Source: an uncultured Clostridia bacterium (GTDB lineage Bacteria > Bacillota > Clostridia > UMGS1883). From it: a stretch of DNA of 51,551 bases. A program made the position numbers and the translations under genes. Position 1 is the stretch's first letter. The number at the start of each line of letters is the position of its first letter. This document shows, in pieces, positions 1 to 51,551 of the stretch. Under the pieces are notes generated by a model, which was given only the letters and a program-made list of their open reading frames with translations, was not told the origin of the DNA and made no database searches. The DNA lies in the NCBI GenBank assembly GCA_947630975.1, contig CANRJP010000007.1, forward strand, positions 1 through 51,551, read 5' to 3'.

Positions 1-162
1 ATAAATTAGTTGTTCGTATGCTTCCCAAAAGGTTTATGCGTCAGTGCGTAAAGTTGATGCTTGTTAAACTGAAAATTGTCCGGGTGGGGGGTATAGGATA
101 GCCGTCGGTCGTATTGAATGAGAAAGCATGAATAATAATCATTATATAAGGAGCAGTAGTAA

Positions 163-1311
163 ATGATACGTAATGTTGCACTGAAAAAAATTTTTGTAAA
201 CAATATTTTCCCTATATTTTCTTATTTGAATAACATGATAGTTAAAGATAAAAATAGAATCTTGATATACTGCTCAAATGACAGACTGAAAGATAATGCA
301 GGGGCTGTATTTGACTATTTAATAGAACATGAATTTTATAAAAAATACAAGATAGTGTGTGCGACCGAAAACCACGACGGGTATTCATCACCAGATAAAA
401 AAAGGGTGACCTTTATACCTAAGCAGTTCGGAATATATCAATATCTTCGTTCAAAATTCGTTTTTTATTCATCCGGAAAAATTCCGATAAAACCCTCAAA
501 GGAGCAAATGGTAATAAACATGTGGCATGGAATACCATTGAAGAGCATTGGCAAACTCTCAAACATTAATAACGGAGAAGAATTTTTCTTTACATATGTA
601 TGTGCATCATCAGAAATGTACCGCCCAATAATAGCAAAGGCATTTGATTGCCCGGAAACAAATGTGTGTTTGTGCGGTGAACCTAAGACAGATAAATTAT
701 ATACCAAAAAGGAAGGTATAGATGGTTATAAGTTGGTTGTTTGGGCGCCAACCTTTAGGCAATCAACATATTTGGGCTACAGCGATTCAAGCATGTCGTC
801 TTTTCTGCCTTTTATAGATAATTCGGAATGGGACGAATTGAATGATATTGCTAATAATAAGAAAATAAAGTTGATAGTAAAGCTCCATGTGGCTCAAAAT
901 TTAAGCGGTTTCACGGAAAAACTTTACTCTAATCTTGAAATATACAGCGATGAAGCATTTCGTAAAAGAGGACTTGACCTATATGAACTTATGGCTCGAT
1001 CAAATGCTTTGTTGGCGGATTATTCGTCAGTATATCTCGAATATCTTTTGCTTTCCCGACCGATAGGATTTACATTAAGTGATATTAATGAGTATAAAAA
1101 TACCCGCGGTTTTGTTTTTGAAAACCCTTTGGATTATATGCCTGGGGAAAAGCTTTATTCAAAGAACGATTTATTTAAATTTTTTGACAATGTTGCTAAT
1201 GGCGTTGATGATTATTCAAAAGAGCGTAAAAGGGTGTGCGACCTTGTACATAAGTATCAAGATGGCAAAAATTGTGCGCGTGTGTTGGAAATTGCCGGTA
1301 TAACAAAATGA
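163..1311 (+). CDS. CDP-glycerol glycerophosphotransferase family protein
   Basis: Predicted cytoplasmic, membrane-associated transferase of the TagB/TagF family, which moves glycerol-phosphate (or a related polyol-phosphate) from CDP-glycerol to a glycan during teichoic-acid or capsule synthesis. Seen: the family signature MWHGIPLKSIGK near residue 120, a KLHV segment near 240 and a DYSSVYLEYLLLSRP block near 286, which in the family binds the CDP part and phosphates. The length of 382 residues matches the catalytic C-terminal half of TagF. The start is supported by AAGGAG about 8 nt upstream. It is the first complete gene of an AT-rich polysaccharide cluster read in one direction; the 162 nt before it hold nothing I recognise. 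The exact acceptor is unknown. Confidence 0.87.
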   Translation: MIRNVALKKIFVNNIFPIFSYLNNMIVKDKNRILIYCSNDRLKDNAGAVFDYLIEHEFYKKYKIVCATENHDGYSSPDKKRVTFIPKQFGIYQYLRSKFVFYSSGKIPIKPSKEQMVINMWHGIPLKSIGKLSNINNGEEFFFTYVCASSEMYRPIIAKAFDCPETNVCLCGEPKTDKLYTKKEGIDGYKLVVWAPTFRQSTYLGYSDSSMSSFLPFIDNSEWDELNDIANNKKIKLIVKLHVAQNLSGFTEKLYSNLEIYSDEAFRKRGLDLYELMARSNALLADYSSVYLEYLLLSRPIGFTLSDINEYKNTRGFVFENPLDYMPGEKLYSKNDLFKFFDNVANGVDDYSKERKRVCDLVHKYQDGKNCARVLEIAGITK

Positions 1312-1331
1312 AATAGAGATGTATTGAAAAC

Positions 1332-1450
1332 ATGAAGAATATTTTACTTATTATAACATAGTCTTTTGTTACGTATGGCGGCTTGACGACCGTTATGATG
1401 AATTAAAATGATGTTTGTGAACGGCAACAGTGATATAATGGTGTTTGCCA
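1332..1450 (+). pseudogene. Remnant of a GT4 glycosyltransferase gene (5' end)
   Basis: The stretch starting at ATG 1332 reads MKNILLIIT-stop-SFVTYGGLTTVMMN-stop, which closely parallels the first residues of the intact GT4 gene starting at 2542 (MRKVLIIITTQFISYGGLTTVMMN). After the second stop, the segment GTGAACGGCAACAG near 1417 matches the intact gene near 2812, so about 170 nt of the middle has been lost. It has at least two in-frame stops and a deletion. It is a decayed paralogue or homologue, not a recent copy, because many third positions differ. Confidence 0.72.
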
Positions 1451-1463
1451 ATCGCAGAGAAAT

Positions 1464-1533
1464 TTAGAACCTATGAGGACGGATCATGAATATAACACAA
1501 AGATTTCACATTTAATTGCCCATGAGGTTCTAA
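1464..1533. repeat. Short inverted repeat in the gap after the GT4 remnant
   Basis: TTAGAACCT at 1464-1472 is the exact inverse of AGGTTCTAA at 1525-1533, separated by 52 nt. It lies in the 358-nt gap between the first gene and the beta-propeller gene. It could be the scar of a lost mobile element or a loose hairpin. Apart from the GT4 remnant, this repeat and the ribosome site before 1682, I see nothing else in the gap. Confidence 0.3.
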
Positions 1534-1681
1534 CCCCGTCGCTTAAGTAAAAAAATATATATTTATGAAATTTTGGTCTCTAAAATAGCCGGGGATTAGC
1601 TATATGGCGAGAGGTTGTTGACCGAAGTATTAAATTTGCTAATACAAGTATTTAAAATACAAAAGGAGAATGAGCAACATT

Positions 1682-2545
1682 ATGAAAGCTATAAAAAAAA
1701 TACTCGGGTTATTTGAAGGAGGCGAGTGGAAAGTACTCTACAAAAAGAAAGATTCACCTGATTTAATTGAATTCATTGGAGATTCCAATTATTGGTATGC
1801 TGATCCATTTCTCTTTGACTACGACAACAAAACATTTTTATTCGTTGAAGCATTTAACAAAAAAACGCAGGTCGGAGAAATTGCTGTATCTGTTATGCGA
1901 AATGGGGTTTTTTCTGAACCGACAGTTATTATAAAAAATGAATATCATATGTCATACCCAGATGTTTTTGCATATGGTGATCATGTATATATGCTACCGG
2001 AAAGCGGTGAAAGTAATAATCTTGAATTGTATGAAGCCATAGATTTTCCATATACTTGGAGAAAGCATATTTTAATGAAGAATGTTTATCTTGCTGATTC
2101 TACAGTGTATATAAAAGACAAAATATATATATATGCATATAACGATATAATTAAAGCGACAGATTTATACATTTTAGATATAGATAACAAAATGATGAAA
2201 CATATTTGTCGAAAGCAAAATAATAATAAACGTAGTCGCCCTGCGGGACAATTGTTTTATATTAATGGAGGTTTATTTAGGCCGACTCAAAATTGTGAGA
2301 AAACTTACGGTGGTAGTTTAATCATAAATAAAGTTTTAAATTTGGAAGGATTGGAAGAGAATTTATATTCAGAAATATACCCAAACGAAATCAGCCCTAA
2401 ATATGATAGAATGCATACTTTGAATTTTAGTAATAATTATGTATGCGTTGATGTTTTTGTTGGGAAGAAAGGATTAGGTTGCTTTATAGGAAAAATCAAA
2501 CGAAAAATTCATAGGATTAAAATGAAGAGAAGAGTTAAAAAATGA
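1682..2545 (+). CDS. GINT1-type / GH43-like beta-propeller protein of a polysaccharide cluster
   Basis: Resembles the N-terminal beta-propeller domain found in glucosamine inositolphosphorylceramide transferase-like proteins and common in bacterial capsule clusters; role probably sugar binding or transfer, not proven. Seen: the propeller motif WYADPFLFDYDNKTFLFVEA near residue 35 and later blade-like repeats (SYPDVFAYGDHVYMLPES, LADSTVYIKDKIYIY). There is no signal peptide or membrane segment, and the C-terminus is strongly basic (KRKIHRIKMKRRVKK). The longest reading frame starts at ATG 1670, but AAGGAG ends at 1668, too close; ATG 1682 is 13 nt from it and more likely. It overlaps the next gene by 4 nt (ATGA), so translation is probably coupled. 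Confidence 0.68.
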   Translation: MKAIKKILGLFEGGEWKVLYKKKDSPDLIEFIGDSNYWYADPFLFDYDNKTFLFVEAFNKKTQVGEIAVSVMRNGVFSEPTVIIKNEYHMSYPDVFAYGDHVYMLPESGESNNLELYEAIDFPYTWRKHILMKNVYLADSTVYIKDKIYIYAYNDIIKATDLYILDIDNKMMKHICRKQNNNKRSRPAGQLFYINGGLFRPTQNCEKTYGGSLIINKVLNLEGLEENLYSEIYPNEISPKYDRMHTLNFSNNYVCVDVFVGKKGLGCFIGKIKRKIHRIKMKRRVKK

Positions 2546-3630
2546 GAAAAGTACTTATAATAATTACCACTCAATTTATATCATATGGCGGATTGACAAC
2601 CGTTATGATGAACTATTACCATGCCATGGACAAATCCGGACTTCATATAGACTTTGCGTCGACCAATGAATCTCCGCAGGAACTGTTGGACGAGCTTTAT
2701 TCAAACGGTTCCGAGTATTTTTGCCTTAAAGAAAGGAATAAAAATCCTTTTAAATATAGGCAAAATCTAAAAAATGTTTTAGAAAAAAACAAGTACGATG
2801 TTATTCATGTGAACGGCAACAGCGCCACGATGGCACTCGAATTATCGGTTGCAAAAAAATGCGGGGTGCCGGTGAGGATAGCTCATGGGCATACTACGAG
2901 AACATCCCATCCGATCATAAACAAAATGCTGGGTTATATGTTCAGAAACACATATACATGTCCGATTGCAGTATCAAAATTGGCAGGAGATTGGCTCTAT
3001 AATGGGAATCAATATACCGTGCTCAACAATGCCATTGACTTGGAAAAATACAAATTTAATAAAAAAATTCGAGATAATGTAAGGCAAGAATTAAAAATAG
3101 AAAATAAATTTGTAGTTGGTAATGTGGGTAAGTTGAATGAGCCAAAAAACCACACGTTTTTGTTGAAAATATTTGCCGAATTAAAAAAAACGCAAGGCAA
3201 TGCTTTACTGCTGTTGGTTGGCGGCGGTTCGCTTGAAGCCAAACTTAAGTCAGACTGCGTAAATTTAGGTATTGATAAAGATGTTATTTTTTTGGGGATG
3301 CGAGATAATGCCTATGATTATTTACATGCTATGGATGTATTCGTGTTTCCATCCTATTTTGAGGGCTTGGGTATGGCAGTGATCGAAGCACAAGCCAACG
3401 GCCTGCATTGTTTCGCATCAGAGAATGTTCCAAAAGAAACGAAAGTATCAACCTTGATTACATATTTGGACTTGACCGACGCACCCGCGAAATGGGCAAA
3501 AAAAATCACATATTATAATACAGTCGCCCAGAGAGAAGTTGATTCTGACGAGGCGATTAAAGAAATAAGAAAAAACGGATACGATATTACTTGCGAGGCA
3601 AATAAGCTTCAAAAAATATATTTAAGTTAG
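2542..3630 (+). CDS. Glycosyltransferase family 4 (GT-B fold)
   Basis: Retaining GT4 enzyme adding one sugar to the lipid-linked polysaccharide repeat unit at the inner face of the membrane. Seen: N-terminal GT-B motif with SYGGLTTVMMNYYHAM, the C-terminal donor-binding domain starting VVGNVGKLNEPKNH, and the EX7E motif as E274-GLGMAVI-E282. The length (362) is normal for EpsF/WcaL-like transferases. The start overlaps the preceding stop (ATGA). A decayed relative of the same gene lies at 1332-1450. Donor and linkage cannot be read from sequence. Confidence 0.87.
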   Translation: MRKVLIIITTQFISYGGLTTVMMNYYHAMDKSGLHIDFASTNESPQELLDELYSNGSEYFCLKERNKNPFKYRQNLKNVLEKNKYDVIHVNGNSATMALELSVAKKCGVPVRIAHGHTTRTSHPIINKMLGYMFRNTYTCPIAVSKLAGDWLYNGNQYTVLNNAIDLEKYKFNKKIRDNVRQELKIENKFVVGNVGKLNEPKNHTFLLKIFAELKKTQGNALLLLVGGGSLEAKLKSDCVNLGIDKDVIFLGMRDNAYDYLHAMDVFVFPSYFEGLGMAVIEAQANGLHCFASENVPKETKVSTLITYLDLTDAPAKWAKKITYYNTVAQREVDSDEAIKEIRKNGYDITCEANKLQKIYLS

Positions 3631-3646
3631 TGGGAGTATAGACACT

Positions 3647-5020
3647 ATGAAACTGACATTGCCAAAGGGAAAGGCTATATATTGCTTGATAATTGCTTTT
3701 TTTATATTTTATGCTTTCAATACAACATTTCAGGATTATTTTTACGGGAGCCGTCAAAATGGGATTATCCTGATATTGATAGCGACCGCGATAGGAGTCG
3801 CATATTGTCTCATAACTAAAGGAATAAAACCCCATATGAATATAGAATATTTCTGGTACTTAATGGCGATATTTTCGATTTATAATAACCAGGATCTGGT
3901 CCATGATTCGCAATCCAGATGGCTGCTGCCTATGGCGGGGATTGCTTTGATCTTCATTTTGAAAAGAGAAATTTGTTGGCATAATTCTTTTGTCATTGTT
4001 TTTCGTTTCATGGTAATGATGCACGCTTTTTTTACAATTTTTTTCTATATATTTAAAGGATTGTATTTAAATTATTTCATCAATATTTTGCCTGGTGATC
4101 ATGCAGCTTTACTATCATGGTTCAACTCGGGATATATGCCAGGCATTACAACCCATTATTCTACTAACGGAATATACCTCGGTCTCGGACTTATATTGGT
4201 TATGACAGATTTAATTCGTATTAGATCGATAAAGAAAGGTAATCATGCGAAAGTTGTTTTTGAATTTATTTTTGTTTTTGTTGCATTGCTTCTGACTGCT
4301 AAACGGGCACACATATTGTTTGCTATAATGGCAATGATTATGATGTACTACGTCTATAATTCGAACCACAAAATTTCCAGAGCAATTAATATAATTGGAA
4401 TCATAATTGTAGCGGCGCTGTTTGTGGCCGTTCTAATTCCTTTTGTCCCAACGCTGCAAAGAGTCCTTGGGAGGTTTTTTGAAAACGATACATCAGATCT
4501 GCACGGAAGAGCTTATTTATGGGAATATGCATTTGCTCAGTTTAAAACAAGCCCGTGGATAGGAATTGGGTGGGGCGGTTTTAAACACCGGTATTTTAAC
4601 GTTATAGGCTCGTATTCATCAAACTCTGATTTTGTTGATGCTCACAACGTATATATCCAATTGCTTTGCGAGCAGGGAATAGTCGGCCTGTCTTTGTTCA
4701 TTGTTGCGGCATTTGGCACCTTCTTTATGACATGTAAGCTGTTAAAGGAGCTGCGGACGAGTAAGATACCTTCGTCAAAGCAGGAACAATGTCTCCTTAC
4801 TTTATCAATAGGTATACAGTCATTTTTCTTGATGTACTGTATGACAGGAAACTGCCTTTATGATTGTGAATGCTTTTTTGTATATATTGCATCATGTACA
4901 CTTATGTATTCATTGAGATACAAAATATGGAGGGAATCAAATGCAAGAAAAAAGAGTCGGGTTGCTGACGTTTCATCACGTATTGAATTACGGCGCGGTA
5001 CTCCAGTGTTGGGCGCTTAA
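3647..5020 (+). CDS. O-antigen ligase / Wzy-type polysaccharide polymerase
   Basis: Multi-pass membrane protein predicted to polymerise lipid-linked repeat units on the outer face of the membrane. Seen: about ten hydrophobic segments, a long central loop, and the Wzy_C/ligase-like block GRAYLWEYAFAQFKTSPWIGIGWGGF near residues 280-305 followed by the DAHNVYIQLLCEQGIVGL motif typical of the O-antigen ligase family. The reading frame runs 80 nt into the next gene; its last 30 or so residues (after YKIWRE) are polar and look like non-homologous read-through, so an ancestral stop was probably lost. Polymerases are the most variable genes of such clusters, which fits the family-level call only. 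Confidence 0.82.
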   Translation: MKLTLPKGKAIYCLIIAFFIFYAFNTTFQDYFYGSRQNGIILILIATAIGVAYCLITKGIKPHMNIEYFWYLMAIFSIYNNQDLVHDSQSRWLLPMAGIALIFILKREICWHNSFVIVFRFMVMMHAFFTIFFYIFKGLYLNYFINILPGDHAALLSWFNSGYMPGITTHYSTNGIYLGLGLILVMTDLIRIRSIKKGNHAKVVFEFIFVFVALLLTAKRAHILFAIMAMIMMYYVYNSNHKISRAINIIGIIIVAALFVAVLIPFVPTLQRVLGRFFENDTSDLHGRAYLWEYAFAQFKTSPWIGIGWGGFKHRYFNVIGSYSSNSDFVDAHNVYIQLLCEQGIVGLSLFIVAAFGTFFMTCKLLKELRTSKIPSSKQEQCLLTLSIGIQSFFLMYCMTGNCLYDCECFFVYIASCTLMYSLRYKIWRESNARKKSRVADVSSRIELRRGTPVLGA

Positions 5021-6014
5021 GCTTGCCATTGAAAGAAACGGATATAATTGTGACGTTGTTTCCTATGTTTGCCCGCATCTTTTGAATGTCGAGAGAGGCC
5101 TTAGGTTTAATAAAAAACTGCCAATAGCTTTGGCGAAAAAATTATCTCAAGGGTATGGCAACTGTAAAAAAAAGGCAAATTTCAACGCATTTTTAAGACA
5201 AGAGTTAAATATGCATGATAGAAGCTGTAACGATGTGTTTTCAAATTACTCGGCATTTGTCGTCGGGAGCGATCAAGTGTGGAATTTGTGCTTGACAGGC
5301 AATGACTATACATATTTTCTGGAAAATCGGCACGGTGTCAAAAAAATAGCCTACGCCGCCAGCTTTGGAGAGGATGATATTCCAGAGGCTGAGTTGAAAA
5401 GAGTGCTTGCCGATATATCCGAATTTGATGCGGTATCAATCCGAGAAAAGCGAATGCGGGATTTCCTTGCCGAAAAAGGAGTAGAGGCTGAGTATGTGGT
5501 CGACCCGGTTTTCCTGTTGTCTAAAGAAAATTGGACATCAAACCTTGACGACACTTACATTAATGAGTCGGAAAGATATATTTTAGTTTATTGCGTAGAA
5601 AAGTCTGCAACGGTGTTTAACTACGCAAAACAACTGTCAAGGGAAACTGGTCTGAAGATAATATATTTAAATCAAAATTTATTCTTTAAGGAAAAAGGCA
5701 TGATATATAGGCGGGGTGTAGGCCCTAAGGAATTTTTAAAGTATTTGGAGCACGCCGATTATGTTGTTACTAATTCCTTTCATGGTACGGCTTTGTCCAT
5801 AATTTTTGAAAAAAATGTGGCGGTAGATACTGTACTGCACGAAAAAAATAATCGCAGGATTACCGAACTGCTTGATACTCTTGGTTTAAATCCATTGGCC
5901 ATACAAGCCGATCCCAAAGGTAAAAAAATAAGCTTTGATTATGCAAAAAAAATTATAGATTCCATGTCAAAAAAATCTGAGAAATTTTTACAAAACGCAC
6001 TTGAAAAGAGATGA
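4941..6014 (+). CDS. Polysaccharide pyruvyl transferase family protein
   Basis: Predicted to transfer pyruvate from phosphoenolpyruvate to a sugar of the polysaccharide (ketal pyruvylation), adding negative charge. Seen: N-terminal VGLLTFHHVLNYGAVLQCW, the FVVGSDQVWN block near residue 105, KKIAYAASFG, and the C-terminal TNSFHGTALSIIF block, all standard for this family (PF04230). Length 357 is usual. The start has GGAGGG 5-8 nt upstream and lies 80 nt inside the end of the polymerase frame. It stands in the same operon as an FrhB-like Fe-S protein, a pairing often seen in bacterial glycan clusters. Confidence 0.88.
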   Translation: MQEKRVGLLTFHHVLNYGAVLQCWALKLAIERNGYNCDVVSYVCPHLLNVERGLRFNKKLPIALAKKLSQGYGNCKKKANFNAFLRQELNMHDRSCNDVFSNYSAFVVGSDQVWNLCLTGNDYTYFLENRHGVKKIAYAASFGEDDIPEAELKRVLADISEFDAVSIREKRMRDFLAEKGVEAEYVVDPVFLLSKENWTSNLDDTYINESERYILVYCVEKSATVFNYAKQLSRETGLKIIYLNQNLFFKEKGMIYRRGVGPKEFLKYLEHADYVVTNSFHGTALSIIFEKNVAVDTVLHEKNNRRITELLDTLGLNPLAIQADPKGKKISFDYAKKIIDSMSKKSEKFLQNALEKR

Positions 6015-7069
6015 TACCATTGTCAGAAGCAACGTCAATGCCGTTATTGAGCATTATCGTTCCTGTGTATAATGTTGATAAATATGTGTCACATTGCCTT
6101 GAAGTATTATGTAAGCAGGATTACAAAAATGTAGAAATCATCGTTGTAGATGATGGGTCCACTGATAAAAGTGCAAGTGCTATTCAAACATTTGCACGGA
6201 GAGACAAACGAATAATAACAATATTTCAATCCAACAAGGGAGTTTCTGCCGCCAGGAACAAAGGACTCGGAGTGGCTAAAGGCCGTTATATTACCTTTGT
6301 TGATGCAGATGATTATGTTGATCCAAGCACTTATTATGATATTATCACAAAAATGATTTCCATGGAAGCCGATGCTGCAATCTATCCTTTCTGCCGCGAT
6401 TATAACGGGGGGAAAGAAATTGACCAATTGCCATGGGACGATGGAGAAATTTTGGATAAGGACAGGATAAGATCACAACTGATCCCAAGATTACTGTCTT
6501 CGTATAAAGGAATAAACAGCGTCAGCGGATCAGTTTGTCGCACGGTATATAGGCGGGACAAAATTTCAAGTTTGCTTTTTAATGAAGATGTGCATATACA
6601 GGAAGACCTATTATATTGCATAGAATCATATTCTTTGATGGATAGAATTTTGATTATAAATAGTGTTTGTTACCATTATGTAAAACACGATATCACGACA
6701 ACGGAAAGTTATAGAAGAGGTTATTACGAAGAAAGCAAAAAATTTGAGAGCTGCATAGTAAATGCGCTAAAAAAAGCCAATATATACGATTGTGTGCAAA
6801 AAAACTACTGGAGCAAACGAATAGGTATGTATTCCTTGTGTATTTCTAATTTGTATCGTTTTGACGCTCCCCCAAATGTCGATACAGAATTAATTGAAAT
6901 TATTGAAGGATTTAAAAATGATGAGTACATAGCAGGAAATTTTTTTGTAAATTATATCAATATGAAAAAACTCTTTATTTATATTCTGCTTAAGATCGGC
7001 TCAGGAAAAATACTAAGTATAGTTTACGGAAATAAAGAAAAAGCAAGAAGAAAAAAGTTAAGCAAATAA
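6011..7069 (+). CDS. Glycosyltransferase family 2 (GT-A fold)
   Basis: Inverting GT2 enzyme acting on a nucleotide sugar. Seen: PLLSIIVPVYNVDKYV at residues 11-26, VDDGS at 46-50, SAARNKGLGVAKGRYITFVDADDY with the metal-binding DAD at 98-100, and a helical basic C-terminus. Length 352 is typical of EpsJ/CpsI-like transferases. The ATG overlaps the preceding stop by 4 nt; an internal ATG at 6038 just before the conserved domain is the alternative start. Specificity unknown. Confidence 0.9.
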   Translation: MIPLSEATSMPLLSIIVPVYNVDKYVSHCLEVLCKQDYKNVEIIVVDDGSTDKSASAIQTFARRDKRIITIFQSNKGVSAARNKGLGVAKGRYITFVDADDYVDPSTYYDIITKMISMEADAAIYPFCRDYNGGKEIDQLPWDDGEILDKDRIRSQLIPRLLSSYKGINSVSGSVCRTVYRRDKISSLLFNEDVHIQEDLLYCIESYSLMDRILIINSVCYHYVKHDITTTESYRRGYYEESKKFESCIVNALKKANIYDCVQKNYWSKRIGMYSLCISNLYRFDAPPNVDTELIEIIEGFKNDEYIAGNFFVNYINMKKLFIYILLKIGSGKILSIVYGNKEKARRKKLSK

Positions 7070-7094
7070 ACTGCAAATTTAGGTGTGGTATAAT

Positions 7095-8237
7095 ATGGAT
7101 AATGTTTATAAGACAAAACAACTTTGTACAGGTTGCACCGCATGTCAATGGATATGCAAAAAGCAGGCTATTACAATGAAGTCGGATGAAAAAGGCTTCC
7201 TATATCCAATTATAGATGAGGAAAAGTGTATCGACTGCGGTGCTTGTCGGACTGTTTGTCAGACATATTGCGATATGCCAAAATTAACGAATGGTCAGGC
7301 ATATTACAAGGCCGTGATAAGAGACGAGGACATCCTTTTAAATAGTCAGTCTGGAGGAATGTTTACGGCAATTTCGGATTATGTCCTTGAAAATGGCGGT
7401 GTTGTCTACGGTGCGGTATTACAGGGTGCCGACAAGGTCATACACAAAAGGGCGCAGAGTCCGGAAGAACGTGACATGATGCGGGGTTCCAAATATATAC
7501 AGAGCGATTTGTGCGACACATTTGTCAACATAAGAGATGATTTGAATAATGGAAGTCTTGTGCTTTTCAGCGGCACTCCCTGCCAATGTGACGGACTTAA
7601 GAATTTTTTGAATAAAACAAAAACAGATACTACCAAATTGCTGGTCGTCGATCTTATATGCCATGGCGTCCCGTCTCCCCTTTTGTGGAAGGATTATGTT
7701 AAGCATCAAGAAAGAAAATACGGGGGTAAAATTGATAAAATCATTTTTAGGGACAAGAGCTTCGGATGGGCCTCTCATTATGAATCTTTCTGGATAAAAG
7801 GGAAAAAGTATTCTTGTGAGGAGTTTAAAAATCTGTATTGTTCCAATGTATGTTTAAGAGAATCCTGCTATATGTGTAAATATAGCTGCCTAAACAGGGT
7901 GGGAGATGTTTCTATAGGAGACGCATGGTTGAAAAGGGGTATACATAATCATGATATTTTAAAAGGAGAATCATTGGTAATTGTTAATAATGCCAAGGGA
8001 GAAAAAGTTTTTGAGATGATAAAAGCAAGCATTAACTTTCAAAGTGTTGCAATATCAGAGTATTTACAACCTCAATTAATCACCCCTCCGCAGTCAAATG
8101 ATAACGCAAAACAGTTTTGGAGAGTGTATAGATGCTTCGGATATGGATATATCAACTTTATTTTTGGCAAATCAGGGTTTATAAATAAAGTTTATAAAAT
8201 CATCCGCAGAAAAATAATCAATATTGTATCTAAATAA
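7095..8237 (+). CDS. Coenzyme F420 hydrogenase/dehydrogenase beta subunit-like Fe-S protein
   Basis: FrhB/FdhB-family flavin and iron-sulfur protein. Seen: two ferredoxin-type 4Fe-4S motifs at the N-terminus (CTGCTACQWIC and CIDCGACRTVC), then the FrhB_N/FrhB_C body with SGGMFTAISDYVLENG, GTPCQCDGL and the later cysteine set CLRESCYMCKYSC and GDVSIGDAW. Such proteins sit beside pyruvyl transferases in many polysaccharide clusters, where they are thought to reduce a glycan or nucleotide-sugar intermediate; they need not use F420. A GTG at 7083 extends the frame, but AGGTGTGG at 7081-7088 placed 6 nt before ATG 7095 makes the latter more likely. Confidence 0.85.
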   Translation: MDNVYKTKQLCTGCTACQWICKKQAITMKSDEKGFLYPIIDEEKCIDCGACRTVCQTYCDMPKLTNGQAYYKAVIRDEDILLNSQSGGMFTAISDYVLENGGVVYGAVLQGADKVIHKRAQSPEERDMMRGSKYIQSDLCDTFVNIRDDLNNGSLVLFSGTPCQCDGLKNFLNKTKTDTTKLLVVDLICHGVPSPLLWKDYVKHQERKYGGKIDKIIFRDKSFGWASHYESFWIKGKKYSCEEFKNLYCSNVCLRESCYMCKYSCLNRVGDVSIGDAWLKRGIHNHDILKGESLVIVNNAKGEKVFEMIKASINFQSVAISEYLQPQLITPPQSNDNAKQFWRVYRCFGYGYINFIFGKSGFINKVYKIIRRKIINIVSK

Positions 8238-8258
8238 TAAGAGGAAGTCAGAAAAATT

Positions 8259-9662
8259 ATGGCAAGAGGTAAAGAACTGGCAAAAAACACTGCCATTATA
8301 GCGGTTGGCAGGATATGTACGCAATTCATGAGCTTTCTCCTGATGCCGTTGTATACAACTGTTTTGTCAACGGAAGAATATGGAATTGTAGATCTGTTGA
8401 TAACGTATACGTCTTTGCTTATGCCAGTGCTGCTTTTTCAGGTGGATCAGGCGCTTTTCAGATTTTTGATAGACGTACGTGAAGATAATAAAAAGAAAAA
8501 AGAAATTATATCAACGGCAATGGTATTCGCCGCTTTTCAAGTTCTTGTTACGGTAGCGCTGTTTTTTATAGTGCAGTTGTTTATAAAAAATGAATACAAA
8601 TGGTTTTTACTGTTCAATGTGCTCGCATCTATTTTTTCAAATATGATGCTGCAGCTGTCCAGAGGTTTGGGGGATAACACGGGATATGCCTTGGGAAGCT
8701 TTATTTCCGCCCTTGCCCAAATATTGGGAAATATACTGCTCCTTGTGGTTTTCCCAATGGGAATTTATGGAATGCTTACAGCAACTATTATATCGCATTT
8801 GTTTACAGCAACTTTTATTTTTATTAAAGATCAGGTGTACAAATTCCTCTCAATCAAGGTGTTTTCTCAAAGAGAACTTCGAAGTATACTTGCCTACTCT
8901 TTGCCGCTTGTTCCGAATGCGCTGTGCTGGTGGGCGTTAAATGCCTCAGACAGAACCATTGTACTGTTATTTCTTGGGACAGCGGCTAATGGCCTGCTGT
9001 CCGTTGGACACAAATTTTCATCAGTATATATAACGATCTACAATATTTTTAACTTGTCTTGGACTGAGTCGGCAGCTCTACATATGAATGACAGTGATAA
9101 AGAATCATTTTTCAGTAATGTAATAACAAGCATGTTTAAAGCATTTATGTGTATGGGAATTTTAATTATTGCGTGTATGCCGTTCTTGTTCCCTGTGATG
9201 GTGAATAAAAATTTCAGCGGCGCCTATGGATTGATTCCCGTATTCGTGTTGGCGTCAATGTTGAATGTCGTCGTAAGCTTATACAGCGTGATTTATGTGG
9301 CTTTGAAGAAATCTAAGGAAATTGCCAAAACCTCTCTGTATGCGGGGGTCATAAATATAATCGCTCATTTACTGCTTGTAAAATGGATCGGTTTATATGC
9401 CGCGCCGGTCTCTTCTGTTGTTGCATTTGCTATAATGGCGGTTTACAGATATATAGATATAAAGAAATATATGAATATTAAACTCGATTTAAAATGGATC
9501 ATTGTTATACTTGCAATGTACATTGAAAGTACGCTTGTCTACATGTATTCCGGCACATTTTTTAAGGCCATATCCCTGTTGCTTATGATTGTGCTTTCAT
9601 TTATAGTAAACCGGAAGCTTATTTCATCTATCGTAGCCACAATAATAAAGAAACGGTTTTGA
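8259..9662 (+). CDS. Wzx-type polysaccharide flippase (MOP/MATE superfamily)
   Basis: Multi-pass membrane transporter predicted to flip the lipid-linked repeat unit across the cytoplasmic membrane. Seen: about 14 hydrophobic segments over 467 residues, the opening RGKELAKNTAIIAVGRICTQ followed by SFLLMPLYTTVLSTEEYGIVDL, a hallmark of the polysaccharide biosynthesis (RfbX/Wzx) family, and LPLVPNALCWWALNASDRTIV in the middle. AAGAGGAAG precedes the start. With the polymerase at 3647 it completes a Wzx/Wzy-dependent pathway. Confidence 0.9.
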   Translation: MARGKELAKNTAIIAVGRICTQFMSFLLMPLYTTVLSTEEYGIVDLLITYTSLLMPVLLFQVDQALFRFLIDVREDNKKKKEIISTAMVFAAFQVLVTVALFFIVQLFIKNEYKWFLLFNVLASIFSNMMLQLSRGLGDNTGYALGSFISALAQILGNILLLVVFPMGIYGMLTATIISHLFTATFIFIKDQVYKFLSIKVFSQRELRSILAYSLPLVPNALCWWALNASDRTIVLLFLGTAANGLLSVGHKFSSVYITIYNIFNLSWTESAALHMNDSDKESFFSNVITSMFKAFMCMGILIIACMPFLFPVMVNKNFSGAYGLIPVFVLASMLNVVVSLYSVIYVALKKSKEIAKTSLYAGVINIIAHLLLVKWIGLYAAPVSSVVAFAIMAVYRYIDIKKYMNIKLDLKWIIVILAMYIESTLVYMYSGTFFKAISLLLMIVLSFIVNRKLISSIVATIIKKRF

Positions 9663-9820
9663 AATGAGCTCTAATATAACAAATATGAAGAATTATAAGA
9701 TGTATACAAAGGTAAAATATAGCTAAACAAAATGAATTGAACAGGAAAAAACAAGTATTTCATTTTATTAGATTGAGAAAAATAGAGGTTTCTAAACAAG
9801 TGGGAATAATAGATAAAAAA

Positions 9821-11041
9821 ATGAATGCAAAACAAGAATTTCTCTTTTTACTAAATAAATCAATACACAATATAAGATTTTCAACCCCGATTGACTGGCC
9901 GACCATATTCACCCTCGCCAAAAACCACAACGTACTGTCGCTGATATTTGAAGCGGCGTCGGAATATGAGGACTTTGTCAATTCGCCAAATTATCAAACA
10001 TACTTGACTATTTCCATGCAGTGGATAATGCGTCAGGCGCAGCACACAGAAGAGTTTTTAAATCTATACCGTGCGTTTTTGGCGGAGAATCTACACCCTA
10101 TTGTAATGAAAGGGCTTGTATGCCGCCAACTCTACGGCGAGCTGGCCGACCACCGGCCATCGGGCGACGAGGATATCTTGATTGAAAAGAAAGATTTTGA
10201 AAAGGCCAAGAATATTCTCGAACAGCAAGGCTACAAAATCGAGCGTGAGGACATAACCGAGGGGCAGATAGACGAGCTTCAAGAAATAAGCTTCTACGGT
10301 CCCGGCGAGGATGGGCTGTATATTGAGCTGCACCTCAATCCCACCGGACATAGTAATCCTCTGTGCAGCCGAATGAACAAGTGCTTTAAGAATGTATTTA
10401 CCAACTACCGTGAGTTCGACGTTGACGGCGTGACAATTCGCACAATGAACCACACCGACCATTTCCTATATTTAGTTTTTCATGCTTTTCGACATTTGAT
10501 TTCCGGGGGCTTCGGCATCAGACAGGTGCTGGACATACTGCTCTACGCTGAAAAATACGGCGGTGAAATTAACTGGGACTACATAAAATCTATGTCCAAA
10601 GATTTTGAGGCCGAATTGTTTTTATCGGACTTAATCCACATTGGCAACACATATCTCGGTTTTAAATTGGAACCTCTATGTCCGCCCAACTGCCCGGACG
10701 AGCTGCTCGACGATCTGATGAGCAACGGGGCCTTCGGCAACGGTACAGAGGCCCAGCGCTCGGCCCACGAACTGACGCGGGCGGCGTTTTCATCAAGAGG
10801 GAAAACCAAACATTCAAACAGCGTAAAGGCTATTTTTAACGTTATCTTCCCCGACAGAGCCCAGATGCTCAACCAACATCCGGAGCTTGAGGACAAGCCA
10901 TGGCTCCTGCCGAAAGTTTGGGTTGGGCGCTGGATAAAGTTTATCAGGCTAAGCAAAGGCGAAAACAAAAACCTTGCCATTGAAGGCATGAAAATCAGCC
11001 ATAGGCGGACGGAACTGTTGAAAAAGTATAAAATTCTATAG
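9821..11041 (+). CDS. Nucleotidyltransferase-fold family protein (NTP_transf_5-like)
   Basis: Resembles the putative nucleotidyltransferase family (PF14907) often placed at the end of capsule clusters; function not established. Seen: a helical N-terminus, then HPIVMKGLVCRQLYGE and HRPSGDEDILIEK, the G-[DE]-x-D metal-binding pattern of the nucleotidyltransferase fold, and FHAFRHLISGGFGIRQVLD, which is conserved in the family. The frame is open from TTG 9737, but the family normally begins near FLFLLN, so ATG 9821 is chosen (GTG 9800 is possible). Base composition is clearly more GC-rich than the genes before it, suggesting a different origin from the rest of the cluster. Confidence 0.7.
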   Translation: MNAKQEFLFLLNKSIHNIRFSTPIDWPTIFTLAKNHNVLSLIFEAASEYEDFVNSPNYQTYLTISMQWIMRQAQHTEEFLNLYRAFLAENLHPIVMKGLVCRQLYGELADHRPSGDEDILIEKKDFEKAKNILEQQGYKIEREDITEGQIDELQEISFYGPGEDGLYIELHLNPTGHSNPLCSRMNKCFKNVFTNYREFDVDGVTIRTMNHTDHFLYLVFHAFRHLISGGFGIRQVLDILLYAEKYGGEINWDYIKSMSKDFEAELFLSDLIHIGNTYLGFKLEPLCPPNCPDELLDDLMSNGAFGNGTEAQRSAHELTRAAFSSRGKTKHSNSVKAIFNVIFPDRAQMLNQHPELEDKPWLLPKVWVGRWIKFIRLSKGENKNLAIEGMKISHRRTELLKKYKIL

Positions 11042-11068
11042 AGGAGATCTGATAATAAAACGTAACCC

Positions 11069-11100
11069 ACCCTATAATTGCGTAATTGCGATTATAGGGT
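11069..11100 (+). terminator. Hairpin after the polysaccharide cluster
   Basis: ACCCTATAAT (11069-11078) and ATTATAGGGT (11091-11100) form a perfect 10-bp stem with a 12-nt loop, 27 nt after the last cluster gene. There is no T-run behind it, so it is either a weak or factor-aided terminator or an element-end palindrome. Confidence 0.45.
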
Positions 11101-11400
11101 AAGCGGCAATTGTACTTGTTCAGAAAACAACATTTGAATTATAATTAAATGCCGCACTTTTCCGATGTAGTGATATGCTTGTGGCCGTAATGACAACTGC
11201 GGTAACCATGCGGGCTGTGGAATTTTCTTTTTGTCAAGTGGTTTAATTAACTTCTTATCTCAAATATTTCCACTAAATCCTCTTCAGAGTATGTACAGAC
11301 CATATGTGCATCCTCTGAAGGGAATTTTTTTCTTTGTCGGTTCTTAAACAATGAGCAGGCGTCCTTAAACTTTCAAATAGGAAGTTTGAGGTGTTGATTT
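11101..11400. other. Gap between polysaccharide cluster and recombinase module
   Basis: No intact gene. On the minus strand about 40 codons from 11375 down to about 11252 are open and protein-like (ending SEDAHMVCTYSEEDLVEIFEIRS-stop) but have no good start or ribosome site, so they may be a decayed 3' end. CTTCAGAG (11282-11289) and CTCTGAAG (11313-11320) form an 8-bp stem with a 23-nt loop followed by a T-run at about 11325-11331, a possible plus-strand terminator. The left boundary of the recombinase element should lie in this gap; I could not find an unambiguous repeat shared with the right side. Confidence 0.35.
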
Positions 11401-11787
11401 ATGACAGAACAACAAAAGAAAGATATTATCACCTTGCGGGAGGAGGGAATATCATATTCTGATATTTCGGCTCGAATCGATATACCTCTGAATACCGTCA
11501 AATCATTCTACAGGCGGCATAAGGGAAGTAAAACTCTCTCTTGCAAAAACTGCGGCAAAAAATTTACACAGCCGCCCGGTACGAGAGAAAAGAAGTTTTG
11601 TTCGGATTCCTGTCGCCTGAAATGGTGGAACGCCCATAGAGATATAGTAAATAAAAAGGCCATATACAGTTACCGCTGCGCGTATTGCGGCGTCATGTTC
11701 CGGGCTTATGGAAACACGCATCGGAAATACTGCTCACGCGATTGCTACGCCGCCGACCGGTTCAAGGGTGATCACGGCGATGAGTAA
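11401..11787 (+). CDS. HTH/zinc-bead protein of a recombinase module
   Basis: Small protein that stands first in this type of clostridial serine-recombinase module. Seen: an N-terminal sigma-70 region-4-like helix-turn-helix (residues 1-40, ITLREEGISYSDISARIDIPLNTVKSFYRRH), then two treble-clef-like zinc motifs, CKNCGKKF...FCSDSCRLKWW and CAYCGVMF...YCSRDCYAADR. It is therefore a likely DNA-binding regulator or recombination accessory factor; annotation pipelines often label such proteins sigma-70-like. GAGGTG lies 9 nt upstream of the start. Its end overlaps the next start. Confidence 0.72.
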   Translation: MTEQQKKDIITLREEGISYSDISARIDIPLNTVKSFYRRHKGSKTLSCKNCGKKFTQPPGTREKKFCSDSCRLKWWNAHRDIVNKKAIYSYRCAYCGVMFRAYGNTHRKYCSRDCYAADRFKGDHGDE

Positions 11788-11965
11788 AGAGGAATTTAAA
11801 AACGAAAAGCTCTATCAAACTACTATGCACCTTGCCAGAAAAATGCTTAATGATGGCCTTGTTTCAAAGGAGGAGTATTGTGAGATAAACACAATATTCC
11901 TTGAGAAATACCGGCCTGTTTTTGGCATATTATTTTCGGATATACCCTTGACTTTTCCGGAATAA
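11780..11965 (+). CDS. Small SHOCT-like protein of the recombinase module
   Basis: A 61-residue protein, MSKEEFKNEKLYQTTMHLARKML..., with the SHOCT-like segment LNDGLVSKEEYCEINTIFLEKYRPVFG. Small SHOCT proteins commonly lie between the HTH/zinc gene and the large serine recombinases in this module. The frame is open further upstream (from 11708), but that part overlaps the previous gene in another frame; ATG 11780, overlapping the previous stop, starts the conserved part. Confidence 0.62.
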   Translation: MSKEEFKNEKLYQTTMHLARKMLNDGLVSKEEYCEINTIFLEKYRPVFGILFSDIPLTFPE

Positions 11966-11999
11966 AGAGTGATATATAGTAGCTGAAAGGAGTGATACA

Positions 12000-13247
12000 A
12001 TGTCAGCTGTTATAAGGGTAGAACCGGCTGCGCCGAATATAAAATCAAGGAAAAAGGTGGCCGCTTATGCTCGCGTATCTATGGAGTCGGAACGGATGAA
12101 CCACTCCCTCTCCGCGCAGGTCAGCTATTACAGCGCCCTCATACAAAGTAACTTGGACTGGCAGTTTGCGGGCGTTTATGTTGATGAGGGAATATCAGGA
12201 ACAGGCATAAACAAGCGTGACAACTTCAAGCGCATGATCAATGCCGCTAACGATGGCAAAATCGACGTTATACTCACAAAGTCGATCCAGAGGTTTGCAA
12301 GGAACACGGTGGATCTGCTGGAGACAGTGAGGCATCTGAAGGACATCGGTGTCGAGGTCAGATTCGAAAAGGAAAACATCAGTTCCATGAGCGGAGACGG
12401 AGAGTTAATGCTATCCATCCTCGCTTCATTCGCTCAGGAGGAAAGCCGGAGCCTTTCAGAAAATGTTAAGTGGTCCAAGTCAAAGTCAGCGGAAAAAGGT
12501 GTCATGACAAACGCTTCCGCTCCCTATGGGTACAGGTGTGAGAACGGGACATTACTTGTTGTCCCGGAAAAGGCCGAGGTCGTGAAAAGAATATTTACCG
12601 ATTACACGAAGAACAAAATGACTGTTTACCAAGTTACAAAAAGGCTCAACAGCGATAATATTCCATCGCCACGCGGCTCAGTCTGGTCGCAGAGCGTGGT
12701 GAGCCGATTACTGAGAAATGTGACTTATACGGGCAATATGCTTTTTGGCAAAACATATGTTGAAAATTACTTGTCTCACAGGAGAGTATGGAATCACGGC
12801 GAGCGGCCCCGTTACTATGCCGAGGGTACGCATGAGGCGATCATATCCTCGGAACTGTTCGCCGAGACTCAGGAGATTTTGGATAAATGCATGAACCTTG
12901 GAAGGCACGCTAATCGAAGCGTGGAATATCACTGCTTCACGGGCAAGATCATATGCGGATGCTGCGGTAAGCCTTTCGGCCGGAAATTATATACGACAAA
13001 ATCCAAAGGCGACCGGTATATATGGTTATGCAGAAATGCGCCTGCCAAGTGCCCGACGGCGGTTTTATACGAGCGGGAGCTTGAACAAATGCTCGCCGAC
13101 GAGCTGGGGATGCGAACCTTTTCAGCCGCAGAATTTGAGAATAAAATCAGCGTTATTTCAGTCGAGCCAGACGACATGGTACGCGTGACCGCTAATGACG
13201 GCTCAACAGTGGAATTTTTGTACAAGCGCAAAAGGGAGAGAAAATAG
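12000..13247 (+). CDS. Large serine recombinase (first of two)
   Basis: Site-specific recombinase that cuts and rejoins DNA through a serine-DNA bond. Seen: resolvase domain with YARVSMESE (nucleophile Ser in the ARVS motif near residue 23), the DEGISGTGINKR and KSIQRFARNTVDLL motifs, then the recombinase domain (PYGYRCENGTLLV...), and a zinc ribbon CGCCGKPFGRK...WLCRN. At 415 residues it lacks the long coiled coil present in its neighbour. GAAAGGAG precedes the start. The two recombinases are 4 nt apart, translated in series, and may act as a pair. Confidence 0.9.
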   Translation: MSAVIRVEPAAPNIKSRKKVAAYARVSMESERMNHSLSAQVSYYSALIQSNLDWQFAGVYVDEGISGTGINKRDNFKRMINAANDGKIDVILTKSIQRFARNTVDLLETVRHLKDIGVEVRFEKENISSMSGDGELMLSILASFAQEESRSLSENVKWSKSKSAEKGVMTNASAPYGYRCENGTLLVVPEKAEVVKRIFTDYTKNKMTVYQVTKRLNSDNIPSPRGSVWSQSVVSRLLRNVTYTGNMLFGKTYVENYLSHRRVWNHGERPRYYAEGTHEAIISSELFAETQEILDKCMNLGRHANRSVEYHCFTGKIICGCCGKPFGRKLYTTKSKGDRYIWLCRNAPAKCPTAVLYERELEQMLADELGMRTFSAAEFENKISVISVEPDDMVRVTANDGSTVEFLYKRKRERK

Positions 13248-13251
13248 TACT

Positions 13252-14826
13252 ATGGCAGAAAGAAAAGTAAGAACTATCCCAGCCTCCATAAGCAGGGTTA
13301 CAGCGGAGCCGCTGAATGTAAAGACAAAACGAAAGGTGGCGGCATACGCCCGCGTCTCAACGGACCATGAGGAGCAGCTTACAAGCTATGAGGCTCAAGT
13401 GGATTATTACACAAAATACATAAACAGCCGTGATGACTGGGAGTTTGTCGCTATATATACGGATGAGGGCATTTCCGCAACGAATACTAAAAAACGCGAG
13501 GGCTTTAAGGCGATGGTCGCCGACGCTCTTGCCGGTAAAATTGACCTGATCGTTACCAAGAGCGTGAGCAGGTTCGCAAGGAACACGGTGGACAGTCTCT
13601 CCACCATTAGAAAGCTAAAGGAGCATGGCACCGAGTGCTATTTTGAAAAAGAAAATATCTGGACTTTCGATTCTAAAGGCGAGCTGCTCATTACCATTAT
13701 GTCAAGCCTTGCGCAGGAAGAAAGCCGCTCGATCTCCGAAAATGTAACTTGGGGACAACGAAAACGAATGGCCGACGGCAAGGTCAGCTTCGCATACAGC
13801 CGCTTCCTCGGCTTAGAGAAAGACAGTGAGAGTGGGAAAATAGTTGTTGATCCGAAACAGGCCGAAACCGTCAGGCTGATATTCCGTATGTTCCTTGACG
13901 GGATGACGCCGCATACCATCGCGGCGGAACTGACGAAACGCGGCGTGAAAACTCCCGGCGGAAAGGATGTATGGAACCGGCAGACAGTTCGCAGGATGCT
14001 GTCAAACGAGAAGTACAAAGGCGACGCCCTTTTGCAAAAGCAGTTCACGGTTGACTTTCTGCAAAAGAAAATGAAGAAAAACGAGGGCGAGGTCCCGCAA
14101 TATTACGTTGAGGGAAACCATGAGGCAATTATCAGCCCGGCGGTGTTCGACATGGTGCAGGCGGAGTTGTCAAGGCGGACAGCGAATGGAGCAAAGTACA
14201 GCGGAGTGAGTATTTTTTCCAATAAAATAAAATGCGCCGATTGTGGAGGTTGGTACGGGTCAAAGGTATGGCATTCAACAGACCCCTACCGAAGGGTGAT
14301 TTATCGCTGCAATCGGAAATACAGCGGTGAAAAGTGCCTGACGCCCCACGTCACGGAAGACGAGATAAAAGAAGCATTTGTATCCGCATATAACCGACTT
14401 GTCAGCGAGAAAAAAGAAATAATCAGTAACGCGGAGCTCATCCGAAAGACGTTGAGCACGACCGCCGCTCTAAGGGATGAGAAGGCCAAGCTGGAAGAGG
14501 AAATGGCTTTGCTTGTGAAAATGTCGCAGAGTATCATTGCGGAAAACGCCCGTGTTGTTCAGGATCAGGATGAGTATCAGAGACGCTATAACGGGTTGAT
14601 CGAGAGATATGACGCCGCAAAAGCGCGGTACGATGAAGTTGCGGCAGCGATTTCCGCAAAGGAGGAACAGAGTGAGCGGCTTGGAAACTTTATCAGAGCA
14701 TTAAAGGCTCAAGACGGAGTTATCAAGGATTTTGACCGCAGCCTATGGAGCAGCATGGTAGACTTTGTGACAGTGAGCAGAAACAAGGAATTTGTATTCA
14801 CATTTCGTGACGGCACGGAAATATGA
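13252..14826 (+). CDS. Large serine recombinase (second of two)
   Basis: Second site-specific recombinase. Seen: catalytic domain with YARVSTDHEEQ, TDEGISATNTKKR, KSVSRFARNTVDSL; recombinase domain from about FAYSRFLGL; the zinc ribbon CADCGGWYGSK...YRCNRKY...KCLTPH; then a coiled coil (EEEMALLVKMSQSIIAENARVVQDQ..., about residues 400-490) of the kind that governs directionality in large serine integrases. The frame is open from 13195, inside the preceding gene; ATG 13252, behind GGGAG, is the natural start and gives 524 residues. Confidence 0.9.
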   Translation: MAERKVRTIPASISRVTAEPLNVKTKRKVAAYARVSTDHEEQLTSYEAQVDYYTKYINSRDDWEFVAIYTDEGISATNTKKREGFKAMVADALAGKIDLIVTKSVSRFARNTVDSLSTIRKLKEHGTECYFEKENIWTFDSKGELLITIMSSLAQEESRSISENVTWGQRKRMADGKVSFAYSRFLGLEKDSESGKIVVDPKQAETVRLIFRMFLDGMTPHTIAAELTKRGVKTPGGKDVWNRQTVRRMLSNEKYKGDALLQKQFTVDFLQKKMKKNEGEVPQYYVEGNHEAIISPAVFDMVQAELSRRTANGAKYSGVSIFSNKIKCADCGGWYGSKVWHSTDPYRRVIYRCNRKYSGEKCLTPHVTEDEIKEAFVSAYNRLVSEKKEIISNAELIRKTLSTTAALRDEKAKLEEEMALLVKMSQSIIAENARVVQDQDEYQRRYNGLIERYDAAKARYDEVAAAISAKEEQSERLGNFIRALKAQDGVIKDFDRSLWSSMVDFVTVSRNKEFVFTFRDGTEI

Positions 14827-14843
14827 GGATAAAGAGGAGTTTA

Positions 14844-14870
14844 AGGCACCCGGCGAACGGGCGCCTTTTT
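14844..14870 (+). terminator. Rho-independent terminator after the recombinases
   Basis: AGGCACCCG and CGGGCGCCT pair (one A-C mismatch) around a 5-nt loop, followed by TTTTT, 18 nt after the second recombinase stop. Confidence 0.8.
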
Positions 14871-14908
14871 CGTTTGAGCAAAACCCTTTAAATAGCCGCT
14901 TCGTATCG

Positions 14909-14955
14909 TTTGGTGCATTTTGGTGCACCAAAATGAAATTTTTTTGCACCAAAAA
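14909..14955. repeat. Palindromic TGGTGCA/TGCACCA cluster, candidate recombinase site
   Basis: CATTTTGGTGCACCAAAATG at 14916-14935 is a perfect 20-bp palindrome. It is flanked by one more TTTGGTGCA (14909-14917) and one more TTGCACCAAAA (about 14944-14954). It lies between the recombinase terminator and the truncated leucine-rich-repeat gene, where the right end of a recombinase-borne element would be. Inference only: a binding or attachment site for one of the serine recombinases. Confidence 0.4.
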
Positions 14956-15751
14956 ACATAGTTCGTTCAATTGTATCGTTTATGACACGGCAATAGATAG
15001 TGTCATATATATTGGAGATTATGCGTTTGGGTCTTGCGATAACCTCAAAAGTGTGACCATTCCCAAAAATGTCATACGTATTGATGGAGCGCCATTTTAT
15101 GGTTACAGACTTACGGAAATAAACGTAGATACCGACAATAAGTGTTTTGCAAGCTTAGACGGAGTGTTATTTAACAAGGAAATGACAAAGCTGATAAAAT
15201 ACCCCGTTGGAAATGCAAGAAAGAACTATAAAATTCCTGACGGCGTCACAGAAATCGGCAGTTCTGCGTTTTGGGACGCCTATGTACGGTCCCTCACAAG
15301 CTTAACCATACCAAAAAGTGTTACGAAAATTGGCGATGGTATATTTGAAGATTACTCCTGCCCCGCCGACGTATACTATGCCGGCAGCGAAGAGGACTGG
15401 GCAAATATTGATATTACTAATAATTTCGGCGGCAATGACCCGCTTCTTAACGCCACAATCCACTACAACAGCACAGGCCCTGCCGAGCCGGAAATAAAAA
15501 CTCCCGAGGTTACGGCGAATGAGGAAACGGGTAAGCTGGATGTAACGGTGGAAACCGAGAACGTCCCCGATACGGCGGTGTTGGTGGCCGTAAGCTACGG
15601 CTCAGACGGAGAATATATGGACAAAGCGGAGGTCGGTGACGGCGCGGCGGCCCTACCCGCCGAGGGCGTAAAGACCGTCAAAATCTTTGCATGGGAGAGC
15701 CTCGAGTCCATGCGGCCCCTCTGCCCGGCGAAGGAGGTCGCCGTACGGTAA
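14932..15751 (+). pseudogene. 5'-truncated leucine-rich-repeat (BspA-type) surface protein
   Basis: C-terminal part of a secreted leucine-rich-repeat protein. Seen: LRR_5 repeats from about 14997 (DSVIYIGDYAFGSCDNLKSVTIPKN, later VTEIGSSAFWDA and SLTIPKSVTKIGDGIFED) and the DVYYAGSEEDWANI segment common in BspA-like proteins, then an Ig-like tail ending KIFAWESLESMRPLCPAKE, a frequent C-terminus of clostridial secreted proteins. There is no signal peptide, and the reading frame before the first repeat runs through the recombinase terminator and palindrome, so the N-terminus has been replaced. The matching 5' half is not on the other side of the recombinase module. ATG 14932 would allow a shorter product, but there is no ribosome site. 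Confidence 0.68.
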
Positions 15752-15777
15752 TAATGGGCTAAAAGCCCAATAATATA

Positions 15778-15808
15778 GCCCCGGAGTTCCCTCGCTCCGG
15801 GGCATTTT
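15778..15808. terminator. Terminator hairpin between LRR fragment and ppa
   Basis: GCCCCGGAG (15778-15786) and CTCCGGGGC (15795-15803) form a perfect 9-bp stem followed by ATTTT on the plus strand. It serves the LRR fragment and probably also ends the opposite ppa transcript. A smaller GGGCT/AGCCC hairpin precedes it. Confidence 0.75.
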
Positions 15809-15822
15809 GTACTGTCGCGCAC

Positions 15823-16353
15823 TTATTTCCCAAATTTTTCGTTGTATGCCTTCATGCTGGCCTCGATTATCCGCTCGGCCTCGTCCCGTCCCATAATCTC
15901 CTTGACGGCGGTCTCCTTGTCCTCAAGGAATTTGTACACCTCAAAGAAGTGGGATATTTCCTTAAATATGTGCTCCGGCAGGTCGGATATGTCGTGATAG
16001 ATTGAGTAGGTGGGGTCTTTGAAGGGCAGGGCGATTATTTTTTCGTCCACCATGCCGCCGTCTATCATTTTTATTACCCCGATGGGATAGCAGCGCACCA
16101 GCACAAGGCTGTCGATTACCTCCTGACAGAGCACCAGCACGTCCAGAGGGTCGTTATCGCCGGCATATGTACGGGGGATAAAGCCGTAGTTGGCCGGATA
16201 GTGGGTGGAGGTGTAAAGCACCCGGTCAAGGATTATCATGCCGGTGGCCTTGTCCAGCTCGTACTTGTTTTTGCCGCCCTTGCCGATCTCGATGACCGCC
16301 AGAAAATCGTCCTTTTTAATGCGGTCGGGGGCTATGTCGTGCCATACGTTCAT
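15823..16353 (-). CDS. ppa: Inorganic pyrophosphatase (family I)
   Basis: Soluble cytoplasmic enzyme hydrolysing pyrophosphate to two phosphates, pulling biosynthetic reactions forward. Seen: the family I core KNKYELDKATGMIILDRVLYTS, YPANYGFIPRTYAGDNDPLDVLVL with the metal-binding D-x-D-P-x-D, and KIIALPFKDPTYS. The frame can be read up to 16440, but AGAGG sits 9 nt before ATG 16353 and family members begin with MNVWHDI, giving 176 residues. It starts 5 nt after the rsmF stop and is translated from the same transcript. Confidence 0.93.
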   Translation of the reverse strand: MNVWHDIAPDRIKKDDFLAVIEIGKGGKNKYELDKATGMIILDRVLYTSTHYPANYGFIPRTYAGDNDPLDVLVLCQEVIDSLVLVRCYPIGVIKMIDGGMVDEKIIALPFKDPTYSIYHDISDLPEHIFKEISHFFEVYKFLEDKETAVKEIMGRDEAERIIEASMKAYNEKFGK

Positions 16354-16358
16354 TTTTA

Positions 16359-17621
16359 TCATCCTCTCAAAAATTTTGGCAAACGGTTTTTTATCGTGTC
16401 TCCGGAGGACTTTCCCCAGCCGATGGGGAAGCCTCGCCATGTCAGGGCCGTCCAGCCCTTTTCGGACTCTATGTCAAGGGCCGCGCCGGTGCAGTATTCC
16501 TCCGCCTTTTCGCCGCTCAGGTTGGCCGTGCGGCGGAAATCCTCCTTTTTCAGTGCCATGCACAGGTGGTGGGCCGGCTCGAAGCGTCCCTTCTTGCTGT
16601 CGCCCAGGTACAGTCCCGGCCTGGGTGATTTTATGCCCTTCAGCGTCCCGAAGCCCTCCGGCAGCATATACAGCCGCTCGCCGAAGGCGGCGAAATCGCC
16701 GTGAAGCTCAAGGTTCAGGCTTTCGCTCTCAAACTGCCGGTACAGCTTAATATCGGCCTTTTCGGTGTGGGGCTTGCGGTCAAGGCGCTCATTGCCGCAC
16801 TTCACGAGCTTTGCGGCGAAGTGTCCCTCGCCCTTGCAGGTGTGGGGCATCAGCCTTTCGTGGGCAGTCAGCGTAAGCTCCGGATGGGCGGCCATCAGCT
16901 TTTCACAGACGCCCTCGTTCTCATCCCGTGCGAAGGTGCAGGTGGAGTAGACCAGCTCTCCGCCGCCCCGCAGCATTTTCACCGCCGACTCCAGTATGTT
17001 AAGCTGCCGCGCCGCGCAGGAGCGGCTGTGCTCCGGACTCCACTCGGCGACGGCCTCGGGGTCGCGGCGGAACATTCCCTCGCCGCTGCATGGGGCGTCC
17101 ACAAGAATTTTGTCGAAAAACAGCGGGAATTCCCCTTCCATCTGCTCGGGAGACATATTTGTGACGACCGCGTTGGCCGCGCCCATACGTTCCAAATTTT
17201 CCGTAAGCACCGCCGCCCGTGAGGGCACGATCTCGTTCGACACCAGCAGACCCCGGCCCTGAAGCTTGGCCGCAAGCTGAGTGCTTTTGCCGCCGGGAGC
17301 GGCGCACAGATCCAACACCCGTTCGCCGAGCTTCGGGTCGAGGAGCTCGGCGGCAATCATCGCCGATGGCTCCTGCGAATATATGAGCCCCGCCCGGCTG
17401 CATAAATGGCGTCCCGCCCGTACATCATAGTAAAAGCCGTCGGCGCACCATGGCACCGGCCCCAGACTGTAAGGAAAGAGCCCGAGCAGCTCCTCCGTCC
17501 CGATTTTCAGGGTGTTTACGCGAAAGCCCCTGACCGGCGGCTTTTCATATTCCGCCAGAAAAGCCGGAAAGTCCCCGCCGAGGTCGGTTTTCATACGGCT
17601 TAAAAATTCCTCCGGGAGCAT
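16359..17621 (-). CDS. rsmF: RsmF-type rRNA (cytosine-C5) methyltransferase
   Basis: S-adenosylmethionine-dependent RNA m5C methyltransferase of the NOL1/NOP2/Sun family; the RsmF branch modifies 16S rRNA. Seen: GFRVNTLKI near the start, the SAM loop VLDLCAAPGGKSTQLA, the catalytic cysteine pair in DAPCSGEGMFRRD and STCTFARDENE, and a C-terminal domain of about 150 residues of the RsmF type ending in RGFPIGWGK. Length 420 is normal. GAGGTG lies 4 nt before the ATG. It is transcribed from the promoter at 17654-17682. Confidence 0.88.
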   Translation of the reverse strand: MLPEEFLSRMKTDLGGDFPAFLAEYEKPPVRGFRVNTLKIGTEELLGLFPYSLGPVPWCADGFYYDVRAGRHLCSRAGLIYSQEPSAMIAAELLDPKLGERVLDLCAAPGGKSTQLAAKLQGRGLLVSNEIVPSRAAVLTENLERMGAANAVVTNMSPEQMEGEFPLFFDKILVDAPCSGEGMFRRDPEAVAEWSPEHSRSCAARQLNILESAVKMLRGGGELVYSTCTFARDENEGVCEKLMAAHPELTLTAHERLMPHTCKGEGHFAAKLVKCGNERLDRKPHTEKADIKLYRQFESESLNLELHGDFAAFGERLYMLPEGFGTLKGIKSPRPGLYLGDSKKGRFEPAHHLCMALKKEDFRRTANLSGEKAEEYCTGAALDIESEKGWTALTWRGFPIGWGKSSGDTIKNRLPKFLRG

Positions 17622-17653
17622 AATTCACCTCGTTTGTAATTTGCTATACTTAT

Positions 17654-17682
17654 ATGATAAACAAAATCATCGATTTTGTCAA
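17654..17682 (-). promoter_or_regulatory. rsmF-ppa promoter with internal palindrome
   Basis: On the minus strand TTGACA (17682-17677), 17 nt, then TATCAT (17659-17654), about 33 nt before the rsmF ATG. The spacer contains the inverted repeat ACAAAATC-ATC-GATTTTGT (17661-17679), which may be an operator because it fills the space between the -35 and -10 boxes. Confidence 0.7.
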
Positions 17683-17720
17683 TAAATCTTTAATAAATTA
17701 ATAAATAAAAAATAATTTGG

Positions 17721-17749
17721 TTGACATCGGGCCGGTATTCTGTTAAAAT
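17721..17749 (+). promoter_or_regulatory. ftsH promoter
   Basis: TTGACA (17721-17726), 17-nt spacer, TAAAAT (17744-17749), 58 nt before the ftsH start. It is a near-consensus housekeeping promoter, divergent from the rsmF promoter about 40 nt away. Confidence 0.8.
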
Positions 17750-17807
17750 AAGAGATAGCGAGTTTGAACTTTGACGCAATATTATTATTTAGATAGAAGG
17801 CGAAAAA

Positions 17808-19619
17808 ATGAACAATAAGCCAAAAAAGCCGAAAAAACCGATAGTTTTTTATTACCTCATCGCATTGGCGGTGCTTATGGTGCTGAACGCTCTTGTGTTC
17901 CCTCAGTATCTGAGCAGCAGCCTTGAGGAGGTGGACTACGGCACCTTCCTGAAAATGGTGGACGAGGGGAAGGTTATTTCCGCCGTGGTGGAGACCGATC
18001 AGGTGAGGTTTGAGGCGGTGGACGACGACGGCCGCAAGCATATATATCAGTCCAATATCGTAGCAAATACCGAGCTTTCGGACAGGCTGTACAATGCCGG
18101 AGTGAAGTACGGTCAGGATCTGCCCAAGGAAATAAACCCCATCTTTTCGTTTATACTGTCGTGGATATTGCCAATTGTGATGCTGGTGTTCATCGGCCAG
18201 CTCCTGAGTCGGCGCATGGGCGGCATGAACGCCATGAGCTTCGGCAAGTCAGGGGCAAAGATATACGCCGAAAATGAAACGGGCAAGACCTTTGCCGACG
18301 TGGCTGGCGAGGATGAGGCCAAGGATGCCCTGCGGGAAATAGTGGATTTCCTCCACGACCCGAAAAAGTACGCCGACATCGGTGCCGCCCTGCCCAAGGG
18401 CGCCCTCCTTGTGGGCCCTCCTGGCACGGGTAAGACCTTGCTGGCCAAGGCCGTGGCCGGAGAGGCCAAGGTGCCCTTTTTCTCCATTTCCGGTTCGGAA
18501 TTTGTGGAAATGTTCGTGGGCATGGGAGCGGCCAAGGTTCGCGACCTGTTCAAGCAGGCTAACGAAAAGGCCCCATGTATAGTTTTTATCGACGAGATAG
18601 ACACCATAGGCAAAAAGCGCGGCGGCATTATCGAGGGCGGCAACGACGAGCGGGAGCAGACGCTGAACCAGCTCCTGACCGAGATGGACGGCTTCGACGC
18701 CAACAAGGGCGTTGTAATTCTTGCCGCCACCAACCGGCCCGAGTCTTTGGACAAGGCTCTGCTCCGGCCTGGCCGCTTTGACCGGCGCATACCCGTGGAG
18801 CTGCCCGACCTCGCGGGCCGCGAGGCCATTCTCCGCGTCCACGCCAAGGACGTTAAAATGGGCGAAAATATCGACTTTAACGCCGTCGCCCGAGCCACCT
18901 CCGGCGCCAGCGGCGCCGAACTGGCAAACATCGTGAACGAGGCCGCCCTGCGGGCCGTACGTATGGGCCGCGGCGAGGTAAGTCAGGAGGATCTCGAGGA
19001 GAGTGTAGAGGTTGTTATCGCCGGTTACCAGCGGAAAAACGCCTCCATTTCCCGTCATGAAAAGGAAATTGTAGCATATCACGAGGTGGGTCACGCCCTT
19101 GTGGCCGCCCGCCAGTCCAATTCCGCGCCTGTGCATAAGATAACCATAATTCCCCGCACCTCCGGCGCTTTGGGATACACCATGCAGGTGGAGGAGGACG
19201 AGCGCTTCCTCATGAGCAAGGACGAGGCCTTTAACAAAATCGCCACCTTCACCGGTGGACGGGCCGCCGAGGAGCTTATCTTTGGCTCCGTCACCACCGG
19301 CGCGGCCAACGACATCGAACAGGCCACCCGTATCGCCCGAGCCATGGTGACCCGTTACGGCATGAGCGAGGAATTTGACATGACCGCCCTGGAGACCGTA
19401 ACCAATCAGTATCTGGGGGGCGACACCTCGCTGATGTGCAGCGCCGAGACCGCCGCCAAGGTGGACGCCGAGGTAGTGGCGCTTATCAGAAAGGCTCACG
19501 AAAAGGCCGTCGGCATACTCAAGAACGACATGGCAAAGCTCCACGAGCTGGCCGGATATCTGCTGGAAAAGGAAACGATAACCGGCGAGGAGTTCATGAG
19601 GATATTGAAGAGCGAATGA
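17808..19619 (+). CDS. ftsH: ATP-dependent zinc metalloprotease FtsH
   Basis: Membrane-anchored AAA+ protease that extracts and degrades misfolded membrane proteins and short-lived regulators. Seen: two membrane segments (about residues 12-31 and 111-131) around a small extracytoplasmic domain, Walker A GPPGTGKT at 203-210, Walker [10 protein letters not shown] at 257-265, the second region of homology [16 protein letters not shown], and the zinc site H425-E-V-G-H429 with [14 protein letters not shown] further on. Length 603 is normal. AGAAGG precedes the ATG. Two smaller genes follow in the same direction. Confidence 0.97.
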
Positions 19620-19635
19620 GGAGTTTGGAATAGAG

Positions 19636-20091
19636 ATGCTTTCCGCAAATTTTGACGAGCTGCTGCCCATAATACAGGAAGAGATCAACTCCGGCGGAGA
19701 GGTGCGCTTCAAGCCTCGGGGCCGCAGTATGCTGCCGTTCCTCATGGAAGGGCGTGACGAGGTTGTGCTTGTGAAGCCGCCGGAGAGGCTGAAAAAGTAT
19801 GACATTCCCTTTTACCGCCGGAGGGACGGGGGTTTTGTCCTCCATCGGGTGGTGGGCTTCTGTCCGGACGGCCGCTACATAATGTGCGGCGACAACCAGT
19901 ACCTTCGGGAAAAGGGTATCGGGCACGACCAGATAATCGGCCTTGTCAAGGCCGTCTACCGAAAAGGTAAATATATTCCCTCCGAGGCCCCGTTCTACCG
20001 CGTATGGGGCGCCCTTTGGCCCAAGGTCATGTGGTGCAGGGGTTTTTTGCCGCGGGCTTACAGAAAGATAAAAAGAACCTTGTTTAAATAA
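19636..20091 (+). CDS. S24/S26 family peptidase-like protein without membrane anchor
   Basis: Resembles signal peptidase-type serine proteases. Seen: the nucleophile block FKPRGRSMLPFLMEGRD near residue 28, then DIPFYRRRDGGFVLHRVVGF and IMCGDNQYL, the box order of S26 peptidases. The LHR in the second box suggests a Ser-His dyad as in SipW/ER-type enzymes instead of Ser-Lys. There is no N-terminal membrane segment; a basic tail (RAYRKIKRTLFK) follows one mildly hydrophobic stretch. Such soluble proteins occur in clostridia and their substrates are unknown. It lies 16 nt after ftsH. Confidence 0.68.
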   Translation: MLSANFDELLPIIQEEINSGGEVRFKPRGRSMLPFLMEGRDEVVLVKPPERLKKYDIPFYRRRDGGFVLHRVVGFCPDGRYIMCGDNQYLREKGIGHDQIIGLVKAVYRKGKYIPSEAPFYRVWGALWPKVMWCRGFLPRAYRKIKRTLFK

Positions 20092-20114
20092 CATAAACGC
20101 AAAGGAGACATGAT

Positions 20115-21365
20115 ATGTCGATAAAGATAGACGGCAGAATAGAGAAGATCGCCGCACAGGCCGAGGCGGAGCTGGCCGAAAAATTCAAGGAAATTGACGA
20201 AACGGCCTTTTTTAACCAGAAGAAGGTTCTGGAGGCCTTTATAGACAACCGGGTCAGCGCCGCCAGCTTCAACCCCACCACGGGCTACGGCTACGACGAC
20301 GGGGGACGGGAGGCGCTGGATAAGATATACGCTCAGGTTTTCGGGGCCGAGGCCGCCCTTGTGCGGCACAATATTGTCAACGGCACCCACTGCCTTGCCA
20401 TAGCTCTCTTTGCCGTGCTGCGCCCCGGCGATACGCTGCTGGCCGTCACCGGCAAGCCCTACGATACCCTTGAGGAGGTCATAGGCATCGGCGGCGAGGG
20501 GATAGGCAGCCTCCGTGAGTTCGGCGTGAAATATGAGCAGGTGGATTTGGCGGACGGCAAGCCGGACATCGGCGCCATAAAAAAAGCCCTCCACGGCGGG
20601 GTGAAGGCCATTTTGATCCAGCGCTCCAAGGGCTATGATTGGCGGGAGTCCGTGGGCGTGACAGAGATAGGGGAGATAATTTCCGCCGTCCGTCAGGCTA
20701 AGCCGGACACCGTCTGCATAGTAGACAACTGCTACGGCGAGTTCGTGGAGAAGCACGAGCCGACGGAAGCGGACGCCGATCTTGTCGTCGGCAGCCTTAT
20801 CAAGAACCCCGGCGGCGGTCTTGCCCAGACCGGCGGCTATATCGCCGGCAAGGCGAAGTATGTGGAAATGGCCGCCTACCGCCAGACCTGTCCCGGAATC
20901 GGGGCCGAGTGCGGGGCCACTCTGGGTCAGAACCGCTTTATGTATCAGGGACTGTTCATGGCCCCTCACGCCGTGGCCCAGGCGGTGAAGGCCGCCGCCC
21001 TTTGCGGGGGGATAATGGAGCGTTTGGGCTATGAGGTCAATCCAAAGCCCCTTGACGGCCGCAGCGACATAATTCAGGCGGTTAAGTTCGGGGACGAGGA
21101 AAAGCTCGTCAAATTTATTCAGGCCATTCAGTCCGCCTCTCCCGTGGACAGCTTTGCCCTTCCCTTGCCCTGGGATATGCCCGGCTATCAGCATCAGGTC
21201 ATCATGGCCGCCGGAACCTTTGTTTCCGGCGCCAGCATCGAGCTCAGCGCCGACGCGCCCATCAAGCCGCCGTATGTGTGCTTCATGCAGGGAGGGCTTA
21301 CCTATGAGAGCGCAAAGCTCGCAATTATGCACGCCGCAAGCGCGCTTATAATGAATGATGGATGA
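20115..21365 (+). CDS. Methionine gamma-lyase family PLP enzyme (YnbB / aluminium-resistance family)
   Basis: Fold-type I PLP protein of PF06838. Seen: SFNPTTGYGYDDGGREALD near residue 53, VRHNIVNGTHCLAIALF, the PLP-lysine block GSLIKNPGGGLAQTGGYIAG near residue 225-245, and CPGIGAECGATLGQNRFMYQG. Length 416 is usual. B. subtilis YnbB belongs here; the true reaction in the cell is not firmly known, and the name methionine gamma-lyase comes from homology. GGAG stands 7 nt before the ATG. Confidence 0.85.
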   Translation: MSIKIDGRIEKIAAQAEAELAEKFKEIDETAFFNQKKVLEAFIDNRVSAASFNPTTGYGYDDGGREALDKIYAQVFGAEAALVRHNIVNGTHCLAIALFAVLRPGDTLLAVTGKPYDTLEEVIGIGGEGIGSLREFGVKYEQVDLADGKPDIGAIKKALHGGVKAILIQRSKGYDWRESVGVTEIGEIISAVRQAKPDTVCIVDNCYGEFVEKHEPTEADADLVVGSLIKNPGGGLAQTGGYIAGKAKYVEMAAYRQTCPGIGAECGATLGQNRFMYQGLFMAPHAVAQAVKAAALCGGIMERLGYEVNPKPLDGRSDIIQAVKFGDEEKLVKFIQAIQSASPVDSFALPLPWDMPGYQHQVIMAAGTFVSGASIELSADAPIKPPYVCFMQGGLTYESAKLAIMHAASALIMNDG

Positions 21366-21382
21366 AACTTTCATTACAAAAT

Positions 21383-21409
21383 ACCGGCGGACAAACCGTC
21401 GGTGTTTTT
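21383..21409 (+). terminator. Terminator after the YnbB-family gene
   Basis: ACCGGCGG (21383-21390), loop ACAAA, CCGTCGGT (21396-21403), then GTTTTTA. It lies directly before the long hairpin repeat at 21410. Confidence 0.75.
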
Positions 21410-21570
21410 ATACTAATCCTTAATTAAAATCAGACACCGAGCGATGAGAATTTTTCGTGTCAGGCAAGGAAGAGGCCGCAGGCAATACTGTATGTATTGT
21501 CAAGGCCGATGACGAAGCATGATGCGAAAAAGGCCGTCGCAAATGTCTGATTTTAGTTGGGGATTAGTAT
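21410..21570. repeat. ATACTAAT-ended long-hairpin repeat, copy A
   Basis: 161-nt imperfect palindrome. The first about 28 nt (ATACTAATCC...TAAAATCAGACA) are repeated inverted at the end (TGTCTGATTTTA...GGATTAGTAT), pairing continues with mismatches to the middle, and the tip is CAATAC-TGTAT-GTATTG. It sits between two convergent genes, 7 nt from the topA stop. It resembles the repeats at 27559, 28155 and 49646. Confidence 0.82.
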
Positions 21571-21577
21571 TATAGTG

Positions 21578-23692
21578 TCAGACTTTTTTTGCGTCTTTTT
21601 TAGTGTCTTTTTTGTTGCTGGGGCAGTCCTTGTTTGAGCAGGTGGTCACGCTGCCCTTTTTAACATATTTGCGGGTCATAATGCTGCCGCAGATGGGGCA
21701 GGGCGTCTTGGTGGGTTCGTCCCAGAGGTAAAAGTCACACTTGGGAGCGTTTTCGCAGGCGAAGTATTTCTTGCCCTTTTGGCTCTTTTTCTGAACTATC
21801 CGACCGCCGCACTTGGGGCATTTTACGCCGGTGTCCTTGAGTATGGGCTTGGCGTTGCGGCACTCGGGAAAGCCCGGACAGGCAAGGAATTTTCCGTAGC
21901 GGCCCATTTTTATCACCATTCGCCGGCCGCACTTTTCGCAGATCTCATCGCTTTCCTCGTCCTTCACCTTCACCTTTTCGATGGTGGCCTTGGCGTTTTC
22001 GAGGGTCTTTTCAAAGGGGCCGTAGAAGTCGGAAACCACCTTTACCCAATCGACATCGCCCTCCTCGATCTCATCGAGCTGCTTTTCCATGTTGGCGGTG
22101 AAGTCCACGTCCACGAGATCCTTGAAGTTCTCGGCCATAAGGTCGGTGACGATGAAGCCAAGCTCCGTGGGCTTGAGGAGCTTTTTCTCACGGGTCACGT
22201 AGTCACGGCTCACAATGGTGCTGATCGTTTGGGCATACGTGCTTGGGCGGCCGATGCCGTTGTCCTTCATGGCTTTGGCCAGACTGCCCTCGGTATACCG
22301 GGCCGGAGGCTCGGTAAAGTGCTGATCCGGAGTGACGGAAGCGGCCTTGAGCCTGCTGCCGGTCTCAAGGGAAATGAGCCGGCGGCTCTTTTTGCCCTCG
22401 TTTTCTTCCTCTTCGCTTTCGTCGCTGTATACCGCGGTATAGCCGGGGAAGCTGACCGAGGCGGCGCTTGCCTTGAAGTTGACTCCGTTGGCGGTGATGT
22501 CGGCGCTCATTGTGTCGTACTCGGCGCCGGCCATCTGGCTGGCTATGAACCGCTCCCAAATCAGCTTGTAAAGCCGGTACTGGTCGTTTGTGAGCTTGCC
22601 CTTCAGCGAGTCGGGCTCGATGTCCACCACGCTGGGACGGATGGCCTCGTGGGCGTCCTGAGCGTTTTTCCCGCTGCGGTAGAAGTTGGGCTTGGCGGGC
22701 ACGTACTCTCTGCCGAATTTTTTGCCGATCAGCTCACGGGCCTCCGCCTGGGCTTCAGGAGCAATTCTGAGCGAGTCGGTACGCATATATGTTATCAGGC
22801 CCAGCGTGCCCCTGCCGGGCACGTCGACGCCCTCGTACAGAGCTTGGGCCGTGGACATCGTCCTTTTGGACTGGAAGCCCAGCTTCCTGCTGGCGTCCTG
22901 TATAAGGGCGCTTGTGTCGAAGGGCGGAGCCGGATGGCGGGTCTTTTTGCCGTAGGCCGCGTTGTCAACAATAAAATCGGCATCCTTGATTTTCGCCAGT
23001 ATTTCGTCGGTTTCGGCCTGGCTGCCCAGCTCTTTTTTCTTTCCGTTCACCCCGTAATAACGGGCCTCGAAGGGATTTTTGCCCTTTTCGTCGGTGAGCC
23101 TGACGGTTATCGTCCAATATTCTTTGGGCTTGAAGGCCATTATTTCCCGTTCGCGGTCAACCACCATTTTTGTGGTGACGGACTGAACGCGGCCCGCGCT
23201 CAGTCCCTTGCGAACCTTTTCCCACAGAAGGGGACTGATTTTATAGCCTACGATGCGATCCAGCACCCGGCGGGCCTGTTGGGCGTCCACCAGATTTTGG
23301 TCGATGGTACGGGCCTCTTTAAGAGATGAGGTCACGGCGTTTTTTGTTATGGCGTTGAATGTCAGGCGGCAGGGCTCTTTTGAGGCGTCTATGCCCAGCA
23401 GATTGGCGATGTGCCAGCTTATGGCCTCGCCTTCCCGGTCGGGGTCGGTGGCCAGATAGACCTTGTCGGCGGACTTGGCGGCCTTTTTCAGCTTGCTGAT
23501 GAGCTCGCCCTTGCCCCTGATGGTAATATAGTTTGGGGCGAAGCCGTGCTCTATGTCAACCCCAAGTTTGCTCTTGGGCAGATCGCGCAGATGCCCAACA
23601 GAGGCCATGACCGTGTAGTTCTTGCCCAGATACTTATTTATGGTTTTCGCCTTTGACGGCGATTCCACTATCACAAGATATTTTGAAGCCAT
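21578..23692 (-). CDS. topA: DNA topoisomerase I (type IA)
   Basis: Relaxes negative supercoils through a covalent 5'-phosphotyrosine link. Seen: Toprim domain (LVIVESPSKAKTINKYLG at the N-terminus, TDPDREGEAISWH), the catalytic Y302 in GLITYMRTDS, and three C-terminal four-cysteine zinc domains (CEKCGRRM...CPGFPEC, CPKCGGRI...CENAPKC, CPICGSIM...CSNKDC), then a lysine-rich tail. Length 704 is normal. No upstream in-frame ATG, GTG or TTG is closer to the ribosome site than ATG 23692. The Shine-Dalgarno is unusually far away, with a hairpin between (see 23693-23729). Confidence 0.96.
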   Translation of the reverse strand: MASKYLVIVESPSKAKTINKYLGKNYTVMASVGHLRDLPKSKLGVDIEHGFAPNYITIRGKGELISKLKKAAKSADKVYLATDPDREGEAISWHIANLLGIDASKEPCRLTFNAITKNAVTSSLKEARTIDQNLVDAQQARRVLDRIVGYKISPLLWEKVRKGLSAGRVQSVTTKMVVDREREIMAFKPKEYWTITVRLTDEKGKNPFEARYYGVNGKKKELGSQAETDEILAKIKDADFIVDNAAYGKKTRHPAPPFDTSALIQDASRKLGFQSKRTMSTAQALYEGVDVPGRGTLGLITYMRTDSLRIAPEAQAEARELIGKKFGREYVPAKPNFYRSGKNAQDAHEAIRPSVVDIEPDSLKGKLTNDQYRLYKLIWERFIASQMAGAEYDTMSADITANGVNFKASAASVSFPGYTAVYSDESEEEENEGKKSRRLISLETGSRLKAASVTPDQHFTEPPARYTEGSLAKAMKDNGIGRPSTYAQTISTIVSRDYVTREKKLLKPTELGFIVTDLMAENFKDLVDVDFTANMEKQLDEIEEGDVDWVKVVSDFYGPFEKTLENAKATIEKVKVKDEESDEICEKCGRRMVIKMGRYGKFLACPGFPECRNAKPILKDTGVKCPKCGGRIVQKKSQKGKKYFACENAPKCDFYLWDEPTKTPCPICGSIMTRKYVKKGSVTTCSNKDCPSNKKDTKKDAKKV

Positions 23693-23729
23693 TTGTATGA
23701 CATACCGGAGTATGTCGTCTCCCTCCTTT
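23693..23729 (-). promoter_or_regulatory. topA translation-initiation region with hairpin between SD and ATG
   Basis: Reading the minus strand: AAAGGAGGG (23729-23721), 4 nt, then GACATAC-TCCG-GTATGTC (23716-23699, perfect 7-bp stem, 4-nt loop), 6 nt, then ATG 23692. The ribosome site is about 29 nt from the start codon in the linear sequence, but folding the hairpin would bring it to about 11 nt. Inference: ribosome loading depends on this fold. A second hairpin ACACTTT-TC-AAAGTGT (23765-23780) lies further up the leader. Confidence 0.55.
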
Positions 23730-23790
23730 GCGGTTTGGTTTCAAAGTTGATATTATCAAAGCGGACACTTTTCAAAGTGTTCACCAAAGT

Positions 23791-23819
23791 ATTTTACGCT
23801 AAAATTTTGGATTTGTAAA
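23791..23819 (-). promoter_or_regulatory. topA promoter
   Basis: On the minus strand TTTACA (23819-23814), 17 nt, TAAAAT (23796-23791), about 100 nt before the topA ATG. It gives a leader long enough for the two hairpins described. Confidence 0.68.
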
Positions 23820-23871
23820 TAGGAAAAACAAATTTTTTTAAAAAATTTAATTTTTTGCGCCTTTAAACATC

Positions 23872-23903
23872 AAAAAACGGACAAGCTTACGCCTGACCGT
23901 TTT
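23872..23903 (-). terminator. Terminator overlapping the 3' end of the TrmH-family gene
   Basis: On the minus strand AAAACGGTCA...TGTCCGTTTTTT forms a stem with one mismatch followed by a T-run. The upstream arm lies inside the last codons of the methyltransferase gene. Confidence 0.65.
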
Positions 23904-24672
23904 GCCTGACCTTTTCATACATTAAAACTGCGGACGCCACGCCCACATTTAAGCTTTCCGCGTCGGATGACATGGGTATTTTTACGATAATATCCGACAT
24001 ATCGAGCACGGTGCCGGTGACGCCGTTGCCCTCGTTGCCGGCGATGAAAGCGATTTTTCCGGAAAGATCGGCGCCGTACAACTCGACGGCCCCTTCGGAC
24101 AGCGCCCCCGCGGCGATTTTGTAGCCGCGTTCCTTCAGTCTCGCGATTGCGTCGCCTGTGTCTACGCTCCGAATAACCGGAATTGCGGCTATGCTTGCCA
24201 CGGTGGAACGGACGGTCTTGGGGTTGAACAGGTCGCAGCAGCCCTTTGTGAGTATGACTCCCGACGCTCCGGCGCAGTGCGCCGTGCGTACTATTGTGCC
24301 GAGATTGCCGGGATCCTGAACGTTTTCACAGACAATGACGAAGGAATTTTCCCGATCCTTCAAATCACAAAAGTCCGCCGCCGGCATGGGGAAGAGGGCG
24401 ATTATCCCCTGGGGCGTTTGTGTGCCGGCCAGCTCCGAAAACAGCTTTTTTGCGAAGCATACGGCGTCGTAGCCGTCCAGTTCCGCCGGAAGCTCCGTCC
24501 CTTCCGCCAGTATTACGGTTTCCGGCCGCAGACCGTTCTTCACCGCGTCGCGGACTCCTCTCAGTCCTTCCACAACAAAAAGACCCTCCAGTTCGCGCCG
24601 TTTTTTGTCGCCGAGGGCCTTTATCCGTTTGTATAGCCTGTTTTCGCGGGAAGTTATGGTGTACATGGGCAT
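23887..24672 (-). CDS. TrmH (SpoU) family RNA 2'-O-methyltransferase
   Basis: SPOUT-fold enzyme methylating ribose 2'-OH of rRNA or tRNA with SAM in a deep trefoil knot. Seen: substrate-binding domain RENRLYKRIKALGDKKRRELEGLFVVEG, then NSFVIVCENVQDPGNLGTIVRTAHCAGASGVILT (motif 1), AFIAGNEGNGV (motif 2) and VKIPMSSDAESLNVGVASAVLMYE (motif 3). Length 261 matches the clostridial RlmB/TsnR-like group; the exact nucleotide is not certain. AAGGAAG six nt before ATG 24672 fixes the start, although the frame is open to 24720. This ribosome site overlaps the toxin gene's last codon. Confidence 0.88.
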   Translation of the reverse strand: MPMYTITSRENRLYKRIKALGDKKRRELEGLFVVEGLRGVRDAVKNGLRPETVILAEGTELPAELDGYDAVCFAKKLFSELAGTQTPQGIIALFPMPAADFCDLKDRENSFVIVCENVQDPGNLGTIVRTAHCAGASGVILTKGCCDLFNPKTVRSTVASIAAIPVIRSVDTGDAIARLKERGYKIAAGALSEGAVELYGADLSGKIAFIAGNEGNGVTGTVLDMSDIIVKIPMSSDAESLNVGVASAVLMYEKVRQNGQA

Positions 24673-24682
24673 CAGCGCTTCC

Positions 24683-24934
24683 TTATAAATGATTATAAAC
24701 TTGACCTCGATTGTCAACATTTACTACGTCAACAATCAGTTTATCATCATATTTGTCGAAAATAATTCTATAATTGTTTACCCGTAAACGGTACTTGACA
24801 GAGAACCCTTTTAATTTTACTATATCGCCGATGTACGGCAATTTTTTTATCGCATCATAGATTTTTTGCTGTTGAGGCCTTGGTTGTTTACGAATAAATT
24901 TTTCGGCAGTTTTTTCAATTATTATTTTATACAT
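24683..24934 (-). CDS. RelE/ParE superfamily toxin
   Basis: Small basic toxin, probably a ribosome-dependent mRNA endonuclease of the RelE type. Seen: MYKIIIEKTAEKFIRKQPRP, then KLPYIGDIVKLKGFSVKYRLRVNNYRIIF and VDVVNVDNRGQVYNHL, the order and spacing of RelE toxins (83 residues). The RelE versus ParE activity cannot be told apart for sure. ATG 24934 overlaps the antitoxin end by 8 nt. The TrmH-family gene starts 11 nt after its stop. Confidence 0.82.
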   Translation of the reverse strand: MYKIIIEKTAEKFIRKQPRPQQQKIYDAIKKLPYIGDIVKLKGFSVKYRLRVNNYRIIFDKYDDKLIVDVVNVDNRGQVYNHL

Positions 24935-25145
24935 CCAGTCCCAAATCCTTTGCCAAATCATCGAGAGCTATGAAAGTCCCGTCGTTGTTATCATCGGCTT
25001 CTTTTATCATTTTAAGGTCAAAGTCGTCCGGTTCGACTTCTTCGGCGATAAGGCCTCTTATGCCCTCGAGCATATTGATAACATAGGTAAGTTTGTATTC
25101 GGGAATTTGGTTTATAATATTCATGGCAATTTCTTTGTTAGACAT
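24927..25145 (-). CDS. Antitoxin of the RelE-type module
   Basis: 72-residue acidic protein, MSNKEIAMNIINQIPEYKLTYVINMLEGIRGLIAEEV..., immediately upstream of and overlapping the RelE-like toxin. The N-terminal half is helical and could mediate dimerisation; the C-terminal tail (about residues 45-72) is acidic and ends in DDLAKDLGLDV, which would wrap the toxin. Assignment rests mainly on position. AGGTG precedes the ATG. Confidence 0.78.
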   Translation of the reverse strand: MSNKEIAMNIINQIPEYKLTYVINMLEGIRGLIAEEVEPDDFDLKMIKEADDNNDGTFIALDDLAKDLGLDV

Positions 25146-25162
25146 ATTATCACCTCATTCTT

Positions 25163-25191
25163 ATCTTACCACAAATCAGGATTTTTGTCAA
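25163..25191 (-). promoter_or_regulatory. Promoter of the toxin-antitoxin (and TrmH-family) unit
   Basis: On the minus strand TTGACA (25191-25186), 17 nt, TAAGAT (25168-25163), 18 nt before the antitoxin ATG. The unit's transcript would also cover the TrmH-family gene. Confidence 0.7.
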
Positions 25192-25196
25192 GGCGC

Positions 25197-25226
25197 AAAA
25201 AAGGCCCCGGCATAAGTCCGCGGCCT
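25197..25226 (-). terminator. Terminator of the infC-rpmI-rplT operon
   Basis: On the minus strand AGGCCGCGG-ACTTATG-CCGGGGCCT followed by TTTTT, 16 nt after the rplT stop. One central G-G mismatch. Confidence 0.82.
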
Positions 25227-25241
25227 CTTTGCGTTATGGAT

Positions 25242-25595
25242 TTACAGATTTGCCTTGGCGGTCTCCACCAAATTGGTGAAGGCGGCGGGATCGTTAATAG
25301 CGATCTCCGAGAGTATCTTGCGGTTGATCTCAATATTTGCCTTTTTAAGGCCGTTCATGAAACGCGAATAGTTGATGCCGTTCATTTTGCAGGCCGCGCT
25401 GATGCGGGTGATCCACATACTGCGGAAATCTCTCTTCTTCTGCTTTCTGCCTACGTAAGAGTAGGAAAGAGATTTCATAACAGCCTGATTGGCAACTCTG
25501 TAGAGCTTGCTCTTAGCGCCGCGGTAACCCTTGGCGAGCTTCAATATTTTCTTGTGATGTTTTCTGGTGTTAAGCGCACCTTTTACTCGAGCCAT
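25242..25595 (-). CDS. rplT: Ribosomal protein L20
   Basis: Large-subunit protein needed early in 50S assembly, and in Firmicutes also the autorepressor of this operon through the leader RNA. Seen: [35 protein letters not shown] and the conserved [27 protein letters not shown]. Full length, 117 residues. Last gene of infC-rpmI-rplT. Confidence 0.98.
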
Positions 25596-25613
25596 TACTA
25601 ATACCTCCTTAAA

Positions 25614-25811
25614 TTATTTGTAGGGAATAAGCTTCTTGATTACCTTTGCGTTGGGAGCGGAAGCGTAGGTGCCCTTCCTCAGCCTTCTCTTACGCTTGGT
25701 ATCCTTTTTGTTGAGGATATGGCTCTTGAAAGCTCTGTTTCTCTTTACCTTGCCGGACTTTGTAAGGCGGAAGCGTTTTGCGGCCGCTCTGTGTGTCTTG
25801 ATTTTAGGCAT
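25614..25811 (-). CDS. rpmI: Ribosomal protein L35
   Basis: 65-residue basic protein, [31 protein letters not shown]..., typical of bL35. The frame starts three codons earlier, but MPKIKTH is the conserved start and GAGG lies a few nt upstream. Lies between infC and rplT as in nearly all Firmicutes. Confidence 0.97.
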
Positions 25812-25842
25812 AAAAATCAACTCCTCTCAATATTTCATTGGG

Positions 25843-26349
25843 TTATTTCGGCGAAACTACCATCGCCATGTTCCTTCCTTCGAGTTTGGGCTTTTTCTCA
25901 ACCGAGCCCGCGTCCCCGATGCCCTCGCAGAACCGTTCGAGGAGTTCCTCGCCCAGTTTTGCGTGCTGAACCTGGCGGCCCCTGAATTTGACAATGACCT
26001 TTACCTTGTCGCCGCCGCCGAGAAATTTAACTGCCGCACGGAGCTTTGTTTCGAAATCGTGTGTATCAATAGAAGGCGATAATTGAATTTCCTTAATGCT
26101 TACCACCTTTTGATTTTTACGATTTTCCTTCTCGCGCTTAGCCATTTCAAAGCGATACTTACCGTAATCCATGATTTTGCACACAGGTGGGTTGGCCTGG
26201 GGGGAAATCTTTACCAGGTCAAGATTGCGCTTGTTGGCGGTCTCCTGAGCCTGAGCAGCGCTCATGATGCCCAACTGGGTACCGTCGCTGTCTATTACGC
26301 GAACCTCTTTGTCGCGGATCTCCTCATTAATCATCAATTCCTTACTAAT
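25843..26349 (-). CDS. infC: Translation initiation factor IF-3 (AUU start)
   Basis: Keeps 30S subunits free and proofreads the start codon. Seen: MINEEIRDKEVRVIDSDGTQLGIM at the N-terminus, NPPVCKIMDYGKYRFEMAKREKE linker and the C-domain KEIQLSPSIDTHDFETKLR. The frame is open to 26499, but the strong GGAGG (26362-26358) is 8 nt from ATT 26349, in frame just before SKELMINEE; the internal ATG 26334 is too far. AUU is the known rare start of infC in many bacteria and lets IF-3 limit its own synthesis. This gives 168 residues. Confidence 0.93.
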   Translation of the reverse strand: MSKELMINEEIRDKEVRVIDSDGTQLGIMSAAQAQETANKRNLDLVKISPQANPPVCKIMDYGKYRFEMAKREKENRKNQKVVSIKEIQLSPSIDTHDFETKLRAAVKFLGGGDKVKVIVKFRGRQVQHAKLGEELLERFCEGIGDAGSVEKKPKLEGRNMAMVVSPK

Positions 26350-26483
26350 GAAAAACACCTCCAAATTATAATAAATGCGGCAGAGTAGAGACCTGCCGCA
26401 AAAATACACAACGAAAATACTCACTGTATTGACCCGGACTCGACCTGTCGGCCGGGTGAGAGCGGCGGCTCTGCTTTGTTTTC
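26350..26483 (-). promoter_or_regulatory. Probable L20 leader of the infC operon
   Basis: The untranslated leader between the infC promoter and the AUU start is about 130 nt and highly structured: ACCCGG...CCGGGT (26432-26457 region) and GCGGCAG...CTGCCGC (26378-26400 region) followed by ATTTATTATAATTT. Firmicute infC operons are known to carry an L20-binding leader that terminates transcription when L20 is in excess; position and shape fit, but I did not match the full consensus. Confidence 0.55.
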
Positions 26484-26489
26484 TGTAAA

Positions 26490-26518
26490 AGTATAACACA
26501 ATGTTCGGGAAATGTCAA
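26490..26518 (-). promoter_or_regulatory. infC operon promoter
   Basis: On the minus strand TTGACA (26518-26513), 17 nt, TATACT (26495-26490). Near-consensus, as expected for a ribosomal operon; it lies back to back with the lipoprotein promoter. Confidence 0.85.
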
Positions 26519-26546
26519 GGGTTTTTGAAAAAAATTTTAAAAAATA

Positions 26547-26575
26547 TTGACAATATGACAAAATCATACTATAAT
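26547..26575 (+). promoter_or_regulatory. Lipoprotein gene promoter
   Basis: TTGACA (26547-26552), 17 nt, TATAAT (26570-26575): exact consensus, 49 nt before the ATG. Suggests strong constitutive expression of the lipoprotein. Confidence 0.88.
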
Positions 26576-26623
26576 TGACTTGTAAATATTATTTACGAAA
26601 AAATATATTGGAGGTTGAAGATC

Positions 26624-27496
26624 ATGTACAAAAAAGTTTTGTGTACTGCCGCCGCTTTGGCTCTTACTGTGGGCGCCTTCGGCGGCTGTGCGAAAAAGCC
26701 CGATCAGGCGGCTCTTGACGGGCTCAACACTCAGGTTGAGCAGGTAGTTCACAACTACAATTCCCTTGTTGACGTACTGGGTCAGTATGGCAGCGTTCAG
26801 CAGCAGGAGGAGTTTGCAGAGGCAAAGACAAAGCTTGATGAGATAACTTCTAAAGTCAGCGACGGCGACCTTACGGCCGATGATGTGACTCAGCTCACCG
26901 CTGATCTGGCTTCCCTTATGACCACCATCACCGGTATCGGCGACGCCGCCAGCGGCAACATTCCGGAGGAGCAGCCTGTTGACGAGGCCGACAATGAGTA
27001 TGCCGACGCAGACGCTCAGACCGCTTCCGACAGGCTTGAGACCGTTGCCACCCTTATCGGCGGCGTGCTTGAAAACGCCATGACCGCCGGCAACGAAACT
27101 CAACAGTTGACCCTTACCGATCTTCAGGTGGAGGTTGCCAAGGCTGTCGAGGATCTTAACGCCGGAGCGGTTTCTCCCGCTGACGTTATGGAGTTTGCCG
27201 ATTTCGTCGAGGGCTTTACAAAGACCGTTGACGACGAGTTGACCGCCGCTCCCGCCGAGGAGGAGCGCAATGTGAACGATGCGCTTGAGGCTCTCGCCAC
27301 CCTGATAAGCGGAGTTGACGCAAACATCTCCACCGGTGACAACCAGTTTAAGAAGGACTATATTGCCGCCATCAGAGACGCCCTTACCGGCTACACCGAA
27401 AAGGCCGCCAACGGTGAGCTCACCGAGGAGGAGACCGCCGACATACTCGACGCCGTCGATGTACTCAGTGAGCTTGTTAAGAGCTTGAACGAATAA
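26624..27496 (+). CDS. Secreted lipoprotein of three helical repeats, function unknown
   Basis: 290-residue acidic protein with a lipoprotein signal (MYKKVLCTAAALALTVGAFGGC, lipobox cysteine at residue 22). The mature part is helical and appears to be three related segments of about 75 residues: the last two align well (RLETVATLIGGV...DLQVEVAKAVEDLNAGAVSPADVMEF and ALEALATLISGV...YIAAIRDALTGYTEKAANGELTEEET), the first (NYNSLVDVLGQYG...KLDEITSKVSDGDLTADDVTQL) less so. I recognise no family. The TTG at 26615 touches the ribosome site; ATG 26624, 9 nt from GGAGG, is the start. It has a consensus promoter and its own terminator, so it is a stand-alone, probably abundant surface protein. Confidence 0.8.
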   Translation: MYKKVLCTAAALALTVGAFGGCAKKPDQAALDGLNTQVEQVVHNYNSLVDVLGQYGSVQQQEEFAEAKTKLDEITSKVSDGDLTADDVTQLTADLASLMTTITGIGDAASGNIPEEQPVDEADNEYADADAQTASDRLETVATLIGGVLENAMTAGNETQQLTLTDLQVEVAKAVEDLNAGAVSPADVMEFADFVEGFTKTVDDELTAAPAEEERNVNDALEALATLISGVDANISTGDNQFKKDYIAAIRDALTGYTEKAANGELTEEETADILDAVDVLSELVKSLNE

Positions 27497-27516
27497 TAAA
27501 ACACTTAAAAACACAG

Positions 27517-27551
27517 AAAAACCGTCTTTTCACAGGAAAAAGGCGGTTTTT
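27517..27551. terminator. Bidirectional terminator after the lipoprotein gene
   Basis: AAAAACCGTCTTTT and AAAAAGGCGGTTTTT pair, giving A-runs and T-runs on both sides, so it can stop the lipoprotein transcript and the opposite ATP synthase transcript. Confidence 0.85.
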
Positions 27552-27558
27552 CCATATT

Positions 27559-27716
27559 ATACTAATCCCTGATAAAAACATCACATAGATTTTCGAGGAT
27601 GATTTGTGCAGGACGAGGCGGACGACGCAGACGGGCTGTCGCCCGTCAAGGAGGACAACAATGTCCTGCGCAAATCACACCGAAAAGATTTGGTGCTTTT
27701 TATCAGGTATTAGTAT
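27559..27716. repeat. ATACTAAT-ended long-hairpin repeat, copy B
   Basis: 158-nt imperfect palindrome starting ATACTAATCCCTGATAAAAA and ending TTTTTATCAGGTATTAGTAT. The tip is GACGGGC-TGTC-GCCCGTC, quite different in sequence from copy A but also a hairpin. ATTAT stands on both outer sides if the ends are taken as ACTAAT/ATTAGT, a possible 5-bp target duplication. It ends 2 nt from the atpC stop. Confidence 0.8.
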
Positions 27717-27718
27717 TA

Positions 27719-28126
27719 TTATTTGCGTCCCTCGTTATATACATTTATACGGTTGAGGGCACGTTTGAGTTTGTACTCCGCCATGCGCAGCTCATAGTCG
27801 CTGTTCTTGCGGGCCAGCTTTTCCTTGGCCTTTTCCAAAGCCCTCTGGGCGCGGTTCACATCTATCTCGTCGGCCCACTCAAAGGTGCTTGCCACAAGGC
27901 GGACTACGCCGCCGGTTACGCTGAGCAGTCCCCGGGCGGAGGAGCCGACGCGGGTCGTTCCGTCGGAAAACTTTATCTTTGTCTCGCCGATGTCCAAGGG
28001 GGCCACATAGTCGCTGTGGCGGGCCAGAATGCCCACGTCCCCCTCGGTGGTGCGGGTGATGAGCCGCTGGGCCGGGCCGTCATAGAGCAGCCCATCGGGA
28101 GTAACTATCTGAAGTTGAAAGTCCAT
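27719..28126 (-). CDS. atpC: ATP synthase F1 epsilon subunit
   Basis: Central-stalk subunit coupling rotation and inhibiting ATP hydrolysis. Seen: MDFQLQIVTPDGLLYDG, the beta-sandwich TTEGDVGILARHSDYVAPL and a C-terminal helical hairpin (IDVNRAQRALEKAKEKLARK). 135 residues, complete. AAAGGAG precedes the ATG. It is separated from atpD by 213 nt that hold repeat copy C, an unusual gap in this operon. Confidence 0.95.
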   Translation of the reverse strand: MDFQLQIVTPDGLLYDGPAQRLITRTTEGDVGILARHSDYVAPLDIGETKIKFSDGTTRVGSSARGLLSVTGGVVRLVASTFEWADEIDVNRAQRALEKAKEKLARKNSDYELRMAEYKLKRALNRINVYNEGRK

Positions 28127-28154
28127 TTTTCATGCTCCTTTCACAGGAGAATTA

Positions 28155-28315
28155 ATACTAATCCTCGATAAAAAAGTGACATTCGCGGGCGGTCTTTTTC
28201 GCGCCATACTTTGTCAGGCGTCTTGGCAATACGCCAGTATTCCCTGCGGCGCCTTCCTCGTCTGGCACAAAAAATCCTCGCCGCTCGGTGTCGCCTTTTT
28301 ATTGAGGATTAGTAT
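28155..28315. repeat. ATACTAAT-ended long-hairpin repeat, copy C, inside the atp operon
   Basis: 161-nt imperfect palindrome between atpD and atpC, starting 24 nt after the atpD stop in the direction of transcription. Its minus strand aligns with the plus strand of copy A: ATACTAATCCTCAATAAAAA, then GACACCGAGCG, then a GCAGGGAATACTGGCGTATT tip. It is transcribed as part of the ATP synthase mRNA, where it would fold into a hairpin about 70 bp long. Confidence 0.85.
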
Positions 28316-28339
28316 AAGAGACTGAACGCGTACTGACGG

Positions 28340-29788
<1,449 letters not shown>

Positions 29789-30625
29789 TCAGACGTTGCT
29801 GCCCGCCACTATTTCGGTTATCTCCTGGGTGATGGACGCCTGACGGGCCCGGTTGTAGCGCAGGCTCAGAGAGGAGATCATCTCGTCGGCGTTCTTGTTG
29901 GCGGCCTCCATGGCGGCGCGGCGGGCGCTGACCTCGGAGGCGATGGACTCGCAGAGGGCGCCGTAAATTATGCCGCTGATATATTGGGGAACGATGCTGT
30001 TGAACACCGCCTCGGCCGAGGGCTCATAGATAATGAGTCCGGACTTTTCGCTCTTTTCCCCCTCGGAATTGATGGGCAGTATCTCCATTGAGGCGGGGGT
30101 CTGGGTCAGCACGTTCACAAAAGAGGTGTAGCTTATGGTAAGCCGGCCGAAATCTCCCCGGAGAAAGCCCTTTGCCAGCTCCTCGCCCATGGCGGCGCAG
30201 CCGCCCAGAGAAACGTCCTCCGCGACGGCGTATTCCTCGCTGAGTATCTCGAAGCCGCGGCGGCGGTAAAGCTCCACGGCCTTGCGGCCTATGGGGAGGA
30301 TAATGTCGCCCTCCACCGCACCCGCGGACTTGAAAAGGTTGCTGTTGTAGCCGCCGGCCAGTCCCCGATCGCCGGCGATAACTATCCGGCAGGTGCGGAC
30401 GTTTTCGGCGGGTTCACGGGTGAATGGGGAGGAGAAGTCCTTGTTGGAGTGTCGAATGTCCACCAGCGTCTGGCGCAGCACGTTGAAAAACGGGCGGCTG
30501 TGCTCGATCTTCTCCCGGGCGTGGCGAAGCTTGCCCGTGGCTACCAGCTCCATGGCCTTAGTTATCTGACGGGTGCTTTCCACGCTTTTTATCCGGCTTT
30601 TTATGGCCTTCATCGATTCTGCCAT
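29789..30625 (-). CDS. atpG: ATP synthase F1 gamma subunit
   Basis: Rotating central shaft. Seen: MAESMKAIKSRIKSVESTRQITKAMELVATGKLR at the N-terminus, ITSDRGLAGGYN-like ISGDRGLAGGYNSN (here VIAGDRGLAGGYNSNLF), and the C-terminal coiled-coil partner ASEVSARRAAMEAANKNADEMI...YNRARQASITQEITEI. 278 residues, slightly short of the usual 285-290. Confidence 0.96.
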   Translation of the reverse strand: MAESMKAIKSRIKSVESTRQITKAMELVATGKLRHAREKIEHSRPFFNVLRQTLVDIRHSNKDFSSPFTREPAENVRTCRIVIAGDRGLAGGYNSNLFKSAGAVEGDIILPIGRKAVELYRRRGFEILSEEYAVAEDVSLGGCAAMGEELAKGFLRGDFGRLTISYTSFVNVLTQTPASMEILPINSEGEKSEKSGLIIYEPSAEAVFNSIVPQYISGIIYGALCESIASEVSARRAAMEAANKNADEMISSLSLRYNRARQASITQEITEIVAGSNV

Positions 30626-30631
30626 AGGTTT

Positions 30632-32155
30632 TTACCTCCCTTGAAGGAAGCTGGCTTTACACTCGGTAATGGCGGCCTTCATCATTTCCTCGGTCTCGGG
30701 GCTGAGAGCTCCGGTGGAGGCGATGTTCTTATAAATATCGGGATATGTGCTCTCGGCGTACTTGAACAGCGCCGCCTCGAAGTCCCGCACATCCTCGACG
30801 TTTATGTCCGCCAGATAGCCGTTGGTTACGGCGTAAATTATCAGGATCTGATTTTCCACGCTGACGGGGGCGTTGCGGTCCTGCTTAAGCACCTCGACAA
30901 TTCTTGCGCCTTGATCCAGCCGCGCCTTGGTGTCGGCGTCCAGATCGGAGCCGAACTGGGCGAAGGACTGGAGCTCACGGTACTGAGCGTAGGCCAGCTT
31001 AAGGGTACCGGCAACCTTTTTCATGGCCTTGAGCTGGGCGTTGCCGCCCACGCGGCTCACGCTGATGCCGGGGTTCACGGCGGGCATTACGCCGCTGTGG
31101 AACAGCTCGGTCTCAAGGAAGATCTGGCCGTCGGTTATGGAAATTACGTTGGTGGGTATATAGGCCGAAACGTCGCCGGCCTGAGTCTCGATTATGGGCA
31201 GAGCGGTAAGGCTGCCGCCGCCGTACTCGGGGGCCAGACGGGCCGCGCGCTCCAGCAGTCTGGAGTGAAGATAGAATACGTCGCCCGGGTAAGCCTCGCG
31301 TCCCGGGGGACGGCGTATCAGCAGGGAAAGAGCGCGGTAGGCCACGGCGTGCTTGCTCAAATCGTCGTAAACGATGAGCACGTCCTTTCCCTTGTACATG
31401 AAGTATTCACCCATGGCGCAGCCCGCGTAGGGAGCGATGTACTGCATGGGACTCAGCTCGCTGGCGGTGGCGCTGACGACTATGGTATAGTCCATGGCGC
31501 CGGCCTTTGTGAGGGTGTCCACCATCTGGGCCACGGTGGAGTTTTTCTGACCTATGGCCACATAGATGCAGATCACGTCCTGACCCTTCTGGTTGATTAT
31601 GGTGTCGATGCCGATCGTGGTCTTACCGGTCTGGCGGTCGCCTATGATAAGCTCGCGCTGCCCCCGGCCGATGGGTATCATTGAGTCAATGGCCTTTATA
31701 CCGGTCTGGAGCGGCACGCTTACGCTCTTGCGCTCGATTATGCCGGGGGCGGGGCTTTCGATGGGTCTACGCTCGGTAGTCTCGATGGGGCCCTTGCCGT
31801 CCACGGGAGCGCCCAGTGAATTGACTACCCTGCCGATGAGAGCCTCGCCGACGGGAACGCTCACTACCTGACCGGTGCGGCGGACGATGTCGCCCTCGCG
31901 GATGCCCTTGTCGTCGCCGAGGATAACCAGACTTACCACGGTCTCCTCAAGGTTCAGAGCCATAGCCATCTCGCCGTTTTCAAACTGCACAAGCTCGTTG
32001 CTCATGCAGTTTTCAAGGCCGTGAACCTTGGCGATGCCGTCGCCAACCTCTATGACGTAGCCCGTCTCGGTCTGACGGACGGTGTTGGTGTAATTCTTTA
32101 TCCTGTCTTTTATGATTTTGCTTATTTCATCGGGCTTGATGTCCAAGTCAGTCAC
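30632..32155 (-). CDS. atpA: ATP synthase F1 alpha subunit
   Basis: Non-catalytic nucleotide-binding subunit of the F1 head. Seen: [12 protein letters not shown] at the N-terminus, P-loop [53 protein letters not shown] and the C-terminal helical domain. 507 residues, complete. The ATG directly follows the atpH stop. Confidence 0.97.
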
Positions 32156-32686
32156 CTACCTAACAATTTCTTTTTTTATCTCATCAAGTCTGCTCTTCAA
32201 TCCGCCGTCGATCTGTATCCCGTCGGCTCTTATCACAACGCCGCCCAGAATGGACGGATCCACCTTTTTAGTGAGGGAGATCTCGCCGCCCAGCAGCTTT
32301 TTCAGCTTGAGCACAAGCTTTTCCTCATTTGCGGCGGAAAGGGGAACGGCGGTTATGGCCGTCACCTCGGAGATGTTGTGATCCTTGTTGTAGGCCGCGC
32401 GGTACTGTTTGGCCATATAGCCCACGGCGGCGCAGCGCCGGCCTTCGGTCAGAAGCTTGAGTGTGTTGATGAGGTATGGGTGGCAGCCCTCAAAAATTTT
32501 GTCAATGAGAGCCAGCTTTTCCTCGGCGCTGATCTGCGGGGCGTCCAAAGCGGAGAAGAGGGACGGGTTTTCACTGTAGCCCTCTCCCAGAGCGTTTATC
32601 TGAGCCAGAAGCTGGGTCTCGACGCCCTCGTCCTTAGCCAGCGAATACAGGGAATTGCCGTAAATTCGTCCTGTGTCCCTCATCAC
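32156..32686 (-). CDS. atpH: ATP synthase F1 delta subunit
   Basis: Peripheral-stalk protein joining the b subunit to the top of F1 (OSCP homologue). Seen: GRIYGNSLYSLAKDEG at the N-terminus, an all-helical body, and the C-terminal DPSILGGVVIRADGIQIDGGLKSRLDEIK signature. 176 residues. It overlaps atpF by 4 nt. Confidence 0.93.
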   Translation of the reverse strand: MMRDTGRIYGNSLYSLAKDEGVETQLLAQINALGEGYSENPSLFSALDAPQISAEEKLALIDKIFEGCHPYLINTLKLLTEGRRCAAVGYMAKQYRAAYNKDHNISEVTAITAVPLSAANEEKLVLKLKKLLGGEISLTKKVDPSILGGVVIRADGIQIDGGLKSRLDEIKKEIVR

Positions 32687-33189
32687 TCTACCTCGCTGTC
32701 AAGGACGCCGGCCACAAGGCGGTCATGCTCCGCCGGGCTGAGCTCCTTTTCGATGACCTTTTGAGCGATGGACACGGCCATATCCGCCACCTGATCCTGA
32801 ATTTGGGCCAGAGCGTTTTTGCGCTCCTGCTCGATGCGGGCCTCGGCCTTCGTCATTGCGGCGGCGGCCTTTTCCTCGGCGTCGCGGACGATCTCCTCGC
32901 TCCGCTCCTGAGCGTTCTTTGTGGCGGTCTGCATTATGCGTCCGGCTTCGTTTTTGGCGTCGGCCAGCTTTTCGGTATATTCCGCCTCCATGGCCTCGGC
33001 GTTCTTTTGAGCGGCCTCGGCCTTGGTGTACATTTCGCCGACCTCTTCCTCCCGCTGCTTAAGTATTTTCTGCACGGGCTTGAACAGGAAATGGCGCACC
33101 AGCAGGAACAGTATCAGCAGATTGCACCATGTGAAGATAAGTTCCCAGACGTCGGGCGGAATATTAACAAAATCCATATACTTGTCCAT
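32683..33189 (-). CDS. atpF: ATP synthase Fo b subunit
   Basis: Peripheral stalk. Seen: one N-terminal membrane helix (ELIFTWCNLLILFLLVRHFLF), then a long charged coiled coil rich in Ala, Glu and Lys (about residues 45-150). 168 residues. Lies between atpE and atpH, in canonical order. Confidence 0.94.
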   Translation of the reverse strand: MDKYMDFVNIPPDVWELIFTWCNLLILFLLVRHFLFKPVQKILKQREEEVGEMYTKAEAAQKNAEAMEAEYTEKLADAKNEAGRIMQTATKNAQERSEEIVRDAEEKAAAAMTKAEARIEQERKNALAQIQDQVADMAVSIAQKVIEKELSPAEHDRLVAGVLDSEVE

Positions 33190-33229
33190 AAATATCCTCC
33201 TGACTTAAAATTGTTAAGTTAGAAGTCAA

Positions 33230-33523
<294 letters not shown>

Positions 33524-33554
33524 TTATATAAAATAAATTATATACGGTTTATGT

Positions 33555-34283
33555 TTAATCCTGCGCGTTGCTCACGAACACCATTGTCAGCATACAGAAG
33601 ATGTAGGCCTGAAGGCAGCTCGTGAATAGGTCGAAATAAATCGACAGCAGAGCGGGCAGACCCACCTGAAAGAGCGGTATGTCGCCCAATATCGGTATCC
33701 AGCCCAGCACCGCGCCGCTCAAGGCGGCGAGGGCGCCGTAGATGAGAGAGGTTATTACCAGTCCGGCGGCGATGTTGCCGAAGTGACGGAAGGACATGGA
33801 GATGGGGGTAGCCAGCTCGCTGATGATGTTCATGGGGGTCATTACCACAACCGGCTCGGCAAAGCCCTTGAGCCAGCCGCCAAAGCCGTGGTATTTTATC
33901 TTGGTGGCCTGTATCATCACGAAGGTCACAAGCGCCCAGCCAAGAGTAACGTTCAAATCGGCCGTGGGGGGCCGCAAACCGGTCAGACTGCTAAGTGAGG
34001 AGAAGGCCGACAGCAGCAGCAGCGTTCCGATGTACGGGGCCCAATGGGCGTTGCGTTTGCCCATTACGCCGGTGACCATGCTGGTTATCATCAGCACCGC
34101 CTTTTCCGCCACGAGCTGCCGCTTTGAGGGGTTCTTCACCCGAAGGTTCCGGCCCAGAAAGAAGCAGACAAGGGTTATAACGGCCATGATTATCCACATA
34201 TTGACAATGGTCTCGCTGACCTTTATACCGCCCAGGACAGGTATCTCGAACAGTATTTTAGGGCCATGGACGTCTATATTCAT
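33555..34283 (-). CDS. atpB: ATP synthase Fo a subunit
   Basis: Stator membrane subunit forming the two ion half-channels. Seen: five to six hydrophobic segments, the essential arginine in ATPISMSFRHFGNIAAG, and the C-terminal LPALLSIYFDLFTSCLQAYIFCMLTMVF. 242 residues. Overlaps atpI by 4 nt. Confidence 0.95.
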   Translation of the reverse strand: MNIDVHGPKILFEIPVLGGIKVSETIVNMWIIMAVITLVCFFLGRNLRVKNPSKRQLVAEKAVLMITSMVTGVMGKRNAHWAPYIGTLLLLSAFSSLSSLTGLRPPTADLNVTLGWALVTFVMIQATKIKYHGFGGWLKGFAEPVVVMTPMNIISELATPISMSFRHFGNIAAGLVITSLIYGALAALSGAVLGWIPILGDIPLFQVGLPALLSIYFDLFTSCLQAYIFCMLTMVFVSNAQD

Positions 34284-34690
34284 TTGTCGCCGCCTCCTTG
34301 TTGTTTTTTGTTGTTTTTAATGTTTATGGCCATTACCGCCAGTCTGGGGAACACCAGCGGTACCAGCGCCGCCCAGATGTTGAAAACGCCGGGCAGCTTT
34401 ATCACGGCGAACACATAGACCGCGATCACCGCGAGCCGCAGCATATAGCCGCCGCCCATGGTGGTTTGAGCGCCTTTTTCGCCCTTGGCAACGGACTTTT
34501 CGATGCCGAAGGCCAGCATTACCATGCTGAGCGCCGACACGGCGCAGCCCGCGGCGGTTCCGGCAAGGCACCGGAGGAACGGCGCGTCGAGGACGCCGGA
34601 CAAAACGGCGCAGACACCGGCCTCGAGCACTCCGAAGGCAAGGATAAAGCCGACGATCTCTTTAAGTTGTTTCTTCATCTTGGGACTCAT
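34280..34690 (-). CDS. atpI: ATP synthase subunit I (AtpI family)
   Basis: Small membrane protein thought to help assemble the c-ring, notably in Na+-type enzymes. Seen: four hydrophobic segments over 136 residues, with a basic tail (INIKNNKKQQGGGDK). AAGGAGG six nt before ATG 34690 fixes the start, so the gene overlaps the end of atpZ by 29 nt. Family assigned from position and topology; sequence conservation in AtpI is low. Confidence 0.78.
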   Translation of the reverse strand: MSPKMKKQLKEIVGFILAFGVLEAGVCAVLSGVLDAPFLRCLAGTAAGCAVSALSMVMLAFGIEKSVAKGEKGAQTTMGGGYMLRLAVIAVYVFAVIKLPGVFNIWAALVPLVFPRLAVMAINIKNNKKQQGGGDK

Positions 34691-34928
34691 CCCCGTCCTC
34701 CTTTTGGCTCATTTCGCTCATTCGGCGTATCATTTTCATCATACTCATAAATCCGCTCCCTATGCCCAGAATTATGCCGATGAGTATTGCATAATCCCCC
34801 AAGCCGAAGCGGTTCTTCAGCCATATTGCGGCAAAAATGCACAGCAGCATGGGGGTTATCGTGCTTATCCCGAACTGTGACACCATTGTCAGGGCGGAGA
34901 AAACGGATTTTTTCATTTTATTATTCAC
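34662..34928 (-). CDS. atpZ: AtpZ/AtpI family protein
   Basis: 88 residues with two membrane helices (SQFGISTITPMLLCIFAAIWL and YAILIGIILGIGSGFMSMM) and an acidic tail, the pattern of AtpZ. In other bacteria AtpZ and AtpI form a complex linked to Mg2+ supply or c-ring assembly. First gene of the operon; AAGGTG precedes the ATG. Confidence 0.82.
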   Translation of the reverse strand: MNNKMKKSVFSALTMVSQFGISTITPMLLCIFAAIWLKNRFGLGDYAILIGIILGIGSGFMSMMKMIRRMSEMSQKEDGDESQDEETT

Positions 34929-34972
34929 CTTTTAGGGCTGCGGGATACACCGCATGCCATCATATACATATC

Positions 34973-35001
34973 ATTATAGATATTTTTGAAAAAATATACA
35001 A
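34973..35001 (-). promoter_or_regulatory. ATP synthase operon promoter
   Basis: On the minus strand TTGTAT (35001-34996), 17 nt, TATAAT (34978-34973), 45 nt before atpZ. The -35 is weak, the -10 is consensus. Confidence 0.65.
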
Positions 35002-35035
35002 TGTACAATTTTACCAAAAAATGCGGATTTTGAAA

Positions 35036-35090
35036 TAAGGAATTAGGAATGTGGAATTATTCCTAACTCCTAACTCCTAATTCCTAATTA
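35036..35090. repeat. Tandem TAGGAATTAGGAGT-type repeat with inverted arm
   Basis: AGGAATTAGGAAT (35039-35051) is followed by ATTCCTAACTCCTAACTCC and TAATTCCTAATT, 7-nt units in inverse orientation, so the stretch can fold into alternative hairpins. It lies directly 3' of wecB and upstream of the atp promoter, and may act as wecB terminator. Confidence 0.55.
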
Positions 35091-35092
35091 AT

Positions 35093-36232
35093 TTACAGCC
35101 ACTGTTCAGGCATGGTCTCTCTCAGCCCGAAGTGGTACAGAATTGCGTCGGCTATGCGGCGACTGGCGTTGCCGTCGCCGTAGGGGTTTACGGCGTGGCT
35201 CATTTTGCTGTACTCGGCCCCGTCGGTCAAAAGCTGATGGGCGAGGGAATAGATTACCTCCTCGTGAACGCCGGCGATTTTCACGGTTCCGGCCTCGGCG
35301 GCCTCGGGCCTCTCGGTCTCTCCCCGGAGCACCAGCACAGGCTTGCCCAGAGCGGGAGCCTCCTCCTGAAGCCCGCCGCTGTCGGTCATGACAAGATAAC
35401 AGCGGCTCATGGCGTTGTGGAGCACGTCCACGTCCAGCGGGTCTATGAGGTGTACTCTCGGCATACCGCCCAGAACCTCGGTCGCCGTGTCGCGGACAGC
35501 GGGATTGAGATGGACGGGATAAACCACCTCAACGTCGGGGAATTCCCGAACTATGCGGGCCACGGCGCGGCAGATGTTGTGCAGCGGCTCACCCAGATTT
35601 TCCCGGCGGTGGGCGGTCATAAGTATCACGCGTTTGCTCCAGTCGATATTTTCCAGAGGAGTTCCGGCGAAGGAGAAGTCGTCCCTTATCGTAGTGTGGA
35701 AAGCGTCTATCACGGTGTTGCCGGTTACGAAAATACGGGCCGGGTCAACTCCCTCCTTAAGCAGGTTGGCCCTGTTGTTGACGGTGGGTGAGAAGTGCAG
35801 GTCGGCGATGGCGCCGGTGAGCTTGCGGTTCATTTCCTCGGGAAAGGGGAAGTATTTGTCGCCGGTTCGCAGACCCGCCTCCACGTGCCCCACCTTTACC
35901 TGATTGTAATAGGCGGCCAAGGCCCCCGCAAAGGTGGTGGAGGTGTCGCCGTGAACCAGCACCAGATCGGGCTTTTCCTTGCGGAATACCTCCTCAAGGC
36001 CCGTCAGGGCGCGTGTGGTTATTCCGGCCAGGGTCTGCCTGTCCTGCATAATGTCCAAATCGTAGTCCGGGGTAAGCTTGAACAAATTCAGAACCATGTC
36101 CAGCATCTGACGGTGTTGGGCGGTGACGCAGACCCGGCAGTCGATCTCGGGCCGCTTCCGCAGCTCGTATACCAGCGGAGCCATTTTAATGGCCTCCGGT
36201 CTTGTACCGAAAACTGTAAAAACCTTCAACAT
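35093..36232 (-). CDS. wecB: UDP-N-acetylglucosamine 2-epimerase (non-hydrolysing)
   Basis: Interconverts UDP-GlcNAc and UDP-ManNAc, supplying ManNAc for teichoic-acid linkage units or capsule. Seen: VFGTRPEAIKMAPLVYEL, VHGDTSTTFAGALAAYYN, GHVEAGLRTGDKYFPFPEE, TAHRRENLGEP and TDSGGLQEEAPALGKPVLVLR. 379 residues, complete. It follows tagO by 19 nt, so precursor and lipid-linked first sugar are co-produced. Confidence 0.95.
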   Translation of the reverse strand: MLKVFTVFGTRPEAIKMAPLVYELRKRPEIDCRVCVTAQHRQMLDMVLNLFKLTPDYDLDIMQDRQTLAGITTRALTGLEEVFRKEKPDLVLVHGDTSTTFAGALAAYYNQVKVGHVEAGLRTGDKYFPFPEEMNRKLTGAIADLHFSPTVNNRANLLKEGVDPARIFVTGNTVIDAFHTTIRDDFSFAGTPLENIDWSKRVILMTAHRRENLGEPLHNICRAVARIVREFPDVEVVYPVHLNPAVRDTATEVLGGMPRVHLIDPLDVDVLHNAMSRCYLVMTDSGGLQEEAPALGKPVLVLRGETERPEAAEAGTVKIAGVHEEVIYSLAHQLLTDGAEYSKMSHAVNPYGDGNASRRIADAILYHFGLRETMPEQWL

Positions 36233-36251
36233 TTTTCTTTATGGCGCACAG

Positions 36252-37352
36252 CTATTTGCTCTGCGCGTCTCCTTTCCGGTTATTTTCATCCTTTTTGTTT
36301 TCGTCCTTTTTGCTTTCATCTTTGGTGTCGGTGTTCAGTATCCTCGGAATGAGGGTCATGAAGAGGGTGAATGCGATCATCACTATCAGTATTGCCAGCA
36401 GACTTACCGCTCCCGTCCAGATAAGGCCCACGGCTATGACGCAAAGCGCCGCGCACACGGCGTATATGGCGATGACGGCCTGTTTTTGGCTCAGTCCCGC
36501 GTCCACCAGCCTGTGGTGGAGGTGGCCCCGGTCGGGACTCATGATGGGTCTGTGATTTTTGGCACGGCGCAGCATGGCGAAAGCCGTGTCAAACAGCGGC
36601 ATACCCAAAATCAGGAAGGGCACCGCCAAGCTTATGACCGCGTAGCCCTTGAACAGACCCTGTATCGACAGGGTTGACAGCATGAAGCCCAGGAAAAGGG
36701 CGCCGGTGTCACCCATGAAGAGCTTGGCGGGATTGAAGTTGTAGGGGAGGAAGCCGAAGCAGGCTCCCGTCAGGGCCGCCGTGGCGTAGGCTATATCGGG
36801 TTCTCCTACCAGCAGGGCTATGCAGAGCATTGTCAGTGATGATATGGACGAAACCCCGCAGGCCAGCCCGTCCAACCCGTCCAGCAGATTTATGGCGTTG
36901 GTCACGGCCACTATCCACAGTATGGTCAGAGGTACGGAAAAATATTTCAGGTCAAGATAGCCGTAAGCGTCGATGAATTTGGGCACGGCGATGATGTCTA
37001 TTTTTACGCCGCTGAGTACGGGAAAAAGAGCCGCCACAATCTGAATGACCAGCTTCAGCTTGGCGCCAAGGGCGTAAATGTCGTCAAATATGCCCATGAC
37101 AATTATGACTATGCTGCCCAGCAAAATCCCGCGGAAGGGCTTGTCAATGGGCACAAAGATCAGGGCCGCCACAAGAAATCCGGCGAAGATGGCCAGCCCG
37201 CCCAGCAGAGCGGTGGGCTTTTTGTGCATACGGCGGTTGTCCTTGGGCACGTCCACCGCACCGATTTTAAAGGCCAGCTTTTTTACCGGCGGCGTCAAAA
37301 GAAAGGACACCACAAAGGCGGTGATAAAGGCAAATAATATGCTCGTATTCAT
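36252..37352 (-). CDS. tagO: Undecaprenyl-phosphate GlcNAc-1-phosphate transferase (TagO/WecA type)
   Basis: Polytopic membrane enzyme starting wall-teichoic-acid or other lipid-linked glycan synthesis by moving GlcNAc-1-P to undecaprenyl phosphate. Seen: about eleven membrane segments, DVPKDNRRMHKKPTALLGGLA, NLLDGLDGLACG, LFMGDTGALFLG and SPDRGHLHHRLVDAG, with the catalytic aspartates. A charged tail (DTKDESKKDENKKDENN) is extra. GTG 37361 is in frame, but GGGGTG six nt before ATG 37352 favours the latter. Confidence 0.93.
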   Translation of the reverse strand: MNTSILFAFITAFVVSFLLTPPVKKLAFKIGAVDVPKDNRRMHKKPTALLGGLAIFAGFLVAALIFVPIDKPFRGILLGSIVIIVMGIFDDIYALGAKLKLVIQIVAALFPVLSGVKIDIIAVPKFIDAYGYLDLKYFSVPLTILWIVAVTNAINLLDGLDGLACGVSSISSLTMLCIALLVGEPDIAYATAALTGACFGFLPYNFNPAKLFMGDTGALFLGFMLSTLSIQGLFKGYAVISLAVPFLILGMPLFDTAFAMLRRAKNHRPIMSPDRGHLHHRLVDAGLSQKQAVIAIYAVCAALCVIAVGLIWTGAVSLLAILIVMIAFTLFMTLIPRILNTDTKDESKKDENKKDENNRKGDAQSK

Positions 37353-37368
37353 AAGTTTCACCCCATTT

Positions 37369-38373
37369 TTAAAGGATAAAGCCCACCTTTTTCTGAACCT
37401 TGGCGAGAGTGCGTCCGGCGATGCGCCGGGCGGTGTCTCCGCCGCTTCTGTACACGCTTTCCAGATAATCCTTATTTTTCATAAGGTCGTTGTATTTCTC
37501 CTGAATGGGCCGCAGACACTCGGCCGTGGCCTCGCCCACGGCGGCCTTGAAGTCCCCGTAGCCTTTGCCGACGAACTCCGCCACGGCCTCGTCGATGGAC
37601 TTGCCCGTAGCCACGGAATAGATGGTCAGCAGGTTGTTCACTCCGTCTTTGCCCTCGCGGTAGGCCACCTCGGCCTCGGAGTCAGTAACGGCACGCTTTA
37701 TCTTCCTTATTATGACCTCCGGCGGGTCGAGGATGTATATGCAGCCGTTGGGGTTGGGGTCGCTTTTGCTCATTTTTGACGTCGGATCCTGAAGGCCCAT
37801 TATGTTGGAGCCCGCGCTGGGCGGGGCAATATATGGGTCGGGAATTGTGAACACGTCGCCGTATATTCCGTTAAAACGCTGGGCGATGTCCCTTGTCAGC
37901 TCGATGTGCTGCTTCTGATCCTTGCCCACGGGCACCATGTCCGCCTGATAGAGGAGAATGTCCGCCGCCATCAGCACAGGGTAGTCAAAAAGACCGGCGT
38001 TGATGTTGTCGGCGTGCTTTTGGCTCTTGTCCTTGAACTGGGTCATACGGCTCAGCTCCCCCATCTGGGTGTAGCAGTTGAGTATCCACGCCAGCTCGGC
38101 GTGGGCGGACACCTGACTTTGTATAAAGAACACGTTCTTTTCCGGGTCAAGACCGGCGGCGATGTACTGGGCCAGCAGTGACAGCGTCCGTGCACGGAGC
38201 TTGGCCGGCTCCTGACGGAGAGTTATGGTGTGCATATTGGCTATCATGTACACGCAGCTGTACTCGTCCTGGAGCTTGACCCAGTTTTTCAGGGCGCCCA
38301 TGTAGTTGCCGAGGGTAAGGCTGTCGCCCGAGGGCTGTATTCCCGAAAGTATCACCTTTTTGTCGTTTATCAT
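37369..38373 (-). CDS. trpS: Tryptophanyl-tRNA synthetase
   Basis: Class I synthetase charging tRNA-Trp. Seen: SGIQPSGDSLTLGNYMGAL (the HIGH-equivalent), VPVGKDQKQHIELTRDIAQRFN, and the KMSKS loop SKMSKSDPN. 334 residues, typical. No T-box was seen before it; it lies 12 nt after the aminotransferase gene and is probably co-transcribed. Confidence 0.96.
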   Translation of the reverse strand: MINDKKVILSGIQPSGDSLTLGNYMGALKNWVKLQDEYSCVYMIANMHTITLRQEPAKLRARTLSLLAQYIAAGLDPEKNVFFIQSQVSAHAELAWILNCYTQMGELSRMTQFKDKSQKHADNINAGLFDYPVLMAADILLYQADMVPVGKDQKQHIELTRDIAQRFNGIYGDVFTIPDPYIAPPSAGSNIMGLQDPTSKMSKSDPNPNGCIYILDPPEVIIRKIKRAVTDSEAEVAYREGKDGVNNLLTIYSVATGKSIDEAVAEFVGKGYGDFKAAVGEATAECLRPIQEKYNDLMKNKDYLESVYRSGGDTARRIAGRTLAKVQKKVGFIL

Positions 38374-38385
38374 TGCGCGTCACCT

Positions 38386-39564
38386 TCAATAATTTTTGAT
38401 TACTTCCGCGAGGATGTTTATTCCCCTCACTATGTTCTCATCCGAGGAATTTGAGTAGTTCAGCCGGAACTCGGAATACTTCCTGTTCAGGTCGATCATG
38501 CAGCTGCTGCCGGGCACGAAGGCCACTTTTTTCTCCACGCCCCGGTTGAACAGCTCCTGAGAATCGAACCTTTCTGGCAGTGTACACCACAGGAAGATGC
38601 CGCCCTCGGGCCGGGTGTAACGGCAGTATTCGGGGAAGCAGCCGTCCATGGCCTCCAGCATCACGGCGCACTTGTGGCCGTAGAGTTCGCGGCTCCTTTG
38701 GATATGGGCGTCGATGTCGTAATTCGTCACAAACTCGTAGGCTATCATCTGGTTGAGCACGGGGGTGTGGACGTCCACTATCTGCTTTATGACGGCCATT
38801 TTTTCCAGAATGTCCTCCCGAGCGCTGGTGAAGCCTATGCGCAGACCGGGGGAGAGTATCTTGCTGAAGCTTCCGGCGTAAATTACCCGTCCCTTTTCGT
38901 CCATGCTCTTGATCGTGGGCACTTCCTCGCCCCGATAGCGGAGCTCGCCGTAGGGATTGTCCTCGAGAATGAAGAAGTCGTATTTTTCCGCCATTTCCAA
39001 CAGGCGTTGGCGTTTTTGAAGGCTCATGGTTATGCCGCTGGGGTTCTGGAAGGTGGGAATGGTGTAGAGCAGGCGCACCCTTTCCCTCTTCAAAAGCTCC
39101 TCGAAGGCGTTCAGATCAAGGCCGTCCTCCGCCACCGGCACGTCCGCGAGGCGGGCGTTATAGCTGCGGAAGTTGTTCAGGCCGCCCACGAAGCTGGGCC
39201 GCTCCACGGCCACGACGTCGCCCTCGTTGACAAGGGCGCGGGCTGTCAGGTCGATGACCTGCTGACCGCCGGTGGTTATTATCACGGCGTCCTTTTCTTT
39301 TATTATGCCCTGCTTCACCAGCCTGGCCTTAACAAAATCCTGAAGGGGGCCGTAGCCCTCGGTTATGCCGTACTGAAGAGCCTTCACTCCGTTGTCGCGG
39401 AATATGCGGGCCGAAATTTCCTCCAGCTCCGCCGTGGGGAACAGATCCGGCGAGGGAGCGCCCCCGGCAAAGGAGATTATTTCCGGGTCGGCAAGGAGCT
39501 TGAAGGTGGCGCGGATTGCGCTGCCGGACAGACCGGCCGCCCGGTCGGCGAATATATTTGACAT
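38386..39564 (-). CDS. PLP-dependent aminotransferase (class I/II, 2-aminoadipate/MocR-like)
   Basis: Fold-type I aminotransferase of the LysN/AroJ-like group. Seen: SFAGGAPSPDLFPTAEL near residue 35, LQYGITEGYGPLQDFV, ITTGGQQVIDLTARALVNEGD, IPTFQNPSGITM, LEDNPYGELRY and the PLP lysine in YAGSFSKILSPGLRIGF. 392 residues. There is no N-terminal DNA-binding domain. Substrate unknown; branched-chain, aromatic or aminoadipate are all known in the group. Confidence 0.87.
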   Translation of the reverse strand: MSNIFADRAAGLSGSAIRATFKLLADPEIISFAGGAPSPDLFPTAELEEISARIFRDNGVKALQYGITEGYGPLQDFVKARLVKQGIIKEKDAVIITTGGQQVIDLTARALVNEGDVVAVERPSFVGGLNNFRSYNARLADVPVAEDGLDLNAFEELLKRERVRLLYTIPTFQNPSGITMSLQKRQRLLEMAEKYDFFILEDNPYGELRYRGEEVPTIKSMDEKGRVIYAGSFSKILSPGLRIGFTSAREDILEKMAVIKQIVDVHTPVLNQMIAYEFVTNYDIDAHIQRSRELYGHKCAVMLEAMDGCFPEYCRYTRPEGGIFLWCTLPERFDSQELFNRGVEKKVAFVPGSSCMIDLNRKYSEFRLNYSNSSDENIVRGINILAEVIKNY

Positions 39565-39608
39565 GACAGATCATTCCTTTTCTCAGCGTTAATTATACAA
39601 TTATAAAC

Positions 39609-39637
39609 ATTATAGCACATCGGGACAAAAATGTAAA
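39609..39637 (-). promoter_or_regulatory. Promoter of the aminotransferase-trpS-tagO-wecB stretch
   Basis: On the minus strand TTTACA (39637-39632), 17 nt, TATAAT (39614-39609), 45 nt before the aminotransferase ATG. Confidence 0.75.
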
Positions 39638-39714
39638 GTAAAATTTCTAAATAATTACAGTTTAATTACAATTTGTACACTTAAATGAAATAATTATACA
39701 GAATAAACGTAAAA

Positions 39715-39748
39715 AGAAAAAGTGCGCCCGATTTATCGGGACGCACCG
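39715..39748 (-). terminator. Terminator of the T-box/leuA/mnmM unit
   Basis: On the minus strand GGTGCGTCCCGA-TAAA-TCGGGCGCACT followed by TTTTTCTTTTT. It lies about 300 nt after the mnmM stop, beyond repeat E, so the transcript would include that repeat. The gap 39565-40042 holds only this terminator, the promoter at 39609-39637 and repeat E. Confidence 0.75.
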
Positions 39749-39842
39749 AAGCATTATGAATTTGTGCAATGTTGTTGTAAATAAACTCACAATGTAATTT
39801 GGAGGCATGGGGCTGTACAAAAAAATCGTGCAGACCGTTCAA

Positions 39843-40012
39843 GTAAACACTGATTAAATACAGTGCGGCGATTGGCGAGACATAATTTTCTCGAGACAAG
39901 GAAAAAAGCGCAGAAATACTTTGTGTATTTCGAGCATTTTTGACGCGGTATCGAGGAAATTTGGCCGCCAGGCGTCGTGCTGAGCCGCAGGCGCTATTTA
40001 TTCAGTGTTTAC
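39843..40012. repeat. Long-hairpin repeat of a sister family (GTAAACACTGA ends), copy E
   Basis: 170-nt imperfect palindrome with 18-nt ends, GTAAACACTGATTAAATA and TATTTATTCAGTGTTTAC (17 of 18 pairs). The centre, GCGCAGAAATACTTTGTGTATTTCGAGC, matches the centre of copies A and C (GCAG, AATAC, GTATT), although the ends differ. It starts about 30 nt after the mnmM stop. Confidence 0.75.
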
Positions 40013-40042
40013 TCAAGGGTTGAAAGCATTTATTAAGCAAAA

Positions 40043-40597
40043 TTATATCCCTTTTACGATAACCGCCGAAATGGGAACATCTCCCGTCCGATTGTAAAAG
40101 CGGGTCAGCAGCACGGTGTATCTGCTCGGGTCTAAGTCGGCCAGATATTCCAGCAGGGCGTCCCGCTCCTCATAACCGCTGCGGCCGCCGTAATATATGG
40201 AAAGGGAAATTTTTCCGCCGTCACGGAGCAGCCTCAGCCCCGCCTCAATAGCGGCAACCGTACTTTCGGCATGAGTAAAGACCGAGTGGTCTCCTCCGGG
40301 AAGCCAGCCCAGATTGAACACGATAAAATCAACCGTGCCCGGTTCGGCGTATTTTTCCATGTTTGCGTGACTGTCGAGTATGACCTCGGCGTTATCCAGC
40401 CCCAGCTCTTTCAGCCGCTTTTTGGTGTTTTCCACGGCTTGGGGCTGGATGTCGAAGGCCGTCACCCGTCCGTTTGGACCCACAAGACCGCACAGTTTTG
40501 CCGTGTCGTGGCCGTTGCCGGCGGTGGCGTCGATGCACAGGCCGCCCTTCGGCACGGACTCACGGAACAGCCTGTCGTTCAGGGAGAGGGTATTCAT
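40043..40597 (-). CDS. mnmM: tRNA wobble-uridine methyltransferase MnmM (YtqB family)
   Basis: Class I SAM enzyme of PF06962 (putative rRNA methylase, YtqB). In B. subtilis this family methylates the aminomethyl group of nm5s2U34 in tRNA. Seen: GGLCIDATAGNGHDTAKLCGLVG (SAM loop), VTAFDIQPQAVENTKKRL, VDFIVFNLGWLPGGDHSVFT and ISLSIYYGGRSGYEERDALLEYL. 184 residues. Its ATG overlaps the leuA stop by one base (TAATG), so it is translated in series with leuA. Confidence 0.85.
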   Translation of the reverse strand: MNTLSLNDRLFRESVPKGGLCIDATAGNGHDTAKLCGLVGPNGRVTAFDIQPQAVENTKKRLKELGLDNAEVILDSHANMEKYAEPGTVDFIVFNLGWLPGGDHSVFTHAESTVAAIEAGLRLLRDGGKISLSIYYGGRSGYEERDALLEYLADLDPSRYTVLLTRFYNRTGDVPISAVIVKGI

Positions 40598-42264
40598 TAT
40601 TTGCCGGCCTTTTCCAGGCGGTTAATGGCGCTGATAAGGGCGTAAACCGAGGAGGTCATGATGTCGGTGTTCCTTCCCGCGCCCCAGGAGGAGGTCTTGC
40701 CGTCGCTTATCTCGATGTAGGAGATGGCGCGGCTCTTGCTGCCCTTTTCAAGGGCGTGCTCCTTGTAGGTGACTACCGAGAAGCCCGGATGATAGCGGTC
40801 GCACAGGGCGTTGCACACCGCGTCCAGACGGCCGTTGCCGTGACCGGCCAGCACAAGGGTGTCGCCGTTCATTTCTATTGTCACCTCGGCCTCGATGCCG
40901 TTGCGCTGTACGTAGTGACATTCCATCAGCTTCATGGGGTCGGAAACGTTGATGAAGTCCTTGAGGAAGATATCCAGTACCTCGTCGGGGGACAGTTCCT
41001 TGTGCAGATGGTCGGACACGGACTTCACCGCGTAGCCGAACACCTCCCGCATCTTGGGGGGCAGGTCGTAGCCGAACTGCTTTTCCATCAAATAGCCGAT
41101 GCCGCCCTTGCCACTCTGGCTGTTGATGCGGATAACGTCGCTCTCGTACTCGCGTCCCACGTCGTGGGGGTCGATTGGCAGATAAGGCACCGACCAGCCG
41201 TCGAGGTGCTTTTCCTCACGCCAGTTCATGCCCTTGGCGATGGCGTCCTGATGGGAGCCGCTGAAGGCCGCGAACACCAGCCGTCCGGCGTAGGGGCTGC
41301 GCTCGCCCACGGTCATGCCGGTAAGGCGCTCGTAGGCCGCCACTATGAAGGGCAGATTTTCGAGGTTTAACTTGGGATCGACGCCGTGACTGAACATATT
41401 CAGAGCCAAGGTCACGATGTCCACGTTGCCGGTGCGCTCACCGTTGCCGAAAAGCGTTCCCTCTATCCGGTCGCCGCCGGCCAGCAGACCCAGCTCGCTG
41501 TCCGCCACGCCGCAGCCCCGGTCGTTGTGGGGGTGCAGGGACAGAACCACGCTGTCGCGGCGGTTCATGTTGTCGCTCATGTACTCTATCTGGCTGGCGT
41601 AAACGTGGGGGAGAGACATCTCCACGGTCACGGGCAGATTGATTATCACCTTGCGGTCGGGAGTGGGCTGCCACACGTCGATAACGGCGTTGCAGACCTC
41701 CAGGGCGTACTCGGGCTCGGTGCCGGTGAAGCTTTCGGGAGAGTACTCAAAGAGGAAGTTGCCCTCCATTTCGGAGGCGATCTCCTTCAGCAGCTTCGCG
41801 CCGGAAACAGCTATTTCGGTTATCTCTTCCTTGCTCTTTTTAAAGACCTGTTCGCGCTGGGCCACGCTTGTGGAGTTGTAAAGGTGTACTATGACGGGGG
41901 TCTTGCAGCCCTTCAGGGATTCAAAGGTTTTTCTGATTATGTGTTCCCGCGACTGGGTAAGAACCTGAATGGTGACGTCCTCGGGAATGAGGTTTTTTTC
42001 GATAAGGGCGCGGACGAACTCGTACTCCGTCTCGCTTGCGGCGGGGAAGCCCACCTCAATCTCTTTAAAGCCCACCTCGACGAGAAGCTGGAAGAACTCA
42101 AGCTTTTCCTCAAGGCTCATGGGCACCACAAGGGCCTGATTGCCGTCCCGCAGGTCAACGCTGCACCATACGGGGGCGCGGTCGATGTACTCCTTTTTCG
42201 CCCATTTCAGTTCATTGACAGGAGGCATAAAGTAGCCCCTTTGATACTTTTGGTAATTTTTCAT
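40597..42264 (-). CDS. leuA: 2-Isopropylmalate synthase (LeuA, type 2)
   Basis: First step of leucine synthesis: acetyl-CoA plus 2-ketoisovalerate to 2-isopropylmalate. Seen: APVWCSVDLRDGNQALVVPM (catalytic R and metal ligand D), HLYNSTSVAQREQVF, LSLHPHNDRGCGVADSEL with the metal-binding HPH, GERTGNVDIVTLALNMF and a C-terminal regulatory domain. 555 residues, the longer LeuA form. GGAG lies 8 nt before ATG 42264; the frame starts at 42282. It should be under the Leu T-box at 42828-43090, with the RAYT gene in between. Confidence 0.95.
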   Translation of the reverse strand: MKNYQKYQRGYFMPPVNELKWAKKEYIDRAPVWCSVDLRDGNQALVVPMSLEEKLEFFQLLVEVGFKEIEVGFPAASETEYEFVRALIEKNLIPEDVTIQVLTQSREHIIRKTFESLKGCKTPVIVHLYNSTSVAQREQVFKKSKEEITEIAVSGAKLLKEIASEMEGNFLFEYSPESFTGTEPEYALEVCNAVIDVWQPTPDRKVIINLPVTVEMSLPHVYASQIEYMSDNMNRRDSVVLSLHPHNDRGCGVADSELGLLAGGDRIEGTLFGNGERTGNVDIVTLALNMFSHGVDPKLNLENLPFIVAAYERLTGMTVGERSPYAGRLVFAAFSGSHQDAIAKGMNWREEKHLDGWSVPYLPIDPHDVGREYESDVIRINSQSGKGGIGYLMEKQFGYDLPPKMREVFGYAVKSVSDHLHKELSPDEVLDIFLKDFINVSDPMKLMECHYVQRNGIEAEVTIEMNGDTLVLAGHGNGRLDAVCNALCDRYHPGFSVVTYKEHALEKGSKSRAISYIEISDGKTSSWGAGRNTDIMTSSVYALISAINRLEKAGK

Positions 42265-42311
42265 AACCGTTGCTCCTTTCAAAAAATAGTTATTTATATT
42301 AAGAAATATTG

Positions 42312-42812
42312 CTAACGTAACTCATAATACCATTTTGCCGGGTTTTTGTCTATGTACTGCCATCGGGTCAAAAAATCGTTTTCATCGCGGACAATGTGGT
42401 CGTAAAAACTCGTCTGCCAAAGCTTCTCTCCCGTTTCCCGGTTGGTAAAGCGCTTTAACGCGCCAATGACCGACGATACGGTAGGGCGCGACGACCTCGG
42501 CGCGCCGTAGTTTTCGGAAACGGCTTTGGCATTGTCATTTATCGTCATTAAAATATGTACATGATTTGGCATAATTATATAATTCTCAACAGTAATATCA
42601 GCATAAGCCTTTGGTATGCTCAGAATATATTTTTCTACTATTTTCCCGCGTGACGACAGGGCTGTTTCCGGCGCGCCGGGGTCGTCGCGCCCTACGGTTA
42701 TGCGGGAAAAAATACATTCCTTGTTTCTTGCGCACACAGTTATAAAATATGCGCCGACAGATGAATAATCATAGTCTTTAAGTCTCGGATGTTTGCGGTT
42801 TGGTAAATCCAT
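42312..42812 (-). CDS. REP-associated tyrosine transposase (RAYT, IS200-like Y1 family)
   Basis: Single-strand DNA transposase domesticated to act on REP palindromes. Seen: SSVGAYFITVCARNKECIF, the HUH motif in IIMPNHVHILM, and the catalytic-tyrosine region SFYDHIVRDENDFLTRWQYIDKNPAKW. 166 residues. The frame is open to 42854, but that part lies in the T-box terminator, so ATG 42812 is taken. It is located between a T-box leader and leuA in the same direction. Its own coding sequence carries two inverted 27-bp REP-like copies (42481-42507 and 42669-42695). Confidence 0.88.
   Translation of the reverse strand: MDLPNRKHPRLKDYDYSSVGAYFITVCARNKECIFSRITVGRDDPGAPETALSSRGKIVEKYILSIPKAYADITVENYIIMPNHVHILMTINDNAKAVSENYGAPRSSRPTVSSVIGALKRFTNRETGEKLWQTSFYDHIVRDENDFLTRWQYIDKNPAKWYYELR
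42481..42507 (+). repeat. REP-like GTAG hairpin within the RAYT gene, copy 1
   Basis: Starts GTAGGGCGCGACGACCTCGG and ends CGCGCCG. GGCGCG and CGCGCC can pair as a stem at whose foot stands GTAG, the tetranucleotide that marks RAYT-recognised REPs in enterobacteria. On the coding (minus) strand it encodes YGAPRSSRPT. It is 26/27 identical to the inverse of 42669-42695. Confidence 0.75.
42669..42695 (-). repeat. REP-like GTAG hairpin within the RAYT gene, copy 2 (inverted)
   Basis: On the minus strand starts GTAGGGCGCGACGACCCCGG and ends CGCGCCG. It encodes VGRDDPGAP. With copy 1, 161 nt away in opposite orientation, it forms a BIME-like pair. Confidence 0.75.
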
Positions 42813-42827
42813 AAAATCACGGCTTTT

Positions 42828-43090
42828 CCACAAATAAAGGCTCCGTCTCCACATAGAGACGAAGCCGGGCTGCTCCGCGGTACCACTCTATTTCGCCAAA
42901 AAGGCGCACTTTACGGATACGTTCATATCCTGCCGCTGTAACGGTCGGCCTCCGTCTTAACCTATGACCCGGCGCACCGGGGTTCAGCAAGCGACTCCAA
43001 GGCGAGTTCGGACTCTTTCCGCCGCCGGCTCACACCGCCCGCCGGCTCTCTGGGGACTTCCGGAATCTTACTGCTCCTTTTCACAGTCTT
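42828..43090 (-). promoter_or_regulatory. T-box leader, probably leucine-specific
   Basis: On the minus strand the T-box AGAGTGGTACCGCGG (42889-42875) is followed by the terminator GGCTTCGTCTC-TATGT-GGAGACGGAGCC (42866-42839) and TTTATTT. Upstream lies the stem I region with AGTA (near 43070), GAGAGCCGGCGG, GTGTGAGCCGGCGG and GAACTCGCC. The likely specifier is CTC (43006-43004), a leucine codon placed after GAA as usual, which agrees with leuA downstream. Uncharged tRNA-Leu would stabilise the antiterminator and allow read-through into RAYT, leuA and mnmM. Specifier assignment is by position, not by folding. Confidence 0.88.
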
Positions 43091-43117
43091 TGGTTATTTG
43101 TGTTCGATTGTGCTTCT

Positions 43118-43145
43118 ATTATAACACGGAATTTTAAAATTGCAA
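43118..43145 (-). promoter_or_regulatory. Promoter of the T-box/RAYT/leuA unit
   Basis: On the minus strand TTGCAA (43145-43140), 16 nt, TATAAT (43123-43118). It starts the transcript about 30 nt before the first T-box element. Confidence 0.72.
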
Positions 43146-43209
43146 GTATTTTTCAAAAATTTTTTCAAAAAATTTTTACGAGTTAACAAGAATTTAACAT
43201 TCCCGACAC

Positions 43210-43238
43210 TTGCAATTAATATACAGTGGTGATATAAT
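43210..43238 (+). promoter_or_regulatory. Promoter of the GH105 gene
   Basis: TTGCAA (43210-43215), 17 nt, TATAAT (43233-43238), 58 nt before the start. It diverges from the T-box promoter. No catabolite or regulator site was recognised between them. Confidence 0.7.
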
Positions 43239-43296
43239 TACGTTATAATATGCTTTGACGGGCATCTCAGTCAATCAATCCCGAAAAGGAGAGGTT

Positions 43297-46200
43297 ATGT
43301 TTATGAAAAAGATTTCGGCTCTACTGGTGGCGGCGGTCATGCTCGTGACCGCGCTCCCGGCAGTAAGTTTTGCGGCGGAGGGCCTCGACGACGGCCTTGT
43401 GCTGCGCTACACCTTTGACACCGACGGCGTCAGCCCCAATGTCATAACCGACGTGACCGGCAACGGCTATAACGGACAGGTGCAGAACAAACAATATCAG
43501 AGTTTCCGTCCCGGCGGCCAGCAGACCGTAACAAAAGAGATAACTGTGGAAAACGGCGCCGCAGTGTTCCCGGGCGGCGAGTCGGTGCGTCAGGGCAGGA
43601 ACAACGTATATGTAAACGGCGCGGCCATAAGAATACCCGACTCCGTCAAAGAGAGAGTGACCGGCAGCTATACCGTGACCATGTGGGTCAAGCCCGACAG
43701 CTCTTACGGGTACTGGGACAGGATGCAGCGGTTCTTTGACTTTGGCGGCACGAACACCTCCGACAGCATTTTCCTCCGCTATAAAGGCTCTGCCGGTGAG
43801 CTGCGTTTTCAGGATCGCGCTATCGCGAATGATAAGGACGACCCTAACAGCTATGTTCAAACTCAGAGCGGGGTGATTGCCGACACATGGACTTTGCTGG
43901 CGGTGACATACGACGCGGACACAAAAAGGGCGGCTGTATACATAAACGATCAGGGCGAGGCCGCGGGCAAGGACGGCTTTACCCGCACTATCGGCGATAT
44001 TGGGATTTCCGACGATTTTGGAATGTTCTTGGGCAGGACTCAGTGGTACCTCAATAATGATGTAAACACCCAAGAGGATAATCCCGAATACAAAGGTCTG
44101 ATGGACGATGTGCGCCTTTACGGACGGACGCTCACCGCCGATGAGATAACCGAGCTTTATAACACTACAAATCCCATGGCGGAAAAGGTCATAGTGGAAG
44201 CTTTGCCCGTTGACGATGTTTATACCCTCGTCGGCAGCGCCCCCTGTCTGCCCTCCAAAGTTCGGGTGAACTACAGCAATTCTTCTTCCGGCGAAGCGGA
44301 GGTCGTATGGGCTGAAGTCCCCGCCGCGAACTACGCCTCTGTCGGCAGTTTTACCGTTAAGGGCGCCGTTAAGGATACGGATATTGAGGTTGAAGTTACC
44401 GTTATTGTCACCGACGACCCCAAGGCCGCACTTAACAGCGGTATGATCGCCAACTACACGTTTGATACTGACGGCCAGAGACCGGACACCGTCAAAGACA
44501 TGAGCGGCAACGGCAACGATGCCTCCGTGGAGAACTCCAGGGGTTGGATGGGCGATAGGGTTCTTACAATTCAGGACGGCGCCGCGGTGTTCCCAGGCTT
44601 CGAGGATATGTTCGGGACTGTGACCGGCGCGGCCCTTAAGCTGCCGGACAACTTCAATCAGGGGCTGGACGATTGGTCGATTTCCATGTGGGTCAACGCC
44701 GACACGGCCTACAACGGTTTTGACGGTAAGGATCAGCGGCTTTTTGACTTCGGCAACCGGGGCGTTAATGGCGATGATAACTACAACAGCATATTTTTCC
44801 AATATAATGTTTCAAACGGCAACCTCTCCTTCCGTGACAGAGAAATCGATAGAGAAGGTGTTTCTAAAGATAATCCGGACAACTATTTTGCCGGCAAGTG
44901 GGGAATGCTCACCGTGACCTACAGCAAAGCGGATCAAACCATGACCGCTTATATCAACGGCGGTGAAAAAACCTTCGCACAAACCGGAATGACCAGGGGC
45001 CTCGGTGATTTGGGCGACACCTCCGGCGCGGCCAACGGCCTCTTTATCGGACGCAATCAGTGGTACAGCGACTGGAACGAGCAGACCAACAACCCTGATT
45101 TCAAGGGAAAAATGGACAATATCCGAATATACGGGAGGTCTCTCAGCGCCGAGGAAGTGGCGGCTCTCTACGACGTGAGCAATCCCTTCCGTAAAATTAC
45201 GGTGACAAAAAACATAATAGTTCAGGACGCCGAGGGGAACGAGATACACCGCGAGACCTCGACCGAGGAAAGACCCGAGGGCTCGGCCTATACCATGATG
45301 GTGAGCGATACTTATGAATATGATGGCACGGTTTACAGCCTGTCCCGGGCCAAGTCCAAGCTGAGCATCGACGCGGTCTCCGACGGTGACTGCACCGTCG
45401 ACGCGGTATACACTGTCTTTAAGGCGGAATCGTCCGAAAGCCCAAATGTTGAGACCTATAAGGGACGGGAGCCCCAACTTCCGGAGCAGGTGACCGTCAC
45501 CTATCAGACCGGCGACACCGCCTCCGTTTCGGTCGAATGGGAGGATATAGATCCTGAAAATTATGCCCAAAAGGGCGAGTTTGACGTAAAAGGTACGTTT
45601 AACGGCGGTAGCGCCACTGCTCATGTCACCGTTTTTGAAGTGACAAAGGCCGAGGTGGCGGAAACGGTATTCGCCCCCTTCGGCGGAACGCCCGTTCTGC
45701 CCGCTACGGCGCAGGTCACCTTCTCTCACCGGAGCGAGCCATCGGCGGAATACGTAACTTGGGACGAGATGCCTTGGGATAAGGTGGAAAAGGGCGAAAC
45801 CTTCACTTTGGAGGGCTGCTTGACAAACTATCCCGATGTGAAGCTTTCCGTGAGAGTCGAATTCATTATTGAGGCTGTCGTCAACGCTTCCGCCGTGGCC
45901 GACACCTATACCACCGACGGAAACAGAAACAGCAATTTCGGCAGCGACGGTGATTTGCGGGTCAATTCCACCGGCGGCGGCCAGAGCGCGGCCGGCACCA
46001 ACCGCTATACCTTCCTTCGGTTCAGCGGCGGCGGTGAAGATGTTCTCGGCGCGAAGCTGCGGATATATGTGGATTATATCGACAACACGTCTTACGTCAC
46101 CTATACCCTCCACGCTATCGATAATGACTGGGATGAAAATTCCCTTACTTGGAACAGCCAGGACGCTTTGCTGGCCAACTCCACCGAGGTTGCCAAGGCC

Positions 46201-49005
46201 GGTCTTTACAGCTCGGCCACAGATGTATGGCTGGAGTTCGATGTATCGGATTATGTGATGAAAAACCCGGATTGGGAATACTACAGCTTTTATATAAGCT
46301 GTGACACCTGCGCCACATATTTCTATTCAAAGGAGCACGGCACAAATTCTCCCACGCTCAGCTATTCCTATAAGGGTCAGCTTGTCGACGTAAACTATGT
46401 GGACGGAGATGATACCGTTTTAACGGAACAGACGGTTGCCCGGATCGGCAAGCCCTTCGACTACGCTGACAGACGCGACCTTCTCGTAAAAGACGGCAGG
46501 GTCTATGAGTATGTGAGCGGCGGCCATATGGACACGGTGGACGGGAACAATGATACCGTGACAATAAACGTTGAGGAAACGACCGCCTACGGTTTTGACG
46601 ACATAACCGTCAGCTGCTATTATGACGAGGCTCCCTCGCTCCCAACCGAGGCTGTCCTCAGAACCGGCAGATTTATGACAAAGCTGCCCGTGACCTTTGA
46701 GGCGGAGGTTCCCGGCGATTACGGCGTTTATGAGATAACCGGCGACGCCGACGGCCTCGAGGTGCCCGCCACGGTCAAGGCTTACGGCAGATATTACAGC
46801 GGAGGCGGCGTTCTCCTTGGTTACGAAAGCCTTGTCAAGGTAAAATATTCTGACCCCGAGGCCGGTTACAGTGCCAACGATGTCGAATTTCCGATCCGCA
46901 CCGGAACCGCCGTTGACGAGGACGAGCTTCTCGGCTATTATCCCCAGCTTAACGGCACATCCGTTACCTCCGGCGGCGGAGCCGTCACCGAGCCCGTGCA
47001 TACCGTGACCGTTGAGGGCAGACTTTACGAGGGCGTCAGCGCAAACTACAGCGCCGAGCTTTTGGGCGACGATCCGTCGCTGTACAGCGTGTCCGTCAAC
47101 GCGGACGCGGCCAATACCGGCGCCGGCAACGGAACCGTGTCCGTTATCGTGGCCAGATACGACGCGGACGGCGGCCTGTCAAAGGTCGATGTGGAGAAAA
47201 AGCAGCTCCTGCCCAATATGAAGGGACGGGCCGAGCTGTCCGTAAACGTCGGCGGCTATGACAGGACGGCCGACGAGAATATAATGATATATATCTGGGA
47301 GGACGGCACGGCGCGGCCCCTTGGCAAGGCCATAGAGGTTTCGGCTCTGCCCGACCCGGCCAAGTACAGCGACGAGATACTGGCGCTTATTCCCGAGTAT
47401 GACAGCGTTAAGGAAAACGTGATCCGCGCCAATGATTACCGTCAGAATACATGGAGATATGATCAGGTTGTCAACGGCATCGATATAGCCTTTTGGGATA
47501 CCGCCGCTTACCACACCGGCAATATTGAGGCATATTTGACCTTCGGCAATGAAGACTATTTGAATTATTCCGTAAACTGGGGTAATTCCGCCCGGTGGCA
47601 GGGCAATAACTATGGAGGAAATCCGGAAAACTGGACTTGGGGCTATAATCAGTCACAGGGCAGTAACGCCGTGCTCTTCGGCGATTGGCAGATATGTTTC
47701 CAGTCGTATTTGGATATGTATATGTTAGACCCGTCAAGGGCTAATATTGACCGCGCCAAGGAGGTCATGGGTTATCAGATAACAAAGGATAACGACGATT
47801 TCTGGTGGTGGGCCGACTCCCTGTACATGGTTACGCCCGTGATGACCAAGATGTACCTTACCACCGGCGACGAAACTTATCTTGACAAGTTGTACGAATA
47901 CTACAAGTTTGCCGCCGAGCTTATGTATGACGGCGAGTGCGGCATACCCAATGAAGGCGAGGAATATACCACCTCCGCCGGCGAGTACAAGGAAAGTCAC
48001 AGGCAGGGCGGAAATTTGACAGACCCGGACAACTACGCAAATCTGTTTTACAGAGACGGCGGTTACGTTTACCCGCAAAATGAAAATCCCGGCCACGAAG
48101 GTGAAAAGAACTTCTGGGCCCGGGGTAACGGCTGGGTATTCGCCGGACTTGCCAAGGTTCTCACCGACCTTCCCGAGAGCCATGAGAGCTACGGCTACTT
48201 TGTGAACCTTTACAAGGAGCTTGCCGCGTCCATTATCGCCTGCCAGATGCAGGACGACGAGGGTCGGGGCTTCTGGACCCAGTCCATGCTTCAGGATTAT
48301 CCCAAGGGCCAGAACGGCAACGACTGGGGCTACGAGACCAGCGGTACCGCGTTCTTTACCTACGGCCTGTTCTGGGGCATCAACAGCGGTCTTCTTGATG
48401 AGGACACTTACCTTGAGCCCGCCCTTCGAGGCTGGAAGTACCTTTCCGAGGTGGCTCTTCAGGACAGCGGAAAAGTGGGCTATACACAGGCCATCGGCTC
48501 TACCGCCGCTCAGGGAGCCACTGCCCAGTCCTCCGACCAGCCCTTCGGCTACGGAGCCTTCCTGCTGGCGGGCTGCGAGACCTCCCGCTGGGTTGGCGGC
48601 GTTGAGGAGAACAACGCGCCGTACCTCAAGCGCCGTCTCTGGAACGCGCTTGCCGCCGCCGACGGAAAGATGTATATGGACGGAGAAGTTGTCGAGGCCG
48701 GCAGCTATACGGCTGACGGAACTCTTTATCTGCCGGTAGAAACTGCCGCCGGATATTTCGGCTTTGAGCTTGAAAACGGCGAGAGCGGATATACCCTTAC
48801 CGACACGGTAAACGGCGGCTCCGCGATCCTGAACGGTGCTGTGACGAAGGACGACGTTTTGTACGCGCCCGTCACTGACCTTGCAAGGGCAATGAATCGT
48901 CACGTAACCGTATGGGACGGCGTGACCGTTATCAGTCACAAGACGACCGTGCTCTACGACGATGAGGAGAATGTTATAAGCTACCTCAACAGTCTGCTCA
49001 ACTGA
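43297..49005 (+). CDS. Large secreted multi-domain GH105 protein (unsaturated rhamnogalacturonyl hydrolase type)
   Basis: 1902-residue secreted protein for pectin breakdown. Signal peptide (MFMKKISALLVAAVML...VSFAA). Domains in order, approximate: LamG-like 29-293 (LVLRYTFDTDG...GLMDDVRLYGRTLTADEI), bacterial Ig-like (Big_4) 298-373, second LamG-like 378-630, a MucBP-like part 634-712, two Big_4 712-859, a CBM96/DNRLRE-type module 861-1028 (ADTYTTDGNRNSNFGSDGDLRV), two further Ig/MucBP-like parts, GH105 1350-1768, and a copper-amine-oxidase-N-like tail 1775-1902. GH105 shows FWWWADSLYM with the expected catalytic D1507, WARGNGWVFAGLAKVL and GYGAFLLAG. There is no LPXTG or S-layer motif; the tail may bind the wall. 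AAGGAG is 5 nt before ATG 43297. Substrate inferred from family. Confidence 0.88.
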   Translation: MFMKKISALLVAAVMLVTALPAVSFAAEGLDDGLVLRYTFDTDGVSPNVITDVTGNGYNGQVQNKQYQSFRPGGQQTVTKEITVENGAAVFPGGESVRQGRNNVYVNGAAIRIPDSVKERVTGSYTVTMWVKPDSSYGYWDRMQRFFDFGGTNTSDSIFLRYKGSAGELRFQDRAIANDKDDPNSYVQTQSGVIADTWTLLAVTYDADTKRAAVYINDQGEAAGKDGFTRTIGDIGISDDFGMFLGRTQWYLNNDVNTQEDNPEYKGLMDDVRLYGRTLTADEITELYNTTNPMAEKVIVEALPVDDVYTLVGSAPCLPSKVRVNYSNSSSGEAEVVWAEVPAANYASVGSFTVKGAVKDTDIEVEVTVIVTDDPKAALNSGMIANYTFDTDGQRPDTVKDMSGNGNDASVENSRGWMGDRVLTIQDGAAVFPGFEDMFGTVTGAALKLPDNFNQGLDDWSISMWVNADTAYNGFDGKDQRLFDFGNRGVNGDDNYNSIFFQYNVSNGNLSFRDREIDREGVSKDNPDNYFAGKWGMLTVTYSKADQTMTAYINGGEKTFAQTGMTRGLGDLGDTSGAANGLFIGRNQWYSDWNEQTNNPDFKGKMDNIRIYGRSLSAEEVAALYDVSNPFRKITVTKNIIVQDAEGNEIHRETSTEERPEGSAYTMMVSDTYEYDGTVYSLSRAKSKLSIDAVSDGDCTVDAVYTVFKAESSESPNVETYKGREPQLPEQVTVTYQTGDTASVSVEWEDIDPENYAQKGEFDVKGTFNGGSATAHVTVFEVTKAEVAETVFAPFGGTPVLPATAQVTFSHRSEPSAEYVTWDEMPWDKVEKGETFTLEGCLTNYPDVKLSVRVEFIIEAVVNASAVADTYTTDGNRNSNFGSDGDLRVNSTGGGQSAAGTNRYTFLRFSGGGEDVLGAKLRIYVDYIDNTSYVTYTLHAIDNDWDENSLTWNSQDALLANSTEVAKAGLYSSATDVWLEFDVSDYVMKNPDWEYYSFYISCDTCATYFYSKEHGTNSPTLSYSYKGQLVDVNYVDGDDTVLTEQTVARIGKPFDYADRRDLLVKDGRVYEYVSGGHMDTVDGNNDTVTINVEETTAYGFDDITVSCYYDEAPSLPTEAVLRTGRFMTKLPVTFEAEVPGDYGVYEITGDADGLEVPATVKAYGRYYSGGGVLLGYESLVKVKYSDPEAGYSANDVEFPIRTGTAVDEDELLGYYPQLNGTSVTSGGGAVTEPVHTVTVEGRLYEGVSANYSAELLGDDPSLYSVSVNADAANTGAGNGTVSVIVARYDADGGLSKVDVEKKQLLPNMKGRAELSVNVGGYDRTADENIMIYIWEDGTARPLGKAIEVSALPDPAKYSDEILALIPEYDSVKENVIRANDYRQNTWRYDQVVNGIDIAFWDTAAYHTGNIEAYLTFGNEDYLNYSVNWGNSARWQGNNYGGNPENWTWGYNQSQGSNAVLFGDWQICFQSYLDMYMLDPSRANIDRAKEVMGYQITKDNDDFWWWADSLYMVTPVMTKMYLTTGDETYLDKLYEYYKFAAELMYDGECGIPNEGEEYTTSAGEYKESHRQGGNLTDPDNYANLFYRDGGYVYPQNENPGHEGEKNFWARGNGWVFAGLAKVLTDLPESHESYGYFVNLYKELAASIIACQMQDDEGRGFWTQSMLQDYPKGQNGNDWGYETSGTAFFTYGLFWGINSGLLDEDTYLEPALRGWKYLSEVALQDSGKVGYTQAIGSTAAQGATAQSSDQPFGYGAFLLAGCETSRWVGGVEENNAPYLKRRLWNALAAADGKMYMDGEVVEAGSYTADGTLYLPVETAAGYFGFELENGESGYTLTDTVNGGSAILNGAVTKDDVLYAPVTDLARAMNRHVTVWDGVTVISHKTTVLYDDEENVISYLNSLLN

Positions 49006-49018
49006 CGTATCAAAGAAT

Positions 49019-49045
49019 GGGCGCGGCCCGCATTGGGTCGCGCCC
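49019..49045 (+). terminator. Hairpin after the GH105 gene
   Basis: GGGCGCGGCCC-GCATT-GGGTCGCGCCC, an 11-bp stem with one G-T pair, 14 nt after the stop. No T-run follows, so it may let part of the transcripts continue into the HD gene 29 nt further on. Confidence 0.6.
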
Positions 49046-49073
49046 TAAATACTATATGGAAGAAGGCGTTTAT

Positions 49074-49646
49074 ATGTCGAAGCCGATTACGAGAGATGAG
49101 GCTTGGGAACTGCTCTGCCGGTGGAACAAGGAGCCGTTCCACCTCAAACACGCCGTAACTGTCGAGGGCGTTATGCGGTATTTTGCCCGAGAGCTTGGTT
49201 ATGGCGGGGAGGAGGATTTTTGGGGCACGGTGGGTCTGCTCCACGACCTGGATTTTGAGGCCTATCCCGATGAACACTGCGTGAAGGAGCAGGAGATACT
49301 TCGGGAATACGGCGCGGAGGAACGGCTCATCCATGCCGTCGCCAGCCACGGCTACGGCCTGACGGTGGACGTAAAGCCGGAGCATGAGATGGAAAAGGTG
49401 CTGTACGCGGTGGACGAGCTCACCGGCCTAATCGGGGCCGTTGCCATAATGAGACCGTCGAAGAGCGTGTCCGATTTGGAGCTGAAGTCGGTAAAGAAAA
49501 AATTTAAAACTCCAAGTTTCGCGGCGGGCTGTTCCCGCGATGTAATACAGAAAGGCGCTGAAATGCTGGGCTGGGATTTGGACGATCTCATCAGCCGAAC
49601 CATTCTCGCCATGCGTGACTGTGAGGCGGAATATCAACAGTTTTAA
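49074..49646 (+). CDS. HD-domain hydrolase family protein
   Basis: 190-residue soluble protein of the HD superfamily, metal-dependent phosphohydrolases. Seen: HLKHAVTVEGVMRYFARELG near residue 23, VGLLHDLDFEAYPDEHC with the HD metal ligands, AVASHGY and YAVDELTGLIGAVAIMRPSKSV with the final aspartate. This is the common clostridial HD hydrolase whose substrate is unknown. The frame begins at 49017 in the hairpin; ATG 49074 behind AAGG is the start. The last base of its stop codon begins repeat copy D. Confidence 0.85.
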   Translation: MSKPITRDEAWELLCRWNKEPFHLKHAVTVEGVMRYFARELGYGGEEDFWGTVGLLHDLDFEAYPDEHCVKEQEILREYGAEERLIHAVASHGYGLTVDVKPEHEMEKVLYAVDELTGLIGAVAIMRPSKSVSDLELKSVKKKFKTPSFAAGCSRDVIQKGAEMLGWDLDDLISRTILAMRDCEAEYQQF

Positions 49647-50036
49647 TACTAATTCTCAATAAAAAGGTGACACCGAGCGACGAGAATTTTTGCTGCAAGA
49701 CGATAAGCCTTCCCTTTTTAGGGGACAGACATAGTCTGACGGTGGCCCGCAGGAACCCCACGAACAACGAAGTTGTTTGTGGGGGAGAGGAGACGCAGCG
49801 TAATGAGTCCCGTTCCGGTTTGAAAAAACGGAACGGACGATATGGAGCTTGCGACGACGACGTGTAGGATGCGAAGCATCCGTTATACGTTTACGGTTAC
49901 ACTAACGCCGCCTTACGGCGGCTACACCTCATCAGTCGGCTTCGCCGACAGCTTCCCCTCGAGGGGAAGCCTTTTTTATCTGTCATTGTTACCATGATAA
50001 AATCGCATATTTATGATTTCAATTTAGGATTAGTAT
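49646..50036. repeat. ATACTAAT-ended repeat, copy D (composite, with nested hairpin array)
   Basis: 391 nt bounded by ATACTAATTCTCAATAAAAA (49646-49665) and TAGGATTAGTAT (50025-50036). The left arm, with GACACCGAGCGACGAGAATTTTT, matches copies A and C; the right arm only agrees in the last about 16 nt. The centre holds a foreign block (about 49707-49978) of successive hairpins. The left end overlaps the HD gene stop codon. Confidence 0.72.
49707..49978. repeat. Hairpin array nested in repeat copy D
   Basis: Successive small palindromes: CAGAC-ATA-GTCTG (49727-49739), CCACGAACAAC-GAA-GTTGTTTGTGG (49757-49781), CCGTTCC...GGAACGG (about 49810-49836), GGATGC-GAA-GCATCC preceded by GTA(G) (49864-49881), GCCGCC/GGCGGC (about 49909-49923), GTCGGC-TTC-GCCGAC (about 49937-49951) and GCTTCCCCTCGAGGGGAAGC (about 49952-49971) with TTTTTT behind. 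The last hairpin resembles intergenic repeats I know from gut clostridia. AAGCCTTCCC at the left and GGGGAAGCCT at the right may be the ends of this nested element. Confidence 0.6.
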
Positions 50037-50078
50037 AAAGTAGACAGTGAATTGTAAAATCAAAAGAACTGGCTGGAC

Positions 50079-50114
50079 AAAAAAATATACCCCTCCAAAA
50101 GCGGAGGGGTATAT
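50079..50114 (-). terminator. Terminator of the GHL10 gene
   Basis: ATATACCCCTCC (50085-50096) and GGAGGGGTATAT (50103-50114) form a 12-bp stem; on the minus strand it is followed by TTTTTTT. It lies 22 nt after the GHL10 stop. Confidence 0.9.
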
Positions 50115-50136
50115 CGGTTAGATATTAATAATAGAA

Positions 50137-51393
50137 TTAATCGAATATCAAACTTTTCACTACGTTGACTATATTTTGTTTCAGCATGAACGCCATTGAC
50201 GACCGCACCGGCATGAACGCCGAGGGCGCGGTCTGCCTGACCGAAACGTAAAAGTTGAATATGTCGGGGTTTTGAACTATGGAGCCGTAACTGAAGTGAA
50301 CGTCGCCCTTTACGGCGGGATAAGACTTGTTCAGCTCAAGCTGCCGCGCCAGCTCGGCGGTGCCGCTCCAAACGCTGCCAGCTTTTGCCTCCGGTATACG
50401 GTAATCGGCCATTCCTATGTACAGATTAACGTCGGTGTCCTTCACCGCCTCGCACCACCACGGCACAAGAATAGCGTAGTCCGCTATTTCAAAGCCGATG
50501 TTCCAGTAGATCTGGGGGCAGATGTAGTCCACCCAGCCCTCTTTGATGAACCTCAAACTGTCGCAGTAAATGGAGTTCAGGCTGCCGCCGCCGTTTGTGG
50601 CGCTGCCGAGGGCGTTTTCGTTGGCGTTGGCCCAAATGCCCCTTGGACTGATGCCGAAAACCGACCCTCTGGCGTGTACGGCTTCGCTGACCTGCTTAAC
50701 AAGGGCGTTCACGTTTTCTATCCTCCACTGAGTCAGGTCGCTTTGGCTCGAGGCGGCAAACTGGGCGCTGTCGTCAAAGGATGTGTCGGGGTAAAAATAG
50801 TCGTCGAAGTGGATGCCGTCCACATTGTAGTTGTCCAGAATTTCCACCACTCCGGCGGTGATCAGATCCCTGACCTCCTGAAGGGCGGGATTGAAAAAGT
50901 AGTTGCCGTCCCCGGCCCGCATGAGGTATTCCGGATGGAGCCGCTGAGGGCTGTTGGCCGGGAAGAGATTGAGATCGTCGCCGTTGTGCGTCGTTACACG
51001 GTAGGGATTGAGCCAGGCGTGGAGCTGTATGCCGTTTGCGTGAGCCAGCTCAACCATGTAGGCCAGGGGATCGAAGGAAAGGTAACCGTTCCCGCCGCCG
51101 GTAAGGTACCGGCTTTTTGGAAATATCGTCGAGTTGTACAGCGCGTCGGCGCAGGGCCGCACCTGAAAATAAATTACGTTCATGCCTGTGGCGACGCAGT
51201 TACTGATAATATTGTCGGCCTCCTGACGGAGCTGCTCGTCGCTGAGACCCGGAGCGGAAGGATAGTCGATATTGAACACCGATGATACCCACACGCCTCT
51301 GACGGGAGTTTCCTCCGCGCTCACGTGATCGGAAAAGGGAACGGATAATGAAACGAGCAGTAAAGTCAATATTACAATGAAAGTTTTTTTCAC
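50137..51393 (-). CDS. Secreted glycoside-hydrolase-like family 10 (GHL10) protein
   Basis: TIM-barrel glycosidase-like protein of PF02638 (formerly DUF187), associated with cell-wall or peptidoglycan-linked glycans. Signal peptide MKKTFIVILTLLLVSLSVPFSDHVSA. Seen: PVRGVWVSSVFNIDYPS, GMNVIYFQVRPCADALYNS, LHAWLNPYRVT, NVDGIHFDDYFYPDTSFDD with the acidic pair expected at the active site, and VDYICPQIYWNIG. 418 residues. The frame opens at GTG 51402 inside the ribosome site; GTG 51393, 8 nt after AGAGG, is preferred. True substrate unknown. Confidence 0.9.
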   Translation of the reverse strand: MKKTFIVILTLLLVSLSVPFSDHVSAEETPVRGVWVSSVFNIDYPSAPGLSDEQLRQEADNIISNCVATGMNVIYFQVRPCADALYNSTIFPKSRYLTGGGNGYLSFDPLAYMVELAHANGIQLHAWLNPYRVTTHNGDDLNLFPANSPQRLHPEYLMRAGDGNYFFNPALQEVRDLITAGVVEILDNYNVDGIHFDDYFYPDTSFDDSAQFAASSQSDLTQWRIENVNALVKQVSEAVHARGSVFGISPRGIWANANENALGSATNGGGSLNSIYCDSLRFIKEGWVDYICPQIYWNIGFEIADYAILVPWWCEAVKDTDVNLYIGMADYRIPEAKAGSVWSGTAELARQLELNKSYPAVKGDVHFSYGSIVQNPDIFNFYVSVRQTAPSAFMPVRSSMAFMLKQNIVNVVKSLIFD

Positions 51394-51416
51394 ATAAAGC
51401 ACCTCTTTAATTGTTT

Positions 51417-51445
51417 ATTATATCAAAAAAAGGCGCTCAATGCAA
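51417..51445 (-). promoter_or_regulatory. GHL10 promoter
   Basis: On the minus strand TTGCAT (51445-51440), 17 nt, TATAAT (51422-51417), 24 nt before the start. Confidence 0.75.
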
Positions 51446-51481
51446 TACTTTTGTTGAATTTTTTTACTCGCTGACTCTGTG

Positions 51482-51551
51482 ATGTCAATAGATATGAACC
51501 AATTTCCTCAAAAAAAGAAAATATTCGGTATGGTATTTGCATTGAGTGGGC
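51482..51551 (+). CDS. Possible start of a further gene, cut by the window end
   Basis: ATG 51482 opens MSIDMNQFPQKKKIFGMVFALSG up to the edge; ATG 51494 is an alternative. The basic stretch followed by hydrophobic residues could begin a membrane protein. No clear ribosome site was seen, so this is a weak call. Confidence 0.35.
   Translation, partial: MSIDMNQFPQKKKIFGMVFALSG

Follow-up and report, generated by a model that had tools for sequence, protein, structure and literature searches.

An inverted, GTAG-outward pair of REP sequences within the coding region of clostridial RAYT genes

Why would a transposase gene carry two inverted copies of a REP sequence inside its own reading frame? 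The question is raised by a REP-associated tyrosine transposase (RAYT) gene of an uncultured Clostridia bacterium, located in the 51,551-nucleotide stretch of DNA that was analysed here and that we refer to as the window (Table 1). The encoded protein scores against the NCBIfam family NF047646 with an E value of 5.8e-17 and 61.9 bits, under the curated cut-off of 80, and a Pfam search with it returned no family; we nevertheless take it as a divergent member of NF047646 despite the sub-cut-off score, because fold and motifs agree. Its AlphaFold2 model (pLDDT 89) has its best PDB match in 4er8, the E. coli RAYT with a REP hairpin (VIA Z 12.9; rows beyond HUH enzymes, at Z 8 or lower, were left uninterpreted), and the alignment contains both an HUH motif (MPNHVH) and a single candidate catalytic tyrosine, Tyr153, within this RAYT fold. 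About 69 aa separate the two, compared with 86–132 aa in some Bacteroidia homologues and a median of 88 aa given for subclass 2.4, or RAYT group 4, in PMC6006769. The list of open reading frames offers an alternative upstream ATG at 42854. Four weak relatives of the protein were found in a plasmid collection and one in a phage collection.

The original prediction had described two opposed 27-bp sequences in this gene, each consisting of GTAG and a hairpin as in known RAYT targets, and their translation as VGRDDPGAP and YGAPRSSRPT. All of this holds. The sequences are identical at 26/27 positions, their inverted arms stretch to 30 nt with 28 matches, and none of the dinucleotide shuffles of the window yielded a match. 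Either copy has GTAG at the foot of an imperfect palindrome, belongs to the genome's own REP type (see below) and adopts, as single-stranded DNA, a 6+2-bp hairpin fold that contains an A.G mismatch, ....((((((.((....)).)))))). in dot-bracket notation. All 37 distinct copies collected from RAYT genes have GTAG, on which their detection was itself based. The geometry of the pair, inverted and with GTAG outward, is that of a REPIN; movement as a unit was seen once, in a relative (L207, below), not for this copy. The flanking REPs of a REPtron are missing: no further copy of the window REP occurs in the 51.5-kb window and no GTAG/CTAC motif of the searched form lies within 300 bp of the gene, the pair being internal instead.

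Table 1. Positions of the features discussed, numbered from the first letter of the window.
Feature	Position	Strand	Description
RAYT gene	42312..42812	-	Intact, 166 aa from ATG at 42812; HUH motif and candidate catalytic Tyr153
REP1, GTAGGGCGCGACGACCCCGGCGCGCCG	42669..42695	-	Frame 0 (GTA GGG = Val-Gly); codes VGRDDPGAP in loop 1; 123 nt before MPNH codons
REP2, GTAGGGCGCGACGACCTCGGCGCGCCG	42481..42507	+	Strand opposite REP1; codes GAPRSSRPT in loop 2, directly before third helix
REP1-bracketed segment-REP2	42481..42695	.	215 bp; GTAG outward at both ends; REPIN-like geometry; contains HUH-coding part
MPNHVH codons (HUH motif)	42555..42572	-	Alignment
Tyr153 codon (WQYIDKNP)	42354..42356	-	Candidate catalytic tyrosine; aligns with conserved Tyr region of 4er8
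Helix 112-127 codons	42432..42479	-	Invariant Lys120; equivalent of E. coli TnpA-REP DNA-binding helix; comes after REP-encoded loop 2
T-box leader	42852..43093	-	Directly upstream of RAYT gene; Rfam RF00230, 109.4 bits
leuA-type gene	40597..42282	-	Downstream of RAYT; product name from reading of translation

Are these two sequences members of a wider REP population? Whole-genome counts, made irrespective of intergenic position, gave 23 copies of the window REP at up to three mismatches in the window genome (G000) and 0 for the reversed control pattern. Three REP types were searched for, each by a single pattern, across 31 to 38 genomes. One type, GTAGGGGCCGACGCCCTCGGCGGCCCG, is found in G021, G023 and G026, where the RAYT has the same REP, and in compensated form in G025 and G027, with none in the others of 31 genomes; a second, GTAGGGGACGATGCCCACATCGTCCCG, is found in G024, G036 and G039 and in variant form in G022, again with none in the others of 31. 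The window type is present in G000 and, with 34 copies, in G004; eight more of the 38 genomes have fewer or varied copies. For these three types, the genomes in which a REP is concentrated are mostly those with a RAYT of that type or of a compensated one, with three exceptions: no RAYT of the window type was found in G004, G037 has 95 copies at one or two mismatches to the window type and a fetched RAYT of another type, and G025 has 14 copies of a type absent from its fetched RAYT. The window genome and G004 also contain non-coding GTAG-out pairs, 226–268 nt apart, compared with 188 nt for the intragenic pair. Separately, non-coding GTAG-out REP pairs were seen around other short palindromes (AAGCCTTCCCCT..AGGGGAAGC, GGATGAGGTGTAG) at L001, L019 and L147–L149, forming a repeat mosaic.

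In the window genome, the RAYT gene is placed between a T-box leader and leuA. In most relatives of the genus, T-box and leuA occur with no RAYT gene between them. No RAYT occupies the locus in G001, G002, G003, G005 or G004, the last with a leuA that is 96% identical, and G006 retains a C-terminal RAYT remnant that starts in REP2. The 34 orphan copies of G004 fit a loss of RAYT there or, as a less favoured reading, separate gains.

To what extent is the pair shared by related genes? Relatives were drawn from the family, from genome contigs and from class-wide samples. Among 58 clostridial homologues, 40 have GTAG in loop 1 and CTAC in loop 2, one on either side of the HUH motif and always with GTAG outward, and their peptide varies with the repeat. 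The original prediction had named as its counter-evidence a lack of other genomic copies and homologues with the same peptide without the palindrome; the copies listed above and the 40 genes with both motifs speak the other way. Two genes, L059 and L068, have lost the palindrome and kept peptide remnants, and look like losses of the pair, which the family tree shows spread through most of the family. GTAG lies in frame 0, mostly 120–126 nt 5' of the HUH codons, and CTAC usually in frame 2 (of the 40 genes, L027 deviates with frame 0 and L033, L036, L039, L079 and L093 with frame 1). Counting more broadly, an inverted pair spans the HUH codons in 69/87 RAYT genes: 65 are GTAG-out, 1 is GTAG-in and 3 are unassigned. 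Loops 1 and 2 account for 51 of these 69 pairs, the rest using an upstream, downstream or other internal REP. At 504 control points in flanking DNA, only 4 pairs were found, none of them GTAG-out. Genes without an inner pair often have flanking or half-flanking GTAG-out pairs, and a few relatives have the pair outside the gene on both sides.

Such regularity has to be set against a passive origin, wherein REPs land in loops that tolerate inserts and recombination or slippage keeps them similar to genomic REPs, so that the pair would be functionless and its breakage an ordinary consequence of palindrome fragility. The peptides vary freely with the REP, the loops fall in low-confidence blocks of the model (pLDDT 64–79), and REPs inside genes are already known (PMC3733652). 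Bacteroidia homologues, too, have other repeats in the same loops without a fixed pair, and in-frame tandem arrays exist. A passive origin does not predict, however, the constant position and GTAG-outward orientation (65:1), nor the flanking and half-flanking GTAG-out pairs of genes that lack the inner one. We consider it unlikely. As observations in their own right, the Bacteroidia repeats of L170, L174, L181 and L183 are GTAGAGACG..CGTCTCTAC palindromes in the HUH–Tyr stretch and sometimes in loop 1, and the array in loop 1 of L196 (G049:C53) consists of a 42-nt REP unit repeated in frame.

What, then, is conserved: the peptide, a duplex between the arms, or the single hairpins? Over the 58 homologues, the best inverted match of loop 1 to loop 2 averages 16.7 within a gene and 8.75 between genes, and 0/20,000 permutations reached the within-gene value. 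In 40 genes, 898/1000 bases match between the two copies, whereas synonymous recoding gives 605±11 with a maximum of 641; codon choice and peptide consequently do not account for the match, and peptide conservation as its cause is ruled out. Within the REP sites, 18–20 of 20 third codon positions are identical in 10/11 gene pairs with internal REPs (the exception being L086/L089, with 11 of 20), compared with 42–90% in the core, where dN is well under dS wherever dS is estimable. We also looked for recent REP swaps between near-identical RAYT genes and found none, the closest gene pairs sharing the same REP.

The pattern of substitutions points to the hairpin. In 31 genes of the 27-nt class, 486/496 stem pairs are standard, and stem position 11.20 is G.A or A.G in 46/62. 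Across the 37 distinct copies, 97.6% of stem cells are paired, with 46 double-change cells as compared to 9±2.6 in shuffles. In the 31 genes, 33 stem pairs are not the same in a gene's two copies, and 26/33 have changed on both sides and still pair. Since such between-copy differences are compensated within each hairpin, we rejected the long arm-to-arm duplex as the conserved unit.

This bears on autoregulation, one of the two routes that the original prediction had envisaged. RAYT might bind or cut its own hairpins in single-stranded DNA, or the arms might pair in the mRNA as a 27-bp stem open to RNase III, either of which would limit the gene's own expression. The minimum-energy fold of the mRNA does pair the two arms (z -4.8) and the gene sits behind a T-box leader; still, those 26/33 differences keep the single hairpin and weaken the duplex, and some genes pair loop 2 with an upstream REP outside the reading frame. 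We rate autoregulation as rather improbable. Lower still do we rate a role at the protein level, in which the REP-encoded loops would help to recognise the REP and the same bases encode both target and reader. Loop 2 directly precedes the helix with the invariant Lys120, which aligns with a helix of E. coli TnpA-REP, α3, that contacts the REP stem (PMC8266576). Peptides are, however, almost wholly different between REP types while base pairing is kept, and genes with a flanking left REP have no REP-encoded loop 1, so that we would be very surprised to see such a role borne out.

Broken RAYT copies offer a different line of evidence. We read remnants one by one, leaving out fragments at contig ends, and in this post hoc tally, to which a single genome (G049) contributes four events, about 15/21 break at REPs. 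Rough expectations of about 19% for one break and 34% for two put this at 2.5e-7 and 5e-4, respectively. Several copies terminate at REP1, at its 3' foot (L193, L224), four nt beyond (L203/L204), 9 nt past it (L226) or inside it (L231); L041 and L227 start within REP2, and L215 starts exactly at the GTAG of REP1. From G049, L194 is an in-frame fusion to a second, different RAYT, joined 6 nt before the REP1 of the latter. L146, a paralogue in which the bracketed segment of the first RAYT is missing, is without the stretch from inside REP1 to 9 nt beyond REP2, its break on the GTAG strand of REP2 falling at a CT dinucleotide 5' of GTAG, as in known TnpA-REP cuts (one case). L201 starts downstream of a GTAG repeat, a collapsed palindrome forms the end of L225, and REP2 is interrupted by an insert in L115/L131. 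In L220, everything between the two hairpin loops is deleted and one double-foot palindrome is left, which fits slippage between 9-nt direct repeats within the two palindromes. L200 starts at a hairpin without GTAG. Breaks elsewhere than at REPs were seen in L209, L212, L213, L221, L222 and L229; the L209 remnant (G153:C26) lies between the arms of an inverted repeat (GTGTGCCCTAAAGGACAGTAA) that is not related to its own REP.

Palindromes are fragile in general. A passive origin would accordingly account for breakage as such, and for the L220 deletion, yet it does not predict exact starts at GTAG as in L215 and L207. In the latter, from G011, RAYT homology runs from the GTAG of REP1 to the outer foot of REP2, giving a stand-alone REP1–HUH segment–REP2 between the stop of an mrp-like gene and the convergent greA. 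G012 and G013 have no insert at the orthologous site, and in the sister G010 a lone right-hand REP is found at that 3' junction. The ability of the bracketed segment to move as a unit finds its best evidence here, in one case from a 73%-complete MAG. Self-mobilisation, the other route of the original prediction, thereby gains comparative support from L207 and from the clustering of breaks at REPs, while the part of RAYT as the cutter is one that we infer.

How does this compare to known systems? In-frame REPs within RAYT genes are already known: Quentin et al. 2018 describe REPs in the coding region of tnpA-REP genes of subclass 2.4 (RAYT group 4), leaving the frame unbroken and generally located between HUH and Tyr, and mention double-foot REPs (PMC6006769), of which L220, by deletion, is reminiscent. 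The clostridial genes differ from that description in their oriented inverted pair, with one copy on each side of HUH, mostly fixed frames, compensatory stems, a genomic match (three types), breakage at REPs and a stand-alone bracket. The literature searched, with incomplete coverage, contained no description of an oriented pair; supplementary Fig. S10 of PMC6006769, which may include pairs, lay outside its scope. Within these bounds, the arrangement seen across Clostridia, an oriented and genome-matched pair, appears to be a new form of the known intragenic REPs. With REPtrons (PMC8266576, PMC3733652) it shares a RAYT gene, GTAG-tagged REPs and genomic copies, carriers mostly holding their own type (three types), but a REPtron has its RAYT flanked by REPs, whereas the clostridial REPs are inside the gene. 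REPINs and BIMEs (PMC3116915) likewise consist of two inverted REPs and a spacer as a unit; here, the spacer is transposase coding sequence. REPs and RPEs in other genes (PMC3733652) are also palindromic repeats translated within proteins, yet, unlike the clostridial pair, they are not tied to their own transposase at fixed, paired sites.

Together, we think it probable, with some reservation, that the repeats represent cognate REPs of the RAYT, paired as in a REPIN and placed in two permissive loops of its own gene with GTAG outward around the HUH segment, and that RAYT recognises and cuts them. E. coli TnpA-REP acts on single-stranded REP, which it binds and cuts, and not on the complementary strand, and GTAG is important for this (PMC8266576); by analogy, the clostridial enzyme would act likewise on its own gene whenever this is single-stranded, recognising the intragenic hairpins and cutting there. 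Such cutting would keep the REPs of the gene identical to the genomic population, the cognate target would travel along with the RAYT gene, and the bracketed piece would occasionally be copied out or broken by RAYT action. The protein would merely tolerate the REP-encoded loops, whose peptide would not itself be the object of conservation. More tentatively, and at less than even confidence, the arrangement could be viewed as an inside-out transposon, in which the ends that the enzyme recognises lie inside its own coding sequence around the catalytic segment: enzyme and target would be inherited together, the target renewed by the enzyme, and the segment could itself move as a REPIN.

The intragenic pair bears on how REPs spread and on why a RAYT stays matched to its own REPs. 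As a record built into the gene, it suggests which REP a given enzyme serves, and broken or stand-alone copies may keep footprints of RAYT action. The hairpins, moreover, can be removed by synonymous recoding, leaving the protein unchanged.
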